From Rhodothermales bacterium (GTDB lineage: Bacteria; Bacteroidota; Rhodothermia; Rhodothermales; JABDKH01), in the NCBI GenBank assembly GCA_013002165.1, contig JABDKO010000300.1, forward strand, positions 1 to 44,761: a stretch of DNA of 44,761 nucleotides. The letters run 5' to 3'. Positions within the stretch are counted from its first letter, which is position 1. Each line of letters opens with the position of its first letter. A model generated the notes under the pieces. The model was not told the origin of the DNA and made no database searches. It saw only the letters and a list, made by a program, of their open reading frames with translations. Below, piece by piece: positions 1-44,761 of the stretch. The translations under genes and the position numbers were made by a program.

Positions 1-534
1 TTTGCCAGCTTCAGCTCGGGCTCAGATGATCTGTCCAGAGAAACATTCACCCGTGCCATCGAAAATGTTGACGAGGATAAACTGCGCATCGCGGTCTACT
101 GGATGGCGCTCGGCAATATTTCGATCAGGGCTGGCGAGCTCGAGCGAGCCCTTTCCGAACTACGGACAGCCCGGCAAAATGACCCGTCAAACGGCGTCGT
201 TCTTGCTCGCCTGGGGTTACTCAACTCTATGCTAGGGGATTTGAGACTTGGTCTCGAACAGATTAATCTCGCAATAGCACAGGATCCTGTCTCGCCGGAC
301 ATTCTGCATTCTGCGGCCCGAGCCTATTATTTGAGCGGGCAGTACGAGGAAGCCCGTGAGTTTGCAACAACTATTTTCGAATACCGCAGTACCATTGACG
401 ATCTCGAACTTGCAGGAGACATCTATTTTGCTCTCAAATACCCTGAGGATGCAAGAGCATTCTGGATGCAGGCCCTGGAGATTGATCCCGACCGTATTGA
501 TCTCGTAGAGAAAGTTCAGTTGCTCGCACAATAG
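1..534 (+). CDS. TPR-repeat protein, 5' end outside window
   Basis: The reading frame is open from the first base to a TAG at 532-534, so this is the C-terminal 177 residues of a longer protein; the ATG at 103 is internal, because coding similarity runs through it. The visible part is helical and consists of tetratricopeptide-like repeats, for example residues around 'NGVVLARLGLLNSMLGDL', 'AARAYYLSGQYEEARE' and 'AGDIYFALKYPEDARAFW'. TPR arrays mediate protein-protein contacts. The next two genes are a lipoprotein and an EnvC-like protein, so an envelope role is plausible but is inference. The N-terminus, signal peptide and any extra domain cannot be seen. Confidence 0.85.
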   Translation, partial: FASFSSGSDDLSRETFTRAIENVDEDKLRIAVYWMALGNISIRAGELERALSELRTARQNDPSNGVVLARLGLLNSMLGDLRLGLEQINLAIAQDPVSPDILHSAARAYYLSGQYEEAREFATTIFEYRSTIDDLELAGDIYFALKYPEDARAFWMQALEIDPDRIDLVEKVQLLAQ

Positions 535-570
535 CCCATACTATGCACGAGGTGCGTTCGTTATATCTAG

Positions 571-1350
571 ATGAGATACTTCCCGAAATACTGGATTCTT
601 ATTGTGCTCGCCGCGGTGAGTGCCTATGGATGCCGATCTTCGAACAAGCTGATCGTCCCCGGCGGCATCCCTGAGACGTTCCCGGGCCATAATGGCGAAC
701 AAATTACCCGTTTCATCTCGGCCGGGAGCGATTCCCTGACCGGTTTTACGGCCAGAGCAAATATATCAGTCAGGTCTCCGCGTGAGAGCCTGAGCTTCAG
801 TTCGAATATCAGTCATCGGCGGTCGGACTCGTTGTATATGTCCATAAAACCTGTACTTGGAATTGAAGCCGGACGGGCGCTCGTGACGCCCGACAGTTTC
901 TTTGTGTATGACCGCATTAAGAAGAAGCTCTACTACGGCGATATTGATAATGCAGGAGAATACCTTCCCGGACCGGTTTCGAGACAGCACGTTTTTGCAA
1001 ATCTGCTCGGACTACCCGAGTTGATCGCAGGAAATTTCACTGTCTCGTCAGACAGTTCGCACTACTTCCTGATGGATAGTATTAGCCGCGAAACATACAC
1101 GGTTGACCCTCGAATATGGCGGGTGATCCGTTACGAAAGGTTTACTGACTCTGGAGATGTACTGGAAGCAATGGCCTACACGGACTTTGATGAGTTGGAC
1201 GGCTTTGTCCTGCCCCGTCGGGTTACATACAAACACAACGAAGATGGTCGATCCGCTTCCATTTTTTATCGGTCTATTGACCTGAATCCAGAACGATTGA
1301 ACATGAACTTTGAGGTATCCGATTCGGCGACCCAGATTCCGGTACGGTGA
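571..1350 (+). CDS. DUF4292-like outer-membrane lipoprotein
   Basis: Encodes 259 residues starting with a lipoprotein signal: positive residues, a hydrophobic stretch 'WILIVLAAVSAYG' and a lipobox-like 'AYGC' with Cys at about residue 21. The remainder looks like a beta-rich LolA/LolB-type fold ('FTARANISVRSPRESLSFSSNI', 'LPRRVTYKHNEDGRSASIFYRSIDLN'), matching the DUF4292 family of Bacteroidota, which often sits between a TPR protein and an EnvC/M23 gene as here. It probably acts at the periplasmic face of the outer membrane. Its exact function is unknown; a LolB-like or murein-related role is inference. Its stop overlaps the GTG start of the next gene, indicating translational coupling. Confidence 0.82.
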   Translation: MRYFPKYWILIVLAAVSAYGCRSSNKLIVPGGIPETFPGHNGEQITRFISAGSDSLTGFTARANISVRSPRESLSFSSNISHRRSDSLYMSIKPVLGIEAGRALVTPDSFFVYDRIKKKLYYGDIDNAGEYLPGPVSRQHVFANLLGLPELIAGNFTVSSDSSHYFLMDSISRETYTVDPRIWRVIRYERFTDSGDVLEAMAYTDFDELDGFVLPRRVTYKHNEDGRSASIFYRSIDLNPERLNMNFEVSDSATQIPVR

Positions 1351-2549
1351 CAATGAAACCAACTTATTCAACTCTACTGATTCTTTGCTTTTGCGCAATT
1401 CTGACGCCGATGGACCTTGTCGGACAGGAGTCGGAAGATCGGCAGGCAACGGAGCAGAGAATCAACGAACTGCGCTCGATCCTGGAGAAGGACCAACAAA
1501 GATTGTCACAAACCCGAAATGAACAAAAGAGTGCAGTCAGTAAACTCAGAGATATTGAAAGACAGGTCAAGATCAGGCAAGAGCTTGCTACCAACTATGA
1601 GAAGCAGCAGAACGACCTGTTGGCCGAACAGGATTCGTTAAAGGCTTCATTGGAGGTTATTGAAGAAGATGTCAACCGTCTCAAGTCTGAGTACCAGGGC
1701 CGGGCGACGCATGCATACAAGTACGGGCGTCAGCACGACATTGCTCTCATCCTTGCTGCCTCGTCTATCAACGAGATGCTCGTTCGTATCCGGTATCTGA
1801 AGCGGTTCTCCGAGCAGCGGAAAGCGAAATTGACGACTATCAAGGACGCGAGCCACCTCCTTGAGGAGCGGCGATCAGAATTGCAGCGCACATATCAGCG
1901 AAACGAGGCGCTGATCGAGGCAGCACGCGGAGAACAGGCGCGCCTCGCTGAACTGAAAGGCGAACGCAGAAAAGTGATCTCGAATCTAAATTCGCGGGAG
2001 CGGGCACTAGCGGCGACCATCGAGGAACGCAAGGAAACCGTCGCGGCGCTGGAGTCCAAGATTCAGCAGCTGATTGCCGCTGAAGATGCAAGGCAGGCTG
2101 GAATGTCTGCAGCCGAACGCAGCCAGCTGGCGGTACTTACAGGATCCTTTGAGGATAATGCCGGTCGCCTCCCGTGGCCATCGGCAGGCGTCGTAACGCA
2201 ACCATACGGCGAGATCGTTAACCCCGAGTTGGGCACGCGGACCCCAAACCCGGGAATTGTAATAGGTACAGAGCCTGCCGCTGCGGTCTCGGCAGTCTTT
2301 GAAGGACGAGTCATTAGCGTGGATATCATCCCGGACTATGGTACGTATCTGATCATTGAGCACGGATCCTACCACACGGTCTACAGCAACTTTTCGCTGC
2401 TGTACGTGAGCCGCGGGGACCAGGTGACGGCCGGGCAGCTAATCGGTCGTGCAGGTACCGAATCGGAGCCGAAAGGTGCAGGATTATTCTTCGCCCTCTT
2501 TAAAGAAGGCAATGGTATCGATCCTCAACCATGGCTTGCGGCGAAATAA
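1347..2549 (+). CDS. EnvC-like murein hydrolase activator with degenerate LytM (M23) domain
   Basis: 400 residues. The start is GTG at 1347 (overlapping the upstream TGA) or ATG at 1353. Order of parts: a signal peptide (about residues 3-27), a long charged coiled coil (about 30-250), and a LytM/peptidase M23 fold (about 270-398). The M23 zinc motifs are not intact: the usual HxxxD region reads 'NPGIVIG' and the usual HLHFE reads 'LFFALF'. This resembles E. coli EnvC, which has lost catalysis and instead activates cell-wall amidases at the septum. Role as an amidase activator in the periplasm is therefore inferred from architecture. No amidase or FtsEX gene is adjacent. Confidence 0.85.
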   Translation: MTMKPTYSTLLILCFCAILTPMDLVGQESEDRQATEQRINELRSILEKDQQRLSQTRNEQKSAVSKLRDIERQVKIRQELATNYEKQQNDLLAEQDSLKASLEVIEEDVNRLKSEYQGRATHAYKYGRQHDIALILAASSINEMLVRIRYLKRFSEQRKAKLTTIKDASHLLEERRSELQRTYQRNEALIEAARGEQARLAELKGERRKVISNLNSRERALAATIEERKETVAALESKIQQLIAAEDARQAGMSAAERSQLAVLTGSFEDNAGRLPWPSAGVVTQPYGEIVNPELGTRTPNPGIVIGTEPAAAVSAVFEGRVISVDIIPDYGTYLIIEHGSYHTVYSNFSLLYVSRGDQVTAGQLIGRAGTESEPKGAGLFFALFKEGNGIDPQPWLAAK

Positions 2550-2590
2550 CCTGTTTGCATAGCTTGGATTCGATGCTGTAGTTTAGCACG

Positions 2591-3235
2591 ATGAAAACTC
2601 GCAAGCTCATTTCGCTACAGGATGTTGAAGCCGCCGCATCCCAAAAAGCAAAGACTCTCGTTGTTCCAGAGGGTGCTATTGTCACGGATGCTGCTCGCGA
2701 TCTTGCCCGAAACCGTCAAATAGAACTGGTAGCCGGTCCTGAATTCGTTGACGGTGCTTCTTCTTCTGTCCGGACTATTGCGGTCGGTTCGGACCATGGA
2801 GGTTTCGATTTCAAGAGTCAGCTCATCCCATTTATTAATGACCTTGGCTGGAAAGTGTCAGATGTCGGAACGGACTCTTCCTCATCCTGCGATTATCCCG
2901 ATTTCGCGTTCGCAGTGGCACATCTGGTGTCAACCGGAAAAGTACGCTTTGGACTTATGATCGACGGGGCGGGCGTGGGCTCGGCAATGGTGTGCAACAA
3001 AGTGAATGGTGTCCGTGCAGCCTGCGCCTACAACGAGTTCGTTGCATGGAACGCGCGAGCACACAACGATGCCAATGTGCTGACGCTCGGATCACGGACA
3101 ATGGGTATCGAGGTCTGCAAAAGCATGATTAAAACGTTCCTTTCGACGGAATTTGAGGGTGGACGACATGCCAAGCGAACGTCGAAAATAGACGATGTGG
3201 AGTTGAATAGCGCCAAAAGAGCTTCCGGCGGTTGA
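2591..3235 (+). CDS. RpiB/LacA/LacB-family protein with extra N-terminal domain
   Basis: 214 residues, longer than ordinary RpiB (about 145-150). Residues about 62-200 are the RpiB fold: 'VGSDHGGFDFK', 'CDYPDFA', 'NKVNGVRAAC' and 'HNDANVLTLGSR' are recognisable. The catalytic cysteine position of E. coli-type RpiB ('ICGTG') is Asp125 here ('IDGAG'). Residues 1-50 carry an additional module ('EGAIVTDAARDLARNRQIELV') resembling the short segment found ahead of cobalamin adenosyltransferase-like and RpiB-like proteins of bacterial-microcompartment loci. Such RpiB relatives may interconvert ribose-5-phosphate/ribulose-5-phosphate or another sugar phosphate; with the Asp substitution the substrate is uncertain. 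No shell-protein genes are nearby. Confidence 0.85.
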   Translation: MKTRKLISLQDVEAAASQKAKTLVVPEGAIVTDAARDLARNRQIELVAGPEFVDGASSSVRTIAVGSDHGGFDFKSQLIPFINDLGWKVSDVGTDSSSSCDYPDFAFAVAHLVSTGKVRFGLMIDGAGVGSAMVCNKVNGVRAACAYNEFVAWNARAHNDANVLTLGSRTMGIEVCKSMIKTFLSTEFEGGRHAKRTSKIDDVELNSAKRASGG

Positions 3236-3310
3236 CCCCGGGACTGAGTTTTTCATAAAAGATTGTCGACCGGAGCTGCATAGTCGGTAGCAGGCCACCG
3301 CGTATCCTTG

Positions 3311-3318
3311 TATTTTTG
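3311..3318 (+). promoter_or_regulatory. putative -7 box (TAnnTTTG) upstream of lpdA
   Basis: TATTTTTG matches the Bacteroidota sigma-A -7 consensus TAnnTTTG exactly and lies 57 bases upstream of the lpdA ATG, inside the 139-base gap after the RpiB-like gene. I see no clear TTG at the usual -33 distance, so this rests on the -7 element alone. Confidence 0.4.
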
Positions 3319-3374
3319 GTCGCACTCTGCAGAAAGCAGTGAGCAATTCAAAAACCGCTAATTGAACAAACTCC

Positions 3375-4796
3375 ATGGCGACTAAATCTTACGACGTAAT
3401 TGTAATCGGTACAGGACCGGGTGGGTACGAGACAGCAATTCGCTCTACGCAGCTTGGTTTCAAAACAGCAGTCGTCGAAAAGGATAAGCTGGGCGGCGTG
3501 TGCCTGAACATTGGCTGCATCCCTACAAAGGCGCTCCTAAAAAGCGCGGAGATGGTTTCAAATGCAAACCACTTCGCGGATTACGGGCTGACGGTTGACG
3601 GCACTGTATCTCCGGATTTTCCAGCAATCGTAAAGCGCAGTCGCGGTGTTGCTGATAAAATGAACAAGGGTGTCCAGTTCTTGATGAAGAAGAACAAGAT
3701 TGATGTCATCCCGGGCAAGGCTACGTTTACATCGAAAGATACCCTGAGCGTTGAACCGTCAACCGACATGGACGGCAACAAGATCGGAGAGGCGACCAGT
3801 GTCTCCGGCAAACACATCATCATTGCCACAGGGGCACGGGCAAGAGCAATTCCGTCACTTCCGGTTGATGGCAGCAAGATCATCACGTACCGCGAAGCAA
3901 TGACCCAGCAAAAGCGCCCGAAGAGGATAGTCATTGTGGGCGCAGGAGCTATCGGCGTGGAGTTCGCTTACTTCTATCACAACATGGGATCGGAAGTAAC
4001 CATTGTTGAACTACTGGACCGTCTGGTACCGGTTGAAGATGAGGACGTCAGCAAGGAGCTTGCCCGTTCCTTCAAGAAAGCGGGCATCAAGGTGTTGACC
4101 GGAACGACGGTCGAAAGTGTTGACACCTCAGGTGATGTTCTCAAGGTCTCTGCGAAATCCTCAAAGGGAGTCGAGGTGATTGAAACGGACCAGGTCTTAT
4201 CCGCCGTCGGAGTTGTCGGGAATGTTGAGGATCTGGGACTGGAAAAAATCGGGGTGAAAACAGAACCCGGTCGGATTGTGATTGATGAATTCAGCAGGAC
4301 CAATGTCGCCGGCGTTTACGCCATTGGTGATGTAGCAGGTGGTCCGTGGTTGGCACACAAAGCCAGTCATGAGGGAATCATATGTATCGAAAAGATTGCC
4401 GGAGAGAACACGCATCCACTTGATCGAAAAAACATACCTGGCTGTACATATTGCCAACCGCAGATTGCGTCCACTGGATATACCGAGGCGCAGGCTAAGG
4501 AAGCCGGTTATGAAATCAAGGTCGGGAAATTTCCGTTTAGTGCCTCGGGCAAAGCATCTGCCATCGGACACCCCGAAGGTTTCCTCAAAGTTATCTTCGA
4601 TGCGAAGTATGGAGAATTTCTTGGTTGCCACATTATTGGTTATGATGCAACAGAATTGATTGCCGAGGCAGTTACTGCCCGTGTCCTCGAAACGACTGCG
4701 CACGAAATCATGGATGCTATTCATCCCCACCCTACCCTTTCCGAAGCCATGATGGAAGCAACGAAGGCGGCGTACGGCAAGTCGATCAATATTTAG
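3375..4796 (+). CDS. lpdA: dihydrolipoyl dehydrogenase (E3)
   Basis: 473 residues, the normal length. It reoxidises dihydrolipoyl groups of 2-oxoacid dehydrogenase or glycine-cleavage complexes with NAD+, using FAD and a redox disulfide. Visible motifs: FAD dinucleotide-binding 'GTGPGGYE' (residues 12-19), redox-active pair in 'GGVCLNIGC' (Cys43 and Cys48), NAD-binding 'VGAGAIGVEFA' (about 193-203), the FAD-closing 'VYAIGDVAGG', and the C-terminal 'HPHPTLSEA' that supplies the interface His-Glu pair. ATG at 3375 starts immediately at the first beta strand. No E1/E2 genes are next to it, so which complex it serves cannot be told. Confidence 0.97.
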   Translation: MATKSYDVIVIGTGPGGYETAIRSTQLGFKTAVVEKDKLGGVCLNIGCIPTKALLKSAEMVSNANHFADYGLTVDGTVSPDFPAIVKRSRGVADKMNKGVQFLMKKNKIDVIPGKATFTSKDTLSVEPSTDMDGNKIGEATSVSGKHIIIATGARARAIPSLPVDGSKIITYREAMTQQKRPKRIVIVGAGAIGVEFAYFYHNMGSEVTIVELLDRLVPVEDEDVSKELARSFKKAGIKVLTGTTVESVDTSGDVLKVSAKSSKGVEVIETDQVLSAVGVVGNVEDLGLEKIGVKTEPGRIVIDEFSRTNVAGVYAIGDVAGGPWLAHKASHEGIICIEKIAGENTHPLDRKNIPGCTYCQPQIASTGYTEAQAKEAGYEIKVGKFPFSASGKASAIGHPEGFLKVIFDAKYGEFLGCHIIGYDATELIAEAVTARVLETTAHEIMDAIHPHPTLSEAMMEATKAAYGKSINI

Positions 4797-4849
4797 TACC
4801 CCTGGTAATCGGCGACAACACGGGTGCAGAACGATAACGGAGGAAGCAC

Positions 4850-5206
4850 ATGTCGCATCGGAGCTGGATCTACCTGACGCTGGCAATTGTCGGCTTCGCA
4901 CTGCCAAACATTTTTTTTCTGTGGTACGTCCAGTCTAATGCCTGGCATCTTGATTTTGACGCGGCTACAGCAGCCCTGTTCGGAAACCGTCTTGTTTTTG
5001 CGTTCGTGGCTGACCTGCTTGTTGCAAGTCTGGTCTTTTTCGTCTGGATGTTTCGAGAGGCGCGGAAACTGGCAATATCTCATGCATGGATATTTGTGCT
5101 GTTGACGTGCTTTTTTGGACTAAGCTTCGCCTATCCCTTCTTTCTCTTTATTCGTCAGAGAAGACGCGACGCGACGCGCCGAATTTCGTCGGACCGCTCA
5201 GGATGA
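4850..5206 (+). CDS. DUF2834 small membrane protein
   Basis: 118 residues with three hydrophobic segments (about residues 6-26, 48-68, 80-102) and a basic C-terminal tail 'RQRRRDATRR', predicted to face the cytoplasm. Pattern and length fit DUF2834, an integral-membrane family of unknown function. It has one of the best ribosome-binding sites in the window: 'GGAGG' at about 4840-4844, eight bases or so before the ATG. Its last nine bases overlap the end of the convergent sugar transferase gene, so the two genes share the bases TCAGGATGA, which contain both stops. Confidence 0.8.
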   Translation: MSHRSWIYLTLAIVGFALPNIFFLWYVQSNAWHLDFDAATAALFGNRLVFAFVADLLVASLVFFVWMFREARKLAISHAWIFVLLTCFFGLSFAYPFFLFIRQRRRDATRRISSDRSG

Positions 5207-6025
5207 ACCGTATCCGCCTGAGAAGAGAACTATCCATACTGTATTGACCAGGATGTAGAGGTCCATTCCGATCGACCAGTTGTGGATATAAAACATATCC
5301 ATATCAATCCGTTCGTCGAATGATACAGTACTACGTCCTCCCACCTGCCAGAAGCCCGTCAGACCGGGAGTAACTTTTAGCAATTCGTTCAGCCGAGGTC
5401 GATCAATCTTTACAATCTCGAATGGCATATACGCTCTGGGTCCAACCAGTGCCATCTCTCCCTTTAGAACATTCACAAGTTGTGGTAATTCATCAAGACT
5501 GTGCTTCCTCATGAATCTTCCGATTCGTGTTACTCGAGGATCGTTCTCGAGCTTGTGAAATGTTTCAAACTCCCGGCGCAGCTTTTCATCGCTGTCAAGA
5601 ATCTTTTTTAGCTTCTCGTCCGCGTCCACACACATCGTTCGAAACTTCAGAGCCTGAAACCAGGATCCACGCAGCCCAATTCGTCGTTGCGCATATAGTA
5701 TCGGACCCGGAGAATCGATCTTGACTATGATTGCTATGACAATCATCAGGGGCGCAACAAGCATCAATGCAGCGAAAGCCAGCAGCGCGTCTGCAAAGCG
5801 CTTCAGCAAGCGAACTTGCTCAACGTACGCGGTTGTACCCTTTCCCTGCACGCGCGATAACAGACCACTCCCAGAGAGCCGTGCTACAGAACCTTTAAAG
5901 CGCAGTGCCTTCAAGATGGATTCTGCCAGCTCGAGGTTGTCCTCGGGAAGCTCCTTATCAACTCGCCGGAGGGTATCACCAGGCTCATGATAAGGCGGTT
6001 CCTGAATGCGGGCTGTGCCGGCCAT
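5198..6025 (-). CDS. polyprenyl-phosphate sugar phosphotransferase (WbaP/WcaJ-type sugar transferase)
   Basis: 275 residues. Bacterial sugar transferases of this family move a hexose-1-phosphate from a nucleotide sugar to undecaprenyl phosphate, the first step of exopolysaccharide or O-antigen units, at the cytoplasmic membrane. Seen here: an N-terminal leader of about 90 residues, a hydrophobic hairpin 'FADALLAFAALMLVAPLMI' (about 92-115), then the catalytic block with 'SPGPILYAQRRIG', 'LKFRTM', 'RVTRIGRFMRKHSLDELPQ', 'ALVGPRAY', 'VTPGLTGFWQV' and a conserved C-terminal amphipathic tail. It stands alone, without a polysaccharide gene cluster in the window. The upstream region is shared with the divergent NHL lipoprotein gene. 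Confidence 0.92.
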   Translation of the reverse strand: MAGTARIQEPPYHEPGDTLRRVDKELPEDNLELAESILKALRFKGSVARLSGSGLLSRVQGKGTTAYVEQVRLLKRFADALLAFAALMLVAPLMIVIAIIVKIDSPGPILYAQRRIGLRGSWFQALKFRTMCVDADEKLKKILDSDEKLRREFETFHKLENDPRVTRIGRFMRKHSLDELPQLVNVLKGEMALVGPRAYMPFEIVKIDRPRLNELLKVTPGLTGFWQVGGRSTVSFDERIDMDMFYIHNWSIGMDLYILVNTVWIVLFSGGYGSS

Positions 6026-6319
6026 ATTATACTGTGGGAAATTGGTTTCGGTGATGAGGCTCGGTCACTAGGAGCCTATTCGTTTATCGGCAAATAATAG
6101 TCGATTGTTAGATGTTTTCGATCGCGCTCCTGCCCGTGGATTAGACCCACTGATCTCCGGTACTTCCATGCATTTAGATATTGGTCAAAAAACTTGATTA
6201 TTGAGGGTATCTCTTGATCCGGTCAGCCAGAAGAACCTTTTCACTCACGATCTCACCCGATATCTTTTTATCACCTTCACCGGTCTTCTTGCGGCGTGAA
6301 TCATTCCATACCAGATCAA
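6026..6319. other. divergent intergenic region (sugar transferase / NHL lipoprotein)
   Basis: About 294 bases between the starts of two divergently transcribed genes. It must hold promoters in both directions. I see no exact TAnnTTTG box, no convincing hairpin terminator and no additional coding sequence on either strand; the short open frames present have no recognisable protein-like pattern. Confidence 0.5.
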
Positions 6320-7618
6320 ATGCGAACATTTCCAGCATTAGCCATACTGTTTTCGACCTTTCTGCTCCTCTCCAGCTGCGATGCCGATGGCGGCTCAAAC
6401 ACTGGTCCGGCTCCTTCTGCCTCGGGTGTGACCATCACAGACACAGGCAATGAAAGCGCCGGCTCAGATATTGAAGTATTCTATCGCCGTCCTATTCCGG
6501 AGACCGGAGTTTCTGCGTATCGCATATTTGTAGTAAAGGAAAGCGCTGCAACAGCATTTGAACTTTCGACGGCAAATGGGCTGTCGGCAGACCGATACAT
6601 GGAGGTGCCGATCACTAGTTCTACAACCGTTTCACTTTCCGCATCATCTCGTGACACCGATGGAGATCTTATTCAGGACGGTGTCGCCTACGTCGCAGCT
6701 GTGTTGTCCGTTGCGGATGGTTCGGGGGCGGATCAGAATTCTTTGTCCTCCTTTTCAGACTCGCAAACGCTGACTCAGGCTGTTTATGTAGGTACGCTCA
6801 CCGGTAGTATTTCAATAGGTTCGGGCGGTATGGAAGTTGACTCTGAGGGTCGGATATATGCAGCCGACTTCGGCATGACTCTGAATGGGGGTGGTACAAC
6901 CGTCAGGCGCATCACACCATCCGGGGAAGTATCAACATTTGCTACCGGGCTAAACGGGGCGTCAGGCAACGCGTTCGACTCGGCTGGAAATCTCATGCAA
7001 TCAAATATCACCGGAGGATTTATCAGCCGAATAAGTCCGTCGGGTGTTCCGACAACCTTTGTGACTTCCGGTATTGCTGGTCCTGTCGGCATAGCGATCG
7101 ACGACAGTGACAATCTGTACATTGCTAACTGTGGCGGGGCGGGGACAATACAGTTTGTTACCAACACGGGCGCATCGAGTGTCTTTTCGAGTGACCCGCT
7201 TCTCAATGGTAATTGTCCCAACGGAATTGCCCTGGCAAGCGATGGTAATCTTTACGTTGCTCTTTTCAATAACGGAAACGTTATTCGAGTCGCACCTGAT
7301 GGCACCGCGTCCGTTTTTGCCAACGTTTCCGGAGGGAACAATGGACACATTACTTTTGCAAATGGTGTCCTCTATCTCGTGGACAGAGGTGGTAACCGAA
7401 TTTATCAGATTACGCTCGATGGGAGTGTCACACTCCTGGCTGGGTCCGGTCAACGAGGACATGCGAACGGCGGGCCCACGGAGGCATCCTTCTCGTTACC
7501 CAATGACCTTGCTGTAAGCCCCGATGGTTCGCTTATTTACGTGAATGAGGTAAGTCCCACCACTGGTACAAACATTGGTCCTACAATTATTCGCGTCATC
7601 AAACTGCCGAAGGACTAG
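6320..7618 (+). CDS. NHL/SMP-30-like beta-propeller lipoprotein
   Basis: 432 residues from ATG 6320; an in-frame GTG at 6296 is also possible but the ATG gives a clean lipoprotein signal 'MRTFPALAILFSTFLLLSSC' with lipobox 'LSSC'. Residues about 30-160 form a fibronectin-like or linker domain containing 'SRDTDGDLIQDGVAYVAAV'. From about 165 there are repeated propeller strands of the NHL/SMP-30/streptogramin-lyase type: 'MEVDSEGRIYAADFG', 'VGIAIDDSDNLYIANC', 'GIALASDGNLYVALF', 'DLAVSPDGSLIYVNE'. Such proteins bind sugars, metals or proteins; no catalytic assignment is justified. It is probably an outer-membrane or surface lipoprotein. Confidence 0.85.
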   Translation: MRTFPALAILFSTFLLLSSCDADGGSNTGPAPSASGVTITDTGNESAGSDIEVFYRRPIPETGVSAYRIFVVKESAATAFELSTANGLSADRYMEVPITSSTTVSLSASSRDTDGDLIQDGVAYVAAVLSVADGSGADQNSLSSFSDSQTLTQAVYVGTLTGSISIGSGGMEVDSEGRIYAADFGMTLNGGGTTVRRITPSGEVSTFATGLNGASGNAFDSAGNLMQSNITGGFISRISPSGVPTTFVTSGIAGPVGIAIDDSDNLYIANCGGAGTIQFVTNTGASSVFSSDPLLNGNCPNGIALASDGNLYVALFNNGNVIRVAPDGTASVFANVSGGNNGHITFANGVLYLVDRGGNRIYQITLDGSVTLLAGSGQRGHANGGPTEASFSLPNDLAVSPDGSLIYVNEVSPTTGTNIGPTIIRVIKLPKD

Positions 7619-7815
7619 GTATTGTTTGCCGAACTCACTGGCAGCAGTTTGCGCCGTCGAGATTTAGATTCACGCCTGGTTTGGCACATACGACCCCACG
7701 TTCGGAGCAGAAAATCAACGTATCGGCCGATTGTTGCCCCATATTGCCTGCTGATTTTGACTTTCACGATGCTTTTCGTTCAATTAAGAATACTCTTACA
7801 AAGTCTAATCCGGCT

Positions 7816-8223
7816 ATGAAACACCTGATACTGCCTTTTGCGCTGATTTTTGTTCTCTGTGCCTGCGACAGCAGGGATTTTGATTCCGATGTCTTCGCGC
7901 AGTCAAACAGCGCTCTATTCGAAGTGGCGTACGAGGTAAGCGGCACATACGCCCAGTGTACGATTGCGTTTATTGGACCCGACAAAGACCTGGAAACAGT
8001 CGCAACTACGCTGCCCTGGAGTAAGGAGACTTTCCCGGTTCACGTTCGCGGAACACAGGATTCATTCAATGCTTCTGTGAAAGCGACATGCAAGGACGAC
8101 AACCGACTGGGAAAATCCACGGTGTCGGTTTATGTAGACGGCGAATTGAAAAGCCGCGGAGCGACTACCGGATACGGCAAGACTGCCGAAGCTCAGTTCC
8201 TGCTTCTTACTGGCAAGGACTAG
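7816..8223 (+). CDS. small lipoprotein of unknown function
   Basis: 135 residues from ATG 7816. I chose this start over the longer in-frame one because it opens directly into a lipoprotein signal: 'MKHLILPFALIFVLCAC' with Cys at about residue 17. The mature part is short and beta-rich, with segments 'ALFEVAYEVSGTYAQCTIAFI' (split by sheet-like alternation) and 'STVSVYVDGELKSRG'; an immunoglobulin-like or MmpS-like fold is conceivable, since MmpS-type domains use 'V.Y.V.G....A.ITY' patterns. It ends 18 bases before the convergent metG. Function unknown. Confidence 0.75.
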   Translation: MKHLILPFALIFVLCACDSRDFDSDVFAQSNSALFEVAYEVSGTYAQCTIAFIGPDKDLETVATTLPWSKETFPVHVRGTQDSFNASVKATCKDDNRLGKSTVSVYVDGELKSRGATTGYGKTAEAQFLLLTGKD

Positions 8224-8241
8224 ATCTTAAATTAGCACCCG

Positions 8242-10344
8242 TCAGGAAACAACTGCACCATTTTCACCCGTCGATGAGACCAGACGAAGGGAGCCATCAC
8301 GGTTTTCCGCGGTCAGCACCATCCCGGCGGATACGAGACCTCGTATTTTTCGGGGAGCCAGGTTGACGACAACAACGACCTGTTGCCCTGTCAACTCCTC
8401 CTGAGCAAAATGCTCTGCGATTCCCGACACAATCTGACGTGTTTCGAATCCAAGGTCCACTTCCAACTGCATGAGTCGGTCGGCTCCCTCAACTTTAACT
8501 GCGGACAATATAGTACCCACCCGCAAATCGAGCCGTGTAAAATCGTCATATACAATTTCGTCCTTTCCATCGGCAAACGATTTATCGCCGGTCACAGGTT
8601 CAGCATCGCTGCTCCTCTGTGCTAGGATATCAATTTGTCGTTGCACCGCTTCGTCCTCGATCTTCGTAAATAATATTTCCGCTGGATTTAATGTGTGTCC
8701 GGATTCGAGATAACACGAGCCAGCGTGGTCCCAGATCGACTGAGTACTGGCAGTGTCTTGAGAACGGTATTCACTGTCAAGATTCAACATCGTTCTCAGT
8801 CGCGCAGCGCTAAACGGCATGACCGGTTCCATAAGCGTAGCTAGTGCTGCGCATATTTGAAGTGACACATGAATTGTATTCGCACACTTTTCCATATCGG
8901 ATTTTGCCGACTTCCATGGTTCGGTGTCGTTGAAATAGCGATTCCCGATCCGGGCCAGATTAATAGTGTGAAATACTCCTTCGCGGAACTTGTATTGTTC
9001 GTAAGAAGCTCCGATTGTCGTCGGGAATTCCTTCAGCTGTGCTATCACATCCAGGTCCATGCCCCCCGGATTGGACAGCGGCGGTACGACACCATCAAAA
9101 AATCGATGTGCGAAGGTCATGGTGCGATTTACAAAATTTCCCAGAACGTCTGCCAACTCGTTGTTGACGCGCGCTTGGAAATCTTTCCAGCTAAAATCAG
9201 AGTCTTTCGCTTCCGGAAATGTGGAGGCAAGTGTATAGCGAAGCAGGTCTGCAGGAAAGTCTTCCAGATACTCATGCAGCCAGATCGCCCACCCCCTGCT
9301 TGTGGATAGCTTCTGCCCCTCAAGATTCAAGAACTCGTTAGCTGGCACGTCTTCGGGCAGGACGTAATCTCCGTGAGCCATCAGCATGGCGGGAAACATC
9401 AGACAGTGGAACACAATATTGTCCTTGCCAATGAAGTGCACGAGCTTCGTATCGTCTTGCTGCCAGTACGTTTTCCACTTCGAGGGTTGTCCTACCGATT
9501 CTGCCCACTCTCGTGTGGCCGATATGTAGCCTATCGGTGCATCAAACCAGACGTAGAACACTTTGCCATCCGGGTTAATGCCGGCCTGGCGTGCTTCTTT
9601 TTCCGGAATAGGAATCCCCCACGGCACATCGCGGGTGATTGCACGATCTCTGAGACCGTCTGCAAGCCAGCTTTTCACCTGACCGAGCACATTGTGCTTC
9701 CAGTCGTCATGGCTGGCTATCCATGTCTCAAGCCGCTCCTGAAAATCACCCAGGGGTAAATACCAATGCGTGGTTTCCTTCAACTCCGGAGTCGCATCGG
9801 TAAGTGTGCTTCTCGGTTCGATCAATTCGAGTGGACTCAGCGACGTACCACAGTTCTCGCACTGATCACCGTAGGCATTCTCGTGGCCACAATTCGGACA
9901 TGTTCCTACTACGAAACGGTCAGCCAGAAATATTCCTGCCTCAGGATCGTACAGCTGTTCGTCGGTCTTCGTGACAAAGGTATCCTTTGCGTTTAGCGCT
10001 CTGAAGAACTCGGTTGTTGTTTGCGCATGCGTATCTGAACTGGTTCTCCCATAGTAATCGAAACTCATCCCGAAGTCCTTGAATGTAGACTTGATAAGCG
10101 GATGGATTTCATCGACTATGGCTTGCGGGGTGGTGCCCTCCTGGCGGGCTTTAATCATGATAGCGACGCCATGCTCATCTGAGCCACAGATATACAGCAC
10201 GTCGCGGCCCTTCATCCGATTGTAGCGGCAGTAAATGTCGGCTGGCAGATATGCTCCTGCTATGTGGCCGATGTGGATCGCGCCGTTAGCATAGGGTAAC
10301 GCGGAGGTGACAAGCAGTCGCTTGAAATGATCTGTCGAGGGCAT
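8242..10344 (-). CDS. metG: methionyl-tRNA synthetase with C-terminal tRNA-binding domain
   Basis: 700 residues; charges tRNA-Met in the cytoplasm. Class I signatures are visible: HIGH at residues 24-27 ('AIHIGHIAG') and a KMSKS variant 'KLSTS' around residue 350. A four-cysteine zinc knuckle (Cys149, Cys152, Cys162, Cys165) marks the MetG1 subtype. The C-terminal about 110 residues ('FTRLDLRVGTILSAVKVEGAD') are the Trbp111-like dimerisation and tRNA-binding domain. The length is normal for a two-domain enzyme. ATG at 10344 is followed at once by the conserved 'LLVTSALPYANG'. The 165-base upstream gap shows no SAM or T-box element that I can recognise. Confidence 0.97.
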   Translation of the reverse strand: MPSTDHFKRLLVTSALPYANGAIHIGHIAGAYLPADIYCRYNRMKGRDVLYICGSDEHGVAIMIKARQEGTTPQAIVDEIHPLIKSTFKDFGMSFDYYGRTSSDTHAQTTTEFFRALNAKDTFVTKTDEQLYDPEAGIFLADRFVVGTCPNCGHENAYGDQCENCGTSLSPLELIEPRSTLTDATPELKETTHWYLPLGDFQERLETWIASHDDWKHNVLGQVKSWLADGLRDRAITRDVPWGIPIPEKEARQAGINPDGKVFYVWFDAPIGYISATREWAESVGQPSKWKTYWQQDDTKLVHFIGKDNIVFHCLMFPAMLMAHGDYVLPEDVPANEFLNLEGQKLSTSRGWAIWLHEYLEDFPADLLRYTLASTFPEAKDSDFSWKDFQARVNNELADVLGNFVNRTMTFAHRFFDGVVPPLSNPGGMDLDVIAQLKEFPTTIGASYEQYKFREGVFHTINLARIGNRYFNDTEPWKSAKSDMEKCANTIHVSLQICAALATLMEPVMPFSAARLRTMLNLDSEYRSQDTASTQSIWDHAGSCYLESGHTLNPAEILFTKIEDEAVQRQIDILAQRSSDAEPVTGDKSFADGKDEIVYDDFTRLDLRVGTILSAVKVEGADRLMQLEVDLGFETRQIVSGIAEHFAQEELTGQQVVVVVNLAPRKIRGLVSAGMVLTAENRDGSLRLVSSTGENGAVVS

Positions 10345-10509
10345 GCTCGGCGGTGGGAAGTACAGGGACTATGTAAGGGTAGCGGTAACTTAACGCTTGA
10401 GAGAGCCTCTACAAAGCTCAAATCAGTGATTAATCTGCAAATGCCTTCATCGGGGATAGGAACCTCCAAATAGTGCACTTGTTGACACGCGCAGACCTGT
10501 CGAACTCAT

Positions 10510-11274
10510 ATGCTCATAGTTCCTGTCATATCGCTACTCGATGATCTGGCGGTAGATTATCTGGAGAGGCCTCTATCGGTAACGGACTGTTCATTCGATG
10601 AACCAGTCAAGATGGCGAGATTGTGGCGCGTGCAGAACGCGAAGGTGATCCACATTACCGACCGTGTTTCTCAAGAAGTGGCTGCCCCGGCAAGGTTCTC
10701 GGCAATTCGTCGCATCAGGGCATGCCTTGATATTCCGATTCAGCTTGAAACGGATTTTGACCGCGTTCTCCTAGACGAGGCACTTTCCAGTGTAAATGTC
10801 GCGCGCTGTATCATTCGGATTAACGAGACTACAGTCGATGAACTCGCTGAAGCCATCGAGCGCTTCGGTGCGTCGCGAGTCTGCGGCCTGATCAATCATC
10901 CTCCTGTCTCCACGAATGCGGATTCGATCGTCGATGATTTCCTCACGCAAATCGAGAGCGTCGTGGCGACTGGATGCAGGCGTCTGATCCTGAGGGATTC
11001 GACGGCATCGAACCAGCTGGAAGGTTACAATCGTTCGCTGCTCACGCGAGTCGCAAAACATTTCCCGCGGGTCCGCTTCTCTGCGTCCGGAGGTGTGGGC
11101 TCTTATAAAGAACTCAAGCTTTTGCAGATAGCCGCACCACGTAATGTGGATTCGGTTATCATTGGCCGGGCTTTGTACGAAAACACTTTCCCATGCCAGA
11201 AATTCTGGTGTTGGCATCAGAAAGACACGGTCAACCTGGACGAGTATAGCTCAGCAAGTTTGCGCGAGGAATAA
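10510..11274 (+). CDS. HisA-like TIM-barrel protein lacking the HisA catalytic aspartates
   Basis: 254 residues. The C-terminal half clearly follows the phosphoribosyl isomerase pattern: 'LEGYNRSLL' (HisA 'GPN'), 'RFSASGGVGSYKELKLL' (second phosphate-binding turn) and 'VIIGRALYENTF'. The N-terminal strand reads 'VPVISLLDD' where HisA has 'PAIDL', so the catalytic aspartate (Asp8 in Thermotoga HisA) is Ser8. The second acid, in HisA 'LD' of strand 5, aligns with Ile128 in 'VCGLINH'. The protein is therefore probably not a ProFAR isomerase. No other histidine genes are adjacent. It may be a repurposed paralogue or bind a phosphorylated ligand without isomerising it. Confidence 0.75.
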   Translation: MLIVPVISLLDDLAVDYLERPLSVTDCSFDEPVKMARLWRVQNAKVIHITDRVSQEVAAPARFSAIRRIRACLDIPIQLETDFDRVLLDEALSSVNVARCIIRINETTVDELAEAIERFGASRVCGLINHPPVSTNADSIVDDFLTQIESVVATGCRRLILRDSTASNQLEGYNRSLLTRVAKHFPRVRFSASGGVGSYKELKLLQIAAPRNVDSVIIGRALYENTFPCQKFWCWHQKDTVNLDEYSSASLREE

Positions 11275-11349
11275 TTTCCCTCCAGGCAATAATGCTTGAG
11301 GCCGGTCGTTCTTCTGACACTATCACGATATTTTGTCTGAGGTCGGCCG

Positions 11350-11685
11350 ATGTTTTCCGCTCTATTAAACGTACCCGTCAAGATCCTACTCTCCATAGCC
11401 GGCGCTCTGCTGGCGTTGAATTTTGGAGCGTTCATTACAAAACACTTTGGCGACACAGATCGCCCGATCGTCGCGCATGAGATCGTGGACTGTAGGTCGC
11501 ATGACCACGGGGTCGTTGTTCAAATGAACGGCATTGAGGAAGAGCGCGCCCGTCTTACGGCACTTCAAGGTCTGCTTTTTCAAGAAGAGATACAGGCCGA
11601 ATTGGATGAGCTAGCTGTCCAACACGACAGGTTAAACAAGGAACGACAGAATCGTCTGGACAAGATTCTGATGATCTATCGATAG
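11350..11685 (+). CDS. small membrane-anchored coiled-coil protein, unknown
   Basis: 111 residues. An N-terminal hydrophobic segment (about residues 6-26, 'VPVKILLSIAGALLALNFGAF') is a membrane anchor or uncleaved signal. A short polar stretch follows, then a highly charged helical C-terminal half (about 60-111, rich in E, L, R and Q: 'EEERARLTALQGLL', 'LDELAVQHDRLNKERQNRL') with coiled-coil character. A weak GAGG at 11338 precedes the ATG. I do not recognise the family. It lies 75 bases after the HisA-like gene on the same strand and may be cotranscribed with it. Confidence 0.6.
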   Translation: MFSALLNVPVKILLSIAGALLALNFGAFITKHFGDTDRPIVAHEIVDCRSHDHGVVVQMNGIEEERARLTALQGLLFQEEIQAELDELAVQHDRLNKERQNRLDKILMIYR

Positions 11686-11815
11686 CTTGCCGGTGAACCT
11701 GCGACCGGGCCGACGGCTCGAAATCGAATGCCGAAGATACCGTAGATTGTATCAATCAGCCTCGACATGATGACAGATAAAGTTGAGGGCAATCTACGAT
11801 CAACGTTATTCTATC

Positions 11816-12190
11816 ATGGAAGGAATTCAAGTCCTGAACTGGGACACTGAAGACTGGGAAACAGTCAATCCGCAGATGAAGCGCAAGATTATCTCCGGAG
11901 CCAAAATCACAGTAGCCCAAATCGCATTGAAGGATGGTTTTGTGGTCCCGATGCATTCTCACATCAACGAACAGATCACGCAGGTCATTTCAGGAAAGAT
12001 GCGGTTTGTTTTTGGAGGAGATGACAACAGTGAGGTAACCCTCGGACCCGGTGACGTGATTGTTATTCCGGCAGATGTGCCTCACGAAGCACACGTTATC
12101 GGTGATGTCTTCGAAATCGATACCTGGTCCCCTCGCAGGGAAGACTGGATCAACAAGACTGACGACTACCTCCGATCAGCGACCAGTTGA
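11816..12190 (+). CDS. cupin-domain protein
   Basis: 124 residues from ATG 11816; an upstream TTG at 11783 is possible but adds residues unlike the family. A single small beta-barrel cupin: motif 1 'PMHSHINEQITQVISG' supplies two His and one Glu, and motif 2 'PADVPHEAHVI' supplies the third His, so a metal-binding site appears complete. It resembles small stand-alone cupins of the quercetinase/ectoine-synthase-like fold, which range from sugar-binding to dioxygenase activity, so the substrate cannot be assigned. It converges on the quinone oxidoreductase gene with a 13-base gap. Confidence 0.85.
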   Translation: MEGIQVLNWDTEDWETVNPQMKRKIISGAKITVAQIALKDGFVVPMHSHINEQITQVISGKMRFVFGGDDNSEVTLGPGDVIVIPADVPHEAHVIGDVFEIDTWSPRREDWINKTDDYLRSATS

Positions 12191-12203
12191 CAACGGGGAA
12201 GGA

Positions 12204-13178
12204 TTACGGAATCAGGACCGTACTTCCTGTTGTATTGCGCTGCTCGAGCATCCGGTGCGCCTCAGAAGCTTCTGCCATCGGAAATGTCTGCCCGACATTA
12301 ATCTCGAGCTCCCCTTTCGCTATGAGTCCGAAGAGTTCGCTTGAAGCGGTCTTGAGCCAGCCAGCTCTGGCAGTATAGTGGAAAAGAATTGGTCGTATGA
12401 CGGTGAATGATCCGGCGGCTAAATCGGATAGTTTGAAGTCAAGAGCAGGCCCGGACGATTGTCCAAAGTTGACCAGTGTCCCGAACGTCTTCAAACACTG
12501 CAGCGAACCGGGATACGTGTCGGCACCTACACTGTCGTAGACAACATCAACGCCTTGTCCGTTTGTTACGTCCATCACGGCCTCAACGAATTCTGTGCTT
12601 CGGTAGTCGATCATGTTGGCATAGCCATGCCTGGCAGCGATCGAACACTTTTGCGTTCCGCCCGCAGTCCCGATTGCTTCAACGCCCAGATGTTTGAGCC
12701 ATTGGCCTGCCATCAACCCTACCCCGCCCGCTGCCGCATGAAACAGCACCGATGACGAGGACCGCACGGGGTAACTGTCTCTGAGCAGATAGGAAACCGT
12801 AAGTCCTTTTAAAAGTGATGCCGCGGCAATAGTATCCGGGACATCATCGGGGATCGGAACAAGATGAGCTTCTTCGACTGTCCGATGGGAAGTATATCCC
12901 CCGTTCGGCACTGTGTATCCGACGCGATCCCCAACGCTAAAATTGCTGACATCTTCACCCAGGGCTTCCACAATCCCGGCAGCCTCACTTCCCGGAATCA
13001 GCTTCTCCGGACGATTCCACGGATAAAGGCCGCTGCGGAAATAGACATCAATGAAGTTGACTCCGACAGCAGTTTGTCGTAAAAGCACCTGACCGGGCAG
13101 CGGAACAGGTATGTCGTGGTCAACTCTAACCAGCGCGTCGGGACCACCAGTCTCCTCTACAACGATTGAATACGCCAT
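12204..13178 (-). CDS. NADPH:quinone oxidoreductase (zeta-crystallin-like MDR family)
   Basis: 324 residues from the ATG at 13178, preferred over an upstream start at 13226 because it directly precedes the family N-terminus 'MAYSIVVEETGGPDALV' and has an AAAGG-like site about seven bases upstream. Features of the zinc-free quinone reductase branch of medium-chain dehydrogenases: 'GVNFIDVYFRSGLYP', 'IPGSEAAGIVEALGE', the nucleotide-binding 'HAAAGGVGLMAGQWLKHLG' and 'DVVYDSVGADTYPGSL'. It probably reduces quinones or enones with NADPH in the cytoplasm. It is monocistronic; the 165-base upstream gap is shared with the divergent aminotransferase gene. Confidence 0.92.
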   Translation of the reverse strand: MAYSIVVEETGGPDALVRVDHDIPVPLPGQVLLRQTAVGVNFIDVYFRSGLYPWNRPEKLIPGSEAAGIVEALGEDVSNFSVGDRVGYTVPNGGYTSHRTVEEAHLVPIPDDVPDTIAAASLLKGLTVSYLLRDSYPVRSSSSVLFHAAAGGVGLMAGQWLKHLGVEAIGTAGGTQKCSIAARHGYANMIDYRSTEFVEAVMDVTNGQGVDVVYDSVGADTYPGSLQCLKTFGTLVNFGQSSGPALDFKLSDLAAGSFTVIRPILFHYTARAGWLKTASSELFGLIAKGELEINVGQTFPMAEASEAHRMLEQRNTTGSTVLIP

Positions 13179-13308
13179 GTTACAGGCCTTTACTGAATAG
13201 TGCGATTGTCTTTGCAGTGTACTCATTCAGGACATTATCATCCACATACACAGTCGAAGTGTATTAATTCTCCTCAATAGGGTGGTTACAATGGCGATGC
13301 CGATGCGC

Positions 13309-13316
13309 TATTTTTG
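13309..13316 (+). promoter_or_regulatory. putative -7 box (TAnnTTTG) and dyad ahead of the class V aminotransferase
   Basis: TATTTTTG is an exact TAnnTTTG match, 28 bases before the ATG at 13344. Directly after it, 13316-13343 forms a dyad: GGGCA at the left, TGCCC at the right, with AAAAATTTTT between. The dyad would cover the expected transcription start and the ribosome-binding region, so it could be an operator or a short leader hairpin. Confidence 0.4.
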
Positions 13317-13343
13317 GGCATCCTTAAAAATTTTTGACTGCCC

Positions 13344-14498
13344 ATGTCAATCTATCGAGATTTGTTTTCGTTGCCGGATGGCTATCGTTACCTCAACTGT
13401 GCGTACCTGTCGCCTCTATCGAAACGTGTAGAACAAACTGCCGTGAATGCACTTGTCAGAAGGCGCACTCCGTCGACTATCGGCGTCGGTGATTTCTTTG
13501 ACCCGGCAGATAGCGTTCGAAGTTTGTTTACGAAAATACTCGGCTCGGAGGATCCAGCGCGCATCGCATTAATTCCATCCGCCTCCTATGGAATGGCCAT
13601 TGTTGCCAGGAACGTCGAGGCAGGCTCTGGTCAGAAAGTCATTCTTGTTGAAGACCAGTTCCCGAGTAGCGTGTATACGTGGAAACGGTTTTGTGCAGCG
13701 CAGAAATGTGACCTGGAGTTAGTACAGAGGCCCGATCCAGATGGACACGTCGGTCAGACCTGGAACGAGATGATCTTGACTGCAATCGACTCGACCACCG
13801 CTGTGATTGCATTGCCGCATGTGCACTGGACTGATGGAACCGTGTTCGATCTCGAATCAATAGGTCGGGAGGCTCGCCGGGTGGGTGCCAAACTTATAGT
13901 AGACGGGACACAGTCCGTTGGTGCATATCCCCTCGACTTCCAGGCGGTCCGACCGGATGCAGTGATTTGTGCAGGTTACAAATGGCTCACGGGAAATATG
14001 GGACTCGGAGTCGCGTATCTCGGCGAGTGCTTCGATGATGGTGTTCCACTGGAGGAGAACTGGATCGGACGGGCTAATAGTCGCAATTTCTCATCTCTTG
14101 TTCAATACGTTGACGAATATGTTGACGGTGCGGCGCGATATGACGTCGGCGAACGAGGCATCGGGTTGCTGCTGCCTGTCTTTGTGGAAGCACTATCGCA
14201 GGTTTCCGAATGGGGCACTGAACTGATACAGAGTCATTGCCGTACTATTTCAAAACCGGGATTGGACGAATTGAGAAATTTTGGCGCCATCGTACCCGAC
14301 GATGATGCACCTTCACATCTCTTCGGGATCCGGTTTAGACAGGACGGCATCCGCGATCGTCTGCTGAGTGAACTCAAAGCTCGCGACATCAGCGTTTCCC
14401 TCCGCGGCGATGCGATAAGGGTCGCACCGTATCTGTATAATTCGGAGGATGATGTCAGTGCGCTTGTAGACGCTTGCTCGGCGGCTATTCGTCTTTAG
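13344..14498 (+). CDS. class V aminotransferase / cysteine-desulfurase-like PLP enzyme
   Basis: 384 residues, cytoplasmic PLP fold-type I enzyme. Visible: an N-terminal 'YLNCAYLSPLSKRVEQ' typical of the kynureninase/isopenicillin-N-epimerase-like branch, 'HVHWTDGTVFDL', 'LIVDGTQSVGAYPLDF' (the Asp that contacts the PLP pyridine nitrogen, and the Gln stacking region) and 'VICAGYKWLTGNMGLG', in which the Lys is the expected Schiff-base residue. The SufS/NifS catalytic cysteine loop is not apparent, so a sulfur-transfer role is unlikely. The substrate is unknown. The gene stands alone, with its own candidate promoter just upstream. Confidence 0.87.
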   Translation: MSIYRDLFSLPDGYRYLNCAYLSPLSKRVEQTAVNALVRRRTPSTIGVGDFFDPADSVRSLFTKILGSEDPARIALIPSASYGMAIVARNVEAGSGQKVILVEDQFPSSVYTWKRFCAAQKCDLELVQRPDPDGHVGQTWNEMILTAIDSTTAVIALPHVHWTDGTVFDLESIGREARRVGAKLIVDGTQSVGAYPLDFQAVRPDAVICAGYKWLTGNMGLGVAYLGECFDDGVPLEENWIGRANSRNFSSLVQYVDEYVDGAARYDVGERGIGLLLPVFVEALSQVSEWGTELIQSHCRTISKPGLDELRNFGAIVPDDDAPSHLFGIRFRQDGIRDRLLSELKARDISVSLRGDAIRVAPYLYNSEDDVSALVDACSAAIRL

Positions 14499-14593
14499 TA
14501 TGCACGCAAACGGTCAAAATGCGACCGATTCGGAAACGGGCACAAATTTTGAACTGTATTGTTTGACGCAGACTTCAACGATCTTCTGTTACT

Positions 14594-15232
14594 ATGAAAT
14601 ACGGCCTTGGAATTCTATTTGCTCTAATTCTGACTATTCCACGCTCTGACATTGCTGCTCAGGACGCAACCACCGTTCTCGGCGACCTTCGAAGTACGTA
14701 TGATGCGATCACAGGTCTGAAGGCAGATTTCTCTCAGACGATGAATTCGGAGTATATGAATGAGCCCCAGGAGACTTCGGGAACGCTGGTCTTGATGGGA
14801 GACAAGTATCGCGTTGAGGCTGGTGTGCAAACGATAGTAACCGACGGCGAGTTTACCTGGGTCTACAATGCAGCTGAGGATCAGCTTATCATAAATGACT
14901 ATGAAGAGGATGAGACGACATTCTCTATCTCGGACTTTTTTCAGACGTTTGATGAGAGGTATACCGTCCAGGACTTGACTAGTACGTCAACTGATGGAGT
15001 GGAACATCATATATTGGCGTTAACCCCTACCGATCCGGCATCGTTCTTTACCGGCGTCACATTGTGGGTACGGGCGACAGATAATATTATTACTCGCCTT
15101 CAAATAATGGACGCCAACGAAACAGAGATGACATTCGGTCTGGATGAGATCCAGATTAATCCCGAGATCGCGCCCGATTCGTTTTCGTTCACACCTGACG
15201 ACGGGACTGACGTAGTCGACCTGCGATCGTAG
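14594..15232 (+). CDS. lolA: LolA-family outer-membrane lipoprotein carrier
   Basis: 212 residues with a cleavable signal peptide (about 1-22, 'GILFALILTIPRSDIAAQ'). The mature protein has the LolA hallmarks: 'LRSTYDAITGLKADFSQTM' at the start, 'SGTLVLMGDKYRVEA', 'VTDGEFTWVYNAAEDQLII' and a C-terminal strand 'DEIQINPEIAPDSFSFTPDDGTDV'. LolA ferries lipoproteins across the periplasm from the LolCDE complex to the outer membrane. Three lipoprotein genes lie upstream within 15 kb. It is followed 22 bases later by a flippase-like gene, suggesting one transcript for envelope functions. Confidence 0.9.
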   Translation: MKYGLGILFALILTIPRSDIAAQDATTVLGDLRSTYDAITGLKADFSQTMNSEYMNEPQETSGTLVLMGDKYRVEAGVQTIVTDGEFTWVYNAAEDQLIINDYEEDETTFSISDFFQTFDERYTVQDLTSTSTDGVEHHILALTPTDPASFFTGVTLWVRATDNIITRLQIMDANETEMTFGLDEIQINPEIAPDSFSFTPDDGTDVVDLRS

Positions 15233-15254
15233 CCTCACCTGTCACCACCACCAA

Positions 15255-16310
15255 ATGATAAAGAGCGAGTCGCTTCGAAAAATCCTGACCATCGCGGGAC
15301 CGGTGGTTATCGCTCTTGGTTTACTTTATCTCGCTTTTAGGGGGACCGATACAGGAGAGTTCTGGAGTGTCCTTCGAGACGCCAACTATTACTGGCTGAT
15401 ACCACTCGCATTTGCAACATTTCTCAGTCACTGGTTGCGTGCTTACAGGTGGACGATCTTTATGAACGCGGTTCCCGGCCACGCTGGCGATCGCTTTTCA
15501 AACAATACTGCCTTTGGTGCCCTTATGGTCGGGTACATGGTTAATTACGCCACGACCCGGCTTGGAGAAGTTGTTCGATCCGTCATTGTTTCTCGCAAAG
15601 AGGGTATTTCTTTTTCAGCCGTGGTCGGGACCGTCGTGCTTGACCGGGTGATTGATGTAGTTACCCTCGCCATTGCTCTCATTTCAGTGGTATTTATTGT
15701 AGGTACAGACGATCAGGTTCTTGCCGATTCCGTTTTCACACCTGCGATGGAGCGAATCTCAGCGGTACCTGTCTACGTCTGGTTACTCGTCAGTATTGTG
15801 GCAGTCACTATTGCCGTGCTCGCCATCCGGGTGTTGACGTCGCGCAGCACAAGGACGCGCTCGATAGTCCGCGATTTCCGGGATGGGCTGATGACTATTG
15901 CCCGGTCAGATCGACCAGTCGCCATTGCGCTGACGACTATACTTATGTGGGTTTGTTATGCGTCGATGGCATACATGCCACTACTCGTTCTGCAATTCGA
16001 ATCCAGTTATGACATTTCGATCCGGATGGCCTGGATTGTCATGAACGTTGGAGCACTTGGTGTAGTTGTACCTACGCCAGGTGGCATCGGATCGTACCAC
16101 TATATCACAATCCTGATTATGACTGCGATGTTCGCAATCTCACAGGCGGATGCCGCTGCATATGCATTCTTGACGCATGGAGCTCAACTCGTCCTGTATA
16201 CGCTGATCGGTTTTGCATATGTAATTTATTTCGGGATGGGTCTGAGATTCACACGAATAACGGCAGAAGACGCCGAAGTACAGGACGATGCGGCGACTAC
16301 TTCTATTTAG
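15255..16310 (+). CDS. YbhN/UPF0104-type membrane protein (lysylphosphatidylglycerol synthase TM fold)
   Basis: 351 residues with about eight hydrophobic segments. Conserved elements of the AglD/YbhN/MprF-flippase fold are visible: 'FLSHWLRAYRWTIFMNAV', 'GYMVNYATTRLGEVVRSVIVSRKEGISFSAVVGTVVLDRVIDVV' (read in pieces) and 'VVPTPGGIGSYHYI'. Proteins with this fold act in lipid or polyprenyl-linked substrate translocation in the cytoplasmic membrane; the substrate here is unknown. The C-terminal tail is acidic. The gene overlaps the start of the downstream M1-like gene by 23 bases, which implies translational coupling. Confidence 0.87.
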   Translation: MIKSESLRKILTIAGPVVIALGLLYLAFRGTDTGEFWSVLRDANYYWLIPLAFATFLSHWLRAYRWTIFMNAVPGHAGDRFSNNTAFGALMVGYMVNYATTRLGEVVRSVIVSRKEGISFSAVVGTVVLDRVIDVVTLAIALISVVFIVGTDDQVLADSVFTPAMERISAVPVYVWLLVSIVAVTIAVLAIRVLTSRSTRTRSIVRDFRDGLMTIARSDRPVAIALTTILMWVCYASMAYMPLLVLQFESSYDISIRMAWIVMNVGALGVVVPTPGGIGSYHYITILIMTAMFAISQADAAAYAFLTHGAQLVLYTLIGFAYVIYFGMGLRFTRITAEDAEVQDDAATTSI

Positions 16311-18690
16311 GCTACAACTCTCTCATGCTGCCGGGATTGTCTGCTTCGGTCTGATGATCGCGCTTGGCCATCCTGTTGTGGCTCAACAACATCCAATTCT
16401 TGAAGCTCCACTCCGGGCCGCAGCCGATGATACGATATCAGTTGATAACAAATATATCGTCTCAATTGCCGACGGTTCGATCTCAGTCGTACATACTGTC
16501 ACGCCGGGCACCCGGTTAGATTCCATCGCCCTCGAAGCCGGTATGTATACGCTAAACAACATCGTTATACATTCGGACAGCCTGGCGTTCACCCCGGAGA
16601 TAAACAATGAGGCCGACGATCTCATTGAACTTCATATCGGGCCAGACAGGAGCGCGCCGGCGAAGATCGACAGTGCAGTCGTTTCATGGTCCAGGGAGAT
16701 ATTACCGGATGAAGTAGTCCAGGTTGCGGGTCGAGAGTACGTCGTTCTACACAGTTATCCGACACTCATTCCTTCGTCTGTTCCGTTCGTTGCGGGGATT
16801 TCCAGTCAGACGTTCTCGTTCGTCTCGAACGATCCCCAATCATTTGCATTCAGTGGAAGACGCGACCGATTACCGCGAGGTTCAGGTATTGAACACTCGT
16901 ACGCAATTTCATTACCGACGGCGTCGTTCGGTCAGTACATCGTTTACGGTGATCTTTCTAGAATTGAGGACCGCGTTTTACTTCCTGCCGGCGGAGCCGT
17001 AGATCTTGAGTATGTTCATACCGGAGAAGAACAACGGGACATCCTGCAGCTTTTTGGAAGCGCACCCGAAGCAATTCGCTTCTTCGCAACATCCTTTGGA
17101 TGGCATGTCGATGCAAATTCGGTAAGATTAGTATCTATCCCCGGGGCGGAAGTCGGTCGGTACGTTCGCATGACAGGTCTTTTTGATTCCGAGGAGGATA
17201 CAGAAACCGGGAACGTCCTTCGCACGGCATCCAGCATTGCTTTTACACAGCTCTCCGAACGCGCAAATTTATCCGCTCAGGATACCTGGCTATTTACGGG
17301 TCTGCCGTTGTATCTCGGTGCAATGTTTGTTGAAGTCGACCGCGGTGAGGCGGCGTTCGACTCGATCATGCAGGATCTTCGCGACCGCCTGGAGGATGAA
17401 CGGCGAGTCTATGAGAGGCCGCTTTTTTTTGAGCGCTGGTTCGATCCGATTAATGTAATGGATGAGCATGCCTTTGCACACGGGGCGTGGACAATGCACT
17501 CTCTCAGGCATATGCTCGGAGATGACAAATTTGGCGACGTAATCGGAAGGCTTACAAACGGCAGCAATGAACTGAGCAGTGACAACCTGACCCAAATTCT
17601 TGAGGACTACCTTGACGATACACAGCAGGCCCGACAGCGTGAAATGTTTTACACAGAGTCCATCCCTCAATTTGATGTTGCATGGACCTCGGCTGCTGCG
17701 GCTCGAACGGTAGTCATAAGTGTGTCGCCGGCAGCAGGTTCGAACAGTGCTCCAGTTCCAATCGACATTGCGGTTGAAACTCTGACCGGAGTTGAGGTTC
17801 ACACCATCGTTGCTGGCGGATCCGCGGTTACCGAAGAGTTTGAAGTATCTGGCCGTCCCCGATACATAACAGTCGATCCGGATGGCAAACTGCTTGCCAC
17901 ATTCCACGTAGAGCAGACTGTGTCGGCATGGGTTGCAAGCCTCAGGAATGCAAAGCGCCTGTCTTCGCGCATTTCGGCCGCACGGGCGCTACGCCAGTTT
18001 GTCACGGATCCCGCACTATTAATCGGACTAAAAAGCGCGCTTCGGACAGAGACAAGTGATCGTGTCATACAAGAAATACTGGAAACTGTAGGACAGATAC
18101 CCCCGACAGCAGCAGCCGAACAAACACTGATCGCCTACCTTGGCGCTGACTCTCCCGGTGTCCGCGCCACGGCAGTCAGGGCCCTCGAGTCGTACACGGG
18201 ACAATCCGAGTCTATGTCTTCCATTCGAGAGATGCTGACTACCGAGCGCAATGAGCATGTACTGGCGGAAGCTGTCCGCTTCATTTCAATGACCAGCTCT
18301 CCGGATCGACAACGAACACTTCAGTCAGCACTAATCACGCAGACTCCGGATGATGCGGTGAGAATCGCAGGGATACGCGGTTTATCCCGATTGGACGACG
18401 CGACGTTTTCAAAGAGCGAATCTGCCAGATTTCTCAATCAAAACTACTCCGACCAGGTTCGTATTGCAGCATTGAGGGTACACGCATCCTCCCTCGAAGG
18501 TGACCAACGCGAACAATTCGTCACACCGTTTCTAACCGACCGACGTCCAAGCGTCAGGTCAGCGGCTGCTGCGTTATTGCCAACAACGGTTGACGACTAC
18601 GGTAACAAGATGCGGGACATTCTCGACGCTGAGACTGACCCGAGGGTTCGGCAGGACATACGATGGGTATTGTATCGAAACGTCGAATAG
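16288..18690 (+). CDS. secreted M1-peptidase-like protein without zinc site, with C-terminal HEAT repeats
   Basis: 800 residues, probably periplasmic: basic N-terminus and hydrophobic signal to about residue 33 ('PVVAQ'). Residues about 40-240 resemble the beta-sandwich of M1 aminopeptidases, and 250-460 resemble the gluzincin domain, for example 'AFAHGAWTMHSLRHMLGDDKF' (split at 20: the conserved 'KGA..LHMLR..LG' helix). The zinc motif is absent: the HExxH place reads 'AFTQL' (318-322) and the 'WLNEGFA' place reads 'WLFTGLPLY' (334-342). Residues about 545-800 form HEAT/armadillo-like helical repeats. A non-catalytic binding or scaffold role is inferred. It is coupled to the flippase-like gene upstream. 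Confidence 0.75.
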   Translation: MRRLLLFRLQLSHAAGIVCFGLMIALGHPVVAQQHPILEAPLRAAADDTISVDNKYIVSIADGSISVVHTVTPGTRLDSIALEAGMYTLNNIVIHSDSLAFTPEINNEADDLIELHIGPDRSAPAKIDSAVVSWSREILPDEVVQVAGREYVVLHSYPTLIPSSVPFVAGISSQTFSFVSNDPQSFAFSGRRDRLPRGSGIEHSYAISLPTASFGQYIVYGDLSRIEDRVLLPAGGAVDLEYVHTGEEQRDILQLFGSAPEAIRFFATSFGWHVDANSVRLVSIPGAEVGRYVRMTGLFDSEEDTETGNVLRTASSIAFTQLSERANLSAQDTWLFTGLPLYLGAMFVEVDRGEAAFDSIMQDLRDRLEDERRVYERPLFFERWFDPINVMDEHAFAHGAWTMHSLRHMLGDDKFGDVIGRLTNGSNELSSDNLTQILEDYLDDTQQARQREMFYTESIPQFDVAWTSAAAARTVVISVSPAAGSNSAPVPIDIAVETLTGVEVHTIVAGGSAVTEEFEVSGRPRYITVDPDGKLLATFHVEQTVSAWVASLRNAKRLSSRISAARALRQFVTDPALLIGLKSALRTETSDRVIQEILETVGQIPPTAAAEQTLIAYLGADSPGVRATAVRALESYTGQSESMSSIREMLTTERNEHVLAEAVRFISMTSSPDRQRTLQSALITQTPDDAVRIAGIRGLSRLDDATFSKSESARFLNQNYSDQVRIAALRVHASSLEGDQREQFVTPFLTDRRPSVRSAAAALLPTTVDDYGNKMRDILDAETDPRVRQDIRWVLYRNVE

Positions 18691-18784
18691 AGTGATTTAA
18701 GGCGTGTTTTCGTGAGTTGGCCGTTCCGCTCGCAGTAGCATTTGAACGGGTGAGCGGTAATACCGTACCGTTCAACGGATTTTG

Positions 18785-18800
18785 GGTGTACATGTAGACC
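18785..18800. promoter_or_regulatory. 16-bp near-perfect dyad, candidate operator
   Basis: GGTGTACATGTAGACC is symmetric at 14 of 16 positions around a central CATG. It lies 73 bases before the ATG of the 86-residue protein, in the 182-base gap after the M1-like gene. It could be a regulator site; no regulator gene is nearby. Confidence 0.25.
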
Positions 18801-18872
18801 GATTCATTTACCATTTGGCAAGGAAGTCCGGTATATCCGGTATCGTCACAGGTAATAAAATCGACTACAATC

Positions 18873-19133
18873 ATGCAGATTAGCGTGAACCAAGAAGAGA
18901 ATCCACTTTCTGGCCTGGTAACTGACGAAGTGTACGAAGTCCTGCTTCAACACCAGCTACTAAGCGAAAAAGGCGTTCGGGATTTTCAAATCCGGCAAAA
19001 GTTTCGCTCGTACCGCAGTCAGAATATAGCAGCGTACGATGCGATTGAGAATCTCCGTGAAGAGTATCCGTACTTGCAGTTTGATACTATTCGCAAGATC
19101 GTCTATAAACTCAACGGGAAACGGTCAAGCTGA
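18873..19133 (+). CDS. small 86-residue protein, unknown
   Basis: 86 residues, soluble, with no signal peptide. Predicted mostly helical: 'VTDEVYEVLLQHQLLSEKGVRD', then a basic stretch 'RQKFRSYRSQN', then 'AYDAIENLREEYPYLQFDTIRKIVYKL'. The layout of short helices with a basic middle is compatible with a helix-turn-helix or RNA-binding fold, but I do not recognise the family. Coding status is supported by the clean ATG, acidic/basic periodicity and a stop that overlaps the convergent rlmB end by nine bases (TCAAGCTGA holds both stops), an arrangement repeated elsewhere in this window. Confidence 0.65.
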   Translation: MQISVNQEENPLSGLVTDEVYEVLLQHQLLSEKGVRDFQIRQKFRSYRSQNIAAYDAIENLREEYPYLQFDTIRKIVYKLNGKRSS

Positions 19134-19919
19134 AGAGGCTTCTTTCTTATCGCCTCGAGCAGCAAACAGGAGAATACCGGCCGCAACCGACGCGTTGAGT
19201 GACTCGATGTCACCGGAGAGGGGTATCGAAACAGTGTAATCGCAAACGCTCTTGACTGCTGCTGACAAGCCTGCATGTTCATTACCTATGACGAGTGCCA
19301 GCGGTCGATCCCAATCCATCTCCTGAAACGTTGTTTTGCCGTCACCGTCTGCACCGACAATCCAGTAGCCTCGCTCCTTCAGCATCTCGATCGTTGTCGT
19401 AAGATTTGACACCCTGCTCATTGGGATGCGAAGTATCGCTCCGGCGCTGGCCTTAATTGCGTGTGCGTTTACCGGAGCCATCTGTTTCGACGGCACAATT
19501 ACCCCGGCGGCGCCACATCCGACGACACTTCGTACTATCGCCCCGTAATTCTGCGGATCCTCAATCCTGTCGAGGATGACCACCAGCGGCTTGATCTTGC
19601 GAACAGAATCAAGATCGCTTCCGATATTTGAGAGCATTGTATCAACGTCCACAAATGCTACCGGTGAAATCAGTGCTACTATTCCCTGGTGATTTGCACC
19701 CCCGGACAAGCCCGACAACTTCGTTTCGGGCACGTACTGAACAGGAATGCCCAGTTTACGGGCTGAGTCTGCAATCACCCGTAACGCCTTGCCACTGTCC
19801 TTCTTGGCGAGCAGCACCTTGTCGATCGCTGATCCATCGCGCTCCAGTGCTTCGGCTACAGCAATTCTGCCGGCAATAGCTTGTATCGTGTCTGCTGATC
19901 CTGATGGTTTGGAAGGCAT
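19125..19919 (-). CDS. rlmB: SpoU-family 23S rRNA (guanosine-2'-O)-methyltransferase RlmB
   Basis: 264 residues from ATG 19919; an in-frame GTG at 19952 would add 11. Transfers a methyl group from SAM to a ribose 2'-OH of 23S rRNA (G2251 in E. coli for RlmB). N-terminal L30e-like substrate domain: '[25 protein letters not shown]' (in parts). SPOUT knot motifs: '[20 protein letters not shown]' (motif 1), '[13 protein letters not shown]' (motif 2) and '[20 protein letters not shown]' (motif 3). Assignment to RlmB rather than TrmH rests on the N-terminal domain. It is divergent from pckA. Confidence 0.93.
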
Positions 19920-20036
19920 AAGTTTTCCGCGGCGTGTGAGGTAATTGCTCACAACAAGTTAAAGATCTCCCCTCAGTATTTGTGTACGATCGTTCTTAGA
20001 TTGGCGCTTTATCATCCCGAACCAGATCATCATTCC

Positions 20037-21623
20037 ATGGCTACCGATTTCAATCTGAAAGATTACGGCATCAAAGTAGAGACAATTCACCGTAACATGG
20101 CGCCCTCAGCACTTTACGAGGCAGCCATAAAGAATGACAAGGGTTCTGCAATCGCTGATTCCGGTGCACTGATCACGTATAGCGGTGCTAAAACTGGACG
20201 CAGCCCTGGAGACAAGCGGATTGTCGAGAACGACGCGAGCAGCGACAACATCTGGTGGGGCGAAATAAACATCAAGCTGGACGAACACACCTTCCAGATA
20301 AACCGCGAGCGTGCTATTGATTATCTCAACACATGCGAGCACCTCTACGTCATGGACGGGTTCGCCGGATGGGATCCAGAGCATCGGATCAAAACCAGAA
20401 TTATCTGTTCGCGACCGTATCATGCGCTCTTCATGCACAATATGCTCATCAGACCGACACCTGAAGAGCTTGAAGACTTCGGACGACCAGATTATGTCGT
20501 CTACAACGGCGGAAAATTCCCGGCCAACCGGTACACGTCCAAAATGACATCCGAAACGAGTGTAGACCTCTCCCTGGAAGACCAGGAGTTCGTCATTCTC
20601 GGGACGGAGTATGCAGGTGAGATGAAGAAGGGCATTTTCACCGTAATGAACTATATCATGCCGAAAGAAGGTGTCCTGTCAATGCACTGCTCTGCCAATG
20701 AGGGTGATGACAACGACGTCACCCTGTTCTTCGGATTGTCGGGAACGGGCAAGACTACGCTGTCCGCAGACCAGGATCGCAAACTGATTGGCGACGACGA
20801 ACATTGCTGGACGGATAAGGGAATCTTCAACATCGAGGGTGGCTGTTATGCGAAGGCCATTAACTTGTCTGAGGAGAAAGAGCCCGAAATTTATCGGGCG
20901 ATCCAGTTCGGGACGGTACTTGAGAATGTAGTTTATGACCCGATCAGCAGAGCCGTAGATTTCACCGATTCGTCGCTTACACAGAACACCCGTGCTTCGT
21001 ACCCGATTGAGTACATCCCGAATGCCAAGATACCGTGTGTCAGTGGTCATCCGAATCATATCATCTTTCTGACTGCAGATGCTTTTGGCGTACTGCCGCC
21101 TGTCAGTCGGCTGACGCCGGAGCAGGCGATGTATCATTTCATCAGTGGATACACAGCGAAAGTTGCCGGAACAGAAATGGGCGTCGACGAACCGCAAGCG
21201 ACATTTTCCGCATGCTTTGGAGCAGCATTTCTTGTCTGGCACCCGAACAAGTATGCAGAGCTTCTGGCAGAGAAGATGAGGAAACACTCGGCCAGTGCGT
21301 GGCTTGTCAATACTGGATGGTCCGGTGGTCCATATGGAGTCGGCAGCCGCATTAAACTCAAGTACACCCGGGCCATCATTAACGCAATTCACGCAGGAGC
21401 ACTCAACAATGTTGAGACCACACACGAACCGATTTTCGGGATGGAAGTGCCTGTCAGTTGCCCTGAAGTGCCCTCTGAAATTCTGATGCCGCGCAATACC
21501 TGGGCAGATACAGACGCGTACGACAAGACCGCTGCCAAACTGGGTTCGTTGTTCGCCAACAACTTCGAGCAGTACGCTTCCGGTGTCGGCAAGCCGGTCC
21601 TTGAGGCGGGTCCGAAAATCTAG
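20037..21623 (+). CDS. pckA: phosphoenolpyruvate carboxykinase (ATP)
   Basis: 528 residues from ATG 20037. An in-frame GTG at 19980 is possible, but its extra residues do not look like the family. Catalyses oxaloacetate + ATP to PEP + CO2 + ADP, the first step of gluconeogenesis. Visible: '[14 protein letters not shown]', '[13 protein letters not shown]', the P-loop '[11 protein letters not shown]' (about residue 233), metal-binding '[20 protein letters not shown]' and '[12 protein letters not shown]' for adenine/lid contacts. These identify the ATP-dependent class and not the GTP class. It is monocistronic, convergent with lgt across a 69-base gap in which I see no strong terminator. Confidence 0.97.
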
Positions 21624-21692
21624 CTGGTACCAGTCAAGGGTTCAGGCGTTCGATGTCAAAGTGCGGCTGTGTGCGCGTGTGGTAAGGTTGAA

Positions 21693-22634
21693 CTACGCGC
21701 TAACCGCGCCTGACGCAGGATCAGATAGTGAATTGCCAGTCTTGCGCATTGTCAATCCGATACCGACGACACCGAGCACAATCATCAGAATCGAAATAAG
21801 CTCTGCCTGGGTCATGATAGCTCCGAAAAGCTCGAACTCATTGTTCACACGGATCTTTTCGATGAAGAACCGCTCGAGACCCGCGAAGACCAGATAGAGA
21901 GAAAAGAGCCAGCCCGACTGGAACGGATGCTTCCTCACGGCCCACAGGACGGCGAAAAGAAGCAGTCCTGCGACGAACTCGTAAATCGATGTTGGGTAGA
22001 CTGCCGCTCCGGAGAGGTCTATGTTCAGGATGTTGTTCGGATACGTCTCGGCCCACAACCACATGGGCAGCCAGTCCGGCTTGGCTGCAATGTCGGCAGG
22101 AATTCCCCAGTCTCCGTCTCCGGCAAGGTGACATCCAATGCGACCGATACCATAGCCAAGAATCAAGGATGGTGCGATGGCGTCGGCGAATCGCCTGACC
22201 GAAAGTCCATATTTACGGATATACAGAGCGATACAAATGGCGGCGACTATGAGTCCTCCGTAGAAAGTGAATCCGCCGGTTGAAAACAGCATGCCGAAAG
22301 GATTAGCGGCAAACTCTCCGAGGTTTTCGAGAATGTGAAAAATCTTGGAGCCGGCGAAGCCGGCGACTACAGCAATGATTGTGACGGTGCCTATGAGTGC
22401 TGACGGGCTCTGTTCAGTCTTGACGGTTTTCTTACCCTTTCCTTTCTTCTTTTTCGCCTCCGGTAATTTGACACTTTTGACAATTCCTGCTGCATACATC
22501 CGGTCAAGTTCCTTTCCGGTAATCCATGAAGCGGTTAGAATCGCCACGGCAACCATCGCACCGAACGAGTAAATAGGTATCGGAAAATTGAAGCCTAGCA
22601 GATCTGAAAAAAGGTCGCTGATACGCGGATACAT
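21693..22634 (-). CDS. lgt: prolipoprotein diacylglyceryl transferase with lysine-rich loop insertion
   Basis: 313 residues, longer than most Lgt (about 260-290). Integral inner-membrane enzyme that adds diacylglycerol from phosphatidylglycerol to the lipobox cysteine, the first step of lipoprotein maturation. Seven hydrophobic segments are visible. The signature 'GIGRIGCHLAGDGDWG' holds the essential Arg and the Lgt motif; 'PTSIYEF' and 'RFFIEKIRVNNEFE' are also typical. Residues about 58-78, between the first and second membrane segments, are an extra hydrophilic insertion almost entirely Lys/Gly/Thr. It is the last gene of the obgE-dprA-rluD-ptsN-hisS-lgt run, six bases after hisS. Confidence 0.95.
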   Translation of the reverse strand: MYPRISDLFSDLLGFNFPIPIYSFGAMVAVAILTASWITGKELDRMYAAGIVKSVKLPEAKKKKGKGKKTVKTEQSPSALIGTVTIIAVVAGFAGSKIFHILENLGEFAANPFGMLFSTGGFTFYGGLIVAAICIALYIRKYGLSVRRFADAIAPSLILGYGIGRIGCHLAGDGDWGIPADIAAKPDWLPMWLWAETYPNNILNIDLSGAAVYPTSIYEFVAGLLLFAVLWAVRKHPFQSGWLFSLYLVFAGLERFFIEKIRVNNEFELFGAIMTQAELISILMIVLGVVGIGLTMRKTGNSLSDPASGAVSA

Positions 22635-22640
22635 AACAGG

Positions 22641-23933
22641 TCAGGATCGTTTCAAGAGTGTTGGAAGCGACGCAAAGGGTATTTCCTCTTGCGTACTTTT
22701 TCGAAGATCACGAACGGTTGCGACGCTACTTTGCAGCTCATCTTCGCCGACAATAATGGCGTAACGAGCATTTCGTTTGCTTGCGTCTTTCAGTTGTGCC
22801 TTGAGTGATTTTTGGGCGAGAGCGGTTACAACTGCACCACCGTCGGACCGCAGAGCTGCGGCAGTATCAATTGCCCATTTCAATGCGGTATCGCCTAGCG
22901 AGGCGATGTAAATATCTGGACCATCGTCGATTGCAGCAGTATCTCCGAGTTCGCTTACTGCGATCAGTAGACGTTCTATTCCTGCGGCAAATCCAACTGC
23001 GGGTACCGGATTTTTGCTCCCCAATTCGGTCGCGAGCAAATCGTATCGTCCACCTCCTGCCAGTGCGCTTTGCGCTCCGAGGTCGGGGCTTTCGAGTTCA
23101 AAAGCTGTCCTCGTATAATAGTCGAGGCCTCTGACAAGGAAAGGATCATGTACGAACGGAATTCCTGCCTTGTCGACCATCTCACAAACAATGTTGAAAT
23201 GATCCTCACTTTCAGAATCGATGAACGCTGACAAACGGGGTGCATCCTGAAGGAGCCTCTGCTCGTCAGGATTCTTCGTGTCAAGAATTCGGAGTACGTT
23301 GTCCTCCAGGCGACTGCGACTCGTTTCCGACAAATCATTTCGATGCGGTTCGAGATATTCTTGCAGAGCTGCCTTGTATTGTGGCCTGCTCGTTTCATCA
23401 CCCAGGCTGTTGAGCCTGAGCTCCATGTTCGTGATCCCAAGTTCCTTATAGATGTCAACCATACACCTGATGACCTCAACATCTGCCATCGGGCCCGGTT
23501 CGCCGATTATTTCAGCTCCAAACTGATGAAACTGCCTGTAGCGTCCTTTCTGTGGTCGCTCGGCTCTAAAGCACGGACCGATATAAAACAACTGCTGTAC
23601 GGGCAAGAGCTGTGACATATTGTGCTGCAGGTAGGCACGAACCACCGGAGCGGTGATTTCCGGTCTAAGTACGTAGTCCGTGTTGTCACGGGAAAAGGCA
23701 AACATCTCCTTACTCACAATGTCGGTGAGCTGTCCAATCCCACGTGCAATCAAATCGAGGGGCTCCAGTATCGGAGTCCGTATCTCCTGCATGCCGTAAC
23801 GACGCACTACATCACGAACTACCCGCTCAATTCGAATCCACTGACCGCTACTGAACGGCGATGCATCTTTGCTGATAGACGGATCAGGGACAATGTCGAA
23901 CGTTCCCTTTATGTTCTTGTATGTCTTGGACAA
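22641..23933 (-). CDS. hisS: histidyl-tRNA synthetase
   Basis: 430 residues, typical length. Class II synthetase: motif 2 region 'FRAERPQKGRYRQFHQFGAE', the ATP-site 'VLRPEITAPVVRAY', HisRS-specific 'VRGLDYYTRTAFE' (HisA motif), motif 3 'GFAAGIERLL', and a C-terminal anticodon-binding domain (about 330-430, 'IYIASLGDTALKWAIDTAAAL' split). The start is TTG at 23933: there is no ATG between the preceding ptsN stop and the conserved 'KNIKGTFDIVPD', so the rare start is forced. It is cotranscribed with ptsN (15-base gap) and lgt. Confidence 0.96.
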   Translation of the reverse strand: MSKTYKNIKGTFDIVPDPSISKDASPFSSGQWIRIERVVRDVVRRYGMQEIRTPILEPLDLIARGIGQLTDIVSKEMFAFSRDNTDYVLRPEITAPVVRAYLQHNMSQLLPVQQLFYIGPCFRAERPQKGRYRQFHQFGAEIIGEPGPMADVEVIRCMVDIYKELGITNMELRLNSLGDETSRPQYKAALQEYLEPHRNDLSETSRSRLEDNVLRILDTKNPDEQRLLQDAPRLSAFIDSESEDHFNIVCEMVDKAGIPFVHDPFLVRGLDYYTRTAFELESPDLGAQSALAGGGRYDLLATELGSKNPVPAVGFAAGIERLLIAVSELGDTAAIDDGPDIYIASLGDTALKWAIDTAAALRSDGGAVVTALAQKSLKAQLKDASKRNARYAIIVGEDELQSSVATVRDLRKSTQEEIPFASLPTLLKRS

Positions 23934-23948
23934 GTGGAGGGCGGGTGG

Positions 23949-24431
23949 TTAAGCGAGAGTTTTGCTGTCGATGGAATCGAAGACTGTCATCACTTCCGCC
24001 GGACTGGTTGCTCTACCAAGAGCCTGCCGGACATCCTCGCGATTCATCAGCCGAGAAATCCAACTCAGGATGCGAATGTGTTCTGAACGCGCAGCTTCCG
24101 GTCCCACCAGGAGGAAGACGATGTTCACGGGGAGCCCATCAATTGACTCGAAGTTAATACCCGTCGGGGAAATACCCAGGGCGACGACTGTTTCAACAAC
24201 TCCGGTAGACTTTGAGTGCGGAAGTCCCAGTCCGAGCCCCACTCCTGTAGACATAAGCGCTTCCCGATCGTGTACTGATCCCCTGACTGACTCTATGTCT
24301 TTCACGGAAGAGTGGGTTGCGAGCGAATCGACGAGTTCATCAATCGCAGCGTGCTTCGTCGATGATTTCAACGGAACGACGATTTGATCCGCCAAAACGA
24401 GATGTGAATATGAAGTATCGTTCGCAGCCAT
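23949..24431 (-). CDS. ptsN: PTS EIIA-like nitrogen-regulatory protein (PtsN family)
   Basis: 160 residues from ATG 24431; TTG 24443 would add four. PTS EIIA type-2 (mannitol/fructose/Ntr) domain: 'ALMSTGVGLGLGLPHSKS' contains the His expected to be phosphorylated, and 'PVNIVFLLVGPEAARSEHIRIL' and 'REDVRQALGRATSPAEVM' follow the family pattern. In proteobacteria EIIA-Ntr controls potassium transport and other processes according to its phosphorylation state. No HPr or EI gene is in the window, so the phosphate donor is unknown. About 110 bases separate it from rluD; they contain AACCTTTG, one mismatch from a TAnnTTTG box. Confidence 0.88.
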   Translation of the reverse strand: MAANDTSYSHLVLADQIVVPLKSSTKHAAIDELVDSLATHSSVKDIESVRGSVHDREALMSTGVGLGLGLPHSKSTGVVETVVALGISPTGINFESIDGLPVNIVFLLVGPEAARSEHIRILSWISRLMNREDVRQALGRATSPAEVMTVFDSIDSKTLA

Positions 24432-24540
24432 TGTAATCGTCAAATTCCGTATCAGCCCCTAGGTACTAGAACATTCCACAAAGGTTGCCTGTGTTACCTT
24501 TTCGACCCTGGAGTATTTTAATGATTTTCCGGGATTGGAA

Positions 24541-25605
24541 TCATGGTTCGATCTCTTTCAACCGAGACAGCACAAATCCCATATCCTCAGGCATCCGGGC
24601 TTCAAACCGTACAGTTTCGCCCGATCTCGGGTGTACAAACCCGAGGACGGCGGCATGGAGTGCCTGGTGAGGCATTTCCGAAAAAAGGTTGGCAAAAAAC
24701 TGATTGCGGGATCTGGTATCGGGCCCACTGCGGATACGATCGCCTCCGTATGTCGTGTCGCCGACGAGAGGATGACCCATAAATGCTGAGTGTACCCTTA
24801 TTTGATGTGTTCTGCCGGTTTCGAGTTTGAAGTGACAGACGGACGTATGCAGAAGCTTCTCGACAACGGAAAAATGTGTGACGGCTTGTTTGCCAGCTGG
24901 TTGAACAGCCATTTTTTTTCGATCTCGAGGGCTTCTTGCAATTGGCTGATCGATCGTACCAGAATCTTCAGCCGGAATTCCCCACAGGATTGCCTGGTAC
25001 ATCCTTTCAACGGTATGGTCGTAGAATTGACGCGCCAGATGCGCATGATCGCGATCAGTTTTTGCGACCACGAGTAGACCGCTCGTTCCCTTATCAAGAC
25101 GATGGACTATTCCCGGCCGCACAGTCGGATCACCGGGAAACGAGGGCTCGGCATTCAACGTCGACAGATTCACATCATCAAACGGGTCGTCCTCTTCAAG
25201 GTCAATCGATGCGGCACCGATATGGAAGAGGAGTGCGTTCACGAGCGTACCTGTTCTGTTTCCATACGCCGGGTGAACGACCATTCCTGCAGCTTTGTTG
25301 ACAACGATCAGGGCATCGTCCTCGAACAATATGTCAAGCGGTATTTCCTCCGGTGTAATGGCAATCGGTGGTGGCTTCATGACCGTACAGACTATCTCAT
25401 CTCCAGCCTGGACGACGTACGAACTTTTGCTCACCTGCCTACCGTTCACCTCAACCTGCCCGGCACGGATACCTTGCTGGACCTTTGAACGGCTGGCATT
25501 TTGCAACGAAGAAGTAAGGTATTGATCAAGGCGAGCACCTTCTCGATAGCCGGAAGGAACGCGAATCACGATCGTTGTTTCAACCTTCTCTGGCTCAGAT
25601 GACAT
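24541..25605 (-). CDS. rluD: RluD-type ribosomal large-subunit pseudouridine synthase
   Basis: 354 residues. N-terminal S4 RNA-binding domain (about 18-80, 'ARLDQYLTSSLQNASRSKVQ', 'VEVNGRQV'), then the RluA-family catalytic domain. The catalytic aspartate lies in 'GIVHRLDKGTSGLLVVAKT' (HRLD); 'ALHAAVLGFVHPRSGE' is the conserved tail. It converts specific uridines of 23S rRNA, most probably U1911/1915/1917 of helix 69 by analogy to RluD. An insertion of acidic residues 'DLEEDDPFDDVNL' around residue 145 is variable in the family. The gene starts six bases after the dprA stop. Confidence 0.93.
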   Translation of the reverse strand: MSSEPEKVETTIVIRVPSGYREGARLDQYLTSSLQNASRSKVQQGIRAGQVEVNGRQVSKSSYVVQAGDEIVCTVMKPPPIAITPEEIPLDILFEDDALIVVNKAAGMVVHPAYGNRTGTLVNALLFHIGAASIDLEEDDPFDDVNLSTLNAEPSFPGDPTVRPGIVHRLDKGTSGLLVVAKTDRDHAHLARQFYDHTVERMYQAILWGIPAEDSGTIDQPIARSPRDRKKMAVQPAGKQAVTHFSVVEKLLHTSVCHFKLETGRTHQIRVHSAFMGHPLVGDTTYGGDRIRSGPDTRSRNQFFANLFSEMPHQALHAAVLGFVHPRSGETVRFEARMPEDMGFVLSRLKEIEP

Positions 25606-25611
25606 ACTTCC

Positions 25612-26724
25612 TTATAGTCGTGCGTAAAGATTCCCACCACAGTTCTGAATGCATCCGGCAAACTCCAGATTTAGCAAACTGTCCAGAGCCTGGCTAACGT
25701 TGCATCGGGCATCTTCGCAAATCTCGTCGAGATGCCTGGGAGTGTAGTCCAGCGCTTCCAGAACATTCTTGTCTGCCTGACTGATGGTTGGATTCAAAGT
25801 ACGGAATAGACCACTATCGATATGCCCCGGTCGGGCCGCCGGAATTAACTCCCCGAGAATATCCTCAGCTGTCAGCATCAATCTTGCAGTACCATCCTGT
25901 ATCAACTTGTTCGCCCCTTCTGACGCGGGTGACGTCACGGGACCCGGGATCGCCAAAACTTCCCTGTTCTGATCCAGCGCAAAGCGTGCAGTGATTAGGG
26001 CACCGCCCCGGACGTATGCCTCTGTTACAATGGTCGCGTGCGAGCTTCCACTTATCAGGCGATTTCGTTGGGGAAAGTTGGTTGCATCAGGTTCAGTCCC
26101 GAAAGGAAATGACGAAATCAGGCAGCCCTGCTCAACTATTTCTTTTGCCAGTCGGCGATGATTCCGTGGATAAATCTTATCAAGCCCGGAACCGAGGAAG
26201 GCCACGGTGCGCCCCCCTTGCAGGACAACCGTCTTGTGAGCTGCTGCATCAATTCCGTGCGCCAACCCGCTGACTACGGTGATTCCTCGTTCGGACAGGG
26301 CACCGGCGACCTTGCTTGTTACATGCCGACCATAGGACGACGGTTTTCGCGTTCCGACTATCGCCACGGGTGTTTGCCAGACAAACGAATCGGATTGTAT
26401 CATCCAGAGAAATGGTGGCGGGTCAAATATCTCACGGAGCAGGCCAGGATAGGTTCTGCTTTCAGATCGAACGAAATATGCACCGACACTGCTGGCCGCT
26501 TCGAACTGTCTTCTACAAGGTTCGAGCGACGAAAATCTTGTGATCGCTTTTGCGAGCTTAGCACCAATCCCGGGTATTCGTAAAAGATCTGATGCCGGGC
26601 GACCCAGCGTTGCATCCGCTGACCCGAACGCCTTCAGCAACAGCCGAATTTTGTGAGGACCAAGACCTCGAATTAGTGAGAGGCCAACGAGTGCATAATC
26701 TTCGGAGGATATTTCTTGCGCCAA
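25612..26724 (-). CDS. dprA: DNA-processing protein DprA
   Basis: 370 residues. DprA loads RecA on incoming single-stranded DNA during natural transformation. The Rossmann-like domain is clear: 'VAIVGTRKPSSYGRHVTSKVA', 'VSGLAHGIDAAAHKTVL'-like stretch, 'GRTVAFLGSGLDKIYPRNH', 'QRNRLISGSSHATIVTEA' and 'GALITARFALDQNREVLAIPG'. An N-terminal helix-hairpin-helix/SAM region ('LIRGLGPHKIRLLL') and a C-terminal winged helix ('LEALDYTPRHLDEICEDA') are present, so the protein is complete. The TTG start lies directly after the obgE TAG and in the same frame; no other start exists before the conserved region. Confidence 0.95.
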   Translation of the reverse strand: MAQEISSEDYALVGLSLIRGLGPHKIRLLLKAFGSADATLGRPASDLLRIPGIGAKLAKAITRFSSLEPCRRQFEAASSVGAYFVRSESRTYPGLLREIFDPPPFLWMIQSDSFVWQTPVAIVGTRKPSSYGRHVTSKVAGALSERGITVVSGLAHGIDAAAHKTVVLQGGRTVAFLGSGLDKIYPRNHRRLAKEIVEQGCLISSFPFGTEPDATNFPQRNRLISGSSHATIVTEAYVRGGALITARFALDQNREVLAIPGPVTSPASEGANKLIQDGTARLMLTAEDILGELIPAARPGHIDSGLFRTLNPTISQADKNVLEALDYTPRHLDEICEDARCNVSQALDSLLNLEFAGCIQNCGGNLYARL

Positions 26725-27738
26725 CTAGTACTCAGCCTCACGCTGAACCTTGACTGCATCCCAGAGATATGAAGTGAGTTGTTTCAGTCCTGTCCTTGCG
26801 ACCGAACTGATCCCGAAGACGCGGATGTCATCCGGTAATTGACTCCTTGCATCTTTCAACCATTCGTCCTGCTCGTCACGTTGGATCAAGTCCATTTTGG
26901 AGATGGCAACAACGTGGTGTTTGTTCGATAGTAGATTCGAAAATGATGACAATTCGTTTCTCAGAATACGGTACTCTGCACCGATATCCTCGGAAGTAAC
27001 CGGGATCAGGACGAGCAGGATGGCATTTCTCTCGATGTGTTTTAGAAAGCGATCACCCAATCCTTTTCCTTCGTGGGCACCTTCGATAATCCCGGGTATA
27101 TCTGCTACTACAAACGACTCATATTCTCCGATGGATACCACGCCAAGCGACGGCTCAAGTGTGGTGAACGGGTAGTCGGCTATTTTCGGCTTGGCGGCTG
27201 AGACCGACGCAACAAATGTGCTCTTGCCGGCATTCGGAAGGCCAACCAGTCCGACGTCTGCAAGAAGTTTAAGCTCAAGAGTAACGTTTATCTCTTCACC
27301 CGGCAGACCCGGCTGATGGTATGTAGGTGCCTGTCTCGTTGCCGACTTGAAGTGGGTGTTTCCCTTCCCGCCTTTTCCACCGGCAGCGAGAACCAGCTTC
27401 TGCCCCTCCTCGAGTATCTCTCCTATTACGCTGCCCGAATCGGTGTTGCGGGCGACCGTTCCAACCGGCACACTCAGCACAATGTCCTCTCCATCCTTAC
27501 CGGACTTCATCGCAGACGATCCGGCTTGCCCGTTATCGGCGAAATGGTGCCTGTTATACCGTAGGTCCAGTAATGTGTATAGTTGCTTATTTCCGACGAG
27601 TATCACCGAACCTCCTGCCCCGCCATCTCCACCGTCCGGTCCTCCTCGAGGTACGTACTTTTCACGGCGAAAGCTCGACGATCCTGGCCCGCCCTTGCCG
27701 CTTTTAACGGTAATTGTAACATAGTCGACAAACTTCAT
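26725..27738 (-). CDS. obgE: GTPase Obg/CgtA
   Basis: 337 residues. Ribosome-assembly GTPase. The glycine-rich Obg fold occupies residues about 2-158 ('GPGSSSFRREKYVPRGGPDGGDGGAGG' region, 'VLAAGGKGGKGNTHFKSA'), followed by the G domain: G1 'GLPNAGKST', switch I 'YPFTTLEPSLG', G3 'VVADIPGIIEGAHEGKGLG', G4 'SKMD', and G5 near 'FGISSVAR'. There is no C-terminal OCT domain, which is variable in the family. First gene of the minus-strand operon; its promoter should lie in the 137-base gap shared with the divergent rnhA. Confidence 0.96.
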   Translation of the reverse strand: MKFVDYVTITVKSGKGGPGSSSFRREKYVPRGGPDGGDGGAGGSVILVGNKQLYTLLDLRYNRHHFADNGQAGSSAMKSGKDGEDIVLSVPVGTVARNTDSGSVIGEILEEGQKLVLAAGGKGGKGNTHFKSATRQAPTYHQPGLPGEEINVTLELKLLADVGLVGLPNAGKSTFVASVSAAKPKIADYPFTTLEPSLGVVSIGEYESFVVADIPGIIEGAHEGKGLGDRFLKHIERNAILLVLIPVTSEDIGAEYRILRNELSSFSNLLSNKHHVVAISKMDLIQRDEQDEWLKDARSQLPDDIRVFGISSVARTGLKQLTSYLWDAVKVQREAEY

Positions 27739-27875
27739 TTGGTCTCAACTGAGTGGTAAACACATGATGGTGATATTCGTAGACTCGTTCAATCTTTTCA
27801 CCGTTACTTTAAACCTGTCTCTTCGAAACGCGTCGAAAAGGAAGTAGGTTACTCCCCCACCTATTTACTGATTGA

Positions 27876-28328
27876 TTGAAACAAGTTACAATTTATACAG
27901 ACGGCGCCTGTTCCGGCAATCCAGGTCCGGGAGGATGGGCTGCGATTCTTCGATTCGGCCAGCATGAGAAGGTAGTCTCTGGCGCTGATCCGCAAACGAC
28001 GAACAACAGAATGGAGTTAACGGCTGCACTCGAGGCGCTCAAGGCACTGAAAGAGCCCGTTAAAGCCAAAGTACATACCGATAGTGCATATCTGTCGCGG
28101 GCTTTCAATGATGGGTGGATTGATAACTGGCAGCGCAATGGCTGGCGTACGGCAAACAAAAAACCAGTCGAGAATCGAGATTTGTGGGAATCGCTTATTG
28201 AGGCAACTCAAAAACATGAGGTTGTCTGGATAAAAGTCAAGGGCCACGCGGACGATGAGATCAACAATCGAGTTGACCGGCTGGCAGTTGACGCAATGTG
28301 GACCGCTACAGAAAATTCGCCACGCTAG
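27876..28328 (+). CDS. rnhA: ribonuclease HI
   Basis: 150 residues. Cleaves the RNA strand of RNA-DNA hybrids. All four acidic metal ligands are present: Asp in 'YTDGACSGNPGPGGW', Glu in 'NNRMELTAALEAL', Asp in 'VHTDSAYL' and Asp in 'NNRVDRLA'; the His of the flexible loop is in 'VKGHADDE'. The start is TTG at 27876, forced because a TGA lies just upstream in frame and the family N-terminus 'KQVTIYTDGAC' follows immediately. The last four bases, CTAG, are shared with the stop of convergent yigZ. Confidence 0.96.
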   Translation: MKQVTIYTDGACSGNPGPGGWAAILRFGQHEKVVSGADPQTTNNRMELTAALEALKALKEPVKAKVHTDSAYLSRAFNDGWIDNWQRNGWRTANKKPVENRDLWESLIEATQKHEVVWIKVKGHADDEINNRVDRLAVDAMWTATENSPR

Positions 28329-28939
28329 TTCTGCAAAATGATAGCAATTTGTCCGCTTGTAGCATCCTCGATTTCTTTCACAAAGTCACCCTGCATCTGA
28401 GCGGGAAGGCTTACCGTGAGGTTTGTCGACTCACCGTACGCGCTCTTTACGGTGACCGCATTGAAGCGTGAGAGGACCGAATTCACAGCTGCGGTGTGCT
28501 CGTAAGCGAAGGTGAGGCCGACGCTTACACTGCGGACGGATTCTTCAATGCTGGCGTCGGTCAGGACCAGACGGGCAGCGGATCCGTAAGCGCGAATGAG
28601 GCCGCCGGTTCCTAGTTTCGTCCCACCGAAGTACCGAGTGACGACGACAATGATATCGGTCAGACCAAAACTATCAATCTGTCGAAGTATCGGTGGCCCC
28701 GCCGTTCCTCGAGGCTCGCCATCATCGTCGGTGCGGTACTCATCCATGGTTTGACCGAGGCGAAAAGCATAGCAGTTGTGTGTTGCGTCAGAATACGTCG
28801 ATCGGACCAGTGCGAGAATATCGTTGCAGTCCGCTTTTGTTGCTACCGGATGGGCCTCGGCTACGAATCGCGAGTTCTTGATACGGGTCTCAGCGTGTGA
28901 CGCAGAAATGATCCGGCGAATTGTATCGGACTGCGAGAT
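28325..28939 (-). CDS. yigZ: YigZ/IMPACT family protein with apparent non-canonical start
   Basis: The IMPACT/UPF0029 family core is clear: 'DDDGEPRGTAGPPIL', 'VVVTRYFGGTKLGTGGLIRAYG', then a DUF1949-like C-terminal domain. The first in-frame ATG (28747) is internal: upstream codons still encode the conserved family segment 'SDATHNCYAFRLGQT' and before it 'TRIKNSRFVAEAHPV'. The open frame runs back to a TGA at 28955-28957 with no ATG, GTG or TTG. A GAAGG sequence at the end of clpS is followed by CTA ATC ATC, so AUC at 28939 (spacing about six bases), giving 204 residues, the normal family length, is the best candidate; AUC 28942 or AUU codons downstream are alternatives. An error in the sequence or a decayed start cannot be excluded. 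Confidence 0.85.
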   Translation of the reverse strand: MSQSDTIRRIISASHAETRIKNSRFVAEAHPVATKADCNDILALVRSTYSDATHNCYAFRLGQTMDEYRTDDDGEPRGTAGPPILRQIDSFGLTDIIVVVTRYFGGTKLGTGGLIRAYGSAARLVLTDASIEESVRSVSVGLTFAYEHTAAVNSVLSRFNAVTVKSAYGESTNLTVSLPAQMQGDFVKEIEDATSGQIAIILQN

Positions 28940-28941
28940 GA

Positions 28942-29295
28942 TTAGCCTTCGATTTCAGTTATCAGCTGTATCTCCCTCAAGACGGCCTGTACCCGAAAAC
29001 ATTCCTCGAATTTCCCCTCGTACGCCAGCGCCTTGCCTTTGGTGTGTACCGTCCACGCAATCTGTTCTGCATGCTGTGATGAACACCCTGTCGCTTTCAT
29101 AAGCTGATTGATAACATCATCGAATGTGTGCACCGCGTCATTGAACAAGATCACACGCCAGGGATTATTGATCGACGTACCATCATCCTCCTCAACGAGG
29201 GTTTCTACTTCGGTCTGTGTATCGGCTTCCGGGACCGCAGACAGTTGAGGCCACGAATAGTACAGGCGTGTATAAGCGTTAATTTGAAGCGACAT
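28942..29295 (-). CDS. clpS: ATP-dependent Clp protease adaptor ClpS
   Basis: 117 residues from ATG 29295; an earlier ATG at 29340 would add 15 residues of no obvious family similarity. ClpS delivers N-degron substrates to ClpAP/ClpCP. The conserved core is residues about 48-117: 'WRVILFNDAVHTFDDVINQL' holds the substrate-pocket Asn-Asp and 'HAEQIAWTVHTKGKALAYEG' the second signature. An acidic N-terminal tail ('VETLVEEDDGTS') precedes it, as is usual for the flexible ClpS arm. It is in the psd-pssA-purS-clpS-yigZ run, and its end carries the likely ribosome-binding site of yigZ. Confidence 0.93.
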   Translation of the reverse strand: MSLQINAYTRLYYSWPQLSAVPEADTQTEVETLVEEDDGTSINNPWRVILFNDAVHTFDDVINQLMKATGCSSQHAEQIAWTVHTKGKALAYEGKFEECFRVQAVLREIQLITEIEG

Positions 29296-29378
29296 AAACG
29301 GGGTCTTACTAAAATATTTGTTTACTTGCCAATGAAACATCTATTGGCGCTTCACCAGGGAATGGCAGTAACTTGCTA

Positions 29379-29403
29379 CCGGGGCGGAGGTTGGTGGCCC
29401 CGG
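29379..29403 (-). other. GC-rich hairpin between purS and clpS
   Basis: CCGGGGC (29379-29385) and GCCCCGG (29397-29403) form a 7-bp stem with an 11-base loop. No T-run follows on the minus strand, so it is not a classic terminator. It may slow RNases or give partial termination between purS and clpS. Confidence 0.4.
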
Positions 29404-29409
29404 CCGGAT

Positions 29410-29673
29410 TTAGACTTTCGATTCGTCCATCTTCGTTAGAACGATAGAATAGTTTTCCATCACTTCGTTCGCGACCAGTTTCCTGCACGCTGCTTCTGCA
29501 ATATCATGGGCCGCATCCTTCGTCGCCGCATCAATGTGCATCTCAATTAGCTTGCCAATCCGGACTTCTTCTACGGCTGTGTAGCCAAGATTGTGGAGCG
29601 CATGGCGCGTTGCCTTCCCCTGGGGGTCAAGGATTGACGGACGAAGTGTGACCTCTATTTTGGCTCTGTACAT
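29410..29673 (-). CDS. purS: phosphoribosylformylglycinamidine synthase subunit PurS
   Basis: 87 residues, the standard PurS size. PurS bridges the glutaminase PurQ and the small PurL in the fourth step of purine synthesis (FGAR to FGAM). Family features: 'AKIEVTLRPSILDPQGKATRHAL' at the start (in parts), 'LGYTAVEEVRIGKLIEM' and 'ACRKLVANEVMENYSI'. Its presence implies a separate PurQ/small PurL arrangement and not the fused large PurL, but neither gene is in the window. The gene follows pssA by 21 bases and is likely cotranscribed. Confidence 0.94.
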   Translation of the reverse strand: MYRAKIEVTLRPSILDPQGKATRHALHNLGYTAVEEVRIGKLIEMHIDAATKDAAHDIAEAACRKLVANEVMENYSIVLTKMDESKV

Positions 29674-29694
29674 CGGGCGAAGTAAATCTTTTTG

Positions 29695-30549
29695 TTAGCT
29701 AATCTCCGTCGAACCGTTGTGGTCTGGCGGATCTGAAATATTATGTAGTAACGAGTAGACGGCTCTGACAATTCCATGCAACAGGTATGCGACAAGGCAT
29801 ACCAACAATCCGATCTGCTGCAACGTTACGAGTAATACCACAGCAACTAAATAGGCTATAGCCTTGTTTCGGTTCGCCCTGAGGAAAGCCGGCGTTGGCT
29901 TTGGAAGAGCATCGAATTCGATAGTTGACACCATTAGTCCGGATAGAACGACCACGATCGGCACGAGCAATGTGATATTGTTTGGGCTGTATTGACTGAA
30001 CCATTCAGCGTTATTGAAATTAAGTACAAGGGCCACAACGGTTGCCGCCATTACCGGGATCGGTAATCCTTCAAAATAGTCCTGCTTCACTCCATCGAAA
30101 TCGACATTGTACCGCGCTAGTCGAACCGCTCCGCAGATGGTGGGGAGGGACGCTGCGATCAGTCCAAGCATCCCAAAACCCTTCAGGGCAAACACATATA
30201 TCAAAAAGGAAGGAGCCACTCCAAAAGAAACGATGTCGCTAAGTGAATCCAGTTCGACACCGAAACGGCTCTGCGAATTCGTCAGGCGGGCCATCATTCC
30301 GTCCATGGCATCGAAAAACCCGGCCAGTACTATTAGCCAGCACGCCTGCTCGAACCTGTTTTCCAGAATCTGCGTGATTGCCAGAAACCCACAGAAAAGG
30401 TTCATTATGGTGAAGAACGACGGCACCGCCGATTGCGGCATCGGTGCTTTCCCTCGAACCTCCCGTGAGGCATTGTATGCAGCGAGACGTGAGCGCAATC
30501 GCCTCTGTTTTCGTCCAGCTTTGAACTTGCGTTGTTCTTGATGCTCCAT
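29695..30549 (-). CDS. pssA: CDP-diacylglycerol-serine O-phosphatidyltransferase
   Basis: 284 residues with about seven membrane segments. Makes phosphatidylserine from CDP-diacylglycerol and serine in the cytoplasmic membrane. The CDP-alcohol phosphotransferase signature DGxxAR(8)GxxxDxxxD is visible from Asp80 to Asp105 ('DAMDGMMARL' then 'FGVELDSLSD'). 'AVPSFFTIMNLFCGFLAI' at 41-58 is the PssA-type first membrane helix. A basic N-terminal tail of about 35 residues precedes it. The product is the substrate of the adjacent upstream psd, so the pair makes phosphatidylethanolamine. The 9-base gap to psd supports one operon. Confidence 0.95.
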   Translation of the reverse strand: MEHQEQRKFKAGRKQRRLRSRLAAYNASREVRGKAPMPQSAVPSFFTIMNLFCGFLAITQILENRFEQACWLIVLAGFFDAMDGMMARLTNSQSRFGVELDSLSDIVSFGVAPSFLIYVFALKGFGMLGLIAASLPTICGAVRLARYNVDFDGVKQDYFEGLPIPVMAATVVALVLNFNNAEWFSQYSPNNITLLVPIVVVLSGLMVSTIEFDALPKPTPAFLRANRNKAIAYLVAVVLLVTLQQIGLLVCLVAYLLHGIVRAVYSLLHNISDPPDHNGSTEIS

Positions 30550-30558
30550 CGTCAGATC

Positions 30559-31224
30559 CTAGTCATTCATACGATCCATTGACCCGAGAATCGACTCACC
30601 TGCTACCACCCTGTCTCCCGGCGACACACGTATCTCCGTGGCAGGCGGCACGAGGACATCCATTCGGGAACCGAACTTGACGATTCCAAACCGATCCCCC
30701 GCCGTGACCTCGTCACCTTCTTTGAGATGAAAAACGATCCGGCGAGCGACAGCACCTGCGATCTGCTTGAACATGACTCGCTGACCGCTGACATGACGAA
30801 CTCCGATTTCAGAGCGCTCATTCTTTTCGCTCGCTTTTTCATGCCAGGCAACGAGGTATTCGCCCGGGACATAACGTACTGACTCAATAATTCCTGAAAC
30901 CGGGACCCTGTTGACGTGAACATTCAACGGCGACAGAAAAATAGAAATTCTCCGCGCCGGTCCGTTGAGGTATAACGATTCGTGTTCTACGTCGACGATC
31001 TCTATCACCTTGCCGTCCGCCGGTGCAAGAAGTAAAGTACCGTCATCCACTGGACTTGTACGGGCCGGATCTCGGAAAAAATATAGAGTGAAAATCACCA
31101 GCGCCAGCGCGATAACTGCCAGAGGCAATCGAGCGATTCCCCCTATCCAAAACCCGACCGCCGTCAACACGAGTGCAACGGCAGTGACGGTTACTATTAT
31201 TCCGTATCCTTCAGGTGCAAGCAA
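30559..31224 (-). CDS. psd: phosphatidylserine decarboxylase proenzyme, short (archaeal-type) form
   Basis: 221 residues if translation begins at TTG 31224, where the family N-terminus 'LLAPEGYG' starts. The open frame extends to an ATG at 31410, but that would add 62 non-family residues and overlap the divergent mtaB by 71 bases, so I prefer the shorter form. Decarboxylates phosphatidylserine to phosphatidylethanolamine using a pyruvoyl group made by self-cleavage. Visible: two hydrophobic segments, 'LNVHVNRVPVSG' (conserved His) and 'VKFGSRMDVLVP', whose Gly-Ser is the expected cleavage site of the short Psd class. First gene of the psd-pssA operon. Confidence 0.9.
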   Translation of the reverse strand: MLAPEGYGIIVTVTAVALVLTAVGFWIGGIARLPLAVIALALVIFTLYFFRDPARTSPVDDGTLLLAPADGKVIEIVDVEHESLYLNGPARRISIFLSPLNVHVNRVPVSGIIESVRYVPGEYLVAWHEKASEKNERSEIGVRHVSGQRVMFKQIAGAVARRIVFHLKEGDEVTAGDRFGIVKFGSRMDVLVPPATEIRVSPGDRVVAGESILGSMDRMND

Positions 31225-31339
31225 TGGATTCGCTGAGTGCTCTGGATTTGGGAAATCAGACGGTGAATTCGGGAATCGTTGAAACTCAAAAGATACGCCA
31301 TTCGTTGCAATCCATTCGTCAAAAACCTGTTCAGTAATC

Positions 31340-32665
31340 GTGCCGTCAGTTTCTTTCCATACGCTTGGCTGCAAACTCAATTTCACCGAAACGAGTACTA
31401 TTGGCCGCACTTTTCAGACCCGGGGATACGATATCGTACCTTTTGGGAGCTGTTCTGATGTCGTTGTAATAAATACGTGCACAGTAACTGAAGAGGCAAA
31501 TCGCAAATGCCGCCAGACCGTTCGTCGAGCGATCCGGAAAAACCCGAACGCATACGTAATTGTAACGGGCTGCTACGCTCAACTCAAACCGTTGGAGCTT
31601 TCCGCGATTGACGGTGTCGATCTGGTCCTTGGTTCAAATGACAAGTTTGAGCTTTTCACCCTGGCATCGACATTCGAAAAATCTGAATCCACACAGGTGC
31701 ACGTTTCGTGCATCGACGGTACGCTTGAATTCAAGTCGTCACACTCGGGTGACAGCAGGACGCGCACCTTCCTGAAGGTACAGGATGGCTGCGACTATTC
31801 ATGCTCATTCTGTACCATTCCCAAAGCTCGCGGGCGTAGTCGATCAACAACCGTATCCGATATTCTGGAACAGGTCCATTTACTCTCGGCTAGCGGTACC
31901 CGCGAAGTCGTTTTGAGTGGAGTCAACATAGGTTTGTTCGGCCAGGACAAAGGAGAGTCACTACTCGAATTGGTTGTCGCTCTTGAGAACTTTACGGAGA
32001 TTCCCCGTTTTCGAATCTCATCGATCGAGCCCAACCTTGTAACCGATGAGCTGATAGAATTTATTGCGTCCGCGGTTCGATTCGTACCTCACTTTCATAT
32101 GCCGTTGCAGAGCGGGGATGACGCGATACTTGGATTAATGCGCCGCAGGTACCGTCGCGATCGATACGCCGATCGAGTCGCCCGTATCAAGAGATTAATG
32201 CCCGAGGCGTGTATCGGCACCGACGTAATCGTTGGTTTTCCAGGCGAAACGGATGAACATTTTCGAAACACCGTAGCATTCCTCGAGGACCTTCCAGTTT
32301 CGTACCTCCACGCATTCACGTATTCGGAACGACCAGGTACTCTGGCGGCTGAGGAACTGTCGACTGCCGGCGGTATCGTACCCAAAGAAATCAGATCCCA
32401 CAGAAATCGCGTACTGCGAGGACTGTCCGAGAAAAAGCGAGCCGGGTTTTACCGTGAACAGATCGGTACAACACGGACCGTCGTCTGGGAGTCGACTAGA
32501 GATGACACGATTTCAGGATTTACTGACAACTATGTCCGTGTCGAGAGGTCGTCACACACAGCAGTTCCGGGACAGGTCGAGTCAGTAGTTCTCGAATCAC
32601 TGACTGACCGCGGTACTGTTGAAGTACGTGATGCTCTCCAGTTGCCAGTAATTGCTATAATCTAG
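31340..32665 (+). CDS. mtaB: tRNA (N6-threonylcarbamoyladenosine-37-C2)-methylthiotransferase MtaB
   Basis: 441 residues, GTG start at 31340 directly before the family N-terminus '[16 protein letters not shown]'. Radical-SAM enzyme adding a methylthio group to t6A37 of tRNAs. N-terminal UPF0004 domain with cluster cysteines Cys11, Cys47 and Cys78; radical-SAM CxxxCxxC at Cys151, Cys155 and Cys158 ('[17 protein letters not shown]'); a C-terminal TRAM-like RNA-binding part ('FTDNYVRVE'). 'LGCKLN' and 'RGRSRS' favour MtaB over MiaB or RimO. It is divergent from psd and ends by sharing CTAG with the convergent carB stop. Confidence 0.94.
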
Positions 32666-35490
32666 CGAGACAGGTATAAATTTCGCATTTCAAATGGCCG
32701 CCGGAAGTGCTCGTCGGTCAGCTTGTCAATAAATGCAATTGCCTCGCCGGTACTCTTCATTTCCGGACCAAGTTCTTTCGAGATTTCTGGAAACTTCTCC
32801 CATGAAAAGACCGGCTCCTTGATAGCAAAGCCGACAAGACTTGACTCCAAAGCACCGCTCTCTCTGAACTCGCTCAGTTTTTTGCCGAGCATCACCTTGG
32901 TTGCAATGTTTGACACCGGGATACCGGTTGCTTTTGCTACGAACGGGACTGTTCGACTGGCGCGGGGATTCGCTTCTATAACGTAAACGATCTCATCCTT
33001 GACGACCAGCTGGACATTGACAAGTCCGACTACGTTCAGCCGGCGGGCGATTTCCGTTACGTAACGTTCGATTGAAGCAATAACGGTATCGGACAGATTG
33101 AACGGTGGAAGAACAGCAGTAGAGTCACCCGAGTGAACTCCTGCCGGTTCGATATGCTGCATGATGCCCGATATCCAGACATCATCTCCGTCGCAGATGG
33201 CATCTGCATCAATCTCGATACCGTTCTCAAGAAATAAATCCAAGAGGATCTGATTTCCCGGGAATCGCTTGAGAATCAGCGAAACGTACTCCTCGACTTC
33301 CTCCTTGTTGATGGCAATGCGCATGCTTTGGCCACCAAGCACGTAGCTTGGTCTCACGAGGATAGGATAGCCGATTTTCTCTGCGACCCCTATAGCCTCA
33401 AATACAGATGTTGCCACACCGTACGGCGGGAATGGAATCTCCAGCTCCTTCAGAATGCCCGAGAATTTGCCGCGGTCCTCCGCAAGGTCCATCTCGGTCG
33501 ACGATGTGCCGATGATCGGAATCCCCTGCTCGTGGAGTTGATTGGCAATCTTGAGAGCTGTCTGTCCGCCCAACTGAACAATGACGCCAATTGGATCTTC
33601 GTGTTCGATTATGTCCAGTACACGCTCCCAGAATACGGGCTCGAAATAGAGTTTGTCCGCGACATCAAAGTCTGTCGAAACAGTCTCCGGGTTGCAATTA
33701 ATCATGATCGCTTCGTAACCCATTTCGCGCGCAGCAAGCACACCATGTACGCAGGAGTAATCAAACTCGATTCCCTGGCCAATTCTGTTCGGTCCGCTAC
33801 CGAGGATGACGACCTTTTCCCTGTCTGAGCGAACGCTCTCAGAACTGGTCTCATACGTTGAGTAGAAGTATGGCGTCTGAGCTGGAAACTCGCCGGCGCA
33901 CGTATCCACCAGGGCGTACGACGGAGTTATTCCGAGCGATTTTCTGTACTCGCGTACCTGTTGCTCCGTCACATCATCCACCACCAAATAGGCGATCTGA
34001 ATATCAGAGAACCCGAATCGTTTGACCTCGAACATCATCTCCCGGTCAATATCTGCGAGAAGTTTTGTCTCGATACGATTCTCCATGTCCACTATGTCGG
34101 CGATCTGAAACAGGAACCACGGATCGACCCGGGTCATGTCGGCGACTTCCTCCACTGAAGCTCCCATCTTCAGAGCGTTACGAATGTGAAGTGTTCGATC
34201 CCAGTATGGTCGGACGAGTCGATCTCGAACAAGATTTCGATCACCTGTTTCACGGTCAGCACCTAGTCCCGAGTACCCGTTCTCCAGACTCTGCCATGCT
34301 TTCTGAAGGCTCTCCGGAAACGTTCGGCCTATCGCCATCACCTCTCCCACTGCTTTCATCTGAGTAGTGAGTTCTTCGTCGACACCTTCGAACTTCTCGA
34401 AATTAAATCGGGGTATTTTCGTGACGACATAGTCGATGGCAGGTTCGAAGCAGGCACTCGTCGTGCCGGTAACATCATTGGGAAGTTCATCCAGCGTGTA
34501 GCCGACAGCAAGGCGTGCTGCCACTTTGGCGATAGGGTAACCCGTTGCCTTCGATGCGAGCGCGGAAGAGCGAGACACGCGCGGATTTATTTCGATTGCA
34601 ATCATTCGTCCCGTCGCTGGATGCACCGCAAACTGTACATTGCATCCGCCGGCGAACGATCCGATCGAACGCATCATCTTGATGGCTGCGTCGCGCATGT
34701 CCTGGAACTGCTTGTCGCTAAGCGTCTGTGCAGGTGCCACTGTCACAGAATCGCCCGTATGGACGCCCATCGGATCCACATTCTCTATCGTGCAGATAAT
34801 GATAACGTTGTCGTTGCTGTCCCGAAGAAGTTCAAGCTCATACTCTTTCCAACCGAAGAAGCACTCTTCCATGAGAACTTCATGTATCGGGGATAACTCC
34901 AAGCCTCGCATTACCTTACGGTCAAACTCGCCCGGTTTCCAGACGATTCCACCTCCTGCTCCGCCGAGAGTATAAGATGGCCGGATAACAGCAGGCAGGC
35001 CGCCTAATTCCTGTGTAATCTCTTTTGCTTCGAGAAGGCTGCGCGCCACATGGCTCCGTGCTTGATCCACACCGATTTTTTCCATGAGATTGCGAAACAG
35101 CTGTCGATTCTCAGTGATGGCTATCGCGTCAATGTCAACACCAATTACCTCCACTCCGGCCTCCTCCCAGTAGCCTTCCTCATGCAGTGTGCTTGCCAGA
35201 TTAAGAGCAGTCTGTCCTCCCATTGTCGGCAGGACAGCATCGGGTTTCTCCAGCTCCACAATCTCCTTGATGCTCTCAGGTGTCAGCGGTTTGAGATAAA
35301 TTTTATCGGCGGTGACCGGGTCGGTCATTATTGTCGCCGGATTCGAATTCACAAGGACAATCTCATATCCTTCGGAACGCAGCGCGCGCGAGGCCTGACT
35401 TCCTGAGTAGTCGAACTCGCAGGCCTGTCCAATAATAATCGGGCCCGAGCCAATGAGTAGAATCTTGTTGATGTCCGTTCGCTTTGGCAT
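32662..35490 (-). CDS. carB: carbamoyl-phosphate synthase large subunit lacking the MGS allosteric domain
   Basis: 942 residues against about 1070 in E. coli. Both ATP-grasp halves are intact: '[19 protein letters not shown]' opens the carboxyphosphate half and '[18 protein letters not shown]' the carbamoyl-phosphate half; '[12 protein letters not shown]', '[11 protein letters not shown]' and '[18 protein letters not shown]' are visible. The protein stops at '[19 protein letters not shown]...' shortly after the second ATP-grasp module, so the C-terminal methylglyoxal-synthase-like domain that binds UMP/ornithine in E. coli is missing. Short CarB proteins are, as far as I recall, common in Bacteroidota. 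Makes carbamoyl phosphate with CarA. The stop shares CTAG with mtaB. Confidence 0.95.
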
Positions 35491-35494
35491 GTAT

Positions 35495-36682
35495 CTAGTT
35501 TTGTGCTAGCTCGAGTTCGAGGGATGATGGTGATGCTGTGCTCGTTGTGTCGGATGAATCGGTGTCAATCGACACAGTCCTCTTTCCAATCAGATCGAGG
35601 AATTGATCAAAAAGGTACCTGCTGTCATGCGGTCCGGGCGATGCTTCCGGATGATACTGAACGGAGAATCCCCGGAAGTTCTGGTAGTGAATTCCTTCCA
35701 GTGATTTGTCGTTCAGGTTGACGTGCGTCATTTGGGCTGAACCGCCCGCCAGGGATTCTGGATCGACAGCAAAGCCATGGTTTTGTGTCGTCACTTCGAC
35801 ACGACCGGTATTCAGGTTCTTGACGGGATGATTGGCTCCGCGATGGCCGACATACATCTTGTATACCTTAAGTCCCTGCGACAAGGCCATCAGCTGATGC
35901 CCCAGGCAGATGCCAAACGTCGGTATGCCTGTCGCAACTGCCTCACCGACCATCCTGATCGTATCAGGCATCGCGCGAGGATCGCCGGGGCCGTTGGAAA
36001 AGAATAAACCATCGGGTCGCCACTCCAGAACATCCTGAAGTGGTGTATCGTGCGGGAAGACCCTTACTTCACAATCCTGAGCGCTAAACGATCTGAGAAT
36101 ATTCAGCTTGACTCCAAAATCGTAGACCGCGATTCGTGCTCCGGATCCCTGAGAGAAATCGTAAGCAGCCTCGACCGAAACCCGCGATGCGAGTTCGAGT
36201 CCTTCCATCGACGGCCAGTTGCGTGCACGGTCGAGCAAATACTCATTGTCGAGGTTGTCGGAGGAAATCACGGCATTCATGACTCCCTTCTCTCGAATGT
36301 GCCGCACGAGCGTTCGCGTATCGACGCCGGAAATGCCTACCAGCTCATGATCTCGCATGAACCTGTCAAGTGAGTACTGAGCAGCAAAGTTGCTGTATCG
36401 GTCGGTATACGCGCGCACGACAAATCCGGCAACCATGGGCACACGGGCTTCCATATCGAATTCGGTCGCGCCATAGTTTCCTATGTGCGGATACGTCATC
36501 ATCATGATCTGGCCGTGATACGAGGGATCAGTCATAATCTCCTGATAGCCCGTCATACTCGTGTTGAAACACAGTTCTCCACCGGTTTCACCCCGGTGCC
36601 CGAGGGCGACACCAGTCACAATGGTTCCATCCTCAAGTGCGAGCTTGCAGCGTTCAGTATTAATCTCGGAGGAAAAAGTCAT
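35495..36682 (-). CDS. carA: carbamoyl-phosphate synthase small (glutaminase) subunit
   Basis: 395 residues. Hydrolyses glutamine and passes ammonia to CarB for pyrimidine and arginine synthesis. N-terminal CarA domain ('[11 protein letters not shown]', '[20 protein letters not shown]') is followed by a class I glutamine amidotransferase: nucleophile Cys259 in '[12 protein letters not shown]' and the His-Glu pair in '[14 protein letters not shown]'. The triad is complete. A short Ser/Thr-rich C-terminal tail is extra. It is four bases upstream of carB on the same strand, and its leader contains an intrinsic terminator (36717-36747), so the pair is probably controlled by attenuation. Confidence 0.96.
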
Positions 36683-36716
36683 AGTTCTCGTTTTGGTTCA
36701 CTCGTACCCGATGGGT

Positions 36717-36747
36717 AAAAAAAAACCTTTCCAAATAATGGAAAGGT
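36717..36747 (-). terminator. intrinsic terminator in the carAB leader (candidate attenuator)
   Basis: On the minus strand, ACCTTTCCA pairs with TGGAAAGGT (9-bp stem, 5-base loop) and is followed by nine T. No minus-strand gene lies upstream to be terminated, and the carA ATG is only 35 bases downstream, so it should stop transcription within the carAB leader. A second hairpin (36755-36778) lies just upstream. I found no obvious antiterminator pairing or PyrR box. Confidence 0.75.
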
Positions 36748-36754
36748 CAAACGG

Positions 36755-36778
36755 CCGGTGTGCCCTGGGCAATACCGG
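36755..36778 (-). other. second hairpin in the carAB leader
   Basis: CCGGT and ACCGG close an outer stem, with TGCC/GGCA pairing inside around a three-base loop. It lies seven bases upstream of the leader terminator and could be part of a switching structure or of a regulator-binding site. Confidence 0.4.
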
Positions 36779-36864
36779 AGTCGGGTGCGGCAATTCTGGC
36801 GAAAGCTTTAGATATCAATGTTGGTAAATCGTATCAACTGTGCCTAGCGCTACGTTATTAAACC

Positions 36865-36872
36865 CAAAGTTA
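36865..36872 (-). promoter_or_regulatory. putative -7 box (TAnnTTTG) for carAB
   Basis: Read on the minus strand, TAACTTTG matches TAnnTTTG exactly, 183 bases before the carA ATG. A start just downstream gives a leader of about 175 bases that includes both hairpins. A clear TTG at the -33 position is not seen. Confidence 0.4.
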
Positions 36873-36923
36873 CGACTCAGCCGGGATCGATTAAAGTACC
36901 TTACCTGTGAAAAACAGATATAG

Positions 36924-37784
36924 TTGTCATGGCGATGCGCTACGTGCTGCTTTTGCCTATTCTTCGGAGCATGGACGGCAACTGTCTGTTTATGTCATAG
37001 TATCCTAAAGTATCAGAAAACCGGACGAGTCCGACAAATCGAACCTATCACACAACGCTACGGAACACCGCCTGGTGACAGAGTTCCTGTTTTCAAGGCA
37101 CGAAATCTGTCCAAGGTGTACCATATGGGCGAGGTTGACGTTCACGCGCTTCGTTCCGTGGACCTCGACCTGTACGATGGTGAGTTGCTCGTCGTTCTTG
37201 GTGCGTCGGGAAGTGGAAAAAGCACTTTCCTGAATATCCTCGGCGGACTCGATGTTCCTTCAAGCGGTACCGTTTACTATCGGGACCAGAATCTGAGCGA
37301 GGCGAGCCATCAGGAACTGACGCGATACCGTCGGGAACGTGTTGGTTTCGTATTCCAGTTTTACAACCTTATTCCCAGCCTCACTGCGCGAGAGAATGTG
37401 GCTCTTGTGACAGAAATCTCATCCGACCCGATGTCTCCGGAGGCAGCCCTTGAGCTTGTTGGCTTGAGCAATCGGATCAACCACTTCCCTGCCCAGCTAT
37501 CCGGAGGCGAGCAGCAGCGAGTTGCTATCGCCCGTGCAGTCGCAAAGCGACCGGATGTACTTCTTTGTGACGAGCCTACTGGTGCCCTCGACCTTGAAAC
37601 CGGGAAGCTCGTATTGAGCGTCATCAATCAGGTCAACCTTGAAGTAGGTACTACAACGGCTATTATTACGCACAACGCTGCAATCGCCAGTATGGGCGAC
37701 CGTGTCATCCATATGTCCAGCGGAGAAATCGCCGAGCAAACAAGCAATGCAGAGCGAGCTCACATCGATGAGATTTACTGGTGA
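36924..37784 (+). CDS. ABC exporter ATP-binding subunit (MacB/LolD/DevA-type)
   Basis: The ABC domain is complete: Walker A 'GASGSGKST', Q-loop '[12 protein letters not shown]', signature '[14 protein letters not shown]', Walker B '[12 protein letters not shown]' and H-loop 'IITHN'. Assigning the start is a problem. The family N-terminus would begin near 37080 ('[16 protein letters not shown]'), but the only ATG nearby (37125) is inside the first strand, and the next usable codon upstream is TTG 36924, which gives an odd Cys-rich leader of about 55 residues. A non-AUG start around 37040-37085 is possible. It powers the FtsX-type permease that follows six bases downstream; the trio fits a DevBCA/MacAB-like exporter. 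Confidence 0.9.
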
Positions 37785-37790
37785 CGCACT

Positions 37791-40154
37791 ATGAATAGCC
37801 TCGATAGAAAGCTGCTGAGGGAAGTCTGGAAACATCGAGGCCAAATGATTTCGATAGCGGCTGTGGTGGCTGTTGGAATCATGGTGGTTCTGACAATGCG
37901 CGGGACGTACAATTCACTTGAGCTGTCGCGGTCGCTGTACTACCAGCAGAGCCGATTTCCGGACGTGTGGGCCAACCTTGAACGAGCTCCCCTATCGCTC
38001 ATCCAGCGAATCCAGAACATTCCGGGTGTAGCCGTTGCCGATTCGAGAATATCGTTTGCCGCTACACTCGATGTCCCATCAATCGATGTACCGGCGCTCG
38101 GTCAGTTTGTCTCAATTCCGGAGAATCACAGGCCACTACTTTCTGATCTGCACTTGCGACAGGGTCGCTACATCACATCCGGGCATAGTGATGAAGTGAT
38201 CGTCAGTGAAAACTTTGCATTGGCGAATGAATTTATTCCGGGTGATACACTTCGTGCGGTAATCAATGGACGCTTGAAGGATTTGAAGATCGTTGGGACG
38301 GCGATCTCGCCAGAATACACCTACGCTGTTCCACCGGGCGCCCTGTATCCGGAGGACGAACGATTTGGCATCGTCTGGATGGGCGAAGATGCCCTGGGTC
38401 CCGTTTTCGACATGGACGGAGCTTTCAATGAGGTCATTCTGACTTTCGGACCTAAAGCGGACGCCAACAGGATAATCAGTGAACTTGACCGCGTCCTTGA
38501 ACCGTATGGTGGACTTGGCGCATTTCCGCGGGCCGACCAGCTTTCGCATCAGATCCTGGAGAGTGAGCTCGAACAGAATCGATCCATGGGAACCGTCATT
38601 CCGGTAATCTTCCTCGCAGTCGCTGCCTTTCTCCTGAACATCGTTCTCAACAGAATGATAGCGACGCAACGAACCGAGATCGCAGTCTTGAAAGCATTTG
38701 GCTACAGCAACATCGAGGTGGGCGTGCACTACTTAAGCTTTGCGATGGTAGCGGTGATGCTGGGTACCCTGGTAGGAATCGGACTTGGAATATGGCTCGG
38801 CGGTGAGATGGTGACCCTCTATGGAGATTTTTTCGATTTCCCTACTCTCCGATATGAAGTCTCATACGGCCTGATTGGTATCGCAGTCGGCGTAAGCGCC
38901 GCAGCAGCAGCAATCGGTGCCATGGGAGCAGTTCGTCGGGCGGTTCAACTCCCCCCGGCAGAAGCTATGCGTCCAGAACCACCCGCTCGATTCAAGCCGG
39001 GTCTACTTCACCGACTGGGCCTCGAACGTCTTCTTCCAACTGCAGCTACAATGATAGTCCGAAACATCGAACGCAAACCGTTCCGGACTACCATGTCCGC
39101 AACGGGTGTTGCTTTTGCACTTGCCATTCTGGTGGTCGGGATGTTCATGTTTGATAGCATCTTCTACATGATGGACCTGCAGTTTCGCATGGCACAGCGA
39201 GAGGACATGGCATTGACGTTCAACTCTCCGTTGCCACGGTCTGTGGAGCATAGCATTAGAAATCTGGACGGAGTCACGAAAGTAGAGCCCTACCGATTCG
39301 TACCTGTCCGGCTTCGCTCTGGTCATCGAGAACATGAGGTCGCCGTCACCGGTCTCGAGGCTGGCACCCGACTCCGGCGGATTATTTCGGCAGATGGCCG
39401 GCAGCACCCGTTACCTCCCGAGGGATTCGTAATCAGCAAGTACCTTGCAACCGACCTGAACGTCTCAGTGGGTGACTATGTCAGCGTCGATGTTCTCGAG
39501 GGACAACGAATAAAGACCACTGTACAGATAGTCGGAATTGTTGAGGATTTTTTTGGATTGTCGGTCTACATGCAACTCGACGCGCTGAATCGTCTGACAC
39601 GGGGGGCGCGTTCAGTATCCGGGGTTTTTCTTCTCGTAACCGATGGATATGAGAGCAGGATCAACAAAAAGCTGAAGGGCCTTCCGGCGGTTGCGTCTGT
39701 TGCGTCTCCGGCACAGACGCTTGCCTCTTTCGAAAAACAGCTCGACGAGGGCATGTATATTTCTATCTTCTTCATGCTGGGTTTTTCGGGGGTCATCGCA
39801 ATCGCAGTTATATACAACGGTGCGCGGGTTGGCCTTTCAGAGCGTGGCCGGGAACTGGCCAGTTTGCGAGTGATGGGATTTTCGCGCCGCGAAGTAGCCA
39901 TACTGCTGCTGGGAGAACAGGCAATCATCACTATTATGGCAATTCCGGTTGGTTGGATAATCGGATACGGCCTTGCAGCTGCACTCACATTGAGTATTCA
40001 AACCGAAACGTTTCGAATCCCATTTATCGTCAGTACCGCCACATTCGTTTATGCTGCACTGGCCACGATCATTGCCGCAGTCGCGAGCGGTCTTCTGGTG
40101 AGACGAAGGTTGAACCGGATGGATCTGATTCAGGTACTAAAAACACGGGAATAG
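37791..40154 (+). CDS. ABC exporter permease with two FtsX modules
   Basis: 787 residues. Two FtsX-type halves: an N-terminal membrane anchor (about 17-35), a periplasmic domain, and three helices at about 260-400 ('VIPVIFLAVAAFLLNIVLNRM', 'EIAVLKAFGYSNIEVGVHYL'). A second anchor follows ('FRTTMSATGVAFALAILVVGMF', about 430-450), another periplasmic region, and three last helices (about 655-780, 'ELASLRVMGFSRREVAILLLG'). This double-module layout is that of large MacB/YbbP-like or SalY permeases acting on periplasmic or membrane substrates. Cotranscribed with the ATPase before it and the membrane-fusion gene four bases after it. The substrate is unknown. Confidence 0.92.
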   Translation: MNSLDRKLLREVWKHRGQMISIAAVVAVGIMVVLTMRGTYNSLELSRSLYYQQSRFPDVWANLERAPLSLIQRIQNIPGVAVADSRISFAATLDVPSIDVPALGQFVSIPENHRPLLSDLHLRQGRYITSGHSDEVIVSENFALANEFIPGDTLRAVINGRLKDLKIVGTAISPEYTYAVPPGALYPEDERFGIVWMGEDALGPVFDMDGAFNEVILTFGPKADANRIISELDRVLEPYGGLGAFPRADQLSHQILESELEQNRSMGTVIPVIFLAVAAFLLNIVLNRMIATQRTEIAVLKAFGYSNIEVGVHYLSFAMVAVMLGTLVGIGLGIWLGGEMVTLYGDFFDFPTLRYEVSYGLIGIAVGVSAAAAAIGAMGAVRRAVQLPPAEAMRPEPPARFKPGLLHRLGLERLLPTAATMIVRNIERKPFRTTMSATGVAFALAILVVGMFMFDSIFYMMDLQFRMAQREDMALTFNSPLPRSVEHSIRNLDGVTKVEPYRFVPVRLRSGHREHEVAVTGLEAGTRLRRIISADGRQHPLPPEGFVISKYLATDLNVSVGDYVSVDVLEGQRIKTTVQIVGIVEDFFGLSVYMQLDALNRLTRGARSVSGVFLLVTDGYESRINKKLKGLPAVASVASPAQTLASFEKQLDEGMYISIFFMLGFSGVIAIAVIYNGARVGLSERGRELASLRVMGFSRREVAILLLGEQAIITIMAIPVGWIIGYGLAAALTLSIQTETFRIPFIVSTATFVYAALATIIAAVASGLLVRRRLNRMDLIQVLKTRE

Positions 40155-40158
40155 TGTT

Positions 40159-41334
40159 ATGAAAAAGCGGACGCGATGGCTACTCATCGCTGGTGTCGTA
40201 CTTGTCGGTATCATTCTCACAGCGCTGTCCATGCGCGACGAGGGATTAATTGTGGAGGTCGCCCAGGTTCGACAGGGTCCCATGGAAGTCTCCATCACCG
40301 AGGAAGGAAAAACCAGAGTGCGCGAGCGCTATGCCGTGTTTGCACCAACAACCGGAAGAATATCCCGGATCACTTTTGATGCTGGAGATAACGTCGAGGC
40401 CGGCGCCATTCTTGGCAGACTATATCCTCTGCCCGGCAGTCAGCGTGACATCGAGATGGCGACCGCGCGGGTCTCAGCTGCAGAAGCCCTACGAAGGGAA
40501 GTAGACGTCCGATTGGATGATGCACGGAACCAGCTTGCACAGCTCGAGCGCGACGTAGCGCGGGCGAATGTACTGGCGAGCGACAGTATTCTGAGCGCAC
40601 AGGAACTGGAGCAAAGCAAACTTACGCTGGAATCGGCCCGCAAGCAGGTTGTCTCGATCGAGGCTGCACTTGAAGCGGCTGATGCAGAGGTCGCCGCTGC
40701 ACGAGCCGGTTTGCTTGGCACTGATCCTTCCCAGGGAAGTGGTACGGGAATCGCAATCCGCGCCCCGTCATCCGGCACAATTCTCCGTGTGTACGACAAA
40801 AGCGAACGCGTCGTCCAGGCGGGTGTGCCGCTGATAGAAATTGGCGACTCCAGGGGACTGGAAGTCGTGGTTGACGTCCTCTCGGAAGATGCGGTAAGAA
40901 TCCGGCCGGGTGATCAGGTTACCTTCATTAACTGGGGAGGGACCGTCGACCTCAACGGCCGTGTCCGGATTGTTGAACCAGATGCATTTACCGAGATATC
41001 CGCTCTTGGCGTAACCGAGCAGCGAGTGAACGTCATCGCAGATATTTTTGATGCTCCCGAGATGCTTGGATCGGGATTCAGAGTGGAGGCCCGAATTGTT
41101 GTATGGTCGGAAGATGACGTTTTGACGATTCCATCGAGCGGCATTTTTCAGGACGAAGGAATGTGGAACGTATTCGCCGTGGTAGACGGTCGGGCCCAAT
41201 TGCAGCAGGTGGACATCGGCCAGCGATCAGCGGAGCTCGTCCAGATACTGGGCGGCATTGCCGAGGGTGATGTAATCATTTTGTTTCCATCGGATCAGAT
41301 CGAAGATGGTATTCGGGTAAGGAGTGAGGGCTAG
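40159..41334 (+). CDS. HlyD/MacA-type membrane-fusion protein of ABC exporter
   Basis: 391 residues. A single N-terminal membrane anchor (about 5-23) precedes a periplasmic adaptor: first lipoyl half 'VFAPTTGRISRITFDAGDNVEAGAILGRL', a long alpha-helical hairpin rich in Ala, Glu, Arg and Leu (about 95-190), second lipoyl half 'IRAPSSGTILRVYDKSERVVQAGVPLIEIG', then beta-barrel and membrane-proximal domains ('VTEQRVNVIADIFD', 'LTIPSSGIFQDEGMWNVFAV'). It would link the inner-membrane ABC permease to an outer-membrane channel such as TolC, not found here. The stop is followed directly by the heptamer-repeat region. Confidence 0.93.
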   Translation: MKKRTRWLLIAGVVLVGIILTALSMRDEGLIVEVAQVRQGPMEVSITEEGKTRVRERYAVFAPTTGRISRITFDAGDNVEAGAILGRLYPLPGSQRDIEMATARVSAAEALRREVDVRLDDARNQLAQLERDVARANVLASDSILSAQELEQSKLTLESARKQVVSIEAALEAADAEVAAARAGLLGTDPSQGSGTGIAIRAPSSGTILRVYDKSERVVQAGVPLIEIGDSRGLEVVVDVLSEDAVRIRPGDQVTFINWGGTVDLNGRVRIVEPDAFTEISALGVTEQRVNVIADIFDAPEMLGSGFRVEARIVVWSEDDVLTIPSSGIFQDEGMWNVFAVVDGRAQLQQVDIGQRSAELVQILGGIAEGDVIILFPSDQIEDGIRVRSEG

Positions 41335-41345
41335 GGATTAGTCAC

Positions 41346-41444
41346 TGGGCATTGGGCATTGGTTGTTGGTTGTTGGTTGTTAGGGGTTGTCATAATACAA
41401 GCCCTCATCCCTCATCCCTCATCCCTCATCCCTCATCCCCTCAT
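41346..41444. repeat. three adjacent heptanucleotide tandem repeats
   Basis: Three different 7-bp units lie side by side: TGGGCAT twice (41346-41359), GGTTGTT three times (41361-41381), and CCCTCAT five times (41402-41436) followed by an imperfect sixth with one extra C. All share the 7-bp period, like the short tandemly repeated repetitive sequences described in cyanobacteria. They fill the space between the exporter operon and a truncated TPR remnant. Confidence 0.9.
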
Positions 41445-41475
41445 CACCCGCGGAGAAGGCCGCGTTCGCTGGGAT

Positions 41476-41817
41476 AGGCGGTATTCACGTTGCGTTGGAG
41501 TTCAATATCACCGATCGTTCTTTCTGGCAAATGCTTACAGGCAACTCGGTCGGACAGAAGATGCTATTGCCCAGTACGAGGTTTTCCTTAGCACCGAAAG
41601 ACACGATAGTATATATGATGATGCGAACTTGTTAAAACCGTCACTGCTCAGCATTTCAGCACTCTACATCGAAATTGGAGAGATCGATAAGGCAATCGAA
41701 AACCTGTCACGCTTCGTTGAACTCTGGCAAGATGCCGATGCGGAGTTGCAACCACGAGTCCAAGCTGCCCGCGAACAGATCGACCGCCTGCTGTCTGAGA
41801 AAGCAAGAGAAAGCTAG
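41476..41817 (+). pseudogene. C-terminal remnant of a TPR protein (TPR-containing Ser/Thr kinase-like)
   Basis: About 113 codons in one frame, ending at TAG 41815-41817. They encode two to three TPR units: 'FFLANAYRQLGRTEDAIAQY', 'LLSISALYIEIGEIDKAIENL', then 'FVELWQDADAELQPRVQAA'. The last stretch is the typical end of long TPR-tailed serine/threonine kinases and related regulators of Rhodothermota and Gemmatimonadota. No kinase domain or proper start precedes it: upstream the frame runs into the heptamer repeats, which encode only low-complexity residues. I read it as a leftover 3' end after a deletion or rearrangement. A short functional TPR protein started in the repeats (41359) is less likely. 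Confidence 0.6.
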
Positions 41818-41884
41818 ATCGAAACACTTTCGGACTGTTGCAGTTGCGACTGGGATAAAGCAGAATTAGTGGATCGAGGTTTGT

Positions 41885-42277
41885 ATGAGTGATATCCTTT
41901 CGAGAGCTGATATAGTCCTGCTTGTAGATTCTTTCTACGTAAAGGTCAGGGCTGACGAGATGCTGGGCCGGATTTTCGACAAGGTTGCAAAAGTTGATTG
42001 GAATAGTCACCTCCCAAAAATGTATGACTTCTGGGAGACGACCCTCTTGAACCGACCCGGTTACAAAGGTAATCCGGTTAAGGTGCACCAGCGCATCAAC
42101 GATCTGACCCCGCTTGACCATCCCGCATTTCAACGGTGGCTTCAGCTGTTCGACAAAACGGTTGACGAACTGTTTTCAGGACCGCAGGCGGAGGACATAA
42201 AGGTTCGAGCTCTTTCAATTGCAACTATACTGGAAGCAAAACTTTCAACGGGTGGCGAAATTCCCATCGTACCTTGA
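41885..42277 (+). CDS. group III truncated haemoglobin
   Basis: 130 residues, a 2-on-2 globin of group III. Matches: 'DIVLLVDSFYVKVRADEMLGRIF' (A-B helices), 'WNSHLPKMYDFWETTLLNRPGYKGNP' (E helix and the Trp typical of this group), and 'VKVHQRINDLTPLDHPAFQRWLQLF', whose first His is the likely proximal haem ligand; a C-terminal 'ALSIATILEAKL' helix follows. Group III globins bind oxygen/NO and are linked to respiration or NO handling, with a poorly known physiological role. A GAGG site about eight bases before the ATG supports the start. It stands alone between the TPR remnant and tonB. Confidence 0.9.
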   Translation: MSDILSRADIVLLVDSFYVKVRADEMLGRIFDKVAKVDWNSHLPKMYDFWETTLLNRPGYKGNPVKVHQRINDLTPLDHPAFQRWLQLFDKTVDELFSGPQAEDIKVRALSIATILEAKLSTGGEIPIVP

Positions 42278-42523
42278 AATGAGACATAAAGGGCCGGCAA
42301 AGGAGTTGGATATCCAGTGTTGAAGTGTCTGACCTGGGCGTGGCCACAAATCGTCGGGACTTGACTATCGACTACTAACGGCTGATCCGCCGCCGGTTCG
42401 ATATCTACCATTCGGGTGTGCAAATGGGCAGACCACGGCTAGCAATCAACACTTCGGGCCATAATTGGGTATTTTCTCGTACATAACGGCGGTTGTGTCG
42501 TATGACCACAGGATACTCACGTT
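42278..42523. other. intergenic region between globin and TonB-like genes
   Basis: About 246 bases. I see no convincing gene, tRNA or terminator; the longest open frame here is an antisense extension of the globin gene. It should contain the promoter of the TonB-like gene, but no exact TAnnTTTG box is visible. Confidence 0.4.
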
Positions 42524-43207
42524 TTGTCGATAACGGTGCAAAGACCTCATCGAAACGAATCAAGCTATGTCAACCGTGTGCTCGCGTGCACGGCAATGAC
42601 TCTGCTTTTGTTCGTTGGGATAGTCAAATTCTGGCCAAGAGAATTTGGTGAACCACCGGAACTCGTATACCATCCGGCAGGTCAGGAGCTGATTGCCATG
42701 GAAGAGATTGTCCCGACGCGTCAGCAAAAGAAGAAGCCACCACCTCCCCGTCCGCGTATTCCGGTCGTAGTAGATGATGCCGAGGTTATCGAAGACATTG
42801 ACTTTGACATCGCCGACAATCTACTTGAGATCGATGACCCGTCGAACGATGTAGAATCGCAGGACGGAGATCTAGTAGAATCGACAGGTGCTGCCGCTAG
42901 AATTGATCCGCGGCCTGTCCGGGTGGTGGAACCCGAGTATACTTCAGAGGCCCGCAGAAGAAATGTTCGGGCCGAGGTTGTCGTCGAGGCACTTGTCGAC
43001 GAGAGAGGCCGCGTCAAGGATGTCAAGATTGTCGAGAGGTATCTACTGGGCAAGAAGCCGGAAGATAAAGAGCTGGTGCAGGTAATCGGCTACGGTCTCG
43101 AAGAATCGGCTGTCGATGCAGCAATGAAATGGATGTTCCGCCCTGCACGGAACAACGGTCAGGCCGTAAGCTCGTACTACGTCTTTTCACTCAAGGTCGG
43201 TGTCTAA
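42524..43207 (+). CDS. TonB-family energy transducer
   Basis: 227 residues if started at TTG 42524; GTG 42536 is an alternative and no suitable ATG exists before the membrane segment. Layout: cytoplasmic tail, one membrane helix (about 19-36, 'VLACTAMTLLLFVGIVKFWP'), a Lys-Pro stretch 'KKKPPPPRPRIP', an acidic linker, and a C-terminal TonB domain (about 135-227) with 'VEPEYTSEARRRNVRAEVVV' and 'AMKWMFRPARNNGQAV'. TonB transmits proton-motive force to outer-membrane receptors. No ExbB/ExbD or receptor genes are nearby. The stop overlaps that of a convergent small gene (CTAA). Confidence 0.9.
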   Translation: MSITVQRPHRNESSYVNRVLACTAMTLLLFVGIVKFWPREFGEPPELVYHPAGQELIAMEEIVPTRQQKKKPPPPRPRIPVVVDDAEVIEDIDFDIADNLLEIDDPSNDVESQDGDLVESTGAAARIDPRPVRVVEPEYTSEARRRNVRAEVVVEALVDERGRVKDVKIVERYLLGKKPEDKELVQVIGYGLEESAVDAAMKWMFRPARNNGQAVSSYYVFSLKVGV

Positions 43208-43359
43208 CTGACATCTTCCCAGACGGCGTCCTCTACACCGGATCGGCTGTCATTCGCTTTGCCTTTTCCGGATTTAATCTGCTGGTCAGGTCCGCCGGGC
43301 CGATTCACAAATCTCATTATCAGGATGACTACCGCGATAAATAGTAAGAGCTTGATCAT
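43204..43359 (-). CDS. 51-residue single-pass membrane protein (DUF4834-like)
   Basis: A short minus-strand gene: ATG 43359 to TAG 43204-43206. It encodes an N-terminal membrane helix 'MIKLLLFIAVVILIMRFV', a polar Gly/Lys/Ser-rich linker and an acidic end 'VEDAVWEDVS'. It begins five bases after the deoxynucleoside kinase stop and ends exactly against tonB (CTAA holds both stops), so it fills the gap neatly. The layout (helix, basic linker, acidic aromatic tail) resembles DUF4834 of Bacteroidota, but at this length that is a weak match. Cotranscription with folK and the kinase is likely. Confidence 0.6.
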   Translation of the reverse strand: MIKLLLFIAVVILIMRFVNRPGGPDQQIKSGKGKANDSRSGVEDAVWEDVS

Positions 43360-43363
43360 TCGT

Positions 43364-44083
43364 CTACGATGCCCGCGATATCGGATTGAAATACGTCGTG
43401 CCGGGGTGCGTCGAAGTGGCTATCTGATGAACGATCTCATCCAACTCGTTTTCGTTTTTGACAAAGTCCAACTTGTCGGCGTTGATAATTAACAGTGGAC
43501 TGTCTGTATAGCGAAAGTAGAAGTAGTTGTACGCCTCGTTGAGACTATTGATGTAGTCAGGGTCCATCGTTACTTCGAAGGATCGTCCACGAAGCTTGAT
43601 ATTTTGCATCAGCCGGCTAGTCGATGCCTGCAGGTAAACAACAAGATCCGGAACCGGCACGCGCGGTTGCATCAATCCGTACATGGTTTCATACAGTTGA
43701 AGTTCGTCGCCGCTAAGGTTCAAGTGCGCGAAAATACGATCCTTATCAAAAGAGTAATCCGACACAACTACACTGTGAAATAGATCTGGTCTCATCAGTG
43801 TGTTTTGCTGTCGAAACCGGTGCGCCAGGAAGCTGAGCTGTGTCTGAAAAGCCCACCTGTTGCGGTCCTCGTAGAATCGCTCCAGAAACGGGTTTTCGTG
43901 AAACTCTTCGAGAACCAGCCGCGCTTTGAATTTCTGAGCCACCAATCTCGCAAGGGTGGTCTTTCCCGCACCGATTACCCCCTCGATTACGATATATCGT
44001 AGATCATCGCGAAGTTCTACTGGATCGCCAGTAGTCCGAGCCGCGTGTTCTGAACCGGGAAATAGTAACTGATGCTGATCCAT
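43364..44083 (-). CDS. deoxynucleoside kinase (dAK/dGK family)
   Basis: 239 residues. Phosphorylates deoxynucleosides for salvage. P-loop 'IEGVIGAGKTT' at 33-43; 'LEEFHENPFLERFYEDRNRWAFQTQLSFL' (in parts) is the nucleoside-binding region with Glu and Trp; 'VVSDYSFDKDRIFA' replaces the usual E-R-S/DRY motif as in Bacteroidota relatives; the lid is 'NIKLRGRSFE'. The first 25 residues are a variable extension. Substrate preference cannot be judged from sequence. It is downstream of folK (56 bases) and upstream of the small membrane protein, as part of a probable tRNA-Arg-folK-kinase transcript. Confidence 0.92.
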   Translation of the reverse strand: MDQHQLLFPGSEHAARTTGDPVELRDDLRYIVIEGVIGAGKTTLARLVAQKFKARLVLEEFHENPFLERFYEDRNRWAFQTQLSFLAHRFRQQNTLMRPDLFHSVVVSDYSFDKDRIFAHLNLSGDELQLYETMYGLMQPRVPVPDLVVYLQASTSRLMQNIKLRGRSFEVTMDPDYINSLNEAYNYFYFRYTDSPLLIINADKLDFVKNENELDEIVHQIATSTHPGTTYFNPISRAS

Positions 44084-44139
44084 CCTCTAATGTAACCCTT
44101 TTTACTACCTGAGGGTAGCCGATTTGTTAGAAAAGAGCG

Positions 44140-44661
44140 TCAACAAAGTGCCACATCTGTCCTCACGAGTACGGCTTCATCGCGGCATTCAGACAGGGCT
44201 TCATCAACGGCCAGCGATACCGGTTCCGGAATTCGCAAACTAGGATCGAGATCATACAGCGGCTGCAATACAAATCTCCGTGAAGGAATACCTGGATGGG
44301 GCACGATCAGTCGATCTGTAGTTACTGACAGGTCTTCGTAAAGCAGTATGTCAAGATCCAGCTGTCGAGCAGCCCATCGGGTTGAGTCTCGTGTCCTCCC
44401 GCTCATCAACTCGACAGAATGCAGAACGTCGAGTAGTGACAACGGGCTTAGGTACGTCCGTATTCGAATGACTGCGTTCAAGAAGGCTGGCTGATCGGGA
44501 GAATTTGGCTTCGCCAGCATAGCCTCACATTCGTAGACCGGCGAACAGTCCTCGATTGAGATATCCTTGTTTTCCGCAAGGCGATCGACCGCGAGCCTTA
44601 AATGAGCCTCTCGATCCCCAAGGTTAGAACCCAGCCCGATCCATGCCAACCAGCCAGTCAT
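44140..44661 (-). CDS. folK: 2-amino-4-hydroxy-6-hydroxymethyldihydropteridine pyrophosphokinase
   Basis: 173 residues, standard length. Transfers pyrophosphate from ATP to 6-hydroxymethyl-dihydropterin in folate synthesis. 'WIGLGSNLGDREAHLRLAV' is the N-terminal pterin-binding signature, 'PAFLNAVIRI' contributes the pterin stack, and 'RWAARQLDLDILLYED' carries the two Asp that bind Mg-ATP; 'LIVPHPGIPSRRFVLQPL' is the conserved C-terminal signature. FolP and FolB are not in the window. The ATG at 44661 is 23 bases after the tRNA-Arg 3' end, so processing of a joint transcript is likely. Confidence 0.95.
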   Translation of the reverse strand: MTGWLAWIGLGSNLGDREAHLRLAVDRLAENKDISIEDCSPVYECEAMLAKPNSPDQPAFLNAVIRIRTYLSPLSLLDVLHSVELMSGRTRDSTRWAARQLDLDILLYEDLSVTTDRLIVPHPGIPSRRFVLQPLYDLDPSLRIPEPVSLAVDEALSECRDEAVLVRTDVALC

Positions 44662-44684
44662 GACTATACAATTTTTGTAATTCG

Positions 44685-44757
44685 TACCCTCGGCAGGAAT
44701 TGAACCTGCGACACCCGGTTTAGGAAACCGGTGCTCTATCCACTGAGCTACGAGGGC
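44685..44757 (-). tRNA. tRNA-Arg (anticodon CCT)
   Basis: A complete 73-base cloverleaf on the minus strand. Acceptor GCCCTCG pairs with CGAGGGT (last pair G-U), D arm GCTC/GAGC, anticodon stem CCGGT/ACCGG with loop TTCCTAA giving anticodon CCT (reads AGG), and T arm GCAGG-TTCAATT-CCTGC. The discriminator is A. CCA is not encoded: the next bases are CG. Confidence 0.95.
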
Positions 44758-44761
44758 GAGA

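Follow-up and report, generated by a model that had tools for sequence, protein, structure and literature searches.

An M1-fold pseudo-aminopeptidase encoded directly behind a YbhN-like gene in Rhodothermales

Relation to described M1 proteins

Aminopeptidases of the M1 family normally follow a four-domain plan in which an N-domain, a catalytic domain, an Ig-like domain and a HEAT domain succeed one another, as laid out in the available text of PMC10343166. A review of metallo-pseudopeptidases lists, in the part of the text available, one M1 case, yeast Tma108, which binds nascent chains and is probably non-enzymatic; Tma108 keeps HExxH and the Glu and is ribosome-associated rather than exported (PMC11266112). 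E. coli YbhN, whose relatives neighbour the gene described below, is discussed as a solo lipid-transport domain in the corresponding part of PMC11980842.

Here we describe a gene within a 44,761-nt stretch of DNA from a Rhodothermales bacterium (the window), whose product, the window protein, is folded over its whole length like PepN and puromycin-sensitive aminopeptidase, with Ig-like domain III and HEAT domain IV both in place (domains as in the available text of PMC10343166), and differs from them in lacking HExxH, the third Glu, GxMEN and the Tyr. With Tma108 it shares the M1 family and a probably non-enzymatic binding role; the retained motifs of Tma108 and its lack of export are the differences (available text of PMC11266112). 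Its closest relatives outside the locus family are active bacterial and archaeal M1+HEAT enzymes (among them C55, L082, L078 and L070), which differ in both motif and location. HExxH is present in all 35 such relatives recovered in a genome-wide scan, none of which has LolA, YbhN or RlmB within the fetched stretch, and in 24 of the 35 loci the match extends into the HEAT part, to at least residue 690.

The best PDB match of the alignment profile was TAF2, a subunit of TFIID (E 1.5e-60). TAF2 is not known to be enzymatic. In a Foldseek search, 7edx_B gave a query TM-score of 0.74, the highest among the best 50 matches listed; entry 7edx appears under TAF2 in the profile matches to the PDB, and we take its chain B to be TAF2. 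However, TAF2 is nuclear, eukaryotic and part of TFIID, whereas the window gene is bacterial and has a signal-like N-terminus, and we saw no sign that the two share one loss of catalysis. For a single active member, L082, the best matches were enzymes and not TAF2.

Locus and domain architecture

The gene lies in a conserved run with the following members.

13344–14498, + strand: class-V aminotransferase-like gene (PF00266, E 7.3e-22), a neighbour that opens the conserved run
14594–15232, + strand: lolA, periplasmic lipoprotein carrier (PF03548, E 9.2e-16; NCBIfam LolA1_Flavo NF053572 above cut-off)
15255–16310, + strand: YbhN-like membrane protein (LPG_synthase_TM, flippase-like; PF03706, E 2.9e-46; TIGR00374 above cut-off)
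16288–18690, + strand: M1-fold pseudo-aminopeptidase with a signal-like N-terminus and Ig-like and HEAT domains (Pfam HEAT match, AlphaFold model and motif alignment)
18873–19133, + strand: conserved 86-aa ORF, which follows with or without the M1-like gene and marks the insertion point
19125–19952, − strand: rlmB (TIGR00186 above cut-off), a convergent flank that recurs in many loci

The open reading frame is intact (ATG start, 800 aa) and its start overlaps the end of the YbhN-like gene by 23 nt, suggesting coupled translation. The original prediction had noted an overlap with a YbhN-like gene that follows lolA, and this order proved to be conserved: the full-type gene stands directly behind ybhN in 32 of the 32 Rhodothermales loci with that neighbour on the contig, and lolA precedes ybhN in nearly all of them. 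Linkage to lolA, a criterion for the Lol pathway, is found in the window and in the compared loci, with the exception of family f14. The window protein is itself neither a LolA nor a YbhN/MprF-type transporter. This lolA, of the LolA1 type, is the single PF03548 match in the source genome, and many of the loci compared have a relative of the class-V aminotransferase-like gene (approximately 42–50% identity) ahead of lolA. YbhN relatives are present in 108 of the 114 genomes of the order. Among the literature matches listed there was no paper on the set of lolA, ybhN and pseudo-aminopeptidase, in agreement with the original remark that the combination has no described function.

Of 114 genomes, at least 35 carry the full-type gene and at least 5 the short form. 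These counts are lower bounds: genome G106 was found only by reading its YbhN locus, and 20 such loci were fetched from genomes without a gene match. Thirteen of the loci examined, including four from the family of the window, have the flanks in place but lack the gene; the lolA-ybhN pair can thus do without it. Matches to the 86-aa ORF (51–82% identity) occur in 37 of 60 separate loci and also in 11 of the 13 without the M1-like gene; the ORF has neither a Pfam nor an NCBIfam match, and we know of no envelope role for it or for rlmB. Conservation of gene order also extends past the envelope genes (rlmB, lgt, hisS), and the neighbourhood by itself is therefore less telling than it seems. A search of the class at E 1e-140 matched 30 of 244 genomes, all within the order, and none of the 130 others; the cut is not exhaustive, as five genomes of the order that have the full-type gene (G094, G095, G105, G106 and G107) fail it too.

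Within the protein, the features are as follows.

16288–16389, + strand: signal-peptide-like N-terminus without a lipobox, residues 1–34 (hydropathy and similar N-termini in orthologs, judged by eye)
16393–17022, + strand: M1 N-terminal beta domain, residues 36–245 (AlphaFold model, low confidence, pLDDT mostly 50–70)
17023–17652, + strand: M1 catalytic-type helical domain with the zinc site lost, residues 246–455 (model, structure comparison and motif alignment)
17239–17253, + strand: AFTQL, residues 318–322, the earlier reading of the HExxH position and one register among several
17665–17910, + strand: Ig-like beta-sandwich (M1 domain III), residues 460–541 (model and structure comparison)
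17920–18684, + strand: HEAT solenoid (M1 domain IV), residues 545–799 (PF13646, E 1.9e-17; AlphaFold model)

In the AlphaFold model (pLDDT 82.7, pTM 0.84) the window protein is an M1 aminopeptidase fold along its whole length, with the N-domain modelled at low confidence. The model matches PepN with a Z-score of 27.9 and an rmsd of 4.4 over 715 aligned residues, spanning residues 39–799, which bears out the M1 fold originally claimed, for which structure prediction had been named as the check. Pfam did not find the M1 domain PF01433 in the window protein at any E-value up to 1, and searches with this protein alone against Pfam, NCBIfam and the PDB (phmmer) returned HEAT-type matches only, so orthologs and structure were needed to see the M1 part. 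The six full-length orthologs searched with PF01433 all score above its cut-off, with E-values between 1.7e-26 (best) and 2.6e-07 (weakest), and three of the six match PF17900, the M1 N-terminal domain.

The predicted HEAT array does follow the M1 part, with pLDDT above 90 through most of the solenoid and 77–88 at its C-terminal end. The original suggestion that M1 plus HEAT is a special combination does not stand, as this is the normal four-domain plan (per the available text of PMC10343166) and M1+HEAT enzymes with HExxH are common. The HEAT repeats are the usual fourth M1 domain and no odd fusion; what is unusual is the family, dead and at a fixed locus, rather than its architecture. The hydrophobic N-terminal stretch ends at VVA-QQ and, judged by eye, is signal-like, so the protein is probably secreted, as had been proposed.

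Loss of the catalytic site and shift of constraint

The window protein lacks HExxH as well as the third zinc ligand, GxMEN and the catalytic Tyr. There is no histidine between residues 274 and 393, which leaves no HExxH in any register. The site had been read earlier as AFTQL; its loss stands, but residues 318–322 are one choice of register. T337 occupies the position of the third ligand Glu and counting 19 residues back leads to residues 314–318 (ASSIA), and a MAFFT alignment puts the site at residues 320–324. The loss holds whichever of the three is correct, because the whole region is free of histidine; with the other motifs also gone, zinc catalysis is not possible in this protein, as originally stated. 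Among the orthologs HExxH is intact in none of the 33 that cover the site, the third Glu of HExxH-x18-E is kept in 10 of 33, the M and the E of GxMEN in none of 32 each, and the catalytic Tyr in none of 34. HExxH, the third Glu and the Tyr are each present in 19 of 19 active controls. Judging from these alignments, M1 catalysis has almost certainly been lost.

Near the old site, a few residues before the lost Tyr and within the catalytic-type domain, the orthologs carry a signature, RPLVWDRW, that is conserved among them and not in the active set (columns 381–384 at 82–94%); the window protein reads RPLFFERW at this place. The columns conserved only in the dead set contain no new His, Cys or obvious acid set replacing the ligands.

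Mean identity among the orthologs is 0.30 in the M1, 0.37 in the Ig and 0.33 in the HEAT domain, against 0.45, 0.27 and 0.27 in the active set. On these sequence comparisons, constraint now falls less on the catalytic domain and more on the Ig and HEAT domains. The window protein itself is very diverged (mean identity to the orthologs of 0.16 in the N-domain and 0.20 in the M1 part). Values of dN/dS between 0.02 and 0.30 were obtained in all 29 computable comparisons out of 40 (ten chosen close pairs by four regions); they are rough, since dS is often above 1, and describe ortholog pairs rather than the window protein. A non-catalytic function is very probably under selection. By the criterion of an M1 fold, lost catalytic residues and a gene under selection, the last being this rough estimate from the orthologs and not the window, the protein is an M1 pseudopeptidase of the TAF2/Tma108 type.

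One relative at the locus, in genome G010, keeps the other catalytic motifs. GGMEN on contig L116 and SYRKG on contig L035 are both at a distance from the contig ends; NEGFATY is close to where contig L035 begins. An apparently intact HExxH (HELAH) on L116 was not counted as secure. The last 75 nt of this contig are 44% GC, compared with 49–69% in the other 75-nt windows scanned of the gene fragment, and disagree with the overlapping start of the second G010 contig. Relatives with an intact HExxH had been named as evidence against the original prediction; there are none among the 33 orthologs, but the G010 form looks active, with its HExxH seen only on the doubtful contig end, so that this counter-evidence is half present. 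In a tree of the C-terminal part G010 falls beside G009 (SH-aLRT 96), inside the dead set, and in an N-terminal tree it stands between the active and dead sets. The C-terminal topology would fit several independent losses of catalysis, but the single-loss tree was not rejected (p-AU 0.30 with the window and 0.31 without it).

In the five genomes of family f14 the gene is reduced to a signal-like start followed by the Ig and HEAT domains, the catalytic domain having been dropped. In the two f14 loci read, the short form is still directly behind YbhN and lolA is missing from the locus. A search of the f14 genomes with PF03548 gave no match; as this profile also misses diverged LolA in f15 (G065 and G068), the absence of LolA from the f14 genomes is probable rather than proven. 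The persistence of the gene behind YbhN in loci without lolA weakens the link to LolA itself; on the evidence, YbhN is the closer associate of the two.

Proposed role in the envelope

That the gene is kept in many species beside two envelope transport genes despite a dead site suggests a binding scaffold, in line with the scaffold or cargo-binding role originally thought plausible. An active, secreted four-domain M1 aminopeptidase may have come to sit behind lolA-ybhN in Rhodothermales, zinc catalysis then being lost and the protein retained for binding in the periplasm, to which it would be exported by Sec. There the Ig-HEAT solenoid would dock a partner. The likeliest candidate is the YbhN-like lipid transporter, at its periplasmic face, or else something passed on by that transporter. 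As has been suggested for yeast Tma108, a peptide end might still be bound in the emptied M1 cleft; an envelope protein or a lipoprotein client, for instance, could offer its N-terminus. The protein would thus be an adaptor or holdase for envelope lipid or lipoprotein delivery and not an enzyme. We advance this role next to YbhN/LolA tentatively, with partner and cargo deduced rather than observed.

A non-catalytic scaffold that is unconnected with LolA and YbhN and simply occupies a stable locus, its partner being for example some peptidase, peptidoglycan protein or surface protein, is a possibility to be taken seriously, if not a probable one. The 13 empty sites with lolA-ybhN intact, the strong long-range synteny in the order and the lack of any known envelope role for the adjoining 86-aa ORF or rlmB all fit it; the invariant position behind YbhN, in every visible full-type locus and in two f14 loci without lolA, and the 23-nt overlap argue against it. 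That an accessory M1 peptidase is no longer of use and is being lost by drift in some lineages would explain the patchy presence of the gene, the very low identity of the orthologs to the window protein (19–29%) and the domain dropped in f14. Such decay is improbable, however, because 11 complete orthologs have frames open over 772–874 aa at only approximately 20–25% identity to the window protein, dN/dS is low wherever computable, some residues are conserved only in the dead set, and conservation of the Ig and HEAT domains exceeds that of the active set.

Pseudoenzymes often regulate active relatives by dimerising or by competing for substrate. The source genome has eight PF01433 matches, including C55, an M1+HEAT enzyme with HELAH, so that an active M1 enzyme of the same cell could be the target; the loci compared showed no active M1 gene linked to the pseudo-aminopeptidase gene, and we consider this regulation unlikely. 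Catalysis of another kind through other residues, to which the remodelled RPLVWDRW just before the lost Tyr might point, is very unlikely given the absence of a new candidate ligand set in the dead-set columns and the loss of the whole domain in f14.

If the scaffold role is wrong, the family would still caution that a dead M1 fold can go unnoticed behind an annotation of HEAT repeats only. Returning to the adaptor reading, a dead bacterial M1 clade found across one order, with its gene beside the genome's only LolA match, is a lead on Lol- and YbhN-type transport outside proteobacteria. In its fullest and rather doubtful form, one fixed locus would have passed from M1 aminopeptidase to envelope scaffold, through the probably active G010 form, the dead full-length form (34 genomes, 33 readable at HExxH) and the Ig+HEAT form of f14 (5 genomes), as a bacterial counterpart of the TAF2 conversion serving LolA/YbhN lipid or lipoprotein delivery. 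Such a series of active, dead and domain-deleted forms at a single locus would be instructive for how an enzyme turns into a scaffold.

The M1-like protein and its lost catalytic site

The original prediction described a secreted M1-like pseudopeptidase, and the gene stands as it was described, with 800 residues, a signal-peptide-like hydrophobic stretch at the N-terminus, HEAT repeats at the C-terminal end and a place after lolA and the YbhN-like gene:

14594-15232: lolA, upstream of the YbhN-like gene
15255-16310: YbhN-like membrane gene, between lolA and the M1-like gene
16288-18690, + strand: M1-like gene, 800 aa, overlapping the YbhN-like gene by 23 nt

Pfam finds no M1 domain in the window protein. 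Despite this silence its kinship with M1 is firm, since it retrieved, as query, four M1 genes of its own genome (HExxH in all four), the PF01433 cut-off was passed by all six full-length orthologs tested, and structural comparison agrees. An AlphaFold model built on 47 sequences (pLDDT 82.7, pTM 0.84; N-domain of low confidence) superposes on PepN across residues 39-799 (Z 27.9, rmsd 4.4, 715 residues, 11% identity), and Foldseek matched it to 234 PDB chains at E 0.001 or better. When the profile of alignment A3 was compared with PDB sequences, TAF2 of TFIID came out as the top match; for one active member, L082, the best PDB matches are alanine and puromycin-sensitive aminopeptidases, not TAF2.

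Motifs were aligned for 34 locus orthologs (window included, genome G010 excluded) and 19 active controls, M1 relatives with HExxH from elsewhere. The controls comprise 16 loci hand-picked from 35 with HExxH and three genome genes (C55, the M1 and HEAT gene of the window's own genome, and one each from genomes G059 and G050); a 20th row was removed as identical to that of G050. The predicted loss of the zinc site is borne out: residues 274 to 393 of the window protein hold no histidine, the third zinc ligand position is T337, and HExxH is intact in none of the 33 orthologs covering the site versus 19/19 controls. Taken singly, HExxH positions carry the correct letter in one ortholog at each of three. 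The third Glu is present in 10/33 orthologs and the catalytic Tyr in 0/34, versus all 19 controls for both. Judged by these residues, M1 catalysis is lost in the window protein and its locus orthologs.

The accompanying view of an M1 domain fused to HEAT repeats as a special combination does not hold. A genome-wide scan returned 61 relatives, of which 35 have HExxH (from Planctomycetota, Chloroflexota, Eremiobacterota, archaea and others), and the match reaches the HEAT part, at residue 690 or beyond, in 24 of these 35. As passages of PMC10343166 give beta, catalytic, Ig-like and HEAT domains as the common M1 plan, the pairing is ordinary, and the window protein has the complete M1 architecture rather than being a fusion.

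Gene order and distribution in the Rhodothermales

Among 114 genomes of the order, the full-type gene occurs in at least 35 and a short form in five (family f14); YbhN turned up in 108, and Pfam gave exactly one LolA match in each of 101. The noted gene order with YbhN is upheld: the M1-like gene lies directly behind it in all 32 full-type loci with that side on the contig (12 and 19 read in two locus sets, plus the window). On the far side there is mostly an 86-aa ORF and a convergent rlmB. The ORF (window 18873-19133, + strand) is flanked by rlmB on one side and by ybhN or the M1-like gene on the other. Its small, unnamed product is conserved, with matches of 51-82% identity in 37 of 60 separate Rhodothermales loci; it has no Pfam or NCBIfam match and was not found in the two f14 loci. 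YbhN is matched in two frames in L039 (11377-12350, - strand), from a genome matching Roseithermus sacchariphilus CP030158, which may reflect a broken gene or an indel in the sequence.

We fetched 20 loci where the M1-like gene seemed missing. In thirteen, rlmB comes after YbhN with no such gene in between; four of these are from the window's own family, in which the window is so far the sole gene holder; one (L155, genome G106) has the gene after all, and six were unjudgeable, with rlmB not near or the contig ending. In one of those four, from genome G004, a 274-aa frame (L141 2471-3292, - strand) fills the gap between YbhN and rlmB; it gave no match to the M1-like family profile.

At least one of the locus neighbours accompanies all 26 scanned loci without HExxH, of which two (L055 of G010, and L077) start past the motif, leaving the loss visible in 24. 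LolA, YbhN, RlmB, Lgt and HisS are absent from the fetched stretch in all 35 HExxH loci, and a weak aminotransferase match lies near four. L111, L112, L114 and L115 hold M1 genes with HExxH, from a Kapaibacterium MAG and other MAGs, and a frame resembling a class-V aminotransferase (27-31% to that of the window) lies near or overlaps the 3' end of each. The M1 and HEAT genes with HExxH at L054 8579-11110 (+ strand; C55) and L053 7462-10314 (+ strand; G059) have their own neighbourhood, with seven further gene families common to both.

In G010 two contigs approach the locus from opposite sides. The contig with YbhN and lolA carries GGMEN and that with rlmB carries WLNEGFATYL and DAHSYRKGAWV, motifs which make it likely that the form here is active or was so until recently. 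HELAH was not taken as secure evidence: it falls in the terminal 75 nt of a contig, where GC is 0.44 versus 0.49-0.69 in the other 75-nt windows scanned of the gene fragment, and this end conflicts with the overlapping other contig (L116 1-75 and L035 12637-12711). The contig end at this conserved motif is likely chimeric. The trees are compatible with one or several losses of catalysis.

Constraint and possible role

At the level of sequence, the M1-like gene is maintained. Ten hand-picked close pairs in four regions gave 40 dN/dS comparisons, 29 computable, eight saturated and three too short; the computable values are 0.02-0.30, with dS often above 1. Constraint has moved in the orthologs without catalytic motifs. 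Their mean identity is 0.24 in the N, 0.30 in the M1, 0.37 in the Ig and 0.33 in the HEAT part, against 0.32, 0.45, 0.27 and 0.27 in active controls, and at equal HEAT identity (0.30-0.40) M1-part identity is 0.30 in 102 such pairs versus 0.52 in 44 active pairs. Residues peculiar to these orthologs are D332, columns 381-384 (consensus WDRW; FERW in the window), W401, R525, R553, V663 and T684.

Among the matches listed in open-licence PMC by searches on M1 pseudopeptidases with HEAT, TAF2 or Tma108, on LolA with YbhN or a flippase, and on Rhodothermales, none deals with this group or with the gene set; 'Rhodotherm' is absent from the main text of PMC11885536, on LolA in Bacteroidota. Passages of other papers offer parallels. 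The YbhN of E. coli is treated as a lipid-transport domain standing on its own (PMC11980842); for GpgF of P. aeruginosa, a protein of that type, the flippase role is only predicted (PMC12713373); and the substrate pocket of Tma108 is proposed as the site where it binds nascent chains (PMC11266112). What this locus encodes is a protein with a signal-like start, an M1 cleft that has been emptied and an Ig-HEAT solenoid that is conserved, together with a lipid-transport-type membrane protein and the lipoprotein carrier. From these parts, neighbours and parallels we tentatively infer a periplasmic adaptor or holdase in YbhN/LolA-linked delivery. A scaffold unrelated to the LolA and YbhN genes is nearly as likely. 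Regulation of an active M1 enzyme is improbable, as is decay of the gene, against which the dN/dS values speak, and a new catalytic activity is most improbable of all.

The short form in family f14

The f14 protein consists of a signal-like start, Ig and HEAT only:

L049 9057-10235, - strand: short-form gene
L050 8919-10163, + strand: short-form gene

PF03548 has no match in any of the six f14 genomes, and lolA is gone from the locus in both f14 loci read. The gene is still behind YbhN, an adjacency derived from coordinates in the other three genomes. This arrangement suggests that in this family the C-terminal half does the work, and that the gene's steady companion is YbhN, not LolA.
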